A DNA stretch of 64,000 bases from Bacteroidota bacterium (GTDB taxonomy: Bacteria; Bacteroidota; Bacteroidia; Chitinophagales; Chitinophagaceae), in NCBI GenBank assembly GCA_013289175.1, contig JABDAN010000005.1:23016-87015 (forward strand). The letters run 5' to 3'. Numbering within the stretch: position 1 is the stretch's first letter; every line of letters starts with the position of its first letter. Shown one piece after another: positions 1 through 64,000 of the stretch. The notes beneath the pieces were generated by a model. That model had not been told where the DNA came from. It ran no database searches and saw only the letters and a program-made list of their open reading frames with translations. Made by a program: the position numbers and the translations under genes.

Positions 1-870
1 ATTTCTTTTTACCCGAATCAACGCTACAGACTGCACATTGTAACGTCTAATGGGAGGGATTATTTATCTGAATATTCGCAAGTAAACATAACCCCTGCGA
101 TCGATTCTGTAAACTGGTCGTCCGATGGAAATCAGGTCTCCATTTTCGTTAGCACCCACGATGGTCAAAACCTGACCAAATATTACCAATGGCAGTTTGA
201 AGAAACCTGGCAGTATACCGCTTTTTACCAATCCCAGCTTCTTTATAAAGACAGTATGGTCATCGTCCGGCCAGACAGTCTGCAGATTTTTAATTGCTGG
301 AGGTCTGACTATTCCCAAACCATATCCATTGCCTCTACCCAGAATTTGACACAGGACCTGATCACTCGGTTTCCGTTGACTTCTGTTTCAATTCTATCGA
401 CGGATAAATTCGTCGTCAGGTACAGCATATTGGTAAAACAATATGCCCTTAGCGAGGAGTGGTACGAATGGAACGAAAAGATTAAAAAGAATACTGAACA
501 ACTCGGAACCATTTTTGATCCACAGCCTTCGGGAACAGGTGGCAATATTCATTGCACGACGGATTCTACGGAAGCGGTTATCGGATTTGTAGGTTGCACC
601 ACCGAAACGGATAAAAGAATATTCATTGATCATTTAGAAGTTCCTGGAAGTTATCCTCACGGTTATCCGGTGTCCTGCGGACTGGATACCATTCTGACCG
701 CTTCTGGACCGGGTTATCTAACATCCATCCTTTCCAATACCGCCCACATACCGGTTAACTACGTGTACAGTCCGTACGGTAATCTCATTGGTATTACTTA
801 TTCAGATATTCCATGCGCCGATTGCAATTCACAGGGAGGTAGCTCCATAAAACCTGATTTCTGGCAGTGA
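1..870 (+). CDS. DUF4249-like lipoprotein, C-terminal part (5' end outside window)
   Basis: Frame 1 is open from base 1 to the stop at 868-870; sequence style (CWRSDYS, IPCADCNSQGGSSIKPDFW C-terminus) resembles DUF4249 proteins; followed by an MG2/plug-type protein. Confidence 0.7.
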   Translation: MSFYPNQRYRLHIVTSNGRDYLSEYSQVNITPAIDSVNWSSDGNQVSIFVSTHDGQNLTKYYQWQFEETWQYTAFYQSQLLYKDSMVIVRPDSLQIFNCWRSDYSQTISIASTQNLTQDLITRFPLTSVSILSTDKFVVRYSILVKQYALSEEWYEWNEKIKKNTEQLGTIFDPQPSGTGGNIHCTTDSTEAVIGFVGCTTETDKRIFIDHLEVPGSYPHGYPVSCGLDTILTASGPGYLTSILSNTAHIPVNYVYSPYGNLIGITYSDIPCADCNSQGGSSIKPDFWQ

Positions 871-891
871 CCTGTCAGCCTTTGGAAAACA

Positions 892-3291
892 ATGAAAAAG
901 CATCTTAGCATATTAGAATGTGGAAACTCTTTCAGAATCTTTTTTTTTCTGACTCCTCTGCTGTTTGTCAATTTGTTTACCGGTCTTGGCCAGGCCAATT
1001 CAGTCGATTCTGTCGTCCCGGCTGCATTTAACCGGTACAAAGCGGCCTATATCCAGGAGAAACTGTTCGCACATACCGACAAAGGCATGTATACGACGGG
1101 CGAGATTTGTTGGTTTCGGTTGTACTATGTAAACGCAGTTTTCGGCGGACCGGAATCACTGAGCAAGATCGCCTATGTGGAACTTCTTGATAAAAATAAC
1201 CTGAATGTATTGCAGGAAAAAATATCCTTGAAGCCAAAGGAGGCAGCGGGATCCATGGTGATACCGGTAGGCCTTCCATCGGGCGTCTACCGGTTCCGGG
1301 CCTATACCAGCTGGATGAAAAATTTCGAACCGGAATATTTTTTTGAAAAACCCCTCCGGATCATCAATCCGCGGGATTTGTCCAGGGATAGTGCGGCATC
1401 TAAATCCATGCGTTATGATATTCAGTTTTTTCCGGAAGGTGGAAACCTCGTGCAAAATCTTAACGCGAAGGTCGCTTTCCGCATCGTAGATGAATACGGG
1501 AAAGGAATGGATTGTTCCGGCGAATTATTGAACTCGACGGGAGATACGATCCTTCACTTCCGGCCGCTGCACTTTGGGCTAGGCAGTTTTCACTTCACTC
1601 CTTTGGAAGGCCAGCATTATAAGGCGGTGATCCGCTTTCAAAATGGAGATCGGGCCGTTCAGCAATTGCCCGATGCTTATCCCACAGGATACAGCATGCA
1701 TGTCTTCAAATCGGAGGAAGGCCCAATAGCCGTTGAGATACAGGTTTCTCCCGATCTGGACGGACAGCATGTTTATTTATTTGTGCATGGTAGTCAGGCG
1801 AACCTGCCTGTGAAAAGAGAAATAACTCTTAAGCAAAAAGCCGTTTTCTTTATTAAACCGGAAGAACTCGAAGATGGAATTTCCCGGTTCACGCTTTTCG
1901 ATAAAAACAGTCAGCCGGTTTGTGAACGATTATATTTTAAGTATCCGGAAAAAAAATTACAGATTGAGACAGAGATCAATATGGAATATGGGATACGGAA
2001 AAAAATTGATTTACATCTTTCGGCCAGGGATGCTACTGGAAATCCGGTAGATGCGGATATGTCGATGGCTGTATACCTGCTGGATTCCCTGCAGGAGGTG
2101 GATCCCACGGATATTCGATATTATTTATACCTGGAATCGGAGCTGGGGGCAATTGAAAACCCTTCCTTTTATTTTGATTCGACCCTTGCAAGGGAGGAGG
2201 ACATGAACAATCTTTTGATGACCCATGGATGGAGACGTTTTAAATGGAAGAATCTGTTAAATCCATCCCCCATGGACTTTGAATTCCCTCCGGAAATGTT
2301 TGGGCATATTTTTCATGGAAAACTGATAGGGGGGAAGGGGATGCCAGTGAGCCGTATAGCCACGTATTTATCGGTCCCTTCAACGAGAACACAATTCAGA
2401 ACGACTTACAGCGATGAAGAGGGAAATATAAAATTCGAATTGCCGGATTTTTATGGATCGGAAGAAATTGTAGTACAGACCGGACCAGGATCCGACAGCA
2501 GCCTGCATATTGAAATGACATCTCCTTTTTCTCAGAAATTTTCTAACAGTGTCCTGCCAGAATATATCGCGCCGGATAAAAATTCCAGGTCCCTATTATA
2601 CCGTTCGGTGCGAGGTCAGGTGCAACGTGTGTACGATGGGCAGCAGCTCAACCGATTTAGCCAACAGATGGTCGATACCAATAGTTTTTATGTAGTACCG
2701 GATGAAAGTTATTTGCTGGATAACTATACCCGTTTTCTGACTATGGAAGAAGTATTGCGGGAATATGTTCAGTTCGCCAGCGTGTCAAAGAAAAATGATA
2801 AATTCCAATTGATCTTGGCCGACAAACCCCGGGTAAATGCTTTTCATGAACCACCATTGATTTTAATTGACGGCGTTCCTTTTTTCGATGCGGATAAATT
2901 GTTTCACCAGGATCCCAAAATGATCAAACGCATCGAACTCGTGAACCGCCAGTATGCGCTGGGCAATATGACTTTCGAAGGCATTGTGAATGTAACGACC
3001 TACCAGGGTGATCTAAATGGGATTGTCATGGATCCCCACGCCACCATATTAGAGTATCCGGGTATGCAGGAGGAAAGAGAGTTTTTTTCGCCTGTATATG
3101 ATACAGAGGATCAGATCAACAGCCGGATGCCAGACTTCCGGACCCTGCTTAGCTGGGCGCCTCAAATGAAACCCGGCACATTCAGCTTTTATACCTCCGA
3201 TCTGCCAGGGAAATACGTTCTCGTTGTGCAAGGGCTCACAAAACAGGGCGTGCCCGGTGGGAATATGGTATATTTTAACGTAGTAAAGTAG
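892..3291 (+). CDS. Large secreted MG2-like protein with C-terminal TonB-plug-like segment
   Basis: 799 aa ORF; 'FAHTDKGMYTTGEICWFRLY' MG2-like start and 'LILIDGVPFF..IKRIELVNR' plug-like segment. Confidence 0.75.
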   Translation: MKKHLSILECGNSFRIFFFLTPLLFVNLFTGLGQANSVDSVVPAAFNRYKAAYIQEKLFAHTDKGMYTTGEICWFRLYYVNAVFGGPESLSKIAYVELLDKNNLNVLQEKISLKPKEAAGSMVIPVGLPSGVYRFRAYTSWMKNFEPEYFFEKPLRIINPRDLSRDSAASKSMRYDIQFFPEGGNLVQNLNAKVAFRIVDEYGKGMDCSGELLNSTGDTILHFRPLHFGLGSFHFTPLEGQHYKAVIRFQNGDRAVQQLPDAYPTGYSMHVFKSEEGPIAVEIQVSPDLDGQHVYLFVHGSQANLPVKREITLKQKAVFFIKPEELEDGISRFTLFDKNSQPVCERLYFKYPEKKLQIETEINMEYGIRKKIDLHLSARDATGNPVDADMSMAVYLLDSLQEVDPTDIRYYLYLESELGAIENPSFYFDSTLAREEDMNNLLMTHGWRRFKWKNLLNPSPMDFEFPPEMFGHIFHGKLIGGKGMPVSRIATYLSVPSTRTQFRTTYSDEEGNIKFELPDFYGSEEIVVQTGPGSDSSLHIEMTSPFSQKFSNSVLPEYIAPDKNSRSLLYRSVRGQVQRVYDGQQLNRFSQQMVDTNSFYVVPDESYLLDNYTRFLTMEEVLREYVQFASVSKKNDKFQLILADKPRVNAFHEPPLILIDGVPFFDADKLFHQDPKMIKRIELVNRQYALGNMTFEGIVNVTTYQGDLNGIVMDPHATILEYPGMQEEREFFSPVYDTEDQINSRMPDFRTLLSWAPQMKPGTFSFYTSDLPGKYVLVVQGLTKQGVPGGNMVYFNVVK

Positions 3292-3331
3292 ATGTATAAC
3301 TTTGGGCGGTTGGAGGCGGGACAATATAAAA

Positions 3332-3353
3332 CCCCCCGACTTTCATCGGGGGG
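3332..3353 (-). terminator. Rho-independent terminator downstream of tRNA-Leu(GAG)
   Basis: ccccccga-ctttca-tcgggggg perfect 8-bp stem, followed on the minus strand by TTTTAT. Confidence 0.8.
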
Positions 3354-3358
3354 TCAGG

Positions 3359-3442
3359 TGCGGAAGAGGAGATTCGAACTCCCACGCCAGTTACGGCGCT
3401 ACCACCTCAAAGTAGTGCGTCTACCAGTTTCGCCACCTCCGC
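3359..3442 (-). tRNA. tRNA-Leu (anticodon GAG)
   Basis: Minus strand GCGGAGG...CTTTGAGGT...GGGAGTTCGAATCTCCT-CTTCCGC-A; acceptor and T stems pair, long variable arm. Confidence 0.95.
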
Positions 3443-3523
3443 GCTTCAAAACTTTAAAATGGACTGCAAAAATAGCTTTTCCCCGCTAGATTTCCATTCA
3501 CGGGTCCCCAAATTTCTCTGTCC

Positions 3524-4666
3524 TCAAATTTTGGGAAGAATGATCCGGAACGTAGTTCCCTTTCCGATATCTGACTGTTTTACATAGAGTTCTCCTTTGT
3601 GATAGGTTTCCATGATCCGTTTGGAAAGAGAAAGTCCAAGTCCCCAGCCCCGTTTTTTTGTAGTGAACCCAGGGTCAAAAACCCGGCGCACATTGGCTGG
3701 AGTGATTCCTTTTCCTGAATCCGTCAGGTCGATAATTACTTGTTCGGATTCATCTTTTATTTTTACTTCGATGGTTCCTTTTCCTTCCATGGCGTCCAAA
3801 GCATTTTTCAGCAGGTTTTCAATTACCCAGTCAAACAGCGGCGGAGAAATATGACCTTCGATGTGTTCCTGGCCGTTGGTCTCGAACTTGAACTGCACTT
3901 TGGAAGTGGTACGTCTTCGCATATAATCGAGCATCTGCTGAATCTGCAAGATCAGGTCAGATTTCTCCAGGTGTGGGATGCTGCCTATTTTACTAAATCT
4001 GTCTGAGACCAGTTTAAGCCTGTCTACATCCTTTTGCAATTCGGCAACCGTTTCAACAGGCAGCCCCTGTTCCTTGAGCATTTCTATCCAGCCCTGAAGG
4101 GAAGAGAGCGGAGTACCGAGTTGATGTGCCGTTTCTTTGGCCATACCGGCCCAGACCTGATTTTGGGTAGCCCGGTTATGGGAAGTGATGGAATAGACAA
4201 TAAAAAAAATCAGGACGGCGACCAGCAGCAATTGAATGATCGGAAAGTAACGCACCTGATCGAGCAGGGCCGTATGTCCGTAATAATAGCGGTTGGCGGT
4301 ATAGGGTGAATCACTCCATTTGATCTCCAGCGGCGGATTTTGAGAACGAAAAACAACCAGTTGTTTGGCAAGATAATTTTTGTCGTTGGCAATTTGCAGG
4401 GAATCGAGATTGAAAAAACTGGTTATGCTATCGTTCTCGTTGGTTTCGATGATTGGGATGGAATGCTGCTCATTACGGATTAAGTTTGGAAGCGTCAGGT
4501 CAGGATTCAATATGGCTTTGCTTGCAGCCAACCATTGTTCAATTTTTTGTTGTTCTTCCCTTCGGATTTTTTGGGCCAGGTATTGCGAATAGAAAATGGT
4601 TCCGCAAACAATGGCAATTCCCAGCAGGGCCAGGAGCCAGCGCCAGTTAAAACGAAATCCGATCAT
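3524..4666 (-). CDS. Membrane sensor histidine kinase
   Basis: KETAHQLGTPLSSLQGW H-box, NLLKNALDAM N-box, DSGKGI, GWGLGLSLSKRI G-box; start chosen at MIGFRFNWRW inside ORF 3524..4723. Confidence 0.9.
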   Translation of the reverse strand: MIGFRFNWRWLLALLGIAIVCGTIFYSQYLAQKIRREEQQKIEQWLAASKAILNPDLTLPNLIRNEQHSIPIIETNENDSITSFFNLDSLQIANDKNYLAKQLVVFRSQNPPLEIKWSDSPYTANRYYYGHTALLDQVRYFPIIQLLLVAVLIFFIVYSITSHNRATQNQVWAGMAKETAHQLGTPLSSLQGWIEMLKEQGLPVETVAELQKDVDRLKLVSDRFSKIGSIPHLEKSDLILQIQQMLDYMRRRTTSKVQFKFETNGQEHIEGHISPPLFDWVIENLLKNALDAMEGKGTIEVKIKDESEQVIIDLTDSGKGITPANVRRVFDPGFTTKKRGWGLGLSLSKRIMETYHKGELYVKQSDIGKGTTFRIILPKI

Positions 4667-4708
4667 GCCGCTAAAGTAGGCAAAGCACCTGAAATCATAA
4701 TTCACGGA

Positions 4709-5791
4709 ATGTTTACAGGCCAAAGCCTTATTTTTGGCCCTCCTTTTTTATTTCCAAAGAATATAAGTTTGGCCAAAGTATCAGTAGTCATTATTAATTA
4801 CAACGGGCGGAAATACCTGGAGCAGTTTCTGCCTTCCATATTGGCCAGTACCTATCCAGACATGGAATTGGTTGTGGCCGACAACGCATCTGCTGATGAT
4901 TCTCTTCAGTATTTAGCATCCACTTATCCTGCCATCCGGGTTATCACACTAACACGCAACTATGGATATGCCGGCGGTTATAATGAAGCCTTAAAACAGG
5001 TGGATTCTGACTATTATGTTTTGCTGAATTCGGACGTGGAAGTAAGTCCCGGGTGGATCGAACCGGTCATCGAACTGATGGAGAGCGATCATCATATCGG
5101 CGCCTGTCAACCGAAAATTCTAAGTTATCACCAAAAAGATCATTTCGAATATGCCGGGGCCGCAGGTGGCTGGCTAGATGCCCTGGGGTATCCTTTTGCA
5201 CGTGGGCGCATCTTTGATATCTGCGAAGTTGACCAAGGTCAATACAATGAAACCGCCAAAATCTTCTGGGCCAGCGGAGCTGCCTTATTTGTCCGCGCCA
5301 AATTGTTTCATCAGGCTAAGGGTTTGGATACCTACTTTTTTGCCCACATGGAGGAAATTGATTTCTGCTGGCGTCTGCAACTACTCGGATATAGTATTTA
5401 TGCCTGTCCGACTTCCGTAGTCTATCATGTAGGCGGTGGGACCCTTCCCAAAGGAAACGAAAGAAAAGTGTTTCTAAACTTCAGAAACAATATGATTATG
5501 CTGGCTAAAAACCTGCCCCTTCGTGAATCGCTGTGGAAGATCCCCTTGAGGATTTTTATGGACTTTGTTTCCGCCTTTAAATCACTGTTTGCTGGCCAGC
5601 TGGTGTATTTTATGGCGGTCGGGGAGGCTCACCTGGCTTTCTTTAAATGGATGTTTTTTAAGCAGAAAAAAAGTGTTTTTCCCGATCAGCGCAAGGCAGT
5701 TTTGGCGGGCTGGTATCCCCACAGTGTAGCCTGGAAGCATTTTGTAGAAGGCAGGGAAAGATTTGATGAAATTGTGGGCGACAAAAGATGA
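4709..5791 (+). CDS. Glycosyltransferase family 2
   Basis: VSVVIINYNGRKYLEQFLPSILAS..VVADNASADDS..LLNSDVEV; start uncertain (ATG 4709 or a nearby TTG). Confidence 0.9.
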   Translation: MFTGQSLIFGPPFLFPKNISLAKVSVVIINYNGRKYLEQFLPSILASTYPDMELVVADNASADDSLQYLASTYPAIRVITLTRNYGYAGGYNEALKQVDSDYYVLLNSDVEVSPGWIEPVIELMESDHHIGACQPKILSYHQKDHFEYAGAAGGWLDALGYPFARGRIFDICEVDQGQYNETAKIFWASGAALFVRAKLFHQAKGLDTYFFAHMEEIDFCWRLQLLGYSIYACPTSVVYHVGGGTLPKGNERKVFLNFRNNMIMLAKNLPLRESLWKIPLRIFMDFVSAFKSLFAGQLVYFMAVGEAHLAFFKWMFFKQKKSVFPDQRKAVLAGWYPHSVAWKHFVEGRERFDEIVGDKR

Positions 5792-5838
5792 TTTTTTAAC
5801 AGATTCTGCTATTTTTGCGCTGTAAATAACTGATTCTT

Positions 5839-6051
5839 ATGCACGAAGAAATAGAAGAGCACAAAAACCCTCAATTGAAGGATATCGCCTATAACTGGGT
5901 TGATTCTTCGGTTTTTCTATTTTACCTGGAAGTATTTTGCATTATTGCGATGTTGCTGGGTGGAAGTTATGGGCTTTATAGCCACCGCTATAAGGGCAAG
6001 CCTGTCGTAGAAATTCCGGCCAATACCCAGTATACACCGGAATACAAGTAA
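5839..6051 (+). CDS. Small single-TM protein, unknown
   Basis: 70 aa ORF with one hydrophobic helix and a TATTTTTG box at 5810-5817 upstream. Confidence 0.65.
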   Translation: MHEEIEEHKNPQLKDIAYNWVDSSVFLFYLEVFCIIAMLLGGSYGLYSHRYKGKPVVEIPANTQYTPEYK

Positions 6052-6083
6052 CAACGAAATTTTATTGGGAGTCCGGGAATCAG

Positions 6084-6091
6084 TATTTTTG
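6084..6091 (+). promoter_or_regulatory. Putative Bacteroidota -7 box (TATTTTTG) upstream of tRNA-Gly
   Basis: TATTTTTG matches TAnnTTTG; a TTG lies at 6065-6067 with 16 nt between (short for the consensus). Confidence 0.5.
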
Positions 6092-6124
6092 CCGCCCTCT
6101 ATAGTTCTTTTAGTGGTTAGATTA

Positions 6125-6197
<73 letters not shown>

Positions 6198-6201
6198 CAG
6201 T

Positions 6202-6237
6202 TCCTTCCCGTTTCAGGCGGGAGGGATTTTTTTTTGG
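6202..6237 (+). terminator. Hairpin plus T-tract between tRNA-Gly and tRNA-Leu
   Basis: CCTTCCCG-TTTCAGG-CGGGAGGG then ATTTTTTTTT. Confidence 0.7.
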
Positions 6238-6240
6238 TTG

Positions 6241-6326
6241 ACCCTGGTGGCGGAACAGGTAGACGCGCAGGACTTAAAATCCTGTCTGCAGAAATGCGGG
6301 TACGGGTTCGATTCCCGTCTGGGGTA
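6241..6326 (+). tRNA. tRNA-Leu (anticodon TAA)
   Basis: ACCCTGG...CTTAAAATCC...ACGGGTTCGATTCCCGT-CTGGGGT-A with long variable arm. Confidence 0.93.
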
Positions 6327-6332
6327 CTGATT

Positions 6333-6366
6333 ATCAAGAGTTTAAAACAGCTCTTGATTTTTTTTG
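6333..6366 (+). terminator. Terminator of tRNA-Leu(TAA)
   Basis: atcaagag...ctcttgat followed by a T-tract. Confidence 0.75.
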
Positions 6367-6518
6367 CCCTCGCTTTCCCGTCAATTTGCAAGTAAAGAGG
6401 CTATTTCTTCCTTAACTTATTTGATTTCCAATAAACCTTTAGGGAAGTAAAGAACTTATTAAACCAAGTTACGATATAAATTTTTAGCTCCAAATTCCTT
6501 GAACTAATTGGCAAACTT

Positions 6519-6697
6519 CTATTTTCGGAATTCCGAAAATCTAATACCAACGCTTATTTTATAACTCCCTAGCTTTTCCTTTTTTACAAATTCTAAAACC
6601 TCTGAACTATGAAAATTAACCCTGTCTCTCTGATTATGAAGCGGGAATCCTCTTTTCATCCAATCGGTTAAAGTAACTTCCGGATAATCATAATTAT
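6519..6697 (-). pseudogene. Fragment of excisionase/HTH_17-like DNA-binding protein
   Basis: Minus-strand frame NYDYPEVTLTDWMKRGFPLHNQRDRVNFHSSEVLEFVKKEKLGSYK..., matching the pattern L-x-x-W-x-x-x-G-x-P...R-x-x-F-x-x-x-E-V; no start codon; probable frameshifted continuation toward about 6400. Confidence 0.5.
6521..6540. repeat. Perfect 20-bp palindrome ATTTTCGGAATTCCGAAAAT
   Basis: Identical to its reverse complement. Confidence 0.9.
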
Positions 6698-6703
6698 TTC
6701 ATC

Positions 6704-7030
6704 CTACAAAAGTGAAATTTTCAAATCCTTATTTGATTCTTCCGGAACCGTTGGAAATATTACCACTTTTCCAAAGTGTTGGTGAATTGAATCCCGGCAG
6801 GTTTTTTTAAATTCTTCATTTTCTAATAGATATTTTGCAATAAAAAATAGATCAACAGTTTTTACAAGTACAATTTTTTCTCGCTCGGCCCCAGATTTAC
6901 ACTTAGCGGTAAAGTCTAATTTTCTGTTTTTGGGGTCGTCAAGTCTCTCTAAGCGTTACCAAACAATATTCCAAATGCTTTTTCCTCCACTTCATCCTTT
7001 GCGAGGTAATAGAGGTTTTGTTGACGTAAT
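6704..7030 (-). pseudogene. Decayed CDS with at least one frameshift (unknown family)
   Basis: Frame a: RQQNLYYLAKDEVEEKAFGILFGNA*; frame b: RLERLDDPKNRKLDFTAKCKSGAEREKIVLVKTVDLFFIAKYLLENEEFKKTCRDSIHQHFGKVVIFPTVPEESNKDLKISLL*; protein-like composition but no intact ORF. Confidence 0.6.
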
Positions 7031-7228
7031 TTAAAAAAAGGGAAGAGCCTAGTTTAGTACCTCATTGAAATATTTATCGATTGACCTTTATTTACATAAA
7101 TTTTTCGTTTCTTTTTCATGGTCATAATCTTCCCGGATTTGACAGGACAAATAAATTTCCAGTGTAAAAGATTAAGTTTTTTTATAATAGCACATTAGGA
7201 GATTGATCGGAATTTAACGGGTAAATTG

Positions 7229-8308
7229 CTAGTATGGGAGACCCGGTATTTTATTTAAATGGTAGGAAAAAAGAAAATGATCATATAGGACAAAAATATT
7301 GGTATCTGCTACGATAAATGACGTGATTTTCATGCCAAGATATTTTGGAATATAAAAACTCAATTTATATAAACCGGTTTTAACGTTGTACACATCAATT
7401 GTTGTCGATTTGTCAAAGATTTCTGTTTCTTCATTATTAGCTTTTAAAACAGAGTGAACAAATATTAATCCATTAGCTGTATAACACTGTTTATTGACAA
7501 AATGAGGTGGTTTATTCATGGTTAGGCTTGAATCAGATAGATAAGCCAAGCCAATTTTTGCCTGACTGGTTGTGTCAATTGTTTTATATGTAGCGATCAG
7601 ATTCAGCGACGAATCAAGAGAGAGAATGGAATTCCGGTAGAAATAAATATATATTATTGACCGAGTGTTATCATCGTAATTGATCATACCATCTGTTGAG
7701 AATATGCCATCCTGTTGTTTAATTAGATTATTTACACTTCTAATAAATTTTGGTGGATCCATATAAATTTTACCAAGTATATTTTGTTTTCTTTGGCGAT
7801 CGTAAGTTCTAATAATCAAGGAGTTTAGCGAAACCGGAATTGCCTGGTCAAATGAAAAACTAGAATCAATATGGTTGATGGTATAATCGGATAAATTTCC
7901 ACGCATGATTAAATGAGCAGAACCCTGAGTAATAAAGAAATGCGGTGGGATAACAGACACAGAAATATTGGCTTGAATCAATCTTGGTTTGACAGGTAGT
8001 TTAATAGAGTAGGTATGGGTATCTGTTAAATTATAGTCGACAGTAAATATTGAAGAGGGGTCATTGATCTTTGCCAAAAATATCTTTGATTCGCCCTTAC
8101 CAGCAAAATAGTAATTGCTTTCTGACAGGTCAATTATTTTTAACGGGGTTATCACGTGAGGAGGATAAAGTCTGATAAATCCATTTTTACGATTATTGAC
8201 TTGGCCAGAAAGTATATACAATAATAATATTGAAGCGACACTAGAAATAAAGCAAGTCGCTAATAACAATAATTTTTTTCTTTTATATGAATCTTTGTTC
8301 CCTTTCAA
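7229..8308 (-). CDS. N-terminally membrane-anchored propeller-like protein linked to MauE/DUF6520-type peptide
   Basis: Single N-terminal TM (KKLLLLATCFISSVASILLLYIL) then beta-rich repeats; the tracked ORF (to 8425) would overlap the peptide gene, so an in-frame TTG at 8308 is preferred. Confidence 0.6.
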   Translation of the reverse strand: MKGNKDSYKRKKLLLLATCFISSVASILLLYILSGQVNNRKNGFIRLYPPHVITPLKIIDLSESNYYFAGKGESKIFLAKINDPSSIFTVDYNLTDTHTYSIKLPVKPRLIQANISVSVIPPHFFITQGSAHLIMRGNLSDYTINHIDSSFSFDQAIPVSLNSLIIRTYDRQRKQNILGKIYMDPPKFIRSVNNLIKQQDGIFSTDGMINYDDNTRSIIYIYFYRNSILSLDSSLNLIATYKTIDTTSQAKIGLAYLSDSSLTMNKPPHFVNKQCYTANGLIFVHSVLKANNEETEIFDKSTTIDVYNVKTGLYKLSFYIPKYLGMKITSFIVADTNIFVLYDHFLFSYHLNKIPGLPY

Positions 8309-8325
8309 TTTGTAAAAATAAAAAT

Positions 8326-8353
8326 CATGTTGACAAAGATTTTTGTCAACATG
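8326..8353 (-). terminator. Intergenic hairpin (terminator/attenuator) between peptide and propeller genes
   Basis: catgttgacaaa-gatt-tttgtcaacatg, perfect 12-bp stem; minus-strand 3' flank ATTTTTATTTTT; begins about 10 nt after the peptide stop codon. Confidence 0.75.
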
Positions 8354-8363
8354 ATCGCAAAAT

Positions 8364-8597
8364 TCAAGGTTTGTACGTATCTGCAGATGTACACGCCATG
8401 TCACCATAATAAATGACGCCTCCAACCGAGCAAATAGCTGACCCTCCAGAACATTTCAAGGGTCTTGTCGTTTGATGACAATAGGGAGAACTAATAAATG
8501 CTGCAGGTTCGAATTTCGAATCAACAGGTTTGGTTTTCAAAGCGCCAATAACGGGCACCACGAAGGCGAGTAATACTACACTGTTTCTTACTTTCAT
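8364..8597 (-). CDS. DUF6520-like short secreted Cys-containing peptide
   Basis: 77 aa; signal-like MKVRNSVVLLAFVVPVIGAL; mature part SPYCHQTTRPLKCSGGSAICSVGGVIYYGDMACTS with 4 Cys. Confidence 0.7.
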   Translation of the reverse strand: MKVRNSVVLLAFVVPVIGALKTKPVDSKFEPAAFISSPYCHQTTRPLKCSGGSAICSVGGVIYYGDMACTSADTYKP

Positions 8598-8687
8598 ACC
8601 AAATATGCTTTTATAATCTTAAAAAGCAATAAACTTTAATTTAGGCCTACTCTATTTCAGGTTTTCGGCATACCCTGGTTAAAGAAT

Positions 8688-9116
8688 TTAAACAGTTGGC
8701 TTGGACCTGTACGTTGGGCTATATAACCATATCGCCGTCCCACTCAATAAAACAAAAAATAAATTAAAGTAGATGTGTTGTGTCCATGTCATATTCTGTA
8801 ATACTCCCCCGCAAGAACAGGGTACATAATCACTGAAATTTAATATGATAAATATATATGTGCTAAACGAGGTCATTAAACAAAATGAAAGATATAGTCC
8901 CACAAGTCGAAGCTTGGAAATGGCCAGTAAAAAGGATATCAAAATTTCCAATGTCGGGATAAAAATAGCTACTGGCCTGGAAAATGCAGTTAGAATGGGG
9001 GACTTACCAATTTCAATTCTAAATTTTGTGAAGTCAAGTAATTTACTGGTCGAGGCATAAATAAATAATACAATGAATGCCAAACAAACAATCTCGATGA
9101 AGTTCTTATTTTTCAC
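8688..9116 (-). CDS. MauE/DoxX-like redox-associated membrane protein
   Basis: 142 aa, four hydrophobic helices, conserved-looking YVPCSCGGVL; GTG start. Confidence 0.75.
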   Translation of the reverse strand: MKNKNFIEIVCLAFIVLFIYASTSKLLDFTKFRIEIGKSPILTAFSRPVAIFIPTLEILISFLLAISKLRLVGLYLSFCLMTSFSTYIFIILNFSDYVPCSCGGVLQNMTWTQHIYFNLFFVLLSGTAIWLYSPTYRSKPTV

Positions 9117-9132
9117 AATAAATTATTTATTG
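9116..9132. repeat. Inverted repeat CAATAAAT-T-ATTTATTG at the MauE-like start codon
   Basis: 8-bp perfect arms read directly, adjoining GTG start; followed by GTCAA-N6-TTGAC at 9132-9147. Confidence 0.7.
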
Positions 9133-9500
9133 TCAAAGATTATTGACTGATATTACTTAGCTGAGTTCAGAAAGTCGGTGTCTAAAACGAGGAAGTGTTG
9201 ATGCCAAAAAAATGTTAACCAAATCTAATCTATACTATACAAAATATCAAAAAAAAAACACTTTGTGAATAAGCATGCTGTTATCCTAAGTGTTTCCACT
9301 TAGTTCATTACAGAATTTCACCGAAATGTAGATTCCAGAAATCATCAAAGAAGTAAAACAAAAAAGGGGAAGTAACTAATAGACATAGAGAAACGGAAAC
9401 CTGTCAATCTCGTTCAAAAGAAGCGGTACAATTTTAACAGGGAAAATTATCCTTTTTTAATTCATGAACCCTATATGAATAGTGCAAGTAAATCACAAAC

Positions 9501-9521
9501 GAAGGGCCGAATCGGCCCTTC
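9501..9521. repeat. Perfect 10-bp-arm inverted repeat GAAGGGCCGA-A-TCGGCCCTTC
   Basis: Read directly; no strong T-tract. Confidence 0.8.
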
Positions 9522-9546
9522 ACTACTAAATTCAAAAAATAAAACT

Positions 9547-9831
9547 ATGTCAGTCAGAAAGAAATGGTCCACGGCGAAAAATAAGCACATCCGCATTGGA
9601 TCTGGAAAGCGGTGTATTTACTAAGATGATCCAAAAAAGATTGCTGAATCATTAAAACATTCCGCCCGTCATAGCCACCGACGAAAAGGAAGCCTTTTCC
9701 AGTCAGCAATGTCCATGCTTAATTTCTATATTAACCGCGGCGGGAAGAATCTATCTGCATCAAAGAAAAAGATATTGGAAAGTGCAAAAGTGGAATTGCG
9801 TAAGAATTTCAATAAAGACAATAGTGCTTAA
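9547..9831 (+). pseudogene. DUF3175-like protein, pseudogene with two compensating frameshifts
   Basis: Frame 0 MSVRKKWSTAKNKH..., +1 frame LDLESGVFTK (9596-9625), then frame 0 DDPKKIAESLKHSARHSHRRKGSLFQSAMSMLNFYINRGGKNLSASKKKILESAKVELRKNFNK; frame 0 has an in-frame TAA. Confidence 0.7.
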
Positions 9832-9917
9832 AATAATGAATAGCCGTTAGCTTATCAGCCTCCTCATGGATGTTATTATTTATATTCAAATCCACTGGTT
9901 AAAGAAGTTTTTATCTT

Positions 9918-10052
9918 ATGATCTTCATGGCATTCAAATTGTACCGGGGGGCTTTCCCAATCGAACCCCCAATCTATAAAAACATAATTTTTGAGTGGAT
10001 TGGAAAAGTTTGCTTGTTTTTGGTGACTATTCTGGCGATTTTTTTAGGTTGA
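9918..10052 (+). CDS. Possible 44-aa single-TM small protein
   Basis: ORF MIFMAFKLYRGAFPIEPPIYKNIIFEWIGKVCLFLVTILAIFLG*; composition only. Confidence 0.35.
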   Translation: MIFMAFKLYRGAFPIEPPIYKNIIFEWIGKVCLFLVTILAIFLG

Positions 10053-10077
10053 TCCATTTATTTTAAGAAATTACAAT

Positions 10078-10626
10078 ATGATTGGTAATTTTTCACCCTT
10101 TCCGCAACTAGCCACCAAACGACTTGTACTGAGAGAACTGAAAGTTGCAGACGCGCCGTTAATCCATAAACTGCGTTCTGATACGGACACCAATGATTTG
10201 CTCGATCGAAAGAATTCAAGTGGAATTGAAGACGCGCTTTTATTTATTCAAAGAGTTAAAGACAATGTTGGACGAAAGGAAAGCATCTATTGGATTATTT
10301 GTTTTGAAAATGCCTCCGATCTGATTGGGACAATTGGATTTTGGAACTATAATCTGTCTGCCGAAACAGCGGAAATAGGATATGAATTATTGGTGGGCTT
10401 TAGAGGCCAGGGCATCATGAGTGAAGTCCTTCCTCGCGTGATCAAATTTGGTTTTGAACAAATGAAATTAAAATTCATCACGGCATATTGCTCACCGCAA
10501 AACGCTTGCTCAATTAACCTGTTGGAGAAATTTGGGTTTAGATTATCTTCTTCTTCTTCGAGTTATGACAATACCAACCAGAATGATCCCGGTATGTTGC
10601 TTTATGTACTGGCCAGCGCGCAATAG
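10078..10626 (+). CDS. GNAT family N-acetyltransferase (RimJ/RimL-like)
   Basis: ATKRLVLRELKVADAP..IGFWNYNLSAETAEIGYELLVGFRGQGIMSEVL..NACSINLLEKFGF. Confidence 0.9.
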   Translation: MIGNFSPFPQLATKRLVLRELKVADAPLIHKLRSDTDTNDLLDRKNSSGIEDALLFIQRVKDNVGRKESIYWIICFENASDLIGTIGFWNYNLSAETAEIGYELLVGFRGQGIMSEVLPRVIKFGFEQMKLKFITAYCSPQNACSINLLEKFGFRLSSSSSSYDNTNQNDPGMLLYVLASAQ

Positions 10627-10701
10627 AAGTATATCTGTCGAAATATACCAACATCAACTTAACCTTGACGTAAACACGGGAGTTATCTTCCGAAAAGAAA
10701 A

Positions 10702-10730
10702 AAAGCGGGCTATAGTTTCTAGCCCGCTTT
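10702..10730. terminator. Bidirectional terminator between convergent genes
   Basis: aaagcgggct...agcccgcttt perfect 10-bp stem with A/T flanks. Confidence 0.85.
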
Positions 10731-10752
10731 GGTCAATACATAAGTTAAATTT

Positions 10753-12453
10753 TTATTGGCTCGGATGACCGGCAGCCTGAACTTCTTTCAATATTCCGCT
10801 TAAATTATAGGTTTCAGGAGCCTGCAATGGGGGAAACTTTTCGTAAGACATGAGCTCTTTTTCCCACAACAGCTGTCCGATAGGCAGCAAATTCCAGTCA
10901 TATAAATAAGCAGTACTGGGGGAAGCCAACGCACCACCGACTGAAATCGCCGATTTCGGGTCGTCCAGACCACCAGCGATTTCGAAGGGATCGCGCATGA
11001 TATTGTCAACCATGGTCCAACCATAGGTTACTTTCGCACCCATCGCTCCCAGCGGATTGGTACTGGACATGGTATAATACATTTTCCAGTTTTTGTAACG
11101 TACCGCTGAAGGTGTCGAGTTGGAGTAATAGAAGAAAACATCCCTAGCCGATTTATCCGATTTTCCGGTTAGGTAGTCAATCTGATTGGTGCCGTCCAGC
11201 ATTGTCTTGACGATTCCCGGATACGCACCTTTTTGAATTTGAGCATTCAAGTCGTTTCCTTTTGCGCCACCTGCTATTTCAACAAAAGTTGGCACCCAGT
11301 CCAGGGAGGCAAACATATCTTTTAAAACCGTTCCGGGCTTGATATGACCTGGCCAACGGACGACGCATGGTGCGCGCATACCACCTTCCCAGGTTGTTAA
11401 TTTTCCGCCCTTAAAAGGTGTGACGCCCCCATCGGGATAGGTAATAACTTCCGCACCGTTGTCGGTAGTAAAAACGATGATGGTATTGTCTAGTTCACCC
11501 ATATCCTCAAGCTTTTTAATCACATAGCCAATATTGTCATCCATTTGTTTCATACCGGCTTCATTGGCACCCCAATCCTTGCCACCGGGTTCGCCAATCA
11601 TGGCCTGATACTTTGGAGACAAAACGGTCGTGACATGCATTCGTGCAGGATTATACCAGATGAAGAATGGTTTGCCGGTTTTCTTGGGATCATTGCGGTC
11701 GAGATAGTCAATCACATGGGAGGAAATTTCTTCATCGACCGTTTTTGATCTTTCCAGTGTAAGGGGGCCTTCATCTTTATACATCTGATTTTTAGCTGTG
11801 CCATCCGAAGACTTGCCCCAAAGCACCGGACGAGGGGCAGATAAACAGGTGCCGTCCCGGGGATCAATTTCTCCTGGGGGTTCTGGTACACCAGGAATTG
11901 GGACCATTTTGCAAGGCGAGGCGACACCTTGTACCAATGGTGTCTTATTGATGTCCGGGAAACTTACACCCTGCATAGCGTCCAGGTGATAAAGATATCC
12001 CCAGAATTCCTGAAACCCATGGGCAGTTGGCAAGGCATCTGGATGGTCGCCCAAGTGGTTTTTACCGAATTCTCCCGTATTATATCCTAGATCCAGAAGG
12101 AATTTGGCAAGGCAGGGTGTTCCAGGTCGAAGATAGGACGGGCTTCCCGGCAATTGCGGGGGAATCATTCCCGTTCTGAGCGGATGCATGCCAGTGATAA
12201 ACGCATTGCGCCCCGAAGTACAGCTCTGTTCTGCATAATAACACATCATGATGGCACCTTCATTTGCGATGCGGTCAATGTTGGGGGTTTCACCTACCAT
12301 GAGGCCGCGGTGGTAACAACTCGGCTGCATCCATCCAATGTCATCTCCCATAATGAAGAGGATATTGGGTTTTTTTGCAGCTTGAGTAAAACCTGACGTC
12401 CCTGAAATAAGCAGGAAGAACAAGTACACTAGTTTTTTCTTGGAAAAGGTCAT
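10753..12453 (-). CDS. Arylsulfatase (sulfatase family, secreted)
   Basis: KKPNILFIMGDDIGW; SCTSGRNAFITGMHPLRTG; GKNHLGD; TTDNGAE; signal peptide after MTFSKKK. Confidence 0.92.
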   Translation of the reverse strand: MTFSKKKLVYLFFLLISGTSGFTQAAKKPNILFIMGDDIGWMQPSCYHRGLMVGETPNIDRIANEGAIMMCYYAEQSCTSGRNAFITGMHPLRTGMIPPQLPGSPSYLRPGTPCLAKFLLDLGYNTGEFGKNHLGDHPDALPTAHGFQEFWGYLYHLDAMQGVSFPDINKTPLVQGVASPCKMVPIPGVPEPPGEIDPRDGTCLSAPRPVLWGKSSDGTAKNQMYKDEGPLTLERSKTVDEEISSHVIDYLDRNDPKKTGKPFFIWYNPARMHVTTVLSPKYQAMIGEPGGKDWGANEAGMKQMDDNIGYVIKKLEDMGELDNTIIVFTTDNGAEVITYPDGGVTPFKGGKLTTWEGGMRAPCVVRWPGHIKPGTVLKDMFASLDWVPTFVEIAGGAKGNDLNAQIQKGAYPGIVKTMLDGTNQIDYLTGKSDKSARDVFFYYSNSTPSAVRYKNWKMYYTMSSTNPLGAMGAKVTYGWTMVDNIMRDPFEIAGGLDDPKSAISVGGALASPSTAYLYDWNLLPIGQLLWEKELMSYEKFPPLQAPETYNLSGILKEVQAAGHPSQ

Positions 12454-12788
12454 AACCGTTTTTTTAGTGATTGAAGAAAAATCTATAATAGAAATATTTA
12501 AGTAGACCACATTCGTCTTTGATCGGTGCCACAATTCCCTGGGAGTCGATATTTTATTTTTTGAGAACGATTAAACATCATTCGCCAAATCGGGTAGATA
12601 TACAATAAGAAAACCTATCTACTTTTCCGTATCTGTCGAATAGCTCGACATGATTTTAGATTACAAAAAGGTAGCGCTAGCTAAGCAGAGGGTTAACAAG
12701 GGGGATTTGAACAGTTGAAGTAAAAATTTGTGAATTCAACTTGCTTGCTCTAATTTAATATATAATTCTTGATTTCGTCAAATTTTAA

Positions 12789-13133
12789 ATGGTTTCATTC
12801 AATTCTTTGGCGCGTTTATTTTTGGTCGGGCTGGTCTTAATTGGATTCAGAGGTTTTTCAATTACATTTTATTTGTCAGGTCATCTTAAGGTTAAATTGG
12901 GTAGTCACCAAAAAAATGGGCATATACCTGTTTTTGTCACCGGTTATCAGAGTCGTGTGTTGGATCAGGATACCACTAAATCCAATGGTGTTTTCCGGCT
13001 CAGCTGGAATGAGAGTCAGGGAAATCTGATGTCTTTCTTTTGCATTTTAAAAAAAGATACCCTACTGCTTGGAAAGGTAAGGAGATTTGAAAGCGACGAA
13101 CCAGACCTCACTTTTGTAATACCTGAACGGTGA
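12789..13133 (+). CDS. Hypothetical secreted/membrane-anchored protein
   Basis: 114 aa ORF with N-terminal hydrophobic segment. Confidence 0.5.
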   Translation: MVSFNSLARLFLVGLVLIGFRGFSITFYLSGHLKVKLGSHQKNGHIPVFVTGYQSRVLDQDTTKSNGVFRLSWNESQGNLMSFFCILKKDTLLLGKVRRFESDEPDLTFVIPER

Positions 13134-13276
13134 GCGACAATCAGTTTGAAATCTTGGTTGGAATTTTGCGATGGGAAAACTTCGGCTGACAAATATACCC
13201 GCAGGAATAACGGGTTGGTGCCAGATTCCTTTGCATGATTCTTAAATCCAATAGGCTTTCATATTTTAACTACAAC

Positions 13277-15712
13277 TCATTCAGATCGCAGACTGGTCAT
13301 CTGGTTAGAAAATGCGGCTTTGATCGCCTGAAAACTCACTGTAAATAATGCAATCAAAATGGCGAGTATACCAGTCATAACAAACATCCACCCGGTGATC
13401 GGAATTTTGTAAGCAAATCCCTGAAGCCATTTGTTCATTCCATACCACCCAATGGGTGTGGCAATGACGATGGCTACCAATACGATCTTAACAAAATCCA
13501 TTGACAAGAGTGCCACAATGTTTGCGACGGATGCGCCCAATACTTTCCTGATGCCTATTTCCTTTACGCGTTGTTCTGCAGCGAAGGCTGACAAGCCGAA
13601 CAGTCCAAGGCAGGCGATGAGAATGGCAACTACGGTGAAATAGCTTACGATACCAGAGGCACGTTGGTCTTTTTCGTAGTTCTTTTGAAAATCCATGTCA
13701 AGAAATGAATAAACAAAGGGAGTTCCGGGATTGACCCGACTCCAAGCTAGATTCATATCTTTTAAGGTCTGTGTATAATTGTTTGTCGCGATGTTGGCGA
13801 TGACATAACTGTGCTTATTGCCAAAAGTGGTATTGAATCCAAATGGTTTTATGGGATTATACAGACTTTCAAAATTGAAATCTTTGACTATTCCCACAAT
13901 CAACATAATGTTATGCGAACCCTTGAAGTCACAATATATTTTTTTCCCGACAGCTGTCTGCATATTATAACCCAATTGACGGATGGCGGTTTCGTTCAAC
14001 ACAATACTGTTGGAATCGGCCGTAAATTCTTTTGAAAACCACCTGCCGGCGATGAGTTTAAATCCCAATGTTTCAAAATAGCCATTTTCCACATTGGCAA
14101 GAGAAACGTCCACCACATCTTTCACAGATTTGCCCTCGGCATAGAAAAGCAGGTCATCGATATTTGCAATGCCAGGATAAGTGGATCCGCTTGAAACGTT
14201 TTTGATCCCAGCATTTTTCAATAGTTCGTCTTTAAGAGCCTGATAATTTTTTATTACATCAGGATTTTGCAAGGGTATTATGATTTGCTGACTTTTGTTG
14301 AAGCCTAGTTCTTGACTGTCCATAAAACGCAATTGGCGTTCAATAATAACTACCCCTAGAATGAGACAAATTGAGATTACAAACTGGAATACGACTAAAC
14401 CTTTTCGAATATCAGCCCCGGAAAAATTATTAACTAGTTTCCCCTTGAGTACTGAGATAGGTCTGAATGAGGACAAATAAAAGGCCGGATAGAATCCCGA
14501 TAAAATACCCGTTACTATAGTAAGTACCAAGATCCAAAGCCATATTCCTGGTTGATCGGCAAGAGTCAGCTTTTTCTGAATGATATTGCTAAAGAAAGGC
14601 ATCAAAACGAATGCCATAGCTAAGGCAAGCAATAAAGCAAAGCAACTCATAATGATCGATTCACCGAGGAATTGGTAAATCAATGATCTCTTTTCTGCTC
14701 CCAAAACTTTTCGTATACCGACTTCCTTGGCCCTTTTCATAGATCGGGCGGTAGAAAGGTTCATAAAATTGATGCAAGCGATGAGCAGTACAAAAAATGC
14801 AATGCTCCCGAGTACATATAAATAGGTAATATTCCCGTTTGAAGCAATTTCTGCGTCGAGATTGGAATGCAGATAAATATCAGGCAATGCCTGAATAAAC
14901 AACTGTCTTGAAACACCCAAATCTCTTAGGTCCACCCCGGCACGGCGATCGATGAACGGCTGAAGTTTCTTTTCAAAGAGTTTGGGATCAGCTCCTTCTT
15001 TTAGTTTTACATAAGTATAAAATATATTATTGGTAGCCCAGTTGGTCTGTGCATCGACCCAGGTTCCGACATCGCCATTCCTCATAGAAAGAAAGAAATG
15101 AGCGGGAATATGGGATTTAATTTTTGAGTCATTAAAAACGCCTTTTACTGTATAGTTAAAATTGCCGTAGGGTAAACCAACAACAATCAACTTATTGACT
15201 GGGTTTTCATTTCCGAATAATTTTTGGGATATTTCATTTGAAATGACAATGCTGTTTGGATCTTTTAACGCTGTCTGGACATTACCATATATAAGATCAT
15301 AAGAGAAAATCTTGAAAAACGTGGAGTCAACATAATAGCCATTGGTTTCATAGAATTGTTTGGTCGCATCTCCATGGTCATATTTCAAAAGCATTTTGTC
15401 CAATGAAGGAAATTTAAGAAGTCGGGTTACTTCTTCCACTTCAGTCATATCCGATTTTAAACCCCAAGCAATAGGCGCTGATGTGCAGGCCCATGCCTTA
15501 TCGTTGTTTATTTTTTTATCGGCCTTATAAACGACCCTGAATATCCGGTCTGCATTTTTATTTTGCATGTCGTAGCCGAGCTCACTGAAAATATAAGTGA
15601 TCATTAAGATACAAGTGGCCAGACCAACTGCTAACCCAAAAATATTGATGAACGAAAGGACTTTGTTCCGCTTCAGGTTTCTGTAGGCAATTCTTATATA
15701 GTTTCTGAACAT
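13277..15712 (-). CDS. FtsX/MacB-type ABC transporter permease
   Basis: MFRNYIRIAYRNLKRNKVLSFINIFGLAVGLA; two FtsX modules with KEVGIRKVLGAEK and KEIGIRKVLGASV. Confidence 0.95.
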   Translation of the reverse strand: MFRNYIRIAYRNLKRNKVLSFINIFGLAVGLATCILMITYIFSELGYDMQNKNADRIFRVVYKADKKINNDKAWACTSAPIAWGLKSDMTEVEEVTRLLKFPSLDKMLLKYDHGDATKQFYETNGYYVDSTFFKIFSYDLIYGNVQTALKDPNSIVISNEISQKLFGNENPVNKLIVVGLPYGNFNYTVKGVFNDSKIKSHIPAHFFLSMRNGDVGTWVDAQTNWATNNIFYTYVKLKEGADPKLFEKKLQPFIDRRAGVDLRDLGVSRQLFIQALPDIYLHSNLDAEIASNGNITYLYVLGSIAFFVLLIACINFMNLSTARSMKRAKEVGIRKVLGAEKRSLIYQFLGESIIMSCFALLLALAMAFVLMPFFSNIIQKKLTLADQPGIWLWILVLTIVTGILSGFYPAFYLSSFRPISVLKGKLVNNFSGADIRKGLVVFQFVISICLILGVVIIERQLRFMDSQELGFNKSQQIIIPLQNPDVIKNYQALKDELLKNAGIKNVSSGSTYPGIANIDDLLFYAEGKSVKDVVDVSLANVENGYFETLGFKLIAGRWFSKEFTADSNSIVLNETAIRQLGYNMQTAVGKKIYCDFKGSHNIMLIVGIVKDFNFESLYNPIKPFGFNTTFGNKHSYVIANIATNNYTQTLKDMNLAWSRVNPGTPFVYSFLDMDFQKNYEKDQRASGIVSYFTVVAILIACLGLFGLSAFAAEQRVKEIGIRKVLGASVANIVALLSMDFVKIVLVAIVIATPIGWYGMNKWLQGFAYKIPITGWMFVMTGILAILIALFTVSFQAIKAAFSNQMTSLRSE

Positions 15713-16505
15713 GGTTTTTTTTGAATGGTGTTCGTAACCGTTATGCTGTCTTATAGGAGGGCTCAACAAAAATGCCGCTCTCTAATATATTATTTATCAA
15801 CAATTTGTGTAAATAAGAAGGTCTAATTTCTGTTCGATTGTGATACAGGGGTGTGCGTAATGATTCATTTTCAAAAAAACGGAATCGGGCTGGAGCCGCG
15901 TTTCGCCCTTGGTTTTTCAGGGATCGGTTAATTCCAAAACGATTCGGATTTTTTTTAGACAAAGGGGGTTTATTGTTATAAATGCAATCCAACATGTGTC
16001 TTCATTGAAGTAGAATGATGAGAGATTGAAGGGATCGTGAAAAAAAACCTTCCAAAATAGCAAGACACATGGCTTACTGGATTATCGCAGTTTAAACTAT
16101 TCTTGCTATTCAGTCCTTCTAACATTTTTTGATAAGCCCATGGCGTCAAATAGTAAATTATTATTCATTTGCCAGAATCTTTCTTTAGCATTCCTCCTTT
16201 CTGGTTATTTTGAACGGTGAATTCTCAGCCGATATCATAGTTAAGTTAAGAAATAATTAACTCCTTTAATCTACGTAAAGGAAATATTATCAGAACATAT
16301 TTTTTTGCCATGTTTGAATATGTGAATGGGCATCATTTAAGCTGTTGTGTTTTTTTGGTGATTCAATTCTGAAGATTCTGAAGACATTCTGTGTTTTTTA
16401 TGAACTAAGTATTATTAATCCCTTACCCTATTATTAAGGTTGATTTGCAGGCTTTTTCTAAAGGAGTATTGCGTCATTTTTGCGGTTCTTTAAGGAACTG
16501 CTGAA

Positions 16506-19256
16506 ATGATAAAATACCCTTTGTTAGTCTTTTTTGCACTCGTTACAACCCGAAGTTTCTGCCAGATTTCTGAAATTAAAGGAAAAGTTGAAAGCCATCT
16601 CAAAAAGGAAAAACTGGTGGGTGCTTTTGTGCTGTGCACCGGGAATGGCCATACATTGAATACAATCACTGATCAGGATGGAGAGTTTAAATTCAGAAAT
16701 ATTCCAATGGGTTCCTATGATATCTCCATCGAATACGTTGGATTTGCTCCCTACCAAATTCATGTGGATCTGGCTGATAACAAAAAGGTTGAAATAAAAA
16801 TTCAGCTGGAGGAGAAAGGAAAGGATCTTGCGAAGGTTCAAGTGTATGGTAAACTAAATCAAGAAGATGAGACGGGAGCGATACAGAAGGAAAAACATGC
16901 TCCCAATATTGTCAATATCATTTCAGCGGAAGCCATCGAAAAATCACCGGATATCAATGCAGCCAATGTACTGAAGCGCATGAGCGGTCTGACCATTCAG
17001 ACAAATGGCGGTGCCGATGAAGCCTACCCGATCATCCGGGGACTGGATCCACGCTATAACAATACGCTGATCAACGGCATTAAGATCACCAGCCCAGACG
17101 ATAAGACCCGATATGTACCACTCAATATTGTTCCCTCCGATCTGCTGGGCAGCATCGAAGTGAGTAAGACCCTGACGCCGGAAATGGAAGGCGATGCCAT
17201 CGGGGGTACCGTAAATATGGTGATGAAAGATGCTCCGAGCCAGGAAACGTTTAAGGTGCTCGGGTCGTTGGGTTATAGTGCTATTTTTTTCCAGCGCAAG
17301 TTTATGACATTTTCTAAAAGCGATATTCAGCAACAAAGCCTCACCGAAAGATATGGGAGTAACTATGTCGCTCAGCCGGATGATTTCAGCCGCAGCAATC
17401 TGGACTTTAAGCAGGTACAGCCTGGTCCGAATTCGGTGGCGACCATTGCCTACGGAAACCGGTATTTCAAACAAAAACTCGGTTTCATGGTGGCTGAAAG
17501 TTTCCAGAATCAGTTTTACGGAAGCAACTCCATCTTTAACCAGGCGGCTCCCGATATCCATGCCAACGGTGCTCCCACTATTTCAGACTATGCCAACCGG
17601 CAGTTTTCCACTCAACAACTCAATAACGGGATAACGGTTCACCTGGACTATGCCTTCAACGACCGGAACAAAATCTCGCTCACCAATATCTTATTGTATA
17701 CCGGTATTGCCCAAGCCCGCCTGATTATTGATACCTCTATTTTGGGAGGAAACGGCGGTCGCACGGTTCCCGGAACCGGTCCGGTATCTACCGACTATAC
17801 CTCTGTCACCAGCAAACAGCTCCTGGAAAACGTGAAACTGGATGGTAAACACATTGTGTCCAACCATTTTATGTTCGACTGGATAGGGGTCTATTCCTAT
17901 GCTGCCAAAAGGGTTCCGGACTATGCCGACCTCTCGCTCAATAAAAAAATTGACACCGTGCATACCAACGGGGATATTCACGGGCCCTATACATTTATTA
18001 CCACTCCCAATTACTTCGATGACATTACCCGGATCTGGCAGCATAACCAGGATGTCGACGTGAGCGGAATGGCCAATTTCAGTTACCGGACCGCACTGGG
18101 AGGGCGCAAATCCATGGAACTGAAAGTCGGAGGACTTTATCGGCACAAAGACCGATATAACCTTCAGGACCAGTACGATTTAAAACCAACAACCGACGCC
18201 TCCGGCATCAAACAACAGTTCACCGATATTTATTCTTCCCAGTGGATTGTATACAATACCGGTGGTACCGAGGCATACGATATCAATAACTATCATGCCT
18301 ATGAAGATATTGCGGCGGGATATGGAGAAGCTAAATTCTCCTCTACCATCCTGGATGCCGTCGGTGGTGTGCGGGTCGAAAACACCGACCAGGGTTTTAA
18401 GCTGAATAATTTTAATGCAACCGGCATCAACGGGATCGACAAAAAGTATACGGATGTATTACCCAGTGTCGACCTGAAATTTAAACTCAATGCGATCACC
18501 AATCTACGGGCAACCTATTATGCCGCCATCGCCCGGCCAAATTACTATGACCTGGTGCCGGCGACCAGTCTGAGTGCGACGAGCGCTACGATTACGCAAG
18601 GCAATCCTTACCTGTTGCATACCACATCCAACAACTACGATATCCGGTACGAACTCTATCCACGCACAGACGAACAACTTTTTGCCGGTGTTTTTTACAA
18701 GAAACTCCACAACCCAATTGAATTTGCTTATATATCAGGCACGACCTATATGCCTGTCAATACACCGGAAGCCACCGATTACGGTATTGAACTGGCCTTT
18801 ACACGGTACTTCGGAAAATATTTTGGAATAACCGGAAACTACACCTACCTGAACTCCAACACGACTTCCATCAAGTCTTATTATAATCTCGCTGCCAACT
18901 ATGTCAATACAGACACATTGGAAAAAAGGCCTTTGCAGGGACAAACCGACCATACCCTCAATGTGTCCTTTTTATACAGGAATGCCAGGAAGCATCTATT
19001 TGCGGAACTGGCTTTTCAATACATCGGTCGTTCCATCGGACTGGTATATCCGATTTATGGATATGATTACTACCAGCAACCTCAGGCCAATCTGGCATTT
19101 TCCGCTGAAAAAGGACTCAATAACCGGCACTGGACTGTTTTTACCAAATGGAACAACCTGCTGAACACGTCCAACAAAAACGAGATTAACAATATCCTGG
19201 TCTCCAGCGAAGTGACTGGACTCAATTTCAGCTTTGGCATCCGATACGAGAATTAA
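16506..19256 (+). CDS. TonB-dependent receptor with N-terminal carboxypeptidase-like domain
   Basis: KGKVESHLKKEKLVGAFVLCTGNG; plug NVLKRMSGLTIQTNGGADEAYPIIRGLDPRYNNTLINGIKI; C-terminal SFGIRYEN. Confidence 0.95.
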   Translation: MIKYPLLVFFALVTTRSFCQISEIKGKVESHLKKEKLVGAFVLCTGNGHTLNTITDQDGEFKFRNIPMGSYDISIEYVGFAPYQIHVDLADNKKVEIKIQLEEKGKDLAKVQVYGKLNQEDETGAIQKEKHAPNIVNIISAEAIEKSPDINAANVLKRMSGLTIQTNGGADEAYPIIRGLDPRYNNTLINGIKITSPDDKTRYVPLNIVPSDLLGSIEVSKTLTPEMEGDAIGGTVNMVMKDAPSQETFKVLGSLGYSAIFFQRKFMTFSKSDIQQQSLTERYGSNYVAQPDDFSRSNLDFKQVQPGPNSVATIAYGNRYFKQKLGFMVAESFQNQFYGSNSIFNQAAPDIHANGAPTISDYANRQFSTQQLNNGITVHLDYAFNDRNKISLTNILLYTGIAQARLIIDTSILGGNGGRTVPGTGPVSTDYTSVTSKQLLENVKLDGKHIVSNHFMFDWIGVYSYAAKRVPDYADLSLNKKIDTVHTNGDIHGPYTFITTPNYFDDITRIWQHNQDVDVSGMANFSYRTALGGRKSMELKVGGLYRHKDRYNLQDQYDLKPTTDASGIKQQFTDIYSSQWIVYNTGGTEAYDINNYHAYEDIAAGYGEAKFSSTILDAVGGVRVENTDQGFKLNNFNATGINGIDKKYTDVLPSVDLKFKLNAITNLRATYYAAIARPNYYDLVPATSLSATSATITQGNPYLLHTTSNNYDIRYELYPRTDEQLFAGVFYKKLHNPIEFAYISGTTYMPVNTPEATDYGIELAFTRYFGKYFGITGNYTYLNSNTTSIKSYYNLAANYVNTDTLEKRPLQGQTDHTLNVSFLYRNARKHLFAELAFQYIGRSIGLVYPIYGYDYYQQPQANLAFSAEKGLNNRHWTVFTKWNNLLNTSNKNEINNILVSSEVTGLNFSFGIRYEN

Positions 19257-19276
19257 AAAAACAAAATAAAACAAAA

Positions 19277-20488
19277 ATGAAAACAAGAAAGCTTTACACC
19301 ATCATCGCATTCATGGCTACCGTGATTGCCTCGTGTACGAAAAGCGGCAATGAAACCACCAATGTGGTTACACCCACGGTTCCGGCTTCTAATCCCATCA
19401 CTCCGGGAAATATTTCCGGTTTTGTGAAAGGGACGCTAACAACGGGAAGTACCTATACCATCACGGGTGACCTGACTGTTAAAAAAGGCGATACCCTCGC
19501 TTCCCAGCAGGGTGTAACCGTAGTAGTTACAGGAGATGCCCAGATCAACATTCAGGGCGTGCTGTTGCTGGTGGGGACTTCTGCATCACCTATTTCCTTT
19601 AACTCCGACAGCAAACAACCCGGAAGCTGGGGCGGTTTTCAGTGCGACAGTGCACAAGCTGTAACCATTAAATGGGCCCATATCGACAATACTGGGGGTC
19701 CCGATCCCACCGGCAGTCCCCGTAAAACCGTTTATGTCAATGCTCCTATCTCCGTGGACATCGAAGATTCCTGGTTCACCAACGGTCAGGACGATCTGAT
19801 CCGTTTGAGTAACGGTGCTAAAATTAGCGTCCTGCGCAATACAATCCTCTGCTCCGGTTCCACCGACGGAGAAGCCATCAACCTGAAGACCGGTGTCACC
19901 GGCGATGTCGCCTACAACGTCATCTACAGTCAGGCCGGTACCGGAGTGAAACTGGAAACCAATGATCTAGTCCCGATCCCCCAGACAAATGTGAACGTAT
20001 ACAACAACGATATGGTCAGCTGCGGTTGGAGAAGAGGTCAGGCAGAACCAGGACGGGGTGTTTCCCTTGGTGTCAATGCCAGAGGAAACATTTACAATAA
20101 TATCATGGTAAACGACTATGAAGGACTGGAAGTTTTTGTGGATGCCGATACCGCCAATACAAAATATGGCAACAACTTATTTTATGCCTCTCAGGATACT
20201 TATCAGGATACGACGGGCGGCGGGAACCTGACCATTTCCATCCGCGGAAATTTCTATCCATCAGACGGCGTAGGTAAACCACAGCTCACCGATTTAATTT
20301 CTACGGCTGTTGGAAACATGGATCCAATGTTTAAAAGCTTTGACGGCAAAGTTGCCACACCAAATGGTGCTTCTACTAGTAACGACTATCATTTACTAAC
20401 TGGTTCTCCCGCAATAGGAAAAGGCAATGCCAACTATAACGCGGATATCGGAGCATATACATCGGATGGCAAAGGCAACCAACATTAA
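19277..20488 (+). CDS. Right-handed parallel beta-helix lipoprotein
   Basis: ATVIASCTKSG lipobox; Asn/Gly-rich beta-helix-like repeats. Confidence 0.75.
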   Translation: MKTRKLYTIIAFMATVIASCTKSGNETTNVVTPTVPASNPITPGNISGFVKGTLTTGSTYTITGDLTVKKGDTLASQQGVTVVVTGDAQINIQGVLLLVGTSASPISFNSDSKQPGSWGGFQCDSAQAVTIKWAHIDNTGGPDPTGSPRKTVYVNAPISVDIEDSWFTNGQDDLIRLSNGAKISVLRNTILCSGSTDGEAINLKTGVTGDVAYNVIYSQAGTGVKLETNDLVPIPQTNVNVYNNDMVSCGWRRGQAEPGRGVSLGVNARGNIYNNIMVNDYEGLEVFVDADTANTKYGNNLFYASQDTYQDTTGGGNLTISIRGNFYPSDGVGKPQLTDLISTAVGNMDPMFKSFDGKVATPNGASTSNDYHLLTGSPAIGKGNANYNADIGAYTSDGKGNQH

Positions 20489-20518
20489 GGATTTTTTTAT
20501 TTAAATAAATTTCATGAG

Positions 20519-21529
20519 ATGAGGTATCTGATATTCATTTTGCTGACTAGTTGTTTGAGTGGTTTTGTTTCCAAGACGGACGCGCAGGACGGTGGGAAAT
20601 TCGAACTCTATAAAAAGATTTCAGTTCCCGGAAATGGGGGTTATGATTATATGACGATAGATACCTCAAGCAACCGCCTGTATGTTTCCCATGGCACAAA
20701 CGTTACGGTTATCGATTTGAAGTCCGAATCAATTATTGGCACCATAGATCATCTAACTGGTATACACGGCATAGCGATCGCGTCTGAATTTCAAAAAGGA
20801 TTTATCAGCGACGGCAAGGCAAATGCCGTCGCTGTTTTTGATCTTCAGACCCTTAAAGTGATAAAAACGATTGCCATCTCTGGAAAAGATCCGGATGCAA
20901 TTTTATACGATTCCTATTCCAAACAGGTTTTTACATTTAATGGGGACAGCCAGGATGCCAGTGTTATCGATGCATCGACATTAAATCAGACGAAAACAAT
21001 TCCACTGGGAGGAACCCCGGAGTTTGCGGTTTGCGATGGGGAAGGGAAAATTTATAATAATCTCGAGGACAAGAATCGTCTCAATGTGATGGACTCAAAA
21101 ACTGGGGTCATTCTAAGCAGTTTTCCGCTAGATCCCTGCGGCGGACCCACCGGTCTTGCAATTGAGCCCCGGCATCAGCGGCTTTATACCGTTTGCAGGA
21201 AAAACAAAGGAATGACGGTTCTTGAATTGCCGACAGGTAAAGTGATCGCTACGGTTCCGATAGGCTCTGGTGTGGATGCGGTTTCTTACGACGCTGGTAC
21301 CGGTCTGATCATTTGTTCTAACGGAGATGGGACGGCAACCATCATTCACCAGGATGGTCCCAGTCAATATGTGGTCGTACAAACACTTACTACACAATGG
21401 AAAGCAAAAACGCATGCTTTCGATCCGCTGACAAAAATGCTCTATTTCGCCGCATTCGACATGCAAGCTGATAACAAGACGCGCATTCCAGATAGTTTTA
21501 AAGTGCTTGTCTATAAAATGAAGTCATGA
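20519..21529 (+). CDS. YncE/YVTN-like beta-propeller protein
   Basis: NRLYVSHGTNVTVIDLKSESIIGTI and AVFDLQTLKVIKTIAISGKDPDAILYDS repeats. Confidence 0.85.
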   Translation: MRYLIFILLTSCLSGFVSKTDAQDGGKFELYKKISVPGNGGYDYMTIDTSSNRLYVSHGTNVTVIDLKSESIIGTIDHLTGIHGIAIASEFQKGFISDGKANAVAVFDLQTLKVIKTIAISGKDPDAILYDSYSKQVFTFNGDSQDASVIDASTLNQTKTIPLGGTPEFAVCDGEGKIYNNLEDKNRLNVMDSKTGVILSSFPLDPCGGPTGLAIEPRHQRLYTVCRKNKGMTVLELPTGKVIATVPIGSGVDAVSYDAGTGLIICSNGDGTATIIHQDGPSQYVVVQTLTTQWKAKTHAFDPLTKMLYFAAFDMQADNKTRIPDSFKVLVYKMKS

Positions 21530-22932
21530 AATTCTTTTGGGTCTTCCTCTTTTTACCTTTTTGTTTCCTGACAAATAGGGTCAATGCACAAAAACAAGAA
21601 AATGAAATTATAGGAAAGGAGGCAAAAGATAAAGATGATCCGGCTATTGTATTGCCTGTACTCATCCGAGGTCCTTATTTGCAAAGGGCAACATCCACCA
21701 GCATGCTCGTGCGGTGGCGCACCGATGCGCTCAGCAGAAGCAGGGTGCGTTATGGCAAAAGTCCTTCTGATTTGGACAAAGAAATAACCGACTCTGCCCT
21801 CTTGACTGAACACAAGGTCTTGCTTACTTCCTTACAGCCGATGACGAAATACTACTATTCGATCGGAGATGTAAAAACTAAACTGCAAGGGGATTCGGGC
21901 AATTACTTTTATACGTTACCACCTGCAGGAGAAGCCGGCATTTACAGAATCGCAGCATTCGGAGATTGTGGGAACAATTCCATCAACCAGCGCAATGTCC
22001 GTGATCAGTTATTGAATTTTATTGGATCAAATTATTTAAATGCCTGGATACTATTAGGAGACAATACCTATCCGGATGGGACGGATGCTGAGTTTCAGGC
22101 AAACTTTTTCAATATATATAAAGACAATCTGCTCAAACGATTTCCGCTTTTCCCTTCTCCCGGCAATCATGATTATCATGATGTCGAATTTTCTGCAGCT
22201 GTAGCCCAGCAAACCCATGAAATCGCTTACTATCAGAATTTCAGCGTGCCAGAATCAGGCGAAGCCGGTGGTGTGCCTTCCTTGACTGCTGAATATTACT
22301 CATTTGATATCGGGAATATTCATTTTCTTGCACTCGACTCCTATGGAAAGGCAGACAATAAAAGACTTTCAGATACCACAGGTCCTCAAGTTGAATGGAT
22401 CAAAAAAGATTTGGAAAAAGCTGCACGGGCCGAATGGATAATTGCCTATTGGCATCATCCACCTTATTCCATGGGCTCACATAATTCTGATACCGAAAAA
22501 GAACTCGTTGATATTCGGGAAAAATTAATTCCGGTCTTGGAACGTTATGGTGTGGACATTGTTATCGGAGGCCACAGCCATGATTATGAACGTTCTAGGC
22601 TCATGTACGGATATTATGGCAAGGACAGTGCTTTTGATGGCAAAATCTACGATGTTAGTACCCTCTCGGGCAAAGAAGACAGCCTAACCCATACAGGTGC
22701 CTATGTGAAAAAGCAGTGGAGGGGCAAAGGTACTGTCTACGTTGTCAGTGGTTCCGCTGGTAAACTAGGCGGTATACAGAAGACTTTCCCCCACAAGGCG
22801 ATGTTTTATTCGGATGCAACCCACGGGGGTGTATCCTATATTGAGGTAAATGGACAGAAACTCTCTTTTAAATGGATTTGTGCCGATGGGATAATTCGTG
22901 ACCAGTTTACGATGATCAAAAGTCCGTTGTGA
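21526..22932 (+). CDS. Purple-acid-phosphatase-like metallophosphoesterase
   Basis: N-terminal Fn3-like domain RGPYLQRATSTSMLVRWRTD; AFGDCGNN, LLGDNTYPDG, PSPGNHDYHD, GGHSHDYER motifs; ATGA overlap with upstream gene. Confidence 0.92.
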   Translation: MKFFWVFLFLPFCFLTNRVNAQKQENEIIGKEAKDKDDPAIVLPVLIRGPYLQRATSTSMLVRWRTDALSRSRVRYGKSPSDLDKEITDSALLTEHKVLLTSLQPMTKYYYSIGDVKTKLQGDSGNYFYTLPPAGEAGIYRIAAFGDCGNNSINQRNVRDQLLNFIGSNYLNAWILLGDNTYPDGTDAEFQANFFNIYKDNLLKRFPLFPSPGNHDYHDVEFSAAVAQQTHEIAYYQNFSVPESGEAGGVPSLTAEYYSFDIGNIHFLALDSYGKADNKRLSDTTGPQVEWIKKDLEKAARAEWIIAYWHHPPYSMGSHNSDTEKELVDIREKLIPVLERYGVDIVIGGHSHDYERSRLMYGYYGKDSAFDGKIYDVSTLSGKEDSLTHTGAYVKKQWRGKGTVYVVSGSAGKLGGIQKTFPHKAMFYSDATHGGVSYIEVNGQKLSFKWICADGIIRDQFTMIKSPL

Positions 22933-22951
22933 AGAATTTAATAAAAGTCAG

Positions 22952-24790
22952 TTGCGTTACCTGAAATTCACGATAGTCATTTTCGCAATTGCCGTCAGTG
23001 CAGCGGCAATCGGACCTTCACCAGGTCCCAACGCGGTAGTCGGATTTATTGACTATATCAAAAGCCAGACCGACACTTTCGCATTAACCGTTCAAGTGTT
23101 GAGTCAGAACATTTCGGAAATAAATAGCTCCAATCCCCACACAGTTCAGTCAGTTATAAGCGCGCTCAAAACCTGCCGACTACAATATAAAAGGATCTCT
23201 TTTTTTCTGGATTACTTTTACCCCCAGCAGGGTAGACTCTTCAATTCGCCGGCAAAAAAGGAAGTAGAAGAACCATTCATGGAATATGAGGAACCGCAAA
23301 GTTTACAGCAAATAGAAGCTATATTGTTTGGATCGAATCCGGAAGGGAAAAAGACTGAATTAGGGGACTTGGTCTTGGTACTCAATGAATCCGCCAATGG
23401 ATTGAAATCCCTTTACTATGACTTTGATGGAAGTGATCCACAGATTTTCGAAAGCATCCACTTGGAATTGATTCGTGTGATGGCACTTTATATTGCAGGC
23501 TATGATGCACCTTATGTGAAAACGGGAATTTTGGAATCCCACAACGCATTGCTATCGATGTGCCATGTGATAGATATGTTTCTGCCACAAAATAATATAG
23601 AAACCCTCGTACTGGATTCTCTTTTTTATGAAGCTGTACGTTATACCCGCAGTGCTGACTTTGATCATTTTAATCGACTTTTTTTTCTGACTCGGTGTGC
23701 TTTACCCCTGGAAGAACAACTTGGACATTGCATAAAAATACATGGATGGCAGATCTCGACCGTCCCGGCATTGAACTATAATGCCAAGAATTTATTTCAA
23801 GGTGAGCTGACTGTAATGAGTTCAAAACCAGAAGAAAAATGGGTCCGACTTGGACACAAATTATTTTTTGAGACGGCATTGTCTGGTAACTTTTCTAGAT
23901 CCTGTGCATCCTGCCACCAGCCAGACAAATATTTTACCGATCAACTCACATCCAATCGGAAATTTAACAGCCAAACGCTGCTGAGAAGAAATACACCAAC
24001 TTTATTGTACTCCGCTTGTCAGTCTGCACAATTTTGGGATGGGCGCGCCCCTACACTAGGAGAACAAATTGGAGCGGTACTAACCAGCCCTGACGAGATG
24101 AACGGATCAATTCCTGAAATAGAACAAAGACTCAACCGTATGCCAGGCTACCGGGCTTTTTTTCATGATTCCATAACGTTGACACAAATAGAAGATGCTC
24201 TAAAGGCCTACCTGGAAACCCTTCAACCCCAGAATTCAGCATTTGACCGTTTTATATCAGGGGATAAGCAGGCTTTATCTTTTAAAGAACAAAACGGCTT
24301 TAATTTATTCATGGGGAAAGCCCAATGCGGCACCTGTCATTTTGTTCCGGTTTTCAATGGTTCTACGCCGCCTTTATTCAATCGGATTGAATATGAAGTG
24401 CTGGGTGTCCCCGCAACCAATACCAGGCAGACAAAAACAATGGATGAGGATTTGGGAAGATATGAGCTATATCCCGCCCAGCTTTACAAACGCGCTTTTA
24501 AAACGCCTACTATCCGCAACGTTGCCTTTACGAACCCTTATATGCACAATGGTTATTTCCCAACGCTTCGGTCGGTAATCGATTTTTATAACAAGGGCGG
24601 TGGCGTTGGAATGGGCTTGGGGAATGCCGGTCAGACCCTTTCGGAAAAACCGCTACACCTGTCTCAGCAGGAAATAGCCGACCTCGTTGCGTTTCTATAT
24701 GCGCTTTCTGATAACCTGGAGCCCCTGCATACTGGTCGCCCAAGATCCGGTGGGGATTATGGACAGGTAGGCAAAACGGCAGTAAATTAG
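22952..24790 (+). CDS. Di-heme cytochrome c peroxidase with N-terminal imelysin-like helical domain
   Basis: CASCHQ and CGTCHF haem sites; KTPTIRNVAFTNPYMHNGYFPTL; about 270-aa N-terminal helical extension; apparent TTG start. Confidence 0.85.
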   Translation: MRYLKFTIVIFAIAVSAAAIGPSPGPNAVVGFIDYIKSQTDTFALTVQVLSQNISEINSSNPHTVQSVISALKTCRLQYKRISFFLDYFYPQQGRLFNSPAKKEVEEPFMEYEEPQSLQQIEAILFGSNPEGKKTELGDLVLVLNESANGLKSLYYDFDGSDPQIFESIHLELIRVMALYIAGYDAPYVKTGILESHNALLSMCHVIDMFLPQNNIETLVLDSLFYEAVRYTRSADFDHFNRLFFLTRCALPLEEQLGHCIKIHGWQISTVPALNYNAKNLFQGELTVMSSKPEEKWVRLGHKLFFETALSGNFSRSCASCHQPDKYFTDQLTSNRKFNSQTLLRRNTPTLLYSACQSAQFWDGRAPTLGEQIGAVLTSPDEMNGSIPEIEQRLNRMPGYRAFFHDSITLTQIEDALKAYLETLQPQNSAFDRFISGDKQALSFKEQNGFNLFMGKAQCGTCHFVPVFNGSTPPLFNRIEYEVLGVPATNTRQTKTMDEDLGRYELYPAQLYKRAFKTPTIRNVAFTNPYMHNGYFPTLRSVIDFYNKGGGVGMGLGNAGQTLSEKPLHLSQQEIADLVAFLYALSDNLEPLHTGRPRSGGDYGQVGKTAVN

Positions 24791-24878
24791 TTTGCGTCCG
24801 TTCTTCGCCGGGAGGATGAAGTCGTTCCGCCGAGTTTTGAATGATCAGCAGTTCGGCTCAACACATCCGTTGAATCCT

Positions 24879-25394
24879 TCAATTGTCATGTTCTTTGGGA
24901 ACACCCGGAATTTTAAACAATTGGTTGTTGAAGGGCGGCGAACTGGGGATTTGAATCACATTAAATGCGTGTTTGGTAACCTCGTGACAATTGTTACAGG
25001 TGTTGGTCAAGAAAATAAAGCCTCGATTAAATTCTGAAATATTTTTATTTCTTACTGCCAAATCCACACTGTCCAGAGCGGGTTTGATCATTGGGATGGA
25101 TGCTACCTCTGGTCGGTCGGGGCAATATGAATGAATGTCATCGATTGTCTCCTGGATTTCTCCCAGTTCAAAATTTGATAAATTCCAGTTTTCGGCTTGT
25201 CCGGCAAACCACAGTTTTGCGTGATGGACCTGGATGTCCAACATGAATTCGCCTAGCCCAGGTTTGTAAACCTTACTCAATTTCAGCTGCAGACTGTCGA
25301 TTTGCGTTTGCAAGGATATATTATCTGGCTTTGATGGATGACAGGCTGCCAACCAACACAAGCAAAAAAGCAGGCCAGGTGCTTTCATATTCAT
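24879..25394 (-). CDS. Lipoprotein with single CxxCH haem motif
   Basis: LAACHPSKP lipobox; TNTCNNCHEVTKHAF. Confidence 0.75.
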   Translation of the reverse strand: MNMKAPGLLFCLCWLAACHPSKPDNISLQTQIDSLQLKLSKVYKPGLGEFMLDIQVHHAKLWFAGQAENWNLSNFELGEIQETIDDIHSYCPDRPEVASIPMIKPALDSVDLAVRNKNISEFNRGFIFLTNTCNNCHEVTKHAFNVIQIPSSPPFNNQLFKIPGVPKEHDN

Positions 25395-26051
25395 TGAATG
25401 GTGTATTAAAGTTGGTAAAAAACCACGAGAATACTCAAGGATAAATGAACGGCGAACGGGTATCTATCAGATCACCTGCCATAGCAACGAATGGATGGTT
25501 CGGTTGTTTAAATATAGGTTAGACTCCAAAGTTGACAGATAACCAAACAGTCCTGATTGTATTCAAAGCCTTCACTTTTCTGGCCCTTTCAACCTCATCA
25601 GGGCATTATCGATGTATGTGGTGTCTGAAACCGGGGACAATTTTGATTATTCGGATAAACCAGGGCAGAATTCGTAAAAACACGATCTTATTTCTGTGTT
25701 TCCCGGAAAATCGGAAGAAAAAGAGCCGTCTTTTTTGATGCATATTCTTCCATTTTAGCATGACTTCGATTTAAAAATAGCAGACAAAACAACGTGGATG
25801 AACGTTTCCCTGTTTAGATTCCCAAATTGGGACACATTGAAAATTAAATTCTATCGTGCTTGCATTTTTGAAAATCGTTTTACATCTTTGTATCAGCAAT
25901 GAGGTTTTTACGGTCACGAACCGAAAAACACGAGAGAACACCCGGTGTTCATTTCTTACAAGATCCTCCCATCCTCCTGAATTTCCCGTCCAATCCTGAA
26001 CAACCCCCTAGACGGTTTTTAATTCATCAATCATACCCTAAACTAGAATTT

Positions 26052-26252
26052 ATGAAAGCGATCTCTACCCTGGTGACTTTGTTTCTGATCATTACTACTT
26101 GTGCTACTTCAGCGATACTCTATCTAAACGAGAACTACGGTACTTCGGCAGCGTTGTGTATTGTCTGGATTATATCATTGACCGTCTGGATTGGTAAAAC
26201 AATCGGCCTGGTTGATTTGATAATGAATAAGAATTTCGCCAAAAATTTGTAG
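26052..26252 (+). CDS. Small two-TM membrane protein
   Basis: MKAISTLVTLFLIITTCATSAILYLNENYG...; start moved inside ORF 25899..26252. Confidence 0.5.
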   Translation: MKAISTLVTLFLIITTCATSAILYLNENYGTSAALCIVWIISLTVWIGKTIGLVDLIMNKNFAKNL

Positions 26253-26278
26253 TAGCATCGCTGATAGATAAATTAGGA

Positions 26279-26303
26279 AAAGCCCGTTCTCGGGCTTTTT
26301 TTT
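26279..26303 (+). terminator. Rho-independent terminator
   Basis: aagcccg-ttct-cgggctttttttt. Confidence 0.85.
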
Positions 26304-26398
26304 GTGGCAATAGCGTAACAGGATCTCAAAAAATATAAGCGAATTGATCTATGCATCTGGCATAGGATGCAGGCATGGTGAAGGTTTTATTGACAAAA

Positions 26399-26421
26399 AG
26401 GCCAGCGAACAATGCTGGCCT
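26399..26421. repeat. Hairpin aggccagc...gctggcct
   Basis: 8-bp perfect arms; weak T-tract. Confidence 0.5.
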
Positions 26422-26678
26422 GAGGGGGATAAGTGTTTAAGGTTAATGTTGTATGCACATTTTTACGAATGTTCCGACTAAAACCAGCCGGTGTTCTTGG
26501 CTAGAAGTTGGTCAAAGGATTTGGTGTACTTAGAAGTTGAAAACAAATACAAGCCCACTACATAAATACCATCTCATATGGTATGGTTTTCACTAGAGAA
26601 TGAGTTGACGGGATTATTGGGCTTATAATAGAAAACCCGCACACCCGGTAGTCAAATATTTTTAGTAAGCCCCCCTGA

Positions 26679-26969
26679 TTAACTGATTTTTCCAACCTCC
26701 AAGGGCAAGCCAAATTTCTGTGCATCCATTTTCAGGCCTTCAATAAGAACGGTAGGGTTAAGGATAAGGTTGCTTGTCTGCCTTTTACGAAATCTTAAGA
26801 ACAGGTTATCAGTGGATTGACTCGGGAAAGAAGGCCTGGGCGGCTGGAAAAATGGGGTAACTCATCCAACTGGATCTAAAATCAGCGGATAGTGCCAACC
26901 GGGGTTTTGGATGATTGTAAATTCTTTGCCAGTGTAGTATCTGAAATCTTTGGAGTATGGCTGTTGCAT
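26679..26969 (-). pseudogene. Possible pseudogene: 97-codon frame with one internal TGA
   Basis: MQQPYSKDFRYYTGKEFTIIQNPGWHYPLILDPVG*VTPFFQPPRPSFPSQSTDNLFLRFRKRQTSNLILNPTVLIEGLKMDAQKFGLPLEVGKIS*, single frame; no family recognised. Confidence 0.35.
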
Positions 26970-27159
26970 CTTGATATAATATTGTAATCATTGTGTATTT
27001 CCTGGACATGGGATTCGAAAGCCCACAGACGAAGGATCCAGGATTTCTTCGACAATGCGAAGCATCGACCGTCGCGGATAAAATTTCATTTTTTTTCTAA
27101 AAATATTTAAATTGGATGGCTTGAGAATAATTTTTCCGATCGTTAATTAAAACCTTGTT

Positions 27160-27525
27160 ATGAAAAAGAGTTCAATCAAACAAAATGTACTTTTCCTAAT
27201 GATAGGCATTGCCCTGTCCTGCAGCAAAAGCTCAAACAGCAACACAACCACCTGCAACGTTTCCACCGGAGATGTGGGTCCTCTCACTTCCAATATGAAG
27301 GTAACCTATGGAGCGAGCGTAACCAATGGGGCTACGATCAGTTCCGTAACTTACCAAGATTCAGCCGGTAATACGACAGTCAAAAACCCTACTCTTCCTT
27401 TTGTGAAAAGTGTAGATTTGAAAACCGGTCAGACGGTTGCCATCACTGCCACGGGAACACCCAATGCAGGAGAGATAACCGTAGCTTCTACCGGGAATAG
27501 TCCAAATACGGCCTCCTGTCCTTAA
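27160..27525 (+). CDS. Small secreted lipoprotein, unknown
   Basis: MKKSSIKQNVLFLMIGIALSCSKSS lipobox. Confidence 0.7.
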   Translation: MKKSSIKQNVLFLMIGIALSCSKSSNSNTTTCNVSTGDVGPLTSNMKVTYGASVTNGATISSVTYQDSAGNTTVKNPTLPFVKSVDLKTGQTVAITATGTPNAGEITVASTGNSPNTASCP

Positions 27526-27755
27526 TCTCTTTTTTTCAATCAGACAAGATAAAAATCACCGGTAATTTTTCTAAATACTAAAGTAAATACTTAGTGTGCC
27601 AGGCAATCTTTATGTCATTCTAAAAAAAAATAGCTATTTAATAGGTACAGATCAATTTTTCAGAAGAAGCCACGTTAAAGGAACTTGAAACACATATATT
27701 GCGACCGCGATATTTTTGCGCAACGATGCACAACCTCTTTAACCCTTTGGCAGCC

Positions 27756-28844
27756 ATGAAGAAATTCTCGTTATGCTTTACTATTTTTTTTCTAGTTCAG
27801 TTTAGTCTTTCAGCCCAGCAAAATTTCGATCCTGGGTATATAGTGCGTTCCGATAAGGACACAGTGAAGGGTTTTGTCCAGTCTGCCCTCGAATCAGAAT
27901 TGACCCACACTGTGAAATTTAAAAAGGAGTTGAATGCACCAGTGCAGGAGTTTACCCCGGATAACCTGGCTGGATTTGGAATGGATAAGGAAGTTTATAA
28001 AAGCTTGTATTTCCTCAACACTTCTGGAGATACCGTCTCGGAGCGGGCTTTTGTCAAATTGCTGGTAACGGGAGAATACAATTTGTATAATTATCGCACA
28101 GCCAGTCGTGATTTCTTTATTCTTCAAAAAGATACGACAATTCATTTCCTCTATGACCGGGAAACCGGAGTGTCTGGTGAAATTAAAAAGGAAGGAAATT
28201 ATCTGAACTATCTGAATCTTATCAGTGTCTTTTGCCCCAAACTCGCCGGTCACTATGACCAGGTTCAATTTAATAACCAGAGCATGACGGATTTTGTTTA
28301 TAAAGTAGACAATTGTTCTGGTCAGGAAACTGCGAAAAGTTATTTTCAAAAATCAAAAACGGTTATGAAACCAATAGTTTTTGTTGGCGGACTTCCCGTC
28401 TCCGGAAACAGTCAGTTTACAGCCAGTCTAGTACTTCAGTTCACCTTACCCAAGGTGGATAGTCACCTGGCATTTAATATTGGGGTGAACTATTCCAACA
28501 CTACTTACACATCTACTCAACGTGCTTATCCATCCAATCAGCCTTATTCCCAGATTAAAAGAGATATTATAACGAGTGTTCCGTTTACCATACAATATTA
28601 TATACTGATTACCCGGGTGCGACCTTATTTTCTGGCCGGTTTTTCCGGAGCCTATGTCCAGGAAACGAACAATTCGGCCAATATACCCGGTGCAGCCGCA
28701 GCGCCCAGTCCTTATTTTTCTGGAGCATTGGTTGGCGCTGTGGGTATAGAAGCGAGGATTGTATCCGAACTATACGCCCGGGCAGAATGGCGGTATGAAT
28801 TATTTTTAGAGCATCCCGCTATAGGATTGTCATACCATTTTTAG
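27756..28844 (+). CDS. Outer-membrane beta-barrel-like protein, unknown
   Basis: Signal MKKFSLCFTIFFLVQFSLSAQQ; aromatic-terminated barrel-like C-terminus GLSYHF; start moved from 27699. Confidence 0.65.
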   Translation: MKKFSLCFTIFFLVQFSLSAQQNFDPGYIVRSDKDTVKGFVQSALESELTHTVKFKKELNAPVQEFTPDNLAGFGMDKEVYKSLYFLNTSGDTVSERAFVKLLVTGEYNLYNYRTASRDFFILQKDTTIHFLYDRETGVSGEIKKEGNYLNYLNLISVFCPKLAGHYDQVQFNNQSMTDFVYKVDNCSGQETAKSYFQKSKTVMKPIVFVGGLPVSGNSQFTASLVLQFTLPKVDSHLAFNIGVNYSNTTYTSTQRAYPSNQPYSQIKRDIITSVPFTIQYYILITRVRPYFLAGFSGAYVQETNNSANIPGAAAAPSPYFSGALVGAVGIEARIVSELYARAEWRYELFLEHPAIGLSYHF

Positions 28845-28898
28845 TCATCCTGAAAAATATTAGTGGTTTTGTAGTGGGGAAATTCTAATTTTCCAAAA

Positions 28899-29699
28899 AT
28901 GCTTGTCATGGAATGGGGGAAACCGCTTTCCTTTAGGAAATATGGCCTGCTGCTGTGTTTTCTTGTCAAAGGGTGGATATCGCTGGCCCAGCCAACTGTC
29001 TATACCGTTTCCAATGCCCACTCCCACAACGACTATGAGCAAAAAATCCCCTATTGGCTTGCCTATCAGGCCGGTTTTGGTTCCATAGAAGCGGATATTT
29101 TCCTGGTCGATTCCATATTGTATGTTGCCCATGACCGCAGGGAACTACAGCGAAAAATAAAGTTGGAGACGGAGTACCTCATTCCTATTGTGCACTGTCT
29201 AGAAAAAAATAATGGACAGCCTTATCCAAAAACCGGAAAAAAACTTCAGCTCCTCATTGACATCAAAACCGATTCCATTCATACTTTGGCGGCACTGATT
29301 GAGTTACTCAACAAATATCCTTCCCTGATTCATAACCAGTCCTTGAGTTGGGTGATTACGGGAAACCGTCCCGATGAATCCCTGTTTACCGGTTATCCGG
29401 ATTTTATTCGTTTCGATGGTGAACTGCATAAGAATTATTCATCGGAAGCTTTAACGAAAATATCGTTGATGAGTGATGATTTCAAGAGTTATAGCGGTTG
29501 GAGCGGGGAAAATAATATACCGAAAGAGGCCGATTCTGTTTTGACCGCTGCTGTATCAAAATCACACCGATTGAGAAAACCCGTGCGGTTTTGGGATGCT
29601 CCCGATCAGGCCAACGCCTGGCATCACCTGGAACTTCTAAAAGTGGATTATATCAATACCGACCACATCAAAGCGCTGGCTGACTATTTTAAAAAATAA
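28899..29699 (+). CDS. PI-PLC/GDPD-like phosphodiesterase domain protein
   Basis: AHSHNDYEQKIPYWLAYQAGFGSIEADIFLVDSILYVAHDRREL; LLIDIKTDS; FWDAPDQANAW. Confidence 0.8.
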   Translation: MLVMEWGKPLSFRKYGLLLCFLVKGWISLAQPTVYTVSNAHSHNDYEQKIPYWLAYQAGFGSIEADIFLVDSILYVAHDRRELQRKIKLETEYLIPIVHCLEKNNGQPYPKTGKKLQLLIDIKTDSIHTLAALIELLNKYPSLIHNQSLSWVITGNRPDESLFTGYPDFIRFDGELHKNYSSEALTKISLMSDDFKSYSGWSGENNIPKEADSVLTAAVSKSHRLRKPVRFWDAPDQANAWHHLELLKVDYINTDHIKALADYFKK

Positions 29700-29728
29700 T
29701 TCTTTTATCATCCTTCACAATCGTTCAC

Positions 29729-31258
29729 ATGGAAACAAATAAGAATTCCGCAGAAAAGAAAACCATTAGTAGACAGGCGTTTCTAAAAAAGGCAGCGACT
29801 GCCGCTGCCGGATTTTATATTGTTCCCCGCCATGTTTTGGGAGGACAGGGGTTCGTAGCACCCAGTGATAAACTCTATATTGCCGCCATTGGCACCGGTG
29901 GAGAAGCAGCGAATGATATTTATCACTATGCAACGGCACCCAAAAAAAATGCAGTCATCGCCTTTCTTTGCGATGTAGATGAACGACCTGCTGCCAAAAG
30001 CAGGGCTAAATATCCCAGCGCTAAATTTTATGCAGACTGGCGCGAATTGTTCGAAAAGGAAAGCAAACATTTTGACGCCGTTTCAGTGGCCATCCCCGAT
30101 CACAATCACGCGATCGTTGGATACAGTGCAATGGAACTGAAGAAACATTTGTATCTACAAAAACCGCTTACACACGATATCTACGAGGCCCGTGTACTTA
30201 CTGAGGCGGCTAAAAAATTTAAGGTGGTTACCCAAATGGGTGACCAGGGTGCGTCCAGCGATGGTATGCGAACCATGCGGGAATGGTTTGAAGCGGGGGT
30301 TCTCGGCGATATTGAAAAAGTTTATTGCTGGACCGACCGGCCGGTCTGGCCACAGGGAATAACCTGGCCAATGGACCGGCCTCCTGTTCCTAAAGAACTC
30401 AATTGGGATCTATGGCTGGGTACAGCTCAATCGACTGACTATATCGATAATTTGGTGCCCTTCAACTGGAGGGGATGGTGGGAATTTGGAACGGGTGCAT
30501 TGGGAGATATGGGTTGCCATATCATCGGTCCGCCGTTCAAGCTGATGGAACTTGGATATCCGACTTCTATTTCCGGGAGTGCCAGCACGGTCTACAAAGG
30601 AATATTTAAAGAAGGGATCTATCCGGAAAGCGGGCCGGTATCCAGTTCGATAAAATTTAATTTTCCGTTGAAGAATGGGAAAACGCTGGATCTGATCTGG
30701 ATGGATGGTGGTATCACGCCTCAGAGAATTCAGGAGCTGGATCCATCGGTCAATATGAATCAGGCCCTGTTTGATTGGCCAAAGGACAACGACAATGAAG
30801 GGGGAACCTTGTTCATTGGCACAAAAGGAAAGGTTTCCTGTGGTTGGGGCGGAACCGTCCCCAGACTTTGGCCCGAGTCCTTACGCAAAGAGGTTCAAGT
30901 ACCTAAAAAATATCCCCGCGTTCAAGGAGATATGGATGGTCACTGGTGGCAGTGGGTGGATGCCTGTATTGCTGGATACGGAAATGCAGAAGTGGATTCC
31001 CCCTTTGAAGGTTATGCCGGGCCCCTTACGGAAACAGTTTTACTCGGAAATCTTTTACTGCGCAGTTTTAATATTCAGGAAAAAATCAAACGAATGGATC
31101 CGGTGTATGGTGAACAGGAATATTTTACATTCCCTGGTAGATATATTTCATTCCAATGGGATGGTCCTTCTATGCGCGTCACAAATTTTGAACCCGCCAA
31201 TCAGTTCATCAAAAGGGAATATAGAAAGGGCTGGGGTGAATTGAAATTATCGTCATGA
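29729..31258 (+). CDS. Gfo/Idh/MocA-family oxidoreductase (Tat-type leader)
   Basis: SRQAFLKKAATAAAGFYIVPRHVLGG; YIAAIGTGGEA; LYLQKPLTHDIYEARVL. Confidence 0.92.
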   Translation: METNKNSAEKKTISRQAFLKKAATAAAGFYIVPRHVLGGQGFVAPSDKLYIAAIGTGGEAANDIYHYATAPKKNAVIAFLCDVDERPAAKSRAKYPSAKFYADWRELFEKESKHFDAVSVAIPDHNHAIVGYSAMELKKHLYLQKPLTHDIYEARVLTEAAKKFKVVTQMGDQGASSDGMRTMREWFEAGVLGDIEKVYCWTDRPVWPQGITWPMDRPPVPKELNWDLWLGTAQSTDYIDNLVPFNWRGWWEFGTGALGDMGCHIIGPPFKLMELGYPTSISGSASTVYKGIFKEGIYPESGPVSSSIKFNFPLKNGKTLDLIWMDGGITPQRIQELDPSVNMNQALFDWPKDNDNEGGTLFIGTKGKVSCGWGGTVPRLWPESLRKEVQVPKKYPRVQGDMDGHWWQWVDACIAGYGNAEVDSPFEGYAGPLTETVLLGNLLLRSFNIQEKIKRMDPVYGEQEYFTFPGRYISFQWDGPSMRVTNFEPANQFIKREYRKGWGELKLSS

Positions 31259-31974
31259 CTATAAAGACGCTGGAAACGAAGAATGAAATGAGCCGGATGG
31301 CAGCTGATCTTATAATCCAGGGCCTGGAAGAAAATGGGAATTTGCTTTTCTGTGCGGCTACAGGAAATACACCTACGGAAACCTATCAACTCTTGAAGAA
31401 ATCTTCCGACCATCGGCCCGGATTGTTTTCGGGATTGCGGGTCATTAAGCTCGATGAGTGGGGAGGGGTGGAGAAAAATAGTCCAGGTACCTGTGAAGCC
31501 TATCTCCAAGACCATTTGGTGGGTCCCCTCGGAATTGAAGCATCCCGGTATATTTCATTTGACAGTGCTCCACCGGATCCGACACTGGAATGCAACAGAA
31601 TTCGCCAGGCAATTTCTGAAGAGGGGCCCATTCATATATGTTTGTTGGGCCTGGGATTGAACGGTCACCTGGCACTGAATGAACCAGCAGATTATTTGGA
31701 GTCCTGTGTTCATATCGCAGAACTTTCCGACAGTTCCCTTCATCACAGCATGGTGAGAGAAATGCCGGTGAAACCCATTTACGGGTTGACGCTGGGGATG
31801 GCAGATATCCTCCAGTCTGTTATGATCATTTTGCTGGTCAGTGGAGCATCCAAAAAGGCAGTGACTTCAGAATTTTTATCGGGTCGGGTGTCAACGAAAT
31901 TACCCGCCTCTTTTTTATGGCTTCACTCAAATGTTATTTGTCTACTCGATAAACAAGCCAATCCTTTTTTATAG
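31255..31974 (+). CDS. Glucosamine/galactosamine-6-phosphate isomerase family
   Basis: FCAATGNTPTETYQLL; VIKLDEWGG; LLGLGLNGHLALNEPA. Confidence 0.85.
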   Translation: MTIKTLETKNEMSRMAADLIIQGLEENGNLLFCAATGNTPTETYQLLKKSSDHRPGLFSGLRVIKLDEWGGVEKNSPGTCEAYLQDHLVGPLGIEASRYISFDSAPPDPTLECNRIRQAISEEGPIHICLLGLGLNGHLALNEPADYLESCVHIAELSDSSLHHSMVREMPVKPIYGLTLGMADILQSVMIILLVSGASKKAVTSEFLSGRVSTKLPASFLWLHSNVICLLDKQANPFL

Positions 31975-33726
31975 TATATCATTCCAGGTCGATTTATCCG
32001 TTAACAGCAACTCCCGCAATAAACGAATCGGTGGCATCCCGTTGTCCAGGATTTTGTCGTGAAATTTTAACAGGGAAAAATTGGCACCTTCCTGTTTTTG
32101 ATAGTCGGATCTCAGTTTTAGGATTTCCAGTTTCCCCACTGTATAAAACAGGTAGCCTGGATCAAAGGTTCCACGGAGGGCCTCCTGACGACAGGGTTTA
32201 TCACCCTGATACCAGTTTGTCATCAAAAATTTTGTGCCTTCATCAATTGTCATTCCCTGACAATGGGTCCTAACGGATACGCACAACCGGCAAAGGCGAA
32301 GCAAGGCATCACCTGATTGGGCCAGTCGGAATTTAGCTGCACGAATAGAGTCCCCATTGTTTCCATAACCTTCATCCAACATCATTTTTTCACAATAGTG
32401 TGCCCATCCTTCCACATAGGCATAGGAAGGAAAGATTTTTTCAACTTTGGTTGTCGGGGAAGCGTTCAGGTGTAAAAACTGTGTATAATGGCCTGGATAA
32501 ACTTCGTGGATGCTCACCACATCGGTGGTATAATAGTTAAACTGGCGCAGCCAGTCGTTCTTTTGGGTGGGCGTCCAGCTTGAATCGACCGGCGTGATAT
32601 AATAATAAGCTTCACTGGCCGTCGTTTCGAAGGGCCCAGGAGTATCCATGGAGGCGGTGCTGGTTTCCCGTGCATAAGGGGGCGTTTCTTTTACCTGAAC
32701 CCGGACTTCGGATGGCATGGAAACAATCTTTTTATCAATGATGTATTGACGGATGGACTCAAGCGTTTTTCGCGCGTCGGGTATAAGGTCCTGGGCAGTT
32801 GGATGTTCGTTTTCCAGGTCATTGTATACATCCACGGGTTTCTTTTTGGGATTGATGATCTTCGCCGCTGCATTAAAGGACGCTTGTTCTTTTTTAAGTT
32901 CTTGCATACCAATTTCTAAAATCCTTTCCGGAGAAATGGTGATGTTTTCGTCATAGAGAAGCATCTTCTGATAGTTTTCGCGCCCAATGGCGTAATGATT
33001 GTGGGCCTTGGGAAGTTTTTCCTTTTGCAGGTAAGAAATAAATCCATTAAGCGCATCCGTCGCTTTTTTGTTAGAAGCCTTAAATGCGGTCATTAAGCTG
33101 TCATTCTTGACATCTTTTAAAGCAGTAGGTAGGTCGGTATTTAAGAAAGAAACAGAACCTTTCGCTATCTGAATGGCCGTTTCAATAAAAGGCTTAGCTA
33201 AGGAATCTTGAAGATTTGCCCTTGCCTGATCGAAGAGCCGTGGCGCCTGGTTTTCCAAGGCGATAATAGAGCGTAGTCTGTTTTCCAGTGGGGCGAAGTT
33301 CCTTTTTATATAGGTATTGACATCAATCGCCCCGGCATAGGTCATCGGATTTTTAGTGTAGGTTTTCAGTTCCGTCAAATCAAAAATATCAGATTTGATT
33401 TCATTTTGGACAATCCGCAAGTCATAAAAATTTTTTTGACTCAAGGAAGCCGTGTCCATCTTATCCAACTTTTGGTTGTATTCATTTAACCAAGCCAACT
33501 CCCGGTCGAGGGCATTTTTGCTATAATCCGCCAAAATCCCGTCATATTGGTGGATGCCCAAGCTGACCGCAAACTGGGGGTGCAGATTCAGATAACCGGT
33601 TACCAAACTATCGACGGTTTGCTGGTAAACCGAATCAGCAGAAGGAATGGGTTGTGTATTGCTGTTCTGACGGCAACTGAAAAGTGTGATCCCCAGTATC
33701 AACAATAGCAATGATCCAAGACGCAT
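31969..33726 (-). CDS. DUF885 family lipoprotein
   Basis: GITLFSCRQNS lipobox; SIHEVYPGHYTQF; YVEGWAHYCEKMMLDEGYG. Confidence 0.9.
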   Translation of the reverse strand: MRLGSLLLLILGITLFSCRQNSNTQPIPSADSVYQQTVDSLVTGYLNLHPQFAVSLGIHQYDGILADYSKNALDRELAWLNEYNQKLDKMDTASLSQKNFYDLRIVQNEIKSDIFDLTELKTYTKNPMTYAGAIDVNTYIKRNFAPLENRLRSIIALENQAPRLFDQARANLQDSLAKPFIETAIQIAKGSVSFLNTDLPTALKDVKNDSLMTAFKASNKKATDALNGFISYLQKEKLPKAHNHYAIGRENYQKMLLYDENITISPERILEIGMQELKKEQASFNAAAKIINPKKKPVDVYNDLENEHPTAQDLIPDARKTLESIRQYIIDKKIVSMPSEVRVQVKETPPYARETSTASMDTPGPFETTASEAYYYITPVDSSWTPTQKNDWLRQFNYYTTDVVSIHEVYPGHYTQFLHLNASPTTKVEKIFPSYAYVEGWAHYCEKMMLDEGYGNNGDSIRAAKFRLAQSGDALLRLCRLCVSVRTHCQGMTIDEGTKFLMTNWYQGDKPCRQEALRGTFDPGYLFYTVGKLEILKLRSDYQKQEGANFSLLKFHDKILDNGMPPIRLLRELLLTDKSTWNDIL

Positions 33727-33960
33727 GGTATAAAAATTAAAGTTTCAGAATGTAAAAAAAGGAACATGATGTCAGTTATATACGGAAAACTCGGATGTCA
33801 ATAACCAGCATATAGAAATTATCCTGGAATCTGTAAATCCAGCTTAATTTTCAAATGTCGGGTAAATACTGTTAATTTGAATGCCCTTTTCCCCTAAGAA
33901 CTACCTTATTTCAATTTCCTGTAAAGCAACGTTCCTCACCAAACAGGAGTCATATTAATA

Positions 33961-35958
33961 ATGGTAAAAGCCTGCTTATTTGCGGTTTTGTTCCTCCTAT
34001 CGGAACGGGGATGGTCTCAGGCATTTCCAGAGACCGGCCAGCTTCCCAGTACGGCCTTCCCGGTTTGTGGTACCAATACATTCAAGCAAACGATCGTTCC
34101 CGAGGGGGTGACCGCTGGACTACAGGCACCGGGCTGCGGCCTATATCCGGATGTAAATCCTTTTTGGTATTCTTTTACCTGTTTTAAGGGGGGTACCCTG
34201 GGATTTGTGATCACCCCGCGAAATCTCGGCGATGACTATGACTGGATGCTTTTTGATATTACCGGCCATAATGCCAGTGATGTATTTACCAATGCGGGCC
34301 TGGTGGTGGTGGGCAACTGGTCAGGCTCTTCTGGTTTAACGGGTGCAAGAACAGGTGGAAGCAACAAAACAGAGTGTGCGTCAGATCCAAGGGACAATGT
34401 TCCCACTTTCAGCGCAATGCCTACCCTGATCCAGGGTCACAAATACCTGCTGCTCGTAAGTCACTATACGCAATCCCAAACCGGTTATTCTCTGACATTC
34501 AGTGGAGGTACGGCGGTTATAACAGATCCCACTTTGCCGCACTTACAATCGGCCACGATCTCTTGTGACAGGAAAACCCTCACGGTTCTGCTCAACAAAC
34601 AGATGCGTTGCAGCAGCCTGGATCTGGATGGCTCCGGTTTTTCGATAGCCAACGCAACGATTGTATCTGCGCAAAGCCAGGATTGTAACGGTGGCTTTGA
34701 CATGACCACCCTTTTCTTAACGCTGAGTGCACCGCTGGCGCCAGGAAATTATTCCCTGGTAGTAAAAAACGGCAGTGATGGAAATACTTTGTTGGACGAT
34801 TGTGACAACAATCTGCCGGTGGATGAATCCGCATCTTTTACGGTACAACCTCCCCACGCTACACCTTTTGACAGTCTGACCACTCCCAGCTGTGCTCCCC
34901 AAGTGGTTCAATTGGTTTTTTCTGACCCGATCCAGTGCAGCTCAATCGCACCCGATGGATCAGACTTTCAGATTACAGGGGCGCCGGGCTTGAGTATCTC
35001 AAAAGCAGAAGGCCAGTGCAGCAACGGACTTACGAGCGCCATCAATGTAACCTTCAATGGGCCCATTCAAACTAAAGGGAATTTTCAAATTTCCCTGGTA
35101 ACCGGTTCAGATGGAAACAGCCTGATCAATGTGTGTGGGGTAGAAACGCCCCCCGGGGGACAACTGTCTTTTGCCACGATGGATACGGTGTCTGCCAGCT
35201 TTGGTTATCAAATTTCATATGGATGTAAAACAGACACGATTTCACTGAGCTATGCCTTGGCCAATGAGGTAAATTACTGGAAATGGACAATCGACACTTC
35301 AGAATCCAACTCTTCACTCGATCCGGAACTGCTGGAAAATATTTTCGGACAAAAGACGGTTCAGCATATTGTGTCGAATGGATTTTGCAGTGATACTTCT
35401 ACTCAGATTGTCAACCTGGACAATGAATTAAAGGCATTTTTCCAGGCACCGGACTATGTTTGCCCAAAGGATGTTTTAAACTTTGTCAATGGTACCGTAG
35501 GTGATGTCGTAAGGTGGAACTGGGATTTTGGGGATGGAACATTTAGCAGTGTAAAGGATCCTGTCCCCCATTTGTATCCCAATACCTTAACTGGAAAAAA
35601 CTACCGGGTTGTCCTGACTGTTGAAAACAACCTGGGGTGTTTCGACAGTTTGAGTGAAGAAATCACCAAACTGCAAAGTTGTTTTATTACGGTGCCCAAT
35701 GCTTTTACGCCCAATGGCGACGGAAAAAATGATTTCCTGTACCCACTGAATGCTTACACGGCCACCAATTTAGAATTCAGGGTGTTCAACCGCTATGGCC
35801 AGCTCGTTTTTGAAACCAGAGACTGGACCCGGAAATGGGACGGAACCATCAACGGGAAACCTCAACCTGTTGGCGCTTACGTTTGGACACTGCGTTATAC
35901 GGATGGATCGTCCGGCAAAGTTTTTTCAAGCCGGGGAACATCGGTGTTGGTCCGGTGA
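33961..35958 (+). CDS. Secreted multidomain protein with PKD and gliding-motility/T9SS type B C-terminal domain
   Basis: WNWDFGDGTFSSVKDPVPHLYP (PKD); VPNAFTPNGDGKNDFLYPL...FNRYGQLVFETRDWTRKWDGTINGKPQPVGAYVWTL. Confidence 0.92.
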   Translation: MVKACLFAVLFLLSERGWSQAFPETGQLPSTAFPVCGTNTFKQTIVPEGVTAGLQAPGCGLYPDVNPFWYSFTCFKGGTLGFVITPRNLGDDYDWMLFDITGHNASDVFTNAGLVVVGNWSGSSGLTGARTGGSNKTECASDPRDNVPTFSAMPTLIQGHKYLLLVSHYTQSQTGYSLTFSGGTAVITDPTLPHLQSATISCDRKTLTVLLNKQMRCSSLDLDGSGFSIANATIVSAQSQDCNGGFDMTTLFLTLSAPLAPGNYSLVVKNGSDGNTLLDDCDNNLPVDESASFTVQPPHATPFDSLTTPSCAPQVVQLVFSDPIQCSSIAPDGSDFQITGAPGLSISKAEGQCSNGLTSAINVTFNGPIQTKGNFQISLVTGSDGNSLINVCGVETPPGGQLSFATMDTVSASFGYQISYGCKTDTISLSYALANEVNYWKWTIDTSESNSSLDPELLENIFGQKTVQHIVSNGFCSDTSTQIVNLDNELKAFFQAPDYVCPKDVLNFVNGTVGDVVRWNWDFGDGTFSSVKDPVPHLYPNTLTGKNYRVVLTVENNLGCFDSLSEEITKLQSCFITVPNAFTPNGDGKNDFLYPLNAYTATNLEFRVFNRYGQLVFETRDWTRKWDGTINGKPQPVGAYVWTLRYTDGSSGKVFSSRGTSVLVR

Positions 35959-36052
35959 TGGCGGGTGATGGCCATCTTTTCCGATCAAGTCAATGGTTTT
36001 TGGGAGTTTCGATTTTTGTTAGTCCAAAGCCAAATCAATGAAAATCTTAGCA

Positions 36053-36262
36053 CTAGCCTTGGTCAGCACTGATTTTCTCAAAGGGGAACTTCCCCTTAAT
36101 TTTTTCGTTTAAAAATCTCCCTTTGGAGGCAGCGGCTTTCATTTTCTGGTACACCGAGTCAGAAACCCCCTTGTAATCATATACGATTCCCGACCGAAAT
36201 ACAACCCGGAGAATCTTTGATGCAGGTAAGTAGCTAAAATATTGTATTACAGAGGATGGCAT
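36053..36262 (-). CDS. KTSC-domain small protein
   Basis: MPSSVIQYFSYLPASKILRVVFRSGIVYDYKGVSDSVYQKMKAAASKGRFLNEKIKGKFPFEKI. Confidence 0.85.
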   Translation of the reverse strand: MPSSVIQYFSYLPASKILRVVFRSGIVYDYKGVSDSVYQKMKAAASKGRFLNEKIKGKFPFEKISADQG

Positions 36263-36354
36263 CTGTTTCTTCCAGCGCTCAATGAAAAAACAGTGCCAGG
36301 GCCCGGAATGTTGATTTTATTCGTAAATTAGGAGTGATCTTTTCTTCATTGGTA

Positions 36355-37053
36355 ATGAAAAAACATATTACCTGCACGCTATTTTGTTTTTCGATCATAG
36401 CGATGATTTTTGCGCAGGGAAATTCATATTCAGATCTTACCAAACTGGGAACTTTATCAAGAAGTCAATTTGATCCCGGATCCATTGTTACAAGAAATCT
36501 TTATTTTGAAGGCGGTTGGGTAAAGGCAAAACTGCTGAAGGCGGATAATTCGGTGATGAGCAACGACTCTTTTCTATATAATTTTGATAAAATTGACCGG
36601 TCGCTGCTGATTACGGCGGATTTCAAAAATGTTTTCGAAATCGATCACCGGGAATTCAAAGCGATCATATTTTATGTTCATGACTCAGCTTACCTGTTCA
36701 AACACATTGATTTTATCAATGACAAGGATCTTTTTCAAATTCTGATCAATAGTAAGGATAAGTATTCTCTTTGTAAGGTTATGCGTACCAAATTGATTAA
36801 ATACTACAGCAGTATTGGTTTGCAGCCTGCCCGACTGAGCCCCCTGGATAAATATGAGGACATCATCATGTACTATATTTTTTTCCCGAGCAGAGACTAT
36901 AAAAAAATATTTTTGTTGAAAAAATCGGCAATAGAAAAGGCATTCAGGTTGGATCCGGATGGCCAAAAAGTATCTGAGTATCTGGAAGCAATAGGTAAGA
37001 AGGAACTGAGTGAAAACGATCTGATGCAGCTCATCAATTATCTTAACACCTAG
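36355..37053 (+). CDS. Hypothetical secreted protein
   Basis: Signal MKKHITCTLFCFSIIAMIFAQG; 232 aa. Confidence 0.65.
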   Translation: MKKHITCTLFCFSIIAMIFAQGNSYSDLTKLGTLSRSQFDPGSIVTRNLYFEGGWVKAKLLKADNSVMSNDSFLYNFDKIDRSLLITADFKNVFEIDHREFKAIIFYVHDSAYLFKHIDFINDKDLFQILINSKDKYSLCKVMRTKLIKYYSSIGLQPARLSPLDKYEDIIMYYIFFPSRDYKKIFLLKKSAIEKAFRLDPDGQKVSEYLEAIGKKELSENDLMQLINYLNT

Positions 37054-37061
37054 CTGAGTTA

Positions 37062-37811
37062 TCAGCCACCAATGAGTTTAAGAAAGACGTCTTTTTTTCT
37101 GCGAGACACATCGATCACATCCCCGTTACGCAAAGTAATCTGTCCACCATCACCGCGTACATATTTTGTAATGTAGTTAAGGTTTATCAGGTGTGAATGA
37201 TGTACCCGGTAAAATTTGTAATCCTGAAGGAGTTCTTCAAAGTCTTTCAGCTGCCTGGTTACAAGCATATGTCTCCCATTCAATAAGATTATTTTGGAAT
37301 AATTGGAACTCGATTCAATACGCATGATCTGATTAATTTGAATGAATTCGAGTCCGTCATTGGTAGGAATGGCAATCGGATCTTCCTGACTTTTGGGATT
37401 GGCCAGATTTTTTTTCAGTATATCGGCTCGCTCACGTGTTTTTTTCAGTGTAAATCCTGCCAATCTTTCTACGGTTTGCTGCAAGTCTTCGATTGCAACG
37501 GGTTTTACCAGGTAATCAAAGGCGCTAATACGTATGGCGTTGATGGCATAGTGATTATAAGCCGTAATAAATATGACTTCGAAATCTATTTCAGGGATCT
37601 GCTCCAGCATTTTAAATCCACTCATGCGTGGCATTTCTATATCCAGAAAAATAACATCCGGTTTATTTTGCTGAATCAGTCGGATTGCCTCTTCCGGATT
37701 TTGGGTTTGAGCGACAACTTTTACGGTCGGGCAATATTCGTGAATCTTGAACTGCAGGTTTTGCAGACTGTTTAATTCATCATCTATCAGAATAGCTTTG
37801 AGCGTTGGCAT
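37062..37811 (-). CDS. LytTR-family response regulator
   Basis: AILIDDELNSLQNL; DVIFLDIEMPRMSGF; KDFEELLQDYKFYRVHHSHLINLNYI. Confidence 0.95.
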   Translation of the reverse strand: MPTLKAILIDDELNSLQNLQFKIHEYCPTVKVVAQTQNPEEAIRLIQQNKPDVIFLDIEMPRMSGFKMLEQIPEIDFEVIFITAYNHYAINAIRISAFDYLVKPVAIEDLQQTVERLAGFTLKKTRERADILKKNLANPKSQEDPIAIPTNDGLEFIQINQIMRIESSSNYSKIILLNGRHMLVTRQLKDFEELLQDYKFYRVHHSHLINLNYITKYVRGDGGQITLRNGDVIDVSRRKKDVFLKLIGG

Positions 37812-39711
37812 ATGTGACAGCTTTTATGGCGAATTCTATCTTTGTCCCGGCGGGTTGTTGGTTTTCATCAAAGAGGTCCGTGATCTTAACACTGTCGGAG
37901 CCGTCGGAATGTTGATTGAAAATATTGATTCTATCCTGGGTGAGTTTCATTCCAACACTTTTATGAAAAGGTTTGTTCAGTTGATTGTAAACCCGGGACT
38001 GGTCCCTTCCGATTCCATTGTCCTGTATGGTATAGTGGATCATATTGTTCTTTAATTTGACTTGCACACAAATTTTCAGATCCGGTCGCTCGCTGGGTCC
38101 GATGCCATGGTTAATGGCATTTTCCAGGAAAGGCTGAACCAGCAGTGCTGGTACGTGAAATTCGCCATGCAAAAGCTGGGGATCCATGGTACAACAATAA
38201 ACAAATTTGTTGTTGAAGCGCAGCTGTTCCAGGTCGATGTATAGTTGCAAGGAGCTGATATCCTTATTGATTTCAATGAACTCATTGATGCTGCTGTCTA
38301 GTATGGTCCGAATAAAACGTGCGAATTTATTGAGGTAGTCAGAGGCGAGTTTTTTCTCGTTCTGCATGATAAAATTTTCGATACTATTCAGGCTGTTAAA
38401 AAAAAAGTGCGGATTCATTTGAGCCTGAAGGGCCTGCATTTCCGTTTCGGCTATTTTTTGCCTGTACTGGGATTCGTTGCGGAGTTTTTTTGTCTGGAAG
38501 GACTTGTAAAGTAAAACAGCCACGAAAAGAAGAAGGAAGAAACCAACACCACTCAGGACCAGCAAGATGTTTTTAAATTCCAACTGTTTTCGCTGGGCCT
38601 CAGTGAGTTGTTTGAGCGTATTGTATTCCAGTTCTTTTTTTTTGACCGTCCATTCCGATTCGGTTACGATGACATCCCGACGGTTATTTTCGGAGAACAG
38701 GGAATCCCGGATAGATTTAAACATCTTAAAATAATACAAGGATGAATCCTTGTTTTTCAGGTCGTCATATACAGAGGACAGGGCATCTGCCGCCTGGGAG
38801 CGGCCCTCTGCAAAATGAGTTTGTGTTGCCAGTTGGAGGGCCCGGGTCAGAAGCACCGTTTTGTCGTGGTCGGTAATATGTTTTAAATATTTGGCCTGCG
38901 CCAGATAGGCCTGGTATTCATTTCTGATGTCTCCATTTTTTCTGGCTACCTCAATAGCCTTGTTAAAATAATAACCGGCTGAATCCGTCTGGTTGTTGAT
39001 CGCAAATAATTTCCCATAACCATTATAGAACTGGGACAAAACATAAGGTTCTTTGGTCCGGAGGGCAAAGGGCATGCCGGTGTCCAAATTTTTTTTTGCA
39101 TCACTGAACAATCCCTGTTCCAGATCACATCGGTGAAGGAGCTCATAATTTATGGCTACGCCGTGCCAGGCATTCAACTGCATATTTATCCCGATGGCTT
39201 CCGTCGCATATTTACGGCACTTTGCGTATTCCCGCAGGGATGCAAAATTCTCTCCAATGTTATTGAGTCCGACTGCCTCTAATCGCTTCGATCCACAGGA
39301 TCTGGCCAGGTCAATGGCTTTAAAATAGGCTGTATTGCTTTGTTCAAAATTGCCTCCCGAAGAGAACAAAATTCCCAGATTGATGTCTGCCAGGGCCATA
39401 CCATACGTAAAATGAAGGGAGTCGCTTAGAAATGCTACTCTTTGATAATAGGCAAAGGATTTGTCCACATCTGTTTCACTCAACATATAACTGAGGTGGT
39501 GAAGCACGTGAATTTTCAGCGAATCATTCGGCGTATACTCGTTCAGCCATTGGGTCAGGCTGTCTACTTCATTTTTCTGGGCCTGAATAAACCGGGGAAG
39601 GACAACCAAAAAAAAGATAAAAAAAAGGGCACGGAAGGGTTGGAGGTTAGGGGTTATATAATTCTTTAATTTTTTTCCCTTTGACGGGTTATTCTTGTAA
39701 TCAGCAATCAT
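37780..39711 (-). CDS. LytS-like sensor kinase with TPR repeats
   Basis: MQALQAQMNPHFFFNSLNSIENFI; TPR-like N-terminus; overlaps response regulator by 32 nt. Confidence 0.93.
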   Translation of the reverse strand: MIADYKNNPSKGKKLKNYITPNLQPFRALFFIFFLVVLPRFIQAQKNEVDSLTQWLNEYTPNDSLKIHVLHHLSYMLSETDVDKSFAYYQRVAFLSDSLHFTYGMALADINLGILFSSGGNFEQSNTAYFKAIDLARSCGSKRLEAVGLNNIGENFASLREYAKCRKYATEAIGINMQLNAWHGVAINYELLHRCDLEQGLFSDAKKNLDTGMPFALRTKEPYVLSQFYNGYGKLFAINNQTDSAGYYFNKAIEVARKNGDIRNEYQAYLAQAKYLKHITDHDKTVLLTRALQLATQTHFAEGRSQAADALSSVYDDLKNKDSSLYYFKMFKSIRDSLFSENNRRDVIVTESEWTVKKKELEYNTLKQLTEAQRKQLEFKNILLVLSGVGFFLLLFVAVLLYKSFQTKKLRNESQYRQKIAETEMQALQAQMNPHFFFNSLNSIENFIMQNEKKLASDYLNKFARFIRTILDSSINEFIEINKDISSLQLYIDLEQLRFNNKFVYCCTMDPQLLHGEFHVPALLVQPFLENAINHGIGPSERPDLKICVQVKLKNNMIHYTIQDNGIGRDQSRVYNQLNKPFHKSVGMKLTQDRINIFNQHSDGSDSVKITDLFDENQQPAGTKIEFAIKAVTYANAQSYSDR

Positions 39712-39742
39712 TAACAGCTTAGATTTTTTCTAAGGTAAACAA

Positions 39743-40801
39743 TTATGTATTTGCTTTTTGCATCAAAGCCTGCGGTGTCCGGGCCATGATCCACATGTCA
39801 TAAAGCAAATTGGACTTGTCAGCATAATCTATATCCAGGTTAATTCTCTCAAGGTCGGACATAATGGACTGGCCTCTTTTTTTTATTTGCCAGAGGCCTG
39901 TAATGCCTGCGGGTGCCAGAAATCTTTTGGCAAGCACATCGGTGGTAAGTGTTTCGGCTTCGTACAAGGGTAAAGGGCGATTGCCGACCAGGGACATGTT
40001 CCCCATGAGGACGTTCAACAACTGTGGCAGTTCGTCCAAACTGGTATTTCTTAGAAACTTTCCTACGCGGGTGATACGTGGGTCATTTTCAATTTTGAAA
40101 AACCGCACCAATTCTGAGTCCCGGTATTGGTTTAAGTGGGCAAATTTGTTTCTGCATTGATCGGCACCCGTAAACATCGTTCTGAATTTGTAGAAATCAA
40201 ATATGCGATATCCCTTTCCGGCTCTTTGGGAAATGTAGAAAATTTTGCCACGGGACTCCATCCGAATCGCACACGCGATACATAAAAAGACCGGGGTGAG
40301 AAAAACGAGTGCCGTAAAGCTTACCAGTATGTCGAAGCTTCTCTTTAAAAACCCTTGAAGGGTTTTGGGTAACCGGACCCGGAGGGTTTCTCTTTCCGGT
40401 TCATGGTGACCTTTTTTGAACTTTTGCAGAAAACGGATTTTTGTAGCCAAACAGTCTTCATCCCATTCTTTTAGGTTGAGGAGATCATCTACCGATTGAT
40501 GGCAGACGAAAAGGTCGTTTTCCCGGAGGGTTAAGTTGTCCGCATGAATTATAAAAGGTATGTGGCTGAGACCTTCCTGTTTGGATAAGATACGGGCCCA
40601 TTGTCTGACAGCTGCCAATCCGAACGCCGATTCGCAACATATCACCTCCGGCTGGAGTGTATTTTCCCGGCTGAGGGCAGCCATCACCTCCTCAAGATTG
40701 CAGGAAGCATAACCGTGCTTATAAATACTGACCAGTTTTGTAATGTTTGCACGATCGTCGCCGATATAGTAGAAGCCCGTCATGCTTTCCCGCAATTTCA
40801 T
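39743..40801 (-). CDS. Sugar transferase (WcaJ/undecaprenyl-phosphate type) with N-terminal receiver-like domain
   Basis: KRSFDILVSFTALVFLTPVFL; RAGKGYRIFDFYKFRTM; TRVGKFLRNTSLDELPQLLNVLMGNMSLVGNRPLP. Confidence 0.9.
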   Translation of the reverse strand: MKLRESMTGFYYIGDDRANITKLVSIYKHGYASCNLEEVMAALSRENTLQPEVICCESAFGLAAVRQWARILSKQEGLSHIPFIIHADNLTLRENDLFVCHQSVDDLLNLKEWDEDCLATKIRFLQKFKKGHHEPERETLRVRLPKTLQGFLKRSFDILVSFTALVFLTPVFLCIACAIRMESRGKIFYISQRAGKGYRIFDFYKFRTMFTGADQCRNKFAHLNQYRDSELVRFFKIENDPRITRVGKFLRNTSLDELPQLLNVLMGNMSLVGNRPLPLYEAETLTTDVLAKRFLAPAGITGLWQIKKRGQSIMSDLERINLDIDYADKSNLLYDMWIMARTPQALMQKANT

Positions 40802-40910
40802 AGAAGAGGTTTAATGGTAATGATATTCAACACGTGCGACTTGAATACGATACCAAATTAAACCGATAGCATGCGGGAAAAAAGCGGGAATGTGTAACCT
40901 GCTCAATTGA

Positions 40911-41771
40911 TCATGTAACTGGCGGGTAGGCCACAACTTCTTGGCGGGACACCCCCAAACCGTCTATTCCCAGCTCAACGATGTCACCTGCTGTAAGATA
41001 CAAGGGCGGTTTCATGCCCAGGCCCACCCCGGCCGGTGTTCCGGTTGAGATGATGTCTCCGGGAAGCAGAGTCATAAACTGACTGACATAAGAGATCAGG
41101 TATGGAACTTTAAAAATCATATTGGATGTGTTGCCCTCCTGCATCTTTTTGCCATTCACTGTCAGCCAGAGCCCAAGATGGTCCGTATCGGGCAATTCAT
41201 CCGGAGTGGCCAAAAAAGGTCCCAGCGGAGCAAAATGATCGCAGCCCTTGCCTTTGTCCCAGGTGCCACCCCTTTCGATCTGAAACTCCCGCTCACTCAC
41301 ATCGTTGTGCAGGCAATAGCCCGCGACATATTCCAGGGCTCTTTCCTCCGGGACATAGGATGCCTTTTTTTTGATGACAATCGCCAATTCAACCTCCCAG
41401 TCAGTCTTTTTAGAATTTTTGGGGATGATAATGTGATCAAAAGGGCCACAAAGGGCCGTGGTGGCCTTCAGGAAAATTACGGGTTCCGCCGGAGGCTGGG
41501 CCTTGGTTTCGCGGGCATGATCCACGTAGTTCAAGCCAATACACACCAGTTTGGAAGGCCTGGCTACGGGAGAAGCCAGTAAAACCGGGGAATGAATGGC
41601 AGGAAGCTTACCGGGGTGGTTGGCCAGAAATGATACCAGGCGGTCCAGACCCCCGGTTTCAAAAAAAGCCTCATTGAAATCTTCGCCGAAGGAGCTCAGG
41701 TCATAAAATTGTCCTTCGATGATGATGCCGGGTAGGGTTTTTTGGCCCTTTCTCCACCTGATTAGTTTCAT
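40911..41771 (-). CDS. Fumarylacetoacetate hydrolase family protein
   Basis: KLVCIGLNYVDHARET; DWEVELAIVIKKKA; GDIISTGTPAGVGLGMKPP. Confidence 0.93.
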   Translation of the reverse strand: MKLIRWRKGQKTLPGIIIEGQFYDLSSFGEDFNEAFFETGGLDRLVSFLANHPGKLPAIHSPVLLASPVARPSKLVCIGLNYVDHARETKAQPPAEPVIFLKATTALCGPFDHIIIPKNSKKTDWEVELAIVIKKKASYVPEERALEYVAGYCLHNDVSEREFQIERGGTWDKGKGCDHFAPLGPFLATPDELPDTDHLGLWLTVNGKKMQEGNTSNMIFKVPYLISYVSQFMTLLPGDIISTGTPAGVGLGMKPPLYLTAGDIVELGIDGLGVSRQEVVAYPPVT

Positions 41772-41854
41772 TTGACATGTATTTTCAATCCAGGAGTAAG
41801 GTAAATAAATCACCCGGGAATGGTTATATTTACCAGAATCTAAACATTGTTACT

Positions 41855-42244
41855 GTGGCACCAAAATCAAAAACAGCAGTTCAGGCCGTGAAAACAGCGC
41901 CAGAAACCGCTAAACCAGAAGCAAAAGTGCCGGTTAAGCGCAAATCTCCTCAGAAGATCTCCGTTACCAAGATATTCCATGAAAAGGAGGTTCCCATGGC
42001 ACAGATCGAAAAGACCAATGTGGATCACCATATGGCAAAAAAATACCTGACCAAGTACCTGGACAGAGATCCTACGGAGGCCGATATTGACAAAGCGACC
42101 ATTATCAAAAAATCTGATTCCATCAGTTATTTAAAATATGGCGGAAAACTCCTTGGAACCATGACCAAGACCATCTATCAGACCGCCGAGCAAAAAAAAG
42201 CCGGAAAGGGTATAGGGGTAAAAATGGAGTTCAAACCCAAATAG
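41855..42244 (+). CDS. Hypothetical protein with Lys/Ala/Pro-rich N-terminus
   Basis: VAPKSKTAVQAVKTAPETAKPEAKVPVKRK...; GTG start preferred over ATG 41777, which would crowd the divergent gene. Confidence 0.5.
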   Translation: MAPKSKTAVQAVKTAPETAKPEAKVPVKRKSPQKISVTKIFHEKEVPMAQIEKTNVDHHMAKKYLTKYLDRDPTEADIDKATIIKKSDSISYLKYGGKLLGTMTKTIYQTAEQKKAGKGIGVKMEFKPK

Positions 42245-42246
42245 AC

Positions 42247-43167
42247 TCAATACCTGCTTTTTTGCTGGACCTGTGACCATTCATATTTCTCGGCATGTGC
42301 TGCCGGCTGGATGGGTTTATTGTACAACGCTGCCCACACTTTTGTAAAACAGGCCCCATAGTAGAAAATAAAAGAAGAATAAAAAACAAAGAGCAGGAGC
42401 AGAACGGAGGATGTACTCGCACCATAAATGGTTTTCATACTGCTATAAGTTAACAACCATTGGAGAATTATTTTCCCCAGGGTAAACAACAATCCGGTAA
42501 ATGTTGCGCCCGCCAGAACCGTCTTCCACGAAGGTCGGGCGTCGGGTAAAAATTTAAACAGAAGGGAAAACCAAATCGTTACCAAAATAAAGGAAACAAC
42601 TTGCCGAAGGAAATAGACAAGCTGAATTCCTTGAACAGCCTGGGTATTGGAATCGCGACGAACAAAGGCCAGTCCGCCTTCAAAGACCAAAACCACCATA
42701 AACAGCATGCCGGCAATCATGATTACCAGAAATGCCTTCATCCGGTTCAGCATCTCAAACTTAAATCCCGTCGGCCGGACCGTTCGGATATTCCATAGTT
42801 GATTTAACGAGTCTTTAATGACTTTTATAAGTGTAGTAGCCACAAAAATCAAAAAAAGAAATCCAAACGTCGCTTCATACCAGTTTCTGAAAAGCAAACG
42901 AACGTTGAAAAGGATCTCGCGCAATTCCCCGGCAGTGTTTTTTCCTACCACTTGACCCAGGTTATGAAAAAGTTGGCGCGCCATAAATCGGGGGGTCAAC
43001 ACCAGTCCGAACACCTGAATTAAAATTAACAAAACAGCAGGTAGGGCAAATGTTGTAAAAAATGCCGTCGCCCCTGCCATACGCAAAGGATCATTGAGCT
43101 TGAATTCTTCCAGCGCGTCGCCAAATAGTTTCAGAATTTTTGTCTTTTTTTTGGGAAAAGCCTTCAT
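42247..43167 (-). CDS. YihY/BrkB-family membrane protein
   Basis: GATAFFTTFALPAVLLILIQVFG; LLFKFLPDARPSWKTVLAGATFTGLLFTLGK; YGASTSSVLLLLFVFYSSFIFYYGACF. Confidence 0.9.
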   Translation of the reverse strand: MKAFPKKKTKILKLFGDALEEFKLNDPLRMAGATAFFTTFALPAVLLILIQVFGLVLTPRFMARQLFHNLGQVVGKNTAGELREILFNVRLLFRNWYEATFGFLFLIFVATTLIKVIKDSLNQLWNIRTVRPTGFKFEMLNRMKAFLVIMIAGMLFMVVLVFEGGLAFVRRDSNTQAVQGIQLVYFLRQVVSFILVTIWFSLLFKFLPDARPSWKTVLAGATFTGLLFTLGKIILQWLLTYSSMKTIYGASTSSVLLLLFVFYSSFIFYYGACFTKVWAALYNKPIQPAAHAEKYEWSQVQQKSRY

Positions 43168-43341
43168 GGAGTTGTGAAATTAGGCAGGGCACCTGGGCTC
43201 GGCTCAGGACCTGCCCCCTAAGTTAGGCAAGTAATTTAGGTTTACACCGGGATCTCTACCCAGGTGGTTGGAAAAGGTCTCTGATGGATCTGCATGCCAA
43301 GGCACAGAATTTGAAGCGTTGCCGTATTAAATTGATCTATT

Positions 43342-43533
43342 ATGAAACAAACAAACCAGGATCAGGATACCAAACACCAGGGGAATTCTGACCAGCAAAA
43401 AAAGACGGGAGCCATGCAGAACGGAAAAAACGAAAATCCGCAACAACATGGTCGTTCTACCCAGGATAGTAACAAGCAAAGTGGAAACAAATCATCAGAT
43501 TGGCAAAAAGATAAACAGTCCAATAAAAAATAG
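43342..43533 (+). CDS. Small Gln/Asn/Lys-rich hydrophilic protein
   Basis: 63 aa low-complexity ORF followed by terminator. Confidence 0.55.
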   Translation: MKQTNQDQDTKHQGNSDQQKKTGAMQNGKNENPQQHGRSTQDSNKQSGNKSSDWQKDKQSNKK

Positions 43534-43551
43534 CAAGCGGAATGCATCTAG

Positions 43552-43587
43552 TAAAACCTGCCCCTCCAGGCAGGTTTTACTTTTTTT
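43552..43587 (+). terminator. Rho-independent terminator
   Basis: aaaacctgcc-cctcca-ggcaggtttt acttttttt. Confidence 0.85.
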
Positions 43588-43816
43588 ATGATAATCTGAT
43601 TATGAACTGTATACGGACGTCACATCAGCTTAATTTAATTTAAGGAGCCTTTGGTTTTATCCTTTTTTTGGGTAAATTTTATGATTAAAATCATTAATTT
43701 TGCAGCCCGAAAATAAAAAGTCCTTCGCAATACATGTCATTTTGACGTTTATAGCCAATGACCAGAATCGACGGCGAGCAGATATTATCTGATCGAATAT
43801 CATAATCATTTCTGTC

Positions 43817-45280
43817 ATGACGGATTTCCCCGAAAATAACAAGAGCCCTAGATCACTCAATCATTTCAATCTGGAAGAAAGGCGTATTAACAAATCCGAT
43901 TTGTCCGATTTGATCATCAATAACCTGCCCGGTATTTTTTATCTCTTGGACGAGTCCGGTAGAAATATTCGCTGGAATAAAAATTTCGAAATCATATCCG
44001 AATACAGCAACGAGGAAATTGAAAAAATGCATCCGATTGATTTCTTCGACGAACGAGACCATGATCAAATAAAAGCCGCCATCCGCAAAGTTTTTGAGGA
44101 GGGATTTCATGAAGTGGAGATGGAAATTGTCACCAAGACGGGCAAGCGGTTGCTCTTTCATCTGAATGGGACAACTGTAAAATACGAAGGCAAACCCTGT
44201 CTTCTGGGCTCGGGTATTGACCTGTCTGCAAGGCATGAAGCCCAAAGGGGAGAAAAAGAAAATGATAAAAAATACCGGTCTTTATTTGAACAAGCATCTG
44301 ACCCCATTCTTATAACAGATTTCGAAGGGAATTTTACGGACGTGAACGGAAGTTTATGCAAACTGTTTGGCTACAGCAAACGGGAACTTTTGCGGATGAA
44401 TATTCGTTCCTTGGTTTGTCCGTTCCAATTGAAGGAAAGACCCCTGCGCAACGACCTGTTGATGAAGGGTAAACATATTTTTAGTGATCGAATCATGATT
44501 CATAAAAATGGCACCCTGATTGAAACAGAGGCCAACCTGAAGAAATTTGGGGAAGACCGGATCATGGCTATTGTACGGGATGTTACCGAAATGCGCCGGA
44601 TGCAACGGGAGATGGAGCATGAACGATTGGAACTAAAGGTGCAGGAACAAAAAAAGATCACCCGGGCTGTTATCAAGGCCCAGGAAAGGGAAAGGAATAT
44701 CATCGGAAAAGAATTGCACGACAATGTCAGTCAGCTGCTGTCCAATACCAGGATGTGCCTAAGCACGGCAAAACAGACACCGGCCGGGAAAAAGGATTTT
44801 GTAACCAAGTCCCTTCGCCTCATCGATGCAACCATTTTTGAAATCCGGGTGCTGAGCAAGAAACATGTGACGCCTTTGAAGGGCTTTGATTTAAAGGAAC
44901 AAATTGAATCCCTGATTAAAATAATGGAAGAAGGGATCGGATTTAAGATATCCTTGGACTACGATATACCCGATCAACCTGAAGTATCGGATGATTTAAA
45001 GCTGAATATTTATCGTATTATTCAAGAACAATTGAATAATGTATATAAACATGCTTCAGCTTCCAAGGTTCAGATCAAGATGCAACTAAAAAAGGAAAAG
45101 ATTTATATGTCTTTACACGACAACGGCATCGGGTTCGAAATTGGCCTTAAGAAAAGCGGGGTCGGAATCGTCAATATCGTGAACCGGGTGGAATCATTCA
45201 ACGGGGAAGTAAAGTTTGAATCCAATGCCCAGGCTGGTAGCAAACTGGAATTCTTCATTCCATTGTCTTTTCAACCCTAG
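43817..45280 (+). CDS. PAS-domain sensor histidine kinase (NarL/DegS-type)
   Basis: Two PAS regions (FYLLDESGRNIRWNKNFEII; DPILITDFEGNFTDVNGSLCKLFGYSKREL); AQERERNIIGKELHDNVSQLLSNTRM. Confidence 0.92.
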   Translation: MTDFPENNKSPRSLNHFNLEERRINKSDLSDLIINNLPGIFYLLDESGRNIRWNKNFEIISEYSNEEIEKMHPIDFFDERDHDQIKAAIRKVFEEGFHEVEMEIVTKTGKRLLFHLNGTTVKYEGKPCLLGSGIDLSARHEAQRGEKENDKKYRSLFEQASDPILITDFEGNFTDVNGSLCKLFGYSKRELLRMNIRSLVCPFQLKERPLRNDLLMKGKHIFSDRIMIHKNGTLIETEANLKKFGEDRIMAIVRDVTEMRRMQREMEHERLELKVQEQKKITRAVIKAQERERNIIGKELHDNVSQLLSNTRMCLSTAKQTPAGKKDFVTKSLRLIDATIFEIRVLSKKHVTPLKGFDLKEQIESLIKIMEEGIGFKISLDYDIPDQPEVSDDLKLNIYRIIQEQLNNVYKHASASKVQIKMQLKKEKIYMSLHDNGIGFEIGLKKSGVGIVNIVNRVESFNGEVKFESNAQAGSKLEFFIPLSFQP

Positions 45281-45930
45281 TCTTTCATCAGTCCGTGTGC
45301 CTGAAGTTCGGTAACGAGCATCTGGGTATACTGTTTACTGGCCTTTACGATGTCTGGCGGATTCACCACTTTGGATTGCATAGAGATGAGCATTTTTTCC
45401 GTATTGGCATTGAAAAGATTGCTTTCGATATAATAAGTTTTGCTGGTAGAGTAATATCCGGGCGAATAAAAATTAGGCGTATATGCGTAATATCCGCTGT
45501 AATAATATCCGTAACCGGCGTAGGGCACATAAACTCCGGAAGAACTACCCTGAACATAGTGGGTTTTGTCCTCCTGGTCCACCACGGCGATGGTAAAAAT
45601 TCCATCGCAGCCCAGATCGCGGATGGCTTTTAGCAGCACATCCGTTTTGGGTAATTGATCCAAAGTAACGATCGGTCCAAAGGCATCAATGCTTTTCACT
45701 GTTTTAATCCTCTTGGCTTCGGCGGCTGCGGCCAAATCCGTTTCCAGGTTCAGCTGGGCGTCATAATTCTGGGTCATCGCGAAAATAAAAATCTTGTGTT
45801 TACCGGGTTGGGGAACGGGCATATCTTTTTGATTCACCCAGGTAGCCATGATGCGCATGGATGAACTGGGAGCACAGGCTGATAGCAGAGACAAGAGAAA
45901 CGCTGATCCGAAGATTTTTAGTTTGGACAT
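45277..45930 (-). CDS. Lipoprotein, DUF4136-like
   Basis: LLSLLSACAPSSSMRIMATW; Tyr/Gly-rich segment. Confidence 0.6.
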   Translation of the reverse strand: MSKLKIFGSAFLLSLLSACAPSSSMRIMATWVNQKDMPVPQPGKHKIFIFAMTQNYDAQLNLETDLAAAAEAKRIKTVKSIDAFGPIVTLDQLPKTDVLLKAIRDLGCDGIFTIAVVDQEDKTHYVQGSSSGVYVPYAGYGYYYSGYYAYTPNFYSPGYYSTSKTYYIESNLFNANTEKMLISMQSKVVNPPDIVKASKQYTQMLVTELQAHGLMKD

Positions 45931-46070
45931 AACAATGCTTGAAGTGAGGGGAAATTAAATCTGCCTGCAACATACGCAATTGATTTGGCTTCGCCCATTT
46001 AAGGACCCACTACGGATATTCATGGTGAAAGGGAGGGAAGAAAAATTCTTTCCACCCCCTTTAAATTCTC

Positions 46071-47780
46071 CTATAATTCTTGGCGTTTCATTTGTCCGAT
46101 GGCATGGTCACAGGCGCGGGCAGTGAGCGCCATATAAGTCAATGAAGGATTTTGAGTGGAGGTACTCGTCATGCAGGCCCCGTCGGAGATATATACATTG
46201 GGGCAGGCGTGCAACTGGTTGAATTTGTTGAGCATGGAAGTCTTTGGATCCTTTCCCATGCGTACACCTCCCATCTCATGAATATCCAGACCCGGCGCCT
46301 GATGGGAATCATAGGTTTGAATTTGAGTAAATCCCGCCCGGGTATACATTTCAGTTAGTTGTTCCATAAAATCTTTCACCATCTTGTTGTCGTTGTCGTC
46401 GTAGTCAACGGAAAAATTCAGCAAGGGAACACCCCAATGATCGGTCTTGACCGGATCCAAACTCAGAAAATTACTTTCTTTCGGAATGGTTTCTCCCATC
46501 ATCTGAGATCCGATGCGCCAAGGACCCGGATCTTTTTTCGCCAGATTGTTTTTTAATTCAACACCAAAACCATCTTGCTTTTGTTCGGAGTACCGGTTCG
46601 CGGAAAAAACCGATGCGTATCCTCGGAGAAAATCTGTTTCCTGTCTGCGGACATTGCGGAATCGTGGAATATATGCACTCGTGGGTCGACCGCCGGCGGT
46701 GGACCTGTCTGGATATCCTTCGTATTGGGCTGAGATATGCCCCCGGTAGTTGTGAAAGGCAAAGTATTTTCCCAGTACTCCACTGTCATTGCCCAATCCA
46801 TGGGGAAAACGACTGGATTTTGAATTTAATAGAATGAGATTGGAATTGGTGGCTGCTGCATTCAAGAAAATTACCCGGGCAAAATATTCTGTCACCTCTT
46901 TGGTATTGGCATCTACCACCAGGACACCGGTTGCTTTTCCTTTCTTCTCATCATAGACAATGGACTGCACCACTGAAAAAGGGCGAAGGGTCATATTCCC
47001 GGTTTTCATAGCCCAAGGGATGGTGGTCGAATTGGCGGCAAAATAACCGCCGAACGGACATCCCCGCTGACAGAGGTTTCTGTTTTGGCATTGCCCCCGT
47101 CCCTGTTCCAAGTGAATAGGTTTGGGTTCGGTAAGGTGTGCGCATCTTGCATAGATTACGTGGCGGTCGGGATAATTTTTTGACACAAAATCCTTGAAAT
47201 AACTTTCTACACAACTGAGCTCCAGGGGTGGTAAAAATTCTCCATCCGGCAGCACATCCAGGCCGTCTTTGTTACCGGAAATACCTGCAAATTTCTCCAC
47301 ATAACTGTACCAGGGAGCAATGTCTTTATATCGAATAGGCCAGTCAACCGAGAATCCGTCCCTGGCTGGCCCCTCATAGTCGAAATCACTCCAACGCTGG
47401 GTTTGCCTTGCCCATAACAAGGATTTTCCGCCCACCTGATAACCCCGAATCCAGTCAAAGGGTTTTGTCTGGCCATAAGGCTGATCTGTATCCTTCACGA
47501 AAAATTGCATGGCATCCTCCCGGAAAGCATAACACCGGCTCACGACGGGGTTTGCCTGCGTAATCGCTTCAGGAACCTGACCCCGGTGCTCAAATTGCCA
47601 GGGTTCCAGATTGGTTGTGGTGTAATCCTTGGTATGCACCACATTTCTTCCTCTTTCCAATACCAGGGTCTTCAATCCGTTTTCACACAATTCCTTGGCT
47701 GCCCAGCCGCCGCTCATTCCCGAACCGATCACGATCGCATCGAAAGTCCGCGCTTTGACATCATCTTTCTGGTTTCCCAT
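46071..47780 (-). CDS. GMC-family oxidoreductase
   Basis: DAIVIGSGMSGGWAAKELCENGLKTLVLERG; GGKSLLWARQTQRW; NPSLTYMALTARACDHAI. Confidence 0.93.
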   Translation of the reverse strand: MGNQKDDVKARTFDAIVIGSGMSGGWAAKELCENGLKTLVLERGRNVVHTKDYTTTNLEPWQFEHRGQVPEAITQANPVVSRCYAFREDAMQFFVKDTDQPYGQTKPFDWIRGYQVGGKSLLWARQTQRWSDFDYEGPARDGFSVDWPIRYKDIAPWYSYVEKFAGISGNKDGLDVLPDGEFLPPLELSCVESYFKDFVSKNYPDRHVIYARCAHLTEPKPIHLEQGRGQCQNRNLCQRGCPFGGYFAANSTTIPWAMKTGNMTLRPFSVVQSIVYDEKKGKATGVLVVDANTKEVTEYFARVIFLNAAATNSNLILLNSKSSRFPHGLGNDSGVLGKYFAFHNYRGHISAQYEGYPDRSTAGGRPTSAYIPRFRNVRRQETDFLRGYASVFSANRYSEQKQDGFGVELKNNLAKKDPGPWRIGSQMMGETIPKESNFLSLDPVKTDHWGVPLLNFSVDYDDNDNKMVKDFMEQLTEMYTRAGFTQIQTYDSHQAPGLDIHEMGGVRMGKDPKTSMLNKFNQLHACPNVYISDGACMTSTSTQNPSLTYMALTARACDHAIGQMKRQEL

Positions 47781-47792
47781 TTTAATATTTTG

Positions 47793-48329
47793 TTATGAGG
47801 CTTTTTGTACAGGAACGCAGCCCTGAAATTTTCCTGGCAACATTTTGTATCCCCTGATTTTTGTGAGATAATATTCGCAAGTGGTATAAGCTTCAATGGT
47901 TAGGTATTTGGTGGACTGATAAAAGAAACCTATACCTTTTTCCGAAGGCCTTTGTTGATTCAACTCCGCTACAATGGCTTTTCTTTGGGCATCGTCGAGG
48001 TCTGAAAAAGATTTCCCGGTTTTTTTTACCACGAAGGATTCAAATTCCCTCATTCCCTTGATATAATTTTCCTGTTGTTCTTTGGTAGCACAATCGTCCA
48101 CCATTTTTAAGACAAACAAATGGGCTGAAATATCCCGGGCACCCGGCGTGTCGGTTTTAGGAAGGATTGTTTCTGCCAGGTCTGCCAGCATGGCTTCTTC
48201 TTGCGGATCAATTTTTATGGATTTCAAAGGCAGGGAAACTTTTGGTGAGTCGTGCAGGCAGGCGGGAAGGAAAGCGACCCCAGCCCAGATCAATAGCAAC
48301 TGTTGTATGGCAACTCGTCTATTCGTCAT
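47793..48329 (-). CDS. Gluconate 2-dehydrogenase subunit 3-like protein
   Basis: LADLAETILPKTDTPGARDISAHLFVLKMVDDC; GFFYQSTKYLTIEAYTTCEYY; adjacent to GMC gene. Confidence 0.9.
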   Translation of the reverse strand: MTNRRVAIQQLLLIWAGVAFLPACLHDSPKVSLPLKSIKIDPQEEAMLADLAETILPKTDTPGARDISAHLFVLKMVDDCATKEQQENYIKGMREFESFVVKKTGKSFSDLDDAQRKAIVAELNQQRPSEKGIGFFYQSTKYLTIEAYTTCEYYLTKIRGYKMLPGKFQGCVPVQKAS

Positions 48330-48502
48330 GCATTTTTCGAATTATCGAAGTGGAAAATATATTCAAAGATAGCAAGCATCCTAAAAATGGGGGATTTCCG
48401 TTTGTAATGTTAAAGAAGCCTGGTTTTCTGAAATAAACCTTGACCATCCCGTAAATATATTTAATTTTAATAGCCGAACACCCGGGCATTGTTGGATATA
48501 TC

Positions 48503-48910
48503 ATGAAGAAATTCCTGACCTCCATAGTAGCTGTTTTATATCTCTCCACTTCTTTGGGGGCGACCATACACCTTCACTATTGTATGGGGAAAATCGTTTC
48601 GTGGGGATTTCTAAACCATGAATCCGCCCATTGCCCTTACTGCGGCATGCCGAAAACGACCGGCAAGGAAGGCCAGCTTTCCAAAAAGAATTGTTGCAAA
48701 GACGATCAAAAAGAAATCAAAACAGGCGGCGACCAGAAATGGGCGCAGTCAGAATTTGAATTCCCGCAATTCGCAACCCATCCGCTTCCCGCGGAGGACT
48801 TCTTCGATTTATCCTACCCGGTTGTATTCAACGGCAATAGAACCCCTACCCATTCGCCCCCTTTTCTTAAACGATCTGTTTTTTTACTCCATCGCAATTT
48901 CCGCATTTGA
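48503..48910 (+). CDS. HYC_CC_PP family protein
   Basis: LHYCMGKIVSWGF..HCPYCGMPK..KKNCCKDDQKEIK; C-terminal PP segment. Confidence 0.8.
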   Translation: MKKFLTSIVAVLYLSTSLGATIHLHYCMGKIVSWGFLNHESAHCPYCGMPKTTGKEGQLSKKNCCKDDQKEIKTGGDQKWAQSEFEFPQFATHPLPAEDFFDLSYPVVFNGNRTPTHSPPFLKRSVFLLHRNFRI

Positions 48911-49013
48911 TCATTTTCTTTCCGCCCCGGCCACGGGGCCTCTGATGTTTTTGAAGTCAAAAACATCTTTCTATTTTAAAAAAATACTTTCTTGTTACCC
49001 TAAATAATTTTTT

Positions 49014-49529
49014 ATGAAGAGCCTTTATTTGTTGTGGACAGTCCTGCTTACGTCCACCCTTAGTTTTGGACAAATCCAATCGGTTTCTATTCAAGCCAGC
49101 GGACTTACTTGCAGTATGTGTAGCCGGGCCATCTATAAAGCACTGGAGAAAGTTCCGAACGTGTCCAATGTTGAGGAAGACATTGAACACACGAGTTATC
49201 ATATTCAGTTTAAGGATCCCGCCGTTGTATCCCTGGAAAATCTGAAAAAAGCGGTGACGGATGCCGGTTTTTCAGTTGCTTGGATGGAAGTGAATGCAAA
49301 TTTTCAAAACGTCGAAGTAGCCCCTGATTCGTCCTTGAGACTCAATAATCTCATTTTTCAATTCGTAGATATCCATAAACAAAACCTGCTGGGGAAAAAG
49401 AAGCTGCTGGTGGTGGATCGGGACTATCTATCCGACAAGGACCGAAAAAAATATGGGGCATCTTATCAGTCCATGCCAGCGGCAGAAGGCAACGGTCGAA
49501 TATTTCACGTGACGATCCGCCAATCATAA
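49014..49529 (+). CDS. Secreted heavy-metal-associated (HMA) domain protein
   Basis: SIQASGLTCSMCSRAIYKALEKVPNVSNVEEDIEHTSYHIQFKD. Confidence 0.88.
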   Translation: MKSLYLLWTVLLTSTLSFGQIQSVSIQASGLTCSMCSRAIYKALEKVPNVSNVEEDIEHTSYHIQFKDPAVVSLENLKKAVTDAGFSVAWMEVNANFQNVEVAPDSSLRLNNLIFQFVDIHKQNLLGKKKLLVVDRDYLSDKDRKKYGASYQSMPAAEGNGRIFHVTIRQS

Positions 49530-49530
49530 C

Positions 49531-50352
49531 ATGAAAAAAGCAATAGCAGTCATCGGCATCCAGGTGATGCTGGGGTGGGTCTGCGGCGATTTGGCGGCAC
49601 AAGAGTTATTCGTATTTACCGAACCGGCCAGCAACATGCCTGCCAAATCCCTCGGGCTCCGAGCCAGCAACTGGCTGATGTATGACAAATCAACCAGTTC
49701 GCTCAACTACCAGCTGCTTCCTGAAATTATGTGGGGAGCCAACAAGAACCTGATGATTCACCTGGATGGGTTTTTTACGAATCAAAACGGCCATTTTCAT
49801 GCAGTAGGAGGTGGTGGATATGCCAAGTACCGATTGTACGCAGCCGACGGTGTGAACAAACATTTCAGGTTGGCAGCTTTTGGTCGCCTGAGTCTGAACA
49901 ATTCAGAGATTTTTCAGCAAGAGATCGACCTTACTAGAAATAACACCGGATACGCACTCGGTTTGATCGGCACCCAGCTTTTGCACAAACAGGCGATTTC
50001 TGCAGCCATTGGTTTTAATCAGGCCTATAACAACGGCAGCCAGAACAAGATTCCACCGGGCCAGGCCGACCAGGCGCTGAACGCGAGTATTTCTACCGGC
50101 AGACTCATCTTCCCCCAAAAATATACGAATTACAAACAGACAAACCTGAATCTGATGCTGGAGCTGATCGGCCAGCACCTTTTAGCCACCCATGAAAATT
50201 TTTTGGATATGGCACCGGCCATTCAGTTTATTTTTCATAGCCAGACCCGGCTCGATATTGGATACAAATTTCAACTGTACAGCGACATGCAAAGAGTTGC
50301 CCCCAACGGAGTAATGATCCGTCTGGAATATCTTTTGTTCAATGCGTTTTAG
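49531..50352 (+). CDS. Outer-membrane barrel-like protein, unknown, linked to HMA gene
   Basis: Signal peptide and amphipathic strands; 1 nt downstream of HMA stop. Confidence 0.65.
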   Translation: MKKAIAVIGIQVMLGWVCGDLAAQELFVFTEPASNMPAKSLGLRASNWLMYDKSTSSLNYQLLPEIMWGANKNLMIHLDGFFTNQNGHFHAVGGGGYAKYRLYAADGVNKHFRLAAFGRLSLNNSEIFQQEIDLTRNNTGYALGLIGTQLLHKQAISAAIGFNQAYNNGSQNKIPPGQADQALNASISTGRLIFPQKYTNYKQTNLNLMLELIGQHLLATHENFLDMAPAIQFIFHSQTRLDIGYKFQLYSDMQRVAPNGVMIRLEYLLFNAF

Positions 50353-50387
50353 GTATTTTTATCGGACGCAATCCTTAATTTTTATAT

Positions 50388-51320
50388 ATGCCACTTCATA
50401 CCATTCTTGGAGCCAATGGAACCATCGCACGGGAACTGATTCCGATCCTGCAGTTAAATGGCCAGCAAATCCGCCTGGTTTCGCGAAATCCAAAACAGGT
50501 GCCGGGTGCGGACATTCGAACGGCCGATGTATTAAACAGAACAGCGGTTTTTGACGCAGTAAAAGGATCCGATGTGGTTTATTTACTGGTGGGTCTGGAA
50601 TACAACACCAAGACCTGGAAAACAAACTGGCCGGTCATTATGCGCAATACGATCGACGCCTGTAAAGCCAGTGCGGCAAAACTGGTCTTTTTTGACAATG
50701 TTTATATGTATGGTCGGGTGGAGGGTAAAATGACAGAATCTACTCCCTTTCGACCTTCCAGTGAAAAAGGAAAGATTCGGGCTGGTCTGGATGACATGCT
50801 GATGAGTGAAATTCAGTCGGGCAGTCTCAAAGGCCTCATCGCCAAAGCGGCGGATTTTTATGGACCCCGGGCTGAACAAACCAGTGTGGCCAGCATCCTA
50901 ATTTTCGATAAAATGAAAAAAGGTAAAACGGCCCAGTGGTTTGTCAATTCCAAACAACCCCATTCTTTTACCTACACGCCGGATGCAGCCAAGGGTCTTT
51001 ACCTGTTGGCGGTAACCGACAGCGCTTATGGTCAGGCTTGGCATCTGCCAACGGATGCTCCAGCGTTAACCGGGAATGAATTTGTGGCTTTGGCGGCGAA
51101 ATATATGAAAGCTGGAAATAAGGTGCAAACACTTCCAAAGTGGCTGATTAAAACAACGGGTTTATTCATGCCCATCATGAAAGAACTGAGCGAAATGTTA
51201 TATCAGAACGAGTATCCTTATGTGTTTGATTCTTCCAAATTTGAAAAGGCATTTCAATTCAGTCCGACAACCTACGATGCGGGAATACGCGAAACGGCGG
51301 AGTGGTATCTTGCATCCTGA
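50388..51320 (+). CDS. NAD(P)-dependent epimerase/reductase (extended SDR-like)
   Basis: TILGANGTIARELIPILQ; VVYLLVGL; FFDNVYMYG. Confidence 0.88.
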   Translation: MPLHTILGANGTIARELIPILQLNGQQIRLVSRNPKQVPGADIRTADVLNRTAVFDAVKGSDVVYLLVGLEYNTKTWKTNWPVIMRNTIDACKASAAKLVFFDNVYMYGRVEGKMTESTPFRPSSEKGKIRAGLDDMLMSEIQSGSLKGLIAKAADFYGPRAEQTSVASILIFDKMKKGKTAQWFVNSKQPHSFTYTPDAAKGLYLLAVTDSAYGQAWHLPTDAPALTGNEFVALAAKYMKAGNKVQTLPKWLIKTTGLFMPIMKELSEMLYQNEYPYVFDSSKFEKAFQFSPTTYDAGIRETAEWYLAS

Positions 51321-51387
51321 GCCCATGGGTTTAACCAAAAAAAATTTTCAGGTCGGATACCTGGTTAAATGAAATAGGAAAATTGGA

Positions 51388-52503
51388 TCAGATGGTTAGG
51401 TTTACGGTTTTCCCGGATTTCGCGGATTTATAGATGCCTTCAATCACTTTCAGGTCTTTCAATGCCTCTTCTCCATCTACTGGTAAAACGGGCTGTTTGC
51501 CATCCAATATAATGGCAGCCATTTCATCCATTTGTACAGCCTGGTGTACGGTTGTTGGGAAATTGAGCGGACCTTTATGGGTAAAACCTTCTGTTGGATC
51601 ATAGCCGGTTGCCGGATGCAATTCTGCAAATCCGTTCACGCCATCCAGAAAAAAACGATCCAGGTTGTTCATTGAATAAGTCGAGAGGCAGGAAGCCACG
51701 GCGCCACCGGGAAATCCAAGTTGAAACTGCATGGTTTCATCTATACCGGCAACGAATTTTACCGGATCGTTTTTTGTTTCCACTGCATTCACCCAGACCG
51801 GGTCCTCACCGATCATATAACGGGAACCGTTCACCGAATAAATCCCGATATCCATCATCGAACCACCGCCTGAAAGTTTTGGATTGAGTCGCCATTGCGA
51901 AGGATCTCCGATGGTGAACCCGGAGAGGCCTTGAAAAAAAGTTATTTTCCCAAATTCACCCGCTTTGCGAAGCCGAATGATTTCTAGGGTGTGCGGTTCA
52001 AAATGCATCCGGTATCCTACTAGAAGTTTTACATGCGCTTTTTTACAAGCGTCAATCATTTCTTCTCCTTCCTTCACACTGATGGCCATTGGCTTTTCAC
52101 ATATTACCTGTTTTCCCGCTTTGGCGACACGAATTGCTTCTTCTGCGTGCAAAGCGTTGGGGGTGATGATATAAACGGCATCTATATCAGAGTTATCCTG
52201 GATGGCATCGTAGTTATCGTAGTTGTAACAATTTTTTGCTGGAATATTGTATTTGGCCTGCCATGCTGCGATTTTGGATGGGGTACCGCTGATCAATCCG
52301 GTAAGTTTTGCTCTGGTACAAAGCGTCATGGCTTCTGCTACCCTGGTTGCATAGTTGCCCAGTCCCAAGATGGCAACATTCAGCGTTTTGCCGCTGAAGG
52401 TTTTATCGGCAGTCAGTCGGGTGGCCATCCCTAGACCGGGCAATAAAGACAGCCCGATGGCTGATCCGCTGATTTTCTGTAAAAATTTGCGTCGTGTATC
52501 CAT
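51388..52503 (-). CDS. Gfo/Idh/MocA-family oxidoreductase (Tat-like leader)
   Basis: MDTRRKFLQKISGSAIG; VAILGLGNYATRVAEAM; VICEKPMAISVKEGEEMI. Confidence 0.93.
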   Translation of the reverse strand: MDTRRKFLQKISGSAIGLSLLPGLGMATRLTADKTFSGKTLNVAILGLGNYATRVAEAMTLCTRAKLTGLISGTPSKIAAWQAKYNIPAKNCYNYDNYDAIQDNSDIDAVYIITPNALHAEEAIRVAKAGKQVICEKPMAISVKEGEEMIDACKKAHVKLLVGYRMHFEPHTLEIIRLRKAGEFGKITFFQGLSGFTIGDPSQWRLNPKLSGGGSMMDIGIYSVNGSRYMIGEDPVWVNAVETKNDPVKFVAGIDETMQFQLGFPGGAVASCLSTYSMNNLDRFFLDGVNGFAELHPATGYDPTEGFTHKGPLNFPTTVHQAVQMDEMAAIILDGKQPVLPVDGEEALKDLKVIEGIYKSAKSGKTVNLTI

Positions 52504-52527
52504 TTTGGTATGTATTTAAGCGTTGGG

Positions 52528-55440
52528 CTACATTAAAGCATCGTACAAGACCTCTACCGGGTGCAGCGCTTTTTTTCCACAACCATCTTTAATCTGGTGC
52601 CGGCAACTGGTACCGGGTGCTGCAATGATCGTTTCGGGTGTAGTCTTTCGAATGGCGGGCAATAAGACAAGTTCCGCAATCTGCATGGAAAGCGAGTAGT
52701 GCTCTTTTTCATATCCAAAAGATCCCGCCATTCCGCAGCATCCCGAAGGAATGGTTTCGACCCGGTAGTTTTCGGGGAAGCTCAGCATCGTGACAGAATG
52801 GGAAAGGGATGACAAAGCTTTCTGCTGACAATGACCGTGTAGTTTGATCAGCCGGGCTTGTTTGGTGAACAGATTTTTATCCAGCCTGCCCGCTTTTATT
52901 TCCGCTGCTATAAACTCATCGATCAGAAAAACATTTTTGGATAATTCTTTTGCCGCTTCAAATTGGTCTTCATTGGCCAGGTCGATGTATTCATCCCGGA
53001 AGGTGAGGATGGCACTGGGTTCAATACCCAGCAGGGGACTTTCTGGAGTCACCAACCCTTTTAAAAGAGAAATATTTTTGTTGGCAATTTTTTTTGCATC
53101 CCGCAGCAATCCTTTGGAAAGCCAGGCTCTTCCGCTTTCTTCATGGTTGGGAATGGATACTTCGTATCCCAGTTTTTCCAGCAGCAGCACTGCTTTGATA
53201 CCGGTCTGTGCGTCGTTGTAGTTTGTAAATTCGTCACAAAAGAGGTAGACCTTTTTCAATTTTTTTTCCGGAACCCTGGGCCTGGACTGATACCATTTTT
53301 TCAAACTTTTTTTTGCCAGCAGGGGCATAGATCGTTCCAACGCAAATCCGGATGCCTTCTTGACCAGTTTGCTGGTCCAATCATTTTTCATGAAAAAATT
53401 GTAAAGGGCCGGGGCGATGGATCCAAGCCGGGCAGTCCGGTTAAAATTGGCAATCAGCCGTGAACGGAAGGGCACACCGTGAATATCGTGGTATTGCTGG
53501 AGGAATTCTGCTTTTAATTTGGCCACATCCACATTGGAGGGGCACTCTGATTTGCAACCCTTACAACTCAGGCACAAGTCCATGACCTCATAGATTTCCT
53601 GATGATCAAAGCGGTTAAGTTTTTGAGAATTGGTGAGGAACTCTCGGAGGATATTGGCCCGGGCCCGGGTGGTGTCTTTTTCGTTTTTAGTAGCCATGAA
53701 GGAGGGACACATGGTTCCCCCGGAAAGTTGGGTCTTGCGACAGTCACCGGATCCATTGCATTGTTCGGCATGTTGCAAAATGTCCTGGTTATAATATCGG
53801 AATACGGTATTGAAAATGGGCGTCTTTTGACCCGGCGTATATCGCAGCATGGAGTTCATCGGCGGCGTATCGACGATCTTATGGGGGTTGAAGATGTTCT
53901 GCGGATCCCAGCTTTTCTTGATGATCCTGAATAGCTCATAGTTGTGATTGCCCACCATTTGTTTAATGAATTCACCGCGTAAACGACCGTCGCCGTGTTC
54001 ACCACTTAGGGACCCCTGGTATTTTTTTACCAGTACCGCGATTTCACCAGCAATGGTTCTGAACATCTGATTGCCTTCCTCTGTCTTAAGGTTGATGATC
54101 GGCCTGAGGTGAATTTCTCCGGATCCTGCGTGGGCATAATGAACGGAATGCAAACCGTGTTTGGTGAGCAGGGCGTTAAATTCACCAATGTATTCCGGCA
54201 GATCATGAACATCCACAGCGGTATCTTCTACCACCGGAACCGGTTTTTTATCACCCGGCATATTGCCCAGCAATCCCAGGCCGGCTTTTCTCAAAGTCCA
54301 GATCTTCAGGGTGTCTTCCCCGAATAAAAGGGGAAAATGATAACCCAGCCCGGCCTGTTTCAATTCTTCGGTAAGTGCTGTAGCGATTTCTTCTATTTCC
54401 TGGCGGTGACTTTTTTTAAATTCGATCACCAGGATGGCGCCCGGATCACCCTGAACGAAAAAGCGGTTTTTATTTTGTTCGATATTGTCTTTTGTGCACT
54501 CCAGAATATAGTGATCGATCAGTTCACTGGCGCTCGGATGGTATTTGAGTGCAATCAAATTGGCCCGGAGAGATTCGTCAATCGTGTGGAAATGAACGCA
54601 CAACAGGCCCGTCTCCTTCGGTGGCAGCGGGACCAGGTGTAATTTAATTTCTGTGATCAGGGCCAGGGTTCCTTCGGAGCCCGCGATTAGTTTGCAGAAA
54701 TTAAAGTCAGGGCCTCCCAGGGTAAAAGGCGCGGAATCCACCAATATATCCAGGGCATAACCGGTATTTCTCCTTTCGATGGATTTTCTTGGAAATTCCT
54801 TTCGGATGCCCACCTGGTTTTCATAATTGCCCAAGATCGAACGGATGGTTTTGTAAATTCCTGATTCCAGATTTTCCCCCTCGCATTTTCTGTGAAAGGT
54901 TTCCAGATCCAGGGATTGAAAAACGGCTTCCGATCCGTCACTTAACAAGGCTTTTATTTCCACCAGGTGTTCGCGGGTGCTCCCGTACACGACAGAATTG
55001 GAGCCGCAGGAATTATTACCCACCATACCTCCGATCATTGCCCGGTTGGCGGTAGATGTTTCCGGACCAAACAGCAATCCATGGGGTTTTAAGAATAGGT
55101 TCAACTCATCGCGGATAACGCCAGGTTGCACCCGGACCCAGGCTTCTTCTTTATTGAATTCAAGGATTTTTGTGAAATGTTTGGAAACGTCCACAATGAT
55201 TCCTTTGCCCACGACCTGGCCTGCCAGAGAAGTTCCCGCTGTGCGCGGAATCAGGGAAGTCTGATTTTCTCGGGCAAACAAAATCAGTTTTTTCAGATCC
55301 GTCTCTGATCGGGGAATCGCCACTGCCAGTGGAACCTCCCGATAGGCCGAAGCATCGGTTGCATATAATATACGCGAGGTTTCGTCTAATAGTAGTTCAC
55401 CGTCGAGCTGGGTTGAAAAATGACGAAGCTTTTGAATCAT
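52528..55440 (-). CDS. FAD-binding plus Fe-S D-lactate/glycolate dehydrogenase-like oxidoreductase
   Basis: LIPRTAGTSLAGQVVGKGIIVDVS; GGMVGNNSCGSNSVVYG; CLSCKGCKSECPSNVDVAKLKAEF; GCCGMAGSFGYE. Confidence 0.95.
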   Translation of the reverse strand: MIQKLRHFSTQLDGELLLDETSRILYATDASAYREVPLAVAIPRSETDLKKLILFARENQTSLIPRTAGTSLAGQVVGKGIIVDVSKHFTKILEFNKEEAWVRVQPGVIRDELNLFLKPHGLLFGPETSTANRAMIGGMVGNNSCGSNSVVYGSTREHLVEIKALLSDGSEAVFQSLDLETFHRKCEGENLESGIYKTIRSILGNYENQVGIRKEFPRKSIERRNTGYALDILVDSAPFTLGGPDFNFCKLIAGSEGTLALITEIKLHLVPLPPKETGLLCVHFHTIDESLRANLIALKYHPSASELIDHYILECTKDNIEQNKNRFFVQGDPGAILVIEFKKSHRQEIEEIATALTEELKQAGLGYHFPLLFGEDTLKIWTLRKAGLGLLGNMPGDKKPVPVVEDTAVDVHDLPEYIGEFNALLTKHGLHSVHYAHAGSGEIHLRPIINLKTEEGNQMFRTIAGEIAVLVKKYQGSLSGEHGDGRLRGEFIKQMVGNHNYELFRIIKKSWDPQNIFNPHKIVDTPPMNSMLRYTPGQKTPIFNTVFRYYNQDILQHAEQCNGSGDCRKTQLSGGTMCPSFMATKNEKDTTRARANILREFLTNSQKLNRFDHQEIYEVMDLCLSCKGCKSECPSNVDVAKLKAEFLQQYHDIHGVPFRSRLIANFNRTARLGSIAPALYNFFMKNDWTSKLVKKASGFALERSMPLLAKKSLKKWYQSRPRVPEKKLKKVYLFCDEFTNYNDAQTGIKAVLLLEKLGYEVSIPNHEESGRAWLSKGLLRDAKKIANKNISLLKGLVTPESPLLGIEPSAILTFRDEYIDLANEDQFEAAKELSKNVFLIDEFIAAEIKAGRLDKNLFTKQARLIKLHGHCQQKALSSLSHSVTMLSFPENYRVETIPSGCCGMAGSFGYEKEHYSLSMQIAELVLLPAIRKTTPETIIAAPGTSCRHQIKDGCGKKALHPVEVLYDALM

Positions 55441-55508
55441 TGGGAGAAACTGGAATGCAAATTTATGAAACTACACCCTTTTTGAGTCATCCATTGTAAT
55501 TTCGACTT

Positions 55509-56279
55509 ATGTACAGTCTAAAAAATAAGACGGCGGTCATCACAGGTGGCGGAAGTGGTATCGGTAAATCAATTTCCCTGTTGTTTGCGGAGCAGGGAGC
55601 TCATGTGTATATTCTGGATTTGGATGAAAATGGTTCGGCAGCGGTCGTGGAGCAAATCCGGAAAAAGGGGGGAAGCGCCGATTACTTTATTTGTTCCGTG
55701 AACCAGGAAGAGGAGGTCAAGAAAACCATAGATACCATAGTAAGAAAGAGAATTCCCAATATTTTGGTTAACAATGCGGGAATTGCCCATGTCGGGAACG
55801 TAGAAACCACGGACCCGGCAGATTTTGAAAAACTGTTTTCAGTCAATGTTAAAGGAGTCTACCACTTGTGTAAAAGTTGTATTCCGCATATGAAACAGCA
55901 GGGAGGCGTTGTACTGAATATGGCATCTATAGCTGGATTGGTTGGCTTATCTGACCGCTTTGCTTACAGCATGACCAAGGGCGCCGTCCTGGCGATGACC
56001 CTTTCGGTCGCCAAAGACTATATCCGCTATAATATCCGTTGTAATTCCATATCTCCTGCACGGGTGCATACCCCTTTTGTGGACGGATTTATTGCAAAAA
56101 ACTATCCGGGGATGGAAGATGTTATGTTTAAAAAATTATCGGAGAGTCAGCCCATTGGACGGATGGCTAAACCCGAAGAAGTAGCCTCCCTGGCGTTGTA
56201 TCTGTGTTCAGATGAGGCTTCATTTATAACTGGAAACGATTATCCGATTGACGGAGGTTTTGTAAAGCTAAGCGACTGA
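55509..56279 (+). CDS. SDR family oxidoreductase
   Basis: AVITGGGSGIGKSISLLFAEQGA; NILVNNAG; YSMTKGAVLAMT; DYPIDGGFV. Confidence 0.95.
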   Translation: MYSLKNKTAVITGGGSGIGKSISLLFAEQGAHVYILDLDENGSAAVVEQIRKKGGSADYFICSVNQEEEVKKTIDTIVRKRIPNILVNNAGIAHVGNVETTDPADFEKLFSVNVKGVYHLCKSCIPHMKQQGGVVLNMASIAGLVGLSDRFAYSMTKGAVLAMTLSVAKDYIRYNIRCNSISPARVHTPFVDGFIAKNYPGMEDVMFKKLSESQPIGRMAKPEEVASLALYLCSDEASFITGNDYPIDGGFVKLSD

Positions 56280-56281
56280 CC

Positions 56282-56581
56282 TTATCTGCGGGGACGATAA
56301 CCACCTCCGCTGTTGTCTCTGGGCTTATTTTCTCTGGGTTTTTCCTCCGCTTCGCGAACAACCAGTTCCTTCCCGCCGCGAAGTTTAGCTCCATTGAGTG
56401 CATCAATGGCTTCTTTTGCTTCCAGGGCCACGCTCATTTCCAAAAAGCCAAAGCCCCTGCTTTTGCGTGTTTCACGATCGATGGCCACTTTGGCGGAAAC
56501 TACTTCGCCATAGAGTTCAAACATTTCCTTTAAATCTGTATCGTCAAAGTCATAAGGGATGCCGGCAACAAAAAGTTTCAT
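56282..56581 (-). CDS. RRM-domain RNA-binding protein
   Basis: KLFVAGIPYDFDDTDLKEMFELYGEV; RKSRGFGFLEM; RGG/Arg-rich tail. Confidence 0.95.
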   Translation of the reverse strand: MKLFVAGIPYDFDDTDLKEMFELYGEVVSAKVAIDRETRKSRGFGFLEMSVALEAKEAIDALNGAKLRGGKELVVREAEEKPRENKPRDNSGGGYRPRR

Positions 56582-56755
56582 GTTGATCTTATAAGACCCA
56601 AATCTAGTTTATTCCTACAGGAACCAAGAGCTTTTTTTTGAATTTTACCCGACTTGAAAAGCTCCCTGATTCCAGAGCCGGTTCTTGGGCAGACGGACGC
56701 AATCCGGACAAACGATAGAAGAAACCAATAAACCCGAATAGTAGTATTTTCGGGA

Positions 56756-58051
56756 ATGAGGTTTTTTTTCTTATTCGTTCTGTGTTCAGTTGCTTTTTCG
56801 GGTTGCGTCCAGGGGCAATTTAAAACAGATTCCTTCATGGTCGACCTTCTCGGCGCTGATACCAGCGCCGTCCTGCAGAAGCTTCTCCACCAACCAGACT
56901 CTTTCCGAGTGCAAATTATTTATACGCGAATAGACCGGGACCTTCACAACCAACCCCACTTCAGGAATTATTATTTTCATGTCTCCCCCAATCTTTATTT
57001 TTATCCTGCATCTACGGTCAAATTACCCTTGGCTTTGTTGTCCCTGGAAAAACTGAATCGGATACAACACCCAGGTGTGGATAAATTTACCCGGATGGCC
57101 TATGACAGCAGTTATTCCGGTCAGCAGGCCCTTTTAAGGGACAGCAGTTCTGCAGATGGATACCCTTCTATTGCACAGTTTATACGCAAGGCTTTTTTGA
57201 TCAGCGACAACGATGCCTATAACCGGATGTATGAATTTGTGGGACAGCGTATGCTAAACAGAAGGCTTCACGAAATGGGATTTTCTCAAACACGCATCTT
57301 GCGACAGTTTATGCCTCTTTCAGAAGCTGAGAATCGACATACCAACCAGATCCGGTTCCTGGATAATGATGGCAAAACCATTTATATTCAGCCTCCGGCA
57401 TTCAATACGGACTCCTTCGTCTTCAATGGAGTGGTCAAAATAGGGAATGCCTATCTCAATGCCCGGGACAGCCTCATTCATGAACCGATGGATTTTAGTC
57501 GGCACAACCGGATAACCCTGGAGGATCTTCAACAACTTTTGCAAAGCGCCTTATTTCCTGGCTCCTTTCCGGCGTCAAAACGGTTTCATCTTGGCAAAAC
57601 CGATGACTTGTTTCTGTGGCAATATCTGTCCCAATACCCTTCGGAAACCCCCTATCCGAAATACGATACGACGGAATTTTTTGATAGCTATGTGAAATTT
57701 TATTTTCAGAATGGAGGTCACAGGCTTCCGGACAATGTCCGCGTTTTCAATAAGGTCGGCTGGGCTTATGGATTCATGACCGATGTGTCATACATCGTCG
57801 ATTTCACTCATCAAACAGAATTCATGCTTACGGCTACGGTTTATGCCAATGCAGATGGAATATTAAATGACAATGTCTACGAATACCAAAGTGTTGCCCT
57901 TCCATTTTTATACAGGCTGGGGCAAGATTTTTATCAATATGAACTACGCCGGAAGCGGGTGTATAAACCGGATTTAAAAAATTTCCGCCTCTCCTATGAT
58001 CACCGAGATCCTTCAGATACGCGTCCTTCCATACAAGTAGTGGACAATTAA
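56756..58051 (+). CDS. Serine hydrolase, class A beta-lactamase-like fold
   Basis: ASTVKLPLALL (SxxK), LISDNDAYNRMYE (SDN), NKVGWAYGFMTDVSYIV (K-V-G in the K-T-G position). Confidence 0.85.
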   Translation: MRFFFLFVLCSVAFSGCVQGQFKTDSFMVDLLGADTSAVLQKLLHQPDSFRVQIIYTRIDRDLHNQPHFRNYYFHVSPNLYFYPASTVKLPLALLSLEKLNRIQHPGVDKFTRMAYDSSYSGQQALLRDSSSADGYPSIAQFIRKAFLISDNDAYNRMYEFVGQRMLNRRLHEMGFSQTRILRQFMPLSEAENRHTNQIRFLDNDGKTIYIQPPAFNTDSFVFNGVVKIGNAYLNARDSLIHEPMDFSRHNRITLEDLQQLLQSALFPGSFPASKRFHLGKTDDLFLWQYLSQYPSETPYPKYDTTEFFDSYVKFYFQNGGHRLPDNVRVFNKVGWAYGFMTDVSYIVDFTHQTEFMLTATVYANADGILNDNVYEYQSVALPFLYRLGQDFYQYELRRKRVYKPDLKNFRLSYDHRDPSDTRPSIQVVDN

Positions 58052-58059
58052 AAAATAAA

Positions 58060-58084
58060 AAAGGCCTCCAAATGGAAGCCTTTT
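58060..58084. terminator. Bidirectional terminator
   Basis: aaaaaggcctcc-aaat-ggaagcctttttc. Confidence 0.8.
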
Positions 58085-58103
58085 TCATAGAGAAAGGGTA
58101 GAA

Positions 58104-58529
58104 TTATAAATTGGTTACAACTAAATTCTCTGTAGTCTTTGTTTTCACCGAAAACTTACGCGCAACTTCTTCAGAAGCAGTGCGGATGATAAAAGTGGGA
58201 TGTAATTCGGCTTCTGCGTTGGCGATGCGGATGTTCTTTTCGAAATTAGTTCCGGAGAAAGCAGCCTGGTATACTATTTCATCGGCATCATTTTTTATGA
58301 TGAGATAAAATTTTTCACCGGTTTTGTTTTCAAATTCCAGGTGGAATACCAATCCGTCTTCGGCTTTTCCAACAAAACTTACAGTCAATTCCTTGTCGGC
58401 TGGACTGATAATTTTTTCAATGATCGGTGCTGCATGTACTGCGCTGGCAGAACCAAGTGATAAGATCACGGCTGCTGCAAGTGCCGATGCTGATTTTTTC
58501 AAATTAAAGGATGCGATTACTGGTTTCAT
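58104..58529 (-). CDS. Hypothetical secreted protein
   Basis: Signal AAAVILSLGSASAVHA; beta-rich 141 aa. Confidence 0.7.
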   Translation of the reverse strand: MKPVIASFNLKKSASALAAAVILSLGSASAVHAAPIIEKIISPADKELTVSFVGKAEDGLVFHLEFENKTGEKFYLIIKNDADEIVYQAAFSGTNFEKNIRIANAEAELHPTFIIRTASEEVARKFSVKTKTTENLVVTNL

Positions 58530-58756
58530 AATGTGACGATTTAATAAGTGAAAAATAATTGAACAAAATCTTTACGGCAAGAATCATCAGTAATTATGGA
58601 AGCAAAAGTGAGGGCAACCGGTTGATAATACCTGATGAGAAATGATCCGATTGGATGCTGTTAATTCTCAATTCCAGAACAAATATAACCCGCATTCAAC
58701 AGGGTGAAAGTCCAAAAATGCCCGATTTTATCATGGCAAAGCCCTTTATGGAAATG

Positions 58757-58785
58757 TTAAAACCCTTGACTGGCAAGGGTTTTAA
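58757..58785. terminator. Bidirectional-looking hairpin downstream of M13 peptidase gene
   Basis: ttaaaacccttg-actgg-caagggttttaa perfect 12-bp stem. Confidence 0.75.
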
Positions 58786-58829
58786 GCATTTTTTCTTATG
58801 ATGACCAAGCACCTTATATGACCAGAATA

Positions 58830-60851
58830 TTACCAGATTTTCACCCGGACACTGTCAGGTCTGTACATGGAATCGCTGGGTTGTACATTGAATGCAGCGT
58901 AAAATGCGGGCATGTTGGAGAGCGGTCCATTCACGCGCCACATGGAAGATGAATGGGGATCCGTTAGGGCTCTGCTGATAAGCGCCGCTTCGCGCATCTT
59001 GATCTTCCAGACCTGAGCATGTGAGAGGAAAAAGCGCTGGTCAGGTGTAAATCCGTCAATTTTTTCATTTCTTTTACCCTGTTCCGTTTTCTTGAATGCA
59101 GCATAAGCTAGGGCAAGACCACCGTTGTCTGCAATATTTTCCCCCTCAGTCAGGCTGCCGTTCAGGTGAAAAGTATCGACAGCAATATAGTTGTTGTACT
59201 GATTTATAATATTTTGGGCCCTTTTCTTAAATTGAATGGCGTCATTGGGAGACCACCATTCTTTAAGATTGCCATCTGCATCATACTGCCTGCCCTGATC
59301 GTCAAAGCCATGGGTGATTTCGTGGCCGATAACCAGTCCAATGGCACCGTAGTTGACCGCGTCGTCACCGTGAGAAAAGTAAAACGGCGGTTGGAGAATA
59401 CCAGCAGGGAAGTTGATATTGTTTTGGGTCGGATCGTAATACGCATTGATGGTCGGAGGAGTCATTTGCCATTCCGTACGATCAACTGGTTTGCCGATTT
59501 TTGCCAGATCTCGTTTGTATCGGTAGTTGGCCGTCCCCTTCAGGTTTGCAATGATATTGTCTTTGGTAATATCAATCGATGAATAATCTTTCCATTTATC
59601 GGGGAACCCGATCTTTTTCACAATGGCGTGCAATTTGATCAGGGCCTTTTGTTTGGTGGAATCACTCATCCAGTCCAGCTGCTGGATTCTTTCGGCATAG
59701 GTTGAAAGGATGTTGTCTACCAGCGATCCGATTCGCTCTTTGTCGGCTGTTGTAAAATATTGCTGAACATAAATTTGCCCGAGATTGTCTCCCAGTTCAT
59801 TGTCCACCATATTGGTCATTCTCTTCCATCTTTCAAGCATTATTTTTTGACCGGTAAGCAATTGCTCATAAGTAAATTTAGCATCCACAAAATCATGGGA
59901 AAGATAATCTGCGTCGTCGTTCACCACATGAAAACACAGGTAGTTTTTTAAGGTTTCCATGGGTGTGTTGTTCAAAATAACATTCAGTCCCTTAAAAAAT
60001 GCCGGTTGACCAACGAGGATCGTATCGTTGGTAACCCCAAGCAACAAAAGCCATTTTTTTAATTCCGGTTTAGCGGAAACGATTATTTTATTATAGTTGG
60101 CGATTGGATCGCGCAGTTGTTCAGGCGACTTGGAAATCTTTGCAATCGCTGTTTCCAGGTTAAATACGGATTGGGCGGCCATTGCAGCGGCTGACGGGGT
60201 TTGACCGATCAAGGTAAAGGTCTTGGTAATATAAGCGATATAGGCCTGGCGGATATGAGCAATGGCGGAGTCCTTGATAAAATAATAATCCTTGCTGGGC
60301 AATCCGAGACCCCCCTGATTGAAATGAGCTGCATTGACCATGCTGTTTCGGTCATCGGGTTGCACAAAAAAATTAAAGAACGGGCCATGATTGATCGCAT
60401 ATTCTTTGGCAATTTCCTGGTATAACGCTGCCTTGTTATTTATAGCAGCGATGCTATCCAGCTCTTCTTTTATAGGAAGAAATCCTTTCTTTTCAATGCC
60501 AATGGAATCCATGGCACTGGCGTACAAGTCTCCGGTTTGCTGGGCTACAGAACCTTTTAGGGCGCCCGATACGCCGGTCAGCGAATCCAAAATGCGGTGC
60601 AAACGGACGGTGGTACTATCGCGAAGGATGATAAAAGCTCCCCATGAAGACTGAGCCGGAGGAATCTGGGTATTTTTCAACCAGGTGCCGTTGGCAAACA
60701 GGTAAAAATTTTCCTGGGGTTTCACGCTGCTGTCTTCAGAGGAAATATCCAGTGGATCGGCCTGGTTCTCAGCCGTGTCGGAGTGAACAGGGCTCTGACA
60801 GGAAAATAGGATCCCCGAGAAAGCCAACAAAATAGGAAGAAAACGTTTCAT
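58830..60851 (-). CDS. M13-family metallopeptidase (neprilysin-like)
   Basis: VIGHEITHGFDDQGRQYDADGNL; ENIADNGGLALAYAAF; MYRPDSVRVKIW. Confidence 0.95.
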   Translation of the reverse strand: MKRFLPILLAFSGILFSCQSPVHSDTAENQADPLDISSEDSSVKPQENFYLFANGTWLKNTQIPPAQSSWGAFIILRDSTTVRLHRILDSLTGVSGALKGSVAQQTGDLYASAMDSIGIEKKGFLPIKEELDSIAAINNKAALYQEIAKEYAINHGPFFNFFVQPDDRNSMVNAAHFNQGGLGLPSKDYYFIKDSAIAHIRQAYIAYITKTFTLIGQTPSAAAMAAQSVFNLETAIAKISKSPEQLRDPIANYNKIIVSAKPELKKWLLLLGVTNDTILVGQPAFFKGLNVILNNTPMETLKNYLCFHVVNDDADYLSHDFVDAKFTYEQLLTGQKIMLERWKRMTNMVDNELGDNLGQIYVQQYFTTADKERIGSLVDNILSTYAERIQQLDWMSDSTKQKALIKLHAIVKKIGFPDKWKDYSSIDITKDNIIANLKGTANYRYKRDLAKIGKPVDRTEWQMTPPTINAYYDPTQNNINFPAGILQPPFYFSHGDDAVNYGAIGLVIGHEITHGFDDQGRQYDADGNLKEWWSPNDAIQFKKRAQNIINQYNNYIAVDTFHLNGSLTEGENIADNGGLALAYAAFKKTEQGKRNEKIDGFTPDQRFFLSHAQVWKIKMREAALISRALTDPHSSSMWRVNGPLSNMPAFYAAFNVQPSDSMYRPDSVRVKIW

Positions 60852-60957
60852 ATTATTTTTTTAGGAGGAGCGAAAATAACATAATGTCAACTGTTTACGC
60901 AAGAAATATGATTGGCGGATCGCAGATTTAAAAAAATAATATACCCAGATTGCATAT

Positions 60958-60973
60958 TTAAACAAACGTTTAA
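60958..60973. promoter_or_regulatory. Putative TetR operator
   Basis: TTAAAC-AAAC-GTTTAA inverted repeat abutting TAATTTTG (60975-60982) and the TetR gene start (60987). Confidence 0.6.
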
Positions 60974-60986
60974 TTAATTTTGCGCC

Positions 60987-61622
60987 ATGAAACCATCTTT
61001 ATCTTCCAAACAGGTCCTTTTAATGGACACAGCGGAATTGTTATTCTCCCAAAAAGGTTTCGATGGTACCTCGGTTCGGGATATCGCGGAAGCGGCGGGT
61101 ATCAATACAGCCATGATCTCATACTATTTCGGTTCCAAGGAAAAGTTGATGGAGGAAATTTTCGAAAGAAAAAGCCTGAATATCAAAGAGAAAGTAGACG
61201 ACTTGTTAAAGGATAACAGCCTGGATCCCTTGGAGAAAATGTATAGCTTGGTGGATGTATATATTGACGGTATCCTACAAAGAAAAACTTTCCACCGGAT
61301 TCTGCTCTGCGAACAGATCATCAACCAGAATCCTTCCATTATCCAGATGCTGGACAAAATGAAGACAAAAAATTCCGAATACATCAATGATCTGATCCGG
61401 GTAGGCCAGAAAAAGGGCATTTTCAAAAAAAATATTGATATACCCATGATGACCAACACGCTGATTGGTACGGTGTCCCACACGCTGGTAAACCTGGATT
61501 TTTACAGAACCTACCACCATATGGAAACTATGAGTGACGAAGAATTCGAACGGCAGGTGAGAAAGAAATTATCAGTTCATATCAAAAATATTTACAAAGC
61601 AATCTTAACGCATGAATCTTAG
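60987..61622 (+). CDS. TetR/AcrR-family regulator
   Basis: LLMDTAELLFSQKGFDGTSVRDIAEAAGINTAMISYYFGSKEKLMEEIF. Confidence 0.95.
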   Translation: MKPSLSSKQVLLMDTAELLFSQKGFDGTSVRDIAEAAGINTAMISYYFGSKEKLMEEIFERKSLNIKEKVDDLLKDNSLDPLEKMYSLVDVYIDGILQRKTFHRILLCEQIINQNPSIIQMLDKMKTKNSEYINDLIRVGQKKGIFKKNIDIPMMTNTLIGTVSHTLVNLDFYRTYHHMETMSDEEFERQVRKKLSVHIKNIYKAILTHES

Positions 61623-62943
61623 AACAACCATAACAGCAAATGTCTTTGCTTCGTTTTTGCTCTTATCCCTGAGCGGTCATAGTCAGGACAACGGCCGGAA
61701 AATTACAATGGAAGAAGCCATTGACCTCAGTATTAAAAACAGCAAATCCTTAGGAGCGGACCAGGCCCGAATTGAGCAGGCAACTGCCAATACGACCATT
61801 TCAAAACAAAACCAACTACCGGATTTGAAAATCAGTGGGTCATACCTGCGCGTTACCCAACCGGATATTACGCAGGCTAAACCACCCAGTACACCGGGTC
61901 AGCCCATTACGGTTAACCAGGCAGCTTATGGAATTGCCAATCTTTCCTTGCCTGTCTATTCCGGAATGAAAATTCAGTATGGAATAAAATCCTCTGAATT
62001 TTTGGAAAAAGCCGCTATGCTCGACGCCGATCAGGATAAAGACGCAGTCATCCTAAACACCATCGATGCATTCAGCAATTTGTACAAAGCAAAAGCCAAC
62101 CTGCGGGTAATTCAGGAAAATCTGGCCCAGTCAAGATCCAGAGATGCAGACTTTGCCAATCTCGAAAAAAACGGACTACTCGCACGCAACGACAAATTAA
62201 AGGCCTTGTTGCAGACAGCCAATATCGAACTGACGCTGGCAGATGTGGAAAATAATTTGAAGGTTACCATGGTCAACATGAATATCATGCTGGGTCTTCC
62301 GGAAGAAACCGTGTTATTGCCTGATTCTTCGAGTCTGGTGGAACCTGGTGCCGTGAAGAGTGTTCAAGACTATGAACAACTGGCGCTGCAAAACCGCAAA
62401 GACATGCAGGCAATAGGATACCGCAAGCAAGCCTCTCAAGTCGGCATAAAATCAGCAAAAGCTGACTATTATCCGTCGCTGGCCCTTACGGGTGGATATA
62501 TTGCTTTGGACGTCCCCAATTTTATCACTGTGACGAACGCTTTTACTTTCGGAGTCGGGCTTTCCTACAATGTTTCTTCCCTGTGGAAGACAAACGCTCA
62601 CGTGTCACAGGCGAGAGCCAAGCTTGCAGAAGTGCAGGCCAATGAAGAAGAAATGAATGAAAATATTAGACGTCAGGTCAACCAGGCTTATGAATCGCTG
62701 TTGACTGCTCAGAAAAAAGTGGAAGTCAGTAAAATTGCGATAGAACAGGGCGTCGAGAACTATAAGATTGTAAAAAACAAGTACGATAATAGTCTGCTGA
62801 CCGTCACAGATTTGCTGGATGCCAATGCGCTGATGCTGCAAAGTGAGATCAGCCTTGAACTGGCTAAAGCCGATGCGATCCTGGCATACAATACTTTATT
62901 GGAAAAAGCCGGAATACTGGCATCAACCCGGAATATAAAATAA
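61612..62943 (+). CDS. TolC-family outer-membrane efflux protein
   Basis: ITMEEAIDLSIKNSKSLGADQARIEQA..; ENYKIVKNKYDNSLLTVTDLLDAN. Confidence 0.95.
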   Translation: MNLRTTITANVFASFLLLSLSGHSQDNGRKITMEEAIDLSIKNSKSLGADQARIEQATANTTISKQNQLPDLKISGSYLRVTQPDITQAKPPSTPGQPITVNQAAYGIANLSLPVYSGMKIQYGIKSSEFLEKAAMLDADQDKDAVILNTIDAFSNLYKAKANLRVIQENLAQSRSRDADFANLEKNGLLARNDKLKALLQTANIELTLADVENNLKVTMVNMNIMLGLPEETVLLPDSSSLVEPGAVKSVQDYEQLALQNRKDMQAIGYRKQASQVGIKSAKADYYPSLALTGGYIALDVPNFITVTNAFTFGVGLSYNVSSLWKTNAHVSQARAKLAEVQANEEEMNENIRRQVNQAYESLLTAQKKVEVSKIAIEQGVENYKIVKNKYDNSLLTVTDLLDANALMLQSEISLELAKADAILAYNTLLEKAGILASTRNIK

Positions 62944-62965
62944 CAACCTTTAATTATTAAGTTTT

Positions 62966-64000
62966 ATGGCAAACGAAAACGTTGAACAGGCACAACCCCC
63001 CAAAAAGAAAAGCAAAGTATTTCCGATCATATTGATTGCGCTTGTCGTTGGTGGCAGCTGGTTTGGAATTACAAAGTGGCACCATGCACAACTACATGCT
63101 GAAACAGACGATGCCCAAATTGCAGCGAATATCAGTCCGATCATTCCCCGCATTTCCGGTTATATCAAAGAAGTACGTGTATCCGACAACCAGCTTGTCA
63201 AAAAAGGGGATACCCTGCTGATTCTCGATGACAGGGACCAGCTCATTAAAGTAGCTCAGGCAGAAGCGGCCATGGCCACAGCGCAGAGCAACCTTGTTTC
63301 TGCTAAAGCGAGTTTTGCAGCCGCTCATTCTAATATTGGCGCTACAGAATTTGCAACGCTTGCCATTGATGGACAGATAGAAAAAGCGAAGGTAGCCGTT
63401 TGGCAAAGTACCCAGGAATTTGACCGGTATGCCAACCTGGTAAAAGACCATTCCGTAACACAGCAACAGTATGAAGACAAGCTGGCTGCCAAGGAAACAG
63501 CAGAAAAACAACTGCTGATACTCGAACAGCAGCGTAAACAAGCAACCAGTCAAACCAATGCAGTTAGCACGCAGAGTATTGCTACTTCATCTCAGATTAG
63601 TATAGCCAGCGCAACCATCAAACAAAGGCAGGTAGATGTGGACGACGCAAAACTGAATTTGTCTTATACGGTAATCACCGCACCTGCCAGTGGATTGATA
63701 GGCAAAGTAAATGTGCAGGTTGGTCAATTTCTCAGTGCGGGACAATCCATTTTCAGCATTGTCCTGGATCAGAGTTTATGGGTGATCGCAAATTTTAAAG
63801 AAACCCAATACAGCAAGATCAGGATCGGTCAGCCCGTTGAGATCGATGTGGACGCCATTCCTGGTCACAAATTCGACGGTACGGTATCTTCTTTTTCTCC
63901 TGCAACCGGTGCCACTTTTGCGCTCTTGCCTCCGGATAATGCCAGCGGCAATTTTGTAAAAGTTGTACAGCGACTCCCGATTAAAATTGAATTCAGCGAT
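62966..64000 (+). CDS. HlyD/EmrA-family membrane fusion protein (3' end outside window)
   Basis: Open frame from ATG 62966 to window end; AETDDAQIAANISPIIPRISGYIKEVRVSDNQLVKKGDTLLILDD; follows TolC gene. Confidence 0.93.
   Translation, partial: MANENVEQAQPPKKKSKVFPIILIALVVGGSWFGITKWHHAQLHAETDDAQIAANISPIIPRISGYIKEVRVSDNQLVKKGDTLLILDDRDQLIKVAQAEAAMATAQSNLVSAKASFAAAHSNIGATEFATLAIDGQIEKAKVAVWQSTQEFDRYANLVKDHSVTQQQYEDKLAAKETAEKQLLILEQQRKQATSQTNAVSTQSIATSSQISIASATIKQRQVDVDDAKLNLSYTVITAPASGLIGKVNVQVGQFLSAGQSIFSIVLDQSLWVIANFKETQYSKIRIGQPVEIDVDAIPGHKFDGTVSSFSPATGATFALLPPDNASGNFVKVVQRLPIKIEFSD

Follow-up and report, generated by a model that had tools for sequence, protein, structure and literature searches.

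What do a MauE-family membrane protein, a small secreted peptide with four cysteines and a membrane-anchored β-propeller do together, when their genes stand in a row in the genome of a bacterium of the Chitinophagaceae? We addressed this question for a DNA stretch of 64,000 nucleotides (hereafter referred to as the window). The initial annotation had described a three-gene cassette, in which the MauE-like protein could oxidise the short peptide, with the propeller protein as its partner or receptor.

The three genes in the window

The open reading frames on the minus strand agreed with that description: MauE, peptide and propeller follow one another and all three frames are intact. The first gene (8688..9116, minus strand, GTG start) encodes a predicted four-helix membrane protein of 142 amino acids that matched PF07291 with 107.2 bits (9.5e-31; the curated Pfam cut-off is 27). 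Its YVPCSCGGVL segment carries the invariant motif PC[ST]CGG; across 19 relatives, C100, C102, G103, G104, W111, H114, F117 and N118 did not vary. The protein is not of the long, BT_3928-type MauE form of about 370–420 amino acids (8.5 bits versus 250 for NCBIfam NF045576), and in this genome the long form is encoded by a separate gene (L206). Among PDB chains, neither MauE nor the propeller had a convincing sequence relative. The window MauE probably forms disulfide bonds and is a candidate for a dedicated disulfide oxidase; a disulfide or oxidase role of MauE is described as speculated in PMC7794033.

The second gene (8364..8597, minus strand) encodes a protein of 77 amino acids with a Sec-signal-like N-terminus that has no lipobox. 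Its mature part has cysteines at positions 40, 49, 56 and 69, in the spacing C-x8-C-x6-C-x12-C. The peptide is also distinct from a RiPP precursor, which would have a leader and a cytoplasmic modifying enzyme: it has a Sec-type signal, and the sole adjoining enzyme, MauE, is a membrane protein.

The third gene (7229..8308, minus strand, TTG start) encodes the propeller, with one N-terminal transmembrane helix. Its longest open reading frame extends to 8425 and overlaps the peptide gene; we took the protein to be 359 amino acids long because homology to its relatives starts near the TTG at 8308. An AlphaFold2 model built from 56 sequences (mean pLDDT 92.3, pTM 0.89) consists of a helix at residues 5–38 followed by an all-β propeller with six or seven blades. 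The protein matched nothing in Pfam, NCBIfam or PADLOC, and the propeller part of its close relatives also lacks a Pfam model. The best Foldseek matches for this model and for a MauE-propeller fusion were generic propellers, with TM scores of about 0.3–0.6.

The cassette lies 3′ of a tRNA-Gly and a tRNA-Leu gene (6125–6327), within an AT-rich stretch (6400–10000) that has a GC content of 32–35% as compared with ~45% around it, and may be an island or a relocated copy. The genes had been described as intact within a decayed tract. Their intactness was borne out; decay was not established, as the flanks at about 6.4–7.2 and 9.1–10.1 kb are AT-rich with few genes, and no convincing remnants of SusC/SusD, TlpA or AraC genes, the usual partners of this gene set (see below), were found beside the cassette. 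Direct repeats around it formed only short, chance-like families. An imperfect inverted repeat of 16 nucleotides (88%) at 9108–9140 spans the MauE start codon and could affect translation, and a perfect, GC-rich, terminator-like inverted repeat of 10 nucleotides lies upstream of the cassette (9501–9521). A Bacteroidota-type promoter-like site, TTTG-N20-TAGATTTG, is present upstream of MauE (9220..9251, minus strand); it is a weak candidate, as the frequency of this pattern in the window is no higher than chance. A sulfatase gene (PF00884, 10753–12534), likely unrelated, lies near the flank, and a gene for a di-haem peroxidase of the CCP_MauG family (PF03150, 22952–24790) lies 14 kb from the cassette, with no link to it seen.

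Recurrence of the gene set and its core

Relatives of the window propeller were present in 17 of 200 Chitinophagaceae genomes, this genome included, and MauE adjoined most of them; this genome contains a second propeller copy, 35% identical to that in the window. A profile run over 396 genomes of the phylum found matches in 52. Of 128 propeller loci, some of which are redundant between collections, 116 have a small open reading frame encoding a signal sequence and cysteines within 250 nucleotides on the same strand; on the opposite strand, such a frame was present at 17. The peptide gene usually lies between MauE and the propeller gene, or directly after the propeller or fusion gene. When we started from DUF6520 instead, 149 genomes gave few matches; the full-length ones adjoined MauE and a propeller, and two short matches, to the signal only, did not.

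At 80 loci fetched with a MauE profile, the propeller was present in 77, a set biased towards propeller loci because the profile had been built from propeller-linked MauE. The unbiased survey was a Pfam-based MauE search of 61 Chitinophagaceae genomes, which returned both long (about 250–420 amino acids) and standalone MauE proteins. Among 34 distinct standalone MauE loci lacking a propeller, 32 had the peptide (30 were scored automatically and two, L196 and L197, by visual inspection). The peptides at such loci mostly have two cysteines, whereas those accompanied by a propeller mostly have four: the ratio of peptides with at least four cysteines to those with fewer was 11:5 with a propeller and 7:23 without it (Fisher p = 0.004, kinship ignored). 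This association points to the two-disulfide forms of the peptide as those served by the propeller.

Thus, the association of these genes is not due to chance, as they recur far above it, and we regard the existence of a conserved module as practically certain. By gene content, this is a conserved set of MauE, a Sec-exported peptide of the DUF6520 type with two to four conserved cysteines and, often, a propeller. The core unit is MauE plus the peptide; the propeller is dispensable at many loci, and the idea of a three-gene cassette as the minimal unit has to be abandoned. Two outcomes had been named that would speak against the system, namely a lack of recurrent co-localisation in other genomes and a peptide without a related family profile and conserved cysteines. 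Neither was observed: other genomes have these genes side by side, many of them with MauE fused to the propeller, and the peptides fall into the DUF6520 group, with two invariant cysteines and a third conserved in at least 90%.

Conservation and variation of the peptides

The designation of the window peptide as DUF6520-like is correct for its family, although the peptide itself had no match in Pfam (DUF6520, PF20130, included), NCBIfam or PADLOC. PF20130 was matched by 51 of 61 peptides occupying the same gene slot. A leave-one-out profile, made from the other 60 peptides, gave the window peptide 27.5 bits, the best score among 1000 shuffles of its mature part being 26.4. In the alignment of the 61 peptides, the second and third cysteines are invariant and one more is conserved in at least 90%. 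Of 116 slot peptides, 103 have exactly four cysteines, with 6–8 residues separating the second from the third in 102 of them.

Between the cysteines the peptides vary strongly. In pairs of loci whose MauE proteins are 60–70% identical, identity was 31% for the mature peptide, 49% for its signal sequence, 45% for the propeller and 63% for MauE. Tandem, slightly differing peptide copies occur at several loci: three in L041 (6602–7965), two each in L022 (2648–3275), L035 and L071 (4193 and 4560), and further ones in L085 (5467–6219).

The propeller and its fusion to MauE

MauE and the propeller form a single open reading frame at 46 of the 80 loci, mostly in Flavobacteriaceae. The fused protein of ~500 amino acids has MauE at its N-terminus and the propeller, which retains its own transmembrane helix, at its C-terminus. 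All of 43 fusion proteins matched PF07291, and their MauE half can be aligned with standalone MauE from end to end. In the AlphaFold2 model of a fused relative, the MauE helices span residues 9–34, 50–72, 74–101 and 118–143, and the CxC is invariant in the alignment. These fusions strengthen the proposal that the propeller is a partner of MauE. Its alternative role as a receptor is weakened, because many loci dispense with the propeller while a SusC/SusD outer-membrane receptor pair recurs as a neighbour. At one Flavobacterium locus, a MobA/VirD2-type relaxase gene (L070, 2803–4047) adjoins the fusion gene, pointing to possible mobility.

Weak propeller matches in other families (L138–L146), several of which match PF17170 or PF15869, adjoin small cysteine-containing proteins together with a thiol enzyme, which is MauE at some loci and a CPYC-bearing thioredoxin-like protein at others. 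A grouping of propeller, small cysteine protein and thiol enzyme may be older than the module described here. Some of these small proteins (L138–L140, L143 and L146) have a different leader. At another locus (L149, 4323–4943), a distant propeller is adjoined by three consecutive small signal-peptide proteins with CPSGDSKTC, CPTGDQYRC and CPSGDTFTC, respectively.

A stem-loop behind the peptide gene

Just past the stop codon of the window peptide lies a perfect 14-bp stem with a 4-nucleotide loop, followed by a T-rich stretch (8324..8355, minus strand), a candidate transcript-end stabiliser or partial terminator. The RNA folds with −18.8 kcal/mol (z = −6.5). Among 25 loci arranged as MauE-peptide-propeller, 13 carry at this position a stem no shorter than 9 bp, as compared with 0.16 expected from shuffled sequences. 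The stem-loop sequences differ between loci, indicating conservation of the structure. Hairpin elements of this kind usually mean more of the upstream product, and the stem-loop may raise the amount of peptide over that of the propeller.

Complete loci face a SusC/SusD locus

Upstream of the module there is often an AraC-type regulator, encoded on the module's own strand for 82 of 85 matches. SusD lies downstream and convergent for 101 of 105 matches, and SusC is also there. The same convergent orientation was found for 45 of 46 TlpA-like redoxins, most of which carry CxxC, and for 69 of 73 S9 peptidases. The S9 peptidase was found at 51 of the 80 loci and never occurred together with TlpA in the loci compared. 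SusC/SusD, TlpA or S9 genes were present at 72 of the 80 loci and at 18 of 22 Chitinophagaceae loci, as compared with 2 of 20 random 10.4-kb Chitinophagaceae stretches. All of these neighbour counts are lower bounds because the matches come from few seed proteins; Pfam confirmed the identities of SusC, SusD, redoxin, AraC, ECF sigma, FecR and S9. A module facing a SusC/SusD-type outer-membrane importer suggests a secreted-peptide system.

The second copy in this genome (L228, G000:C20:22000–41683) has this complete arrangement, with ECF sigma, FecR, SusC, SusD and TlpA genes convergent to those for the propeller, the peptide, MauE and AraC. Around the window copy, SusC/SusD, TlpA and AraC gave zero matches within the 64 kb, and S9 was likewise not found there. 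The window copy is thus an orphan of a conserved Bacteroidota module, whose complete locus in this genome is the second copy. Either the MauE-peptide pair can exist without these partners or the window copy is a relic.

Proposed mechanism and alternatives

The interpretation given in the initial annotation is supported in part and can be extended. The explanation that we favour, with a probability of roughly 55%, is that the module serves the production and handling of a small, secreted peptide with disulfide bonds, the window genes being its orphan copy. That MauE acts on the peptide we consider likely, and oxidation is the most economical reading of its predicted role. MauE, with its CxC in the membrane and electrons probably passing to quinone, would oxidise the peptide on its emergence from Sec. 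The propeller, kept beside MauE, would dock the peptide and help to pair the cysteines of the four-cysteine forms.

The later steps are more speculative. The oxidised peptide might act outside the cell and be recognised by the neighbouring SusC/SusD pair; we hold this recognition tentatively and would give it rather less than even odds, and the high variability of the peptides makes a common ligand role not obvious. On re-entry, TlpA might reduce the peptide or S9 might cut it, so that the locus would form a peptide signal or scavenging loop. Such a loop would comprise the release of a Sec-exported peptide made with a dedicated oxidase-propeller enzyme, its recognition by a SusC/SusD pair of its own that is controlled by FecR/ECF sigma and AraC, and its reduction or digestion by the paired TlpA or S9 protein after re-entry; as a whole, this appears doubtful to us.

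A different role is conceivable, in which the peptide remains periplasmic and belongs to the SusC/SusD-TlpA machinery as a small subunit with an accessory or redox function, and MauE and TlpA form an electron relay rather than maturing a secreted product. The occurrence of MauE on one side and of redoxins, mostly with CxxC, on the other is in keeping with such a relay, as are the lack of a dedicated exporter and the distant propellers that adjoin MauE or thioredoxin-like genes and small cysteine proteins (L146 and L138–L140). Flavobacteriaceae, however, replace TlpA with the S9 peptidase and yet keep the peptide cysteines, and the high variability between the cysteines is ill-suited to a conserved electron carrier. 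We therefore judge the relay unlikely.

The low identity of the mature peptide in comparison with MauE invites the thought that this small, secreted, disulfide-type peptide serves in competition, as a bacteriocin-like antimicrobial whose disulfides are formed by MauE, with the propeller giving self-protection and SusC/SusD either being a mere bystander or allowing entry into rivals. The tandem variant copies would fit this, and the stem-loop would favour an excess of peptide, but rapid divergence does not by itself demonstrate an arms race. Genes for a transporter, a leader peptidase or immunity are not among the recurrent neighbours, which serve import and regulation instead, and the propeller is missing at many loci and has no PADLOC match. 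An antimicrobial function thus seems quite improbable.

A methylamine-dehydrogenase-like enzyme, with the propeller as heavy chain, the cysteine peptide as light chain and MauE as maturation factor, shares the kinds of parts of MauB/MauA/MauE, and the heavy chains 2gc4, 2bbk, 2j56 and 3l4m did appear at Foldseek ranks 25–35 for the fusion model (TM 0.3–0.4, among many), but generic propellers rank above them, convincing PDB sequence relations are lacking for propeller and MauE alike, the propeller is dispensable, and tryptophan is absent from 61 of 116 mature peptides and occurs twice or more in only 6, which leaves no tryptophan-tryptophylquinone pair; this analogue is largely refuted and retains next to no credence. 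Anti-phage defence was rejected, as PADLOC gave no match.

The preferred reading, a module for a secreted disulfide-bonded peptide, offers testable roles for DUF6520, which has no known function, and for standalone MauE, which has no described role in Bacteroidota; it also connects the two with SusC/SusD receptors. Should the peptide be a ligand, it would be a self-made one for the SusC/SusD pair. With the natural MauE-propeller fusion, the function of MauE proteins could be studied on a single polypeptide.

Relation to known systems

The module is real and widespread, and we found no description of it in the literature searched. No paper naming DUF6520 or NVEALA was found; searches for MauE with SusD returned other subjects only, as judged by title, and DoxX with SusD and Flavobacterium returned none.

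The window MauE shares with the MauE of methylamine dehydrogenase maturation its membership in PF07291, its predicted four-helix membrane topology and a small, exported, cysteine-rich partner. It differs in that no such dehydrogenase genes adjoin it and it is partnered by a DUF6520-group peptide that lacks the tryptophan pair; the module MauE also has the conserved PC[ST]CGG and is often fused to a propeller. With DUF6520 (PF20130), a family annotated as of unknown function, the module peptides share the signal peptide, the conserved cysteines and the gene slot.

Candidate RiPP clusters of Streptomyces found by decRiPPter likewise place MauE beside a small predicted precursor, which MauE was proposed to modify (PMC7794033). 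These clusters differ in their host and in that the precursor was classed as a candidate RiPP and not as a protein exported by Sec; the portions of that paper dealing with them mention neither SusC/SusD nor a propeller.

DUF5128 and TolB-like six-bladed propellers of Bacteroidota (PF17170 and PF15869) are matched by distant relatives of the module propeller that adjoin small cysteine proteins; the propeller encoded in the window, like its close relatives, differs from them in having no Pfam match in the propeller part and in possessing a transmembrane anchor. Finally, SusC/SusD loci with ECF sigma/FecR and TlpA or a peptidase correspond to the locus that each complete module faces. To such loci, in a pairing that no paper we found describes, the module adds a convergent AraC-MauE-peptide(-propeller) unit.
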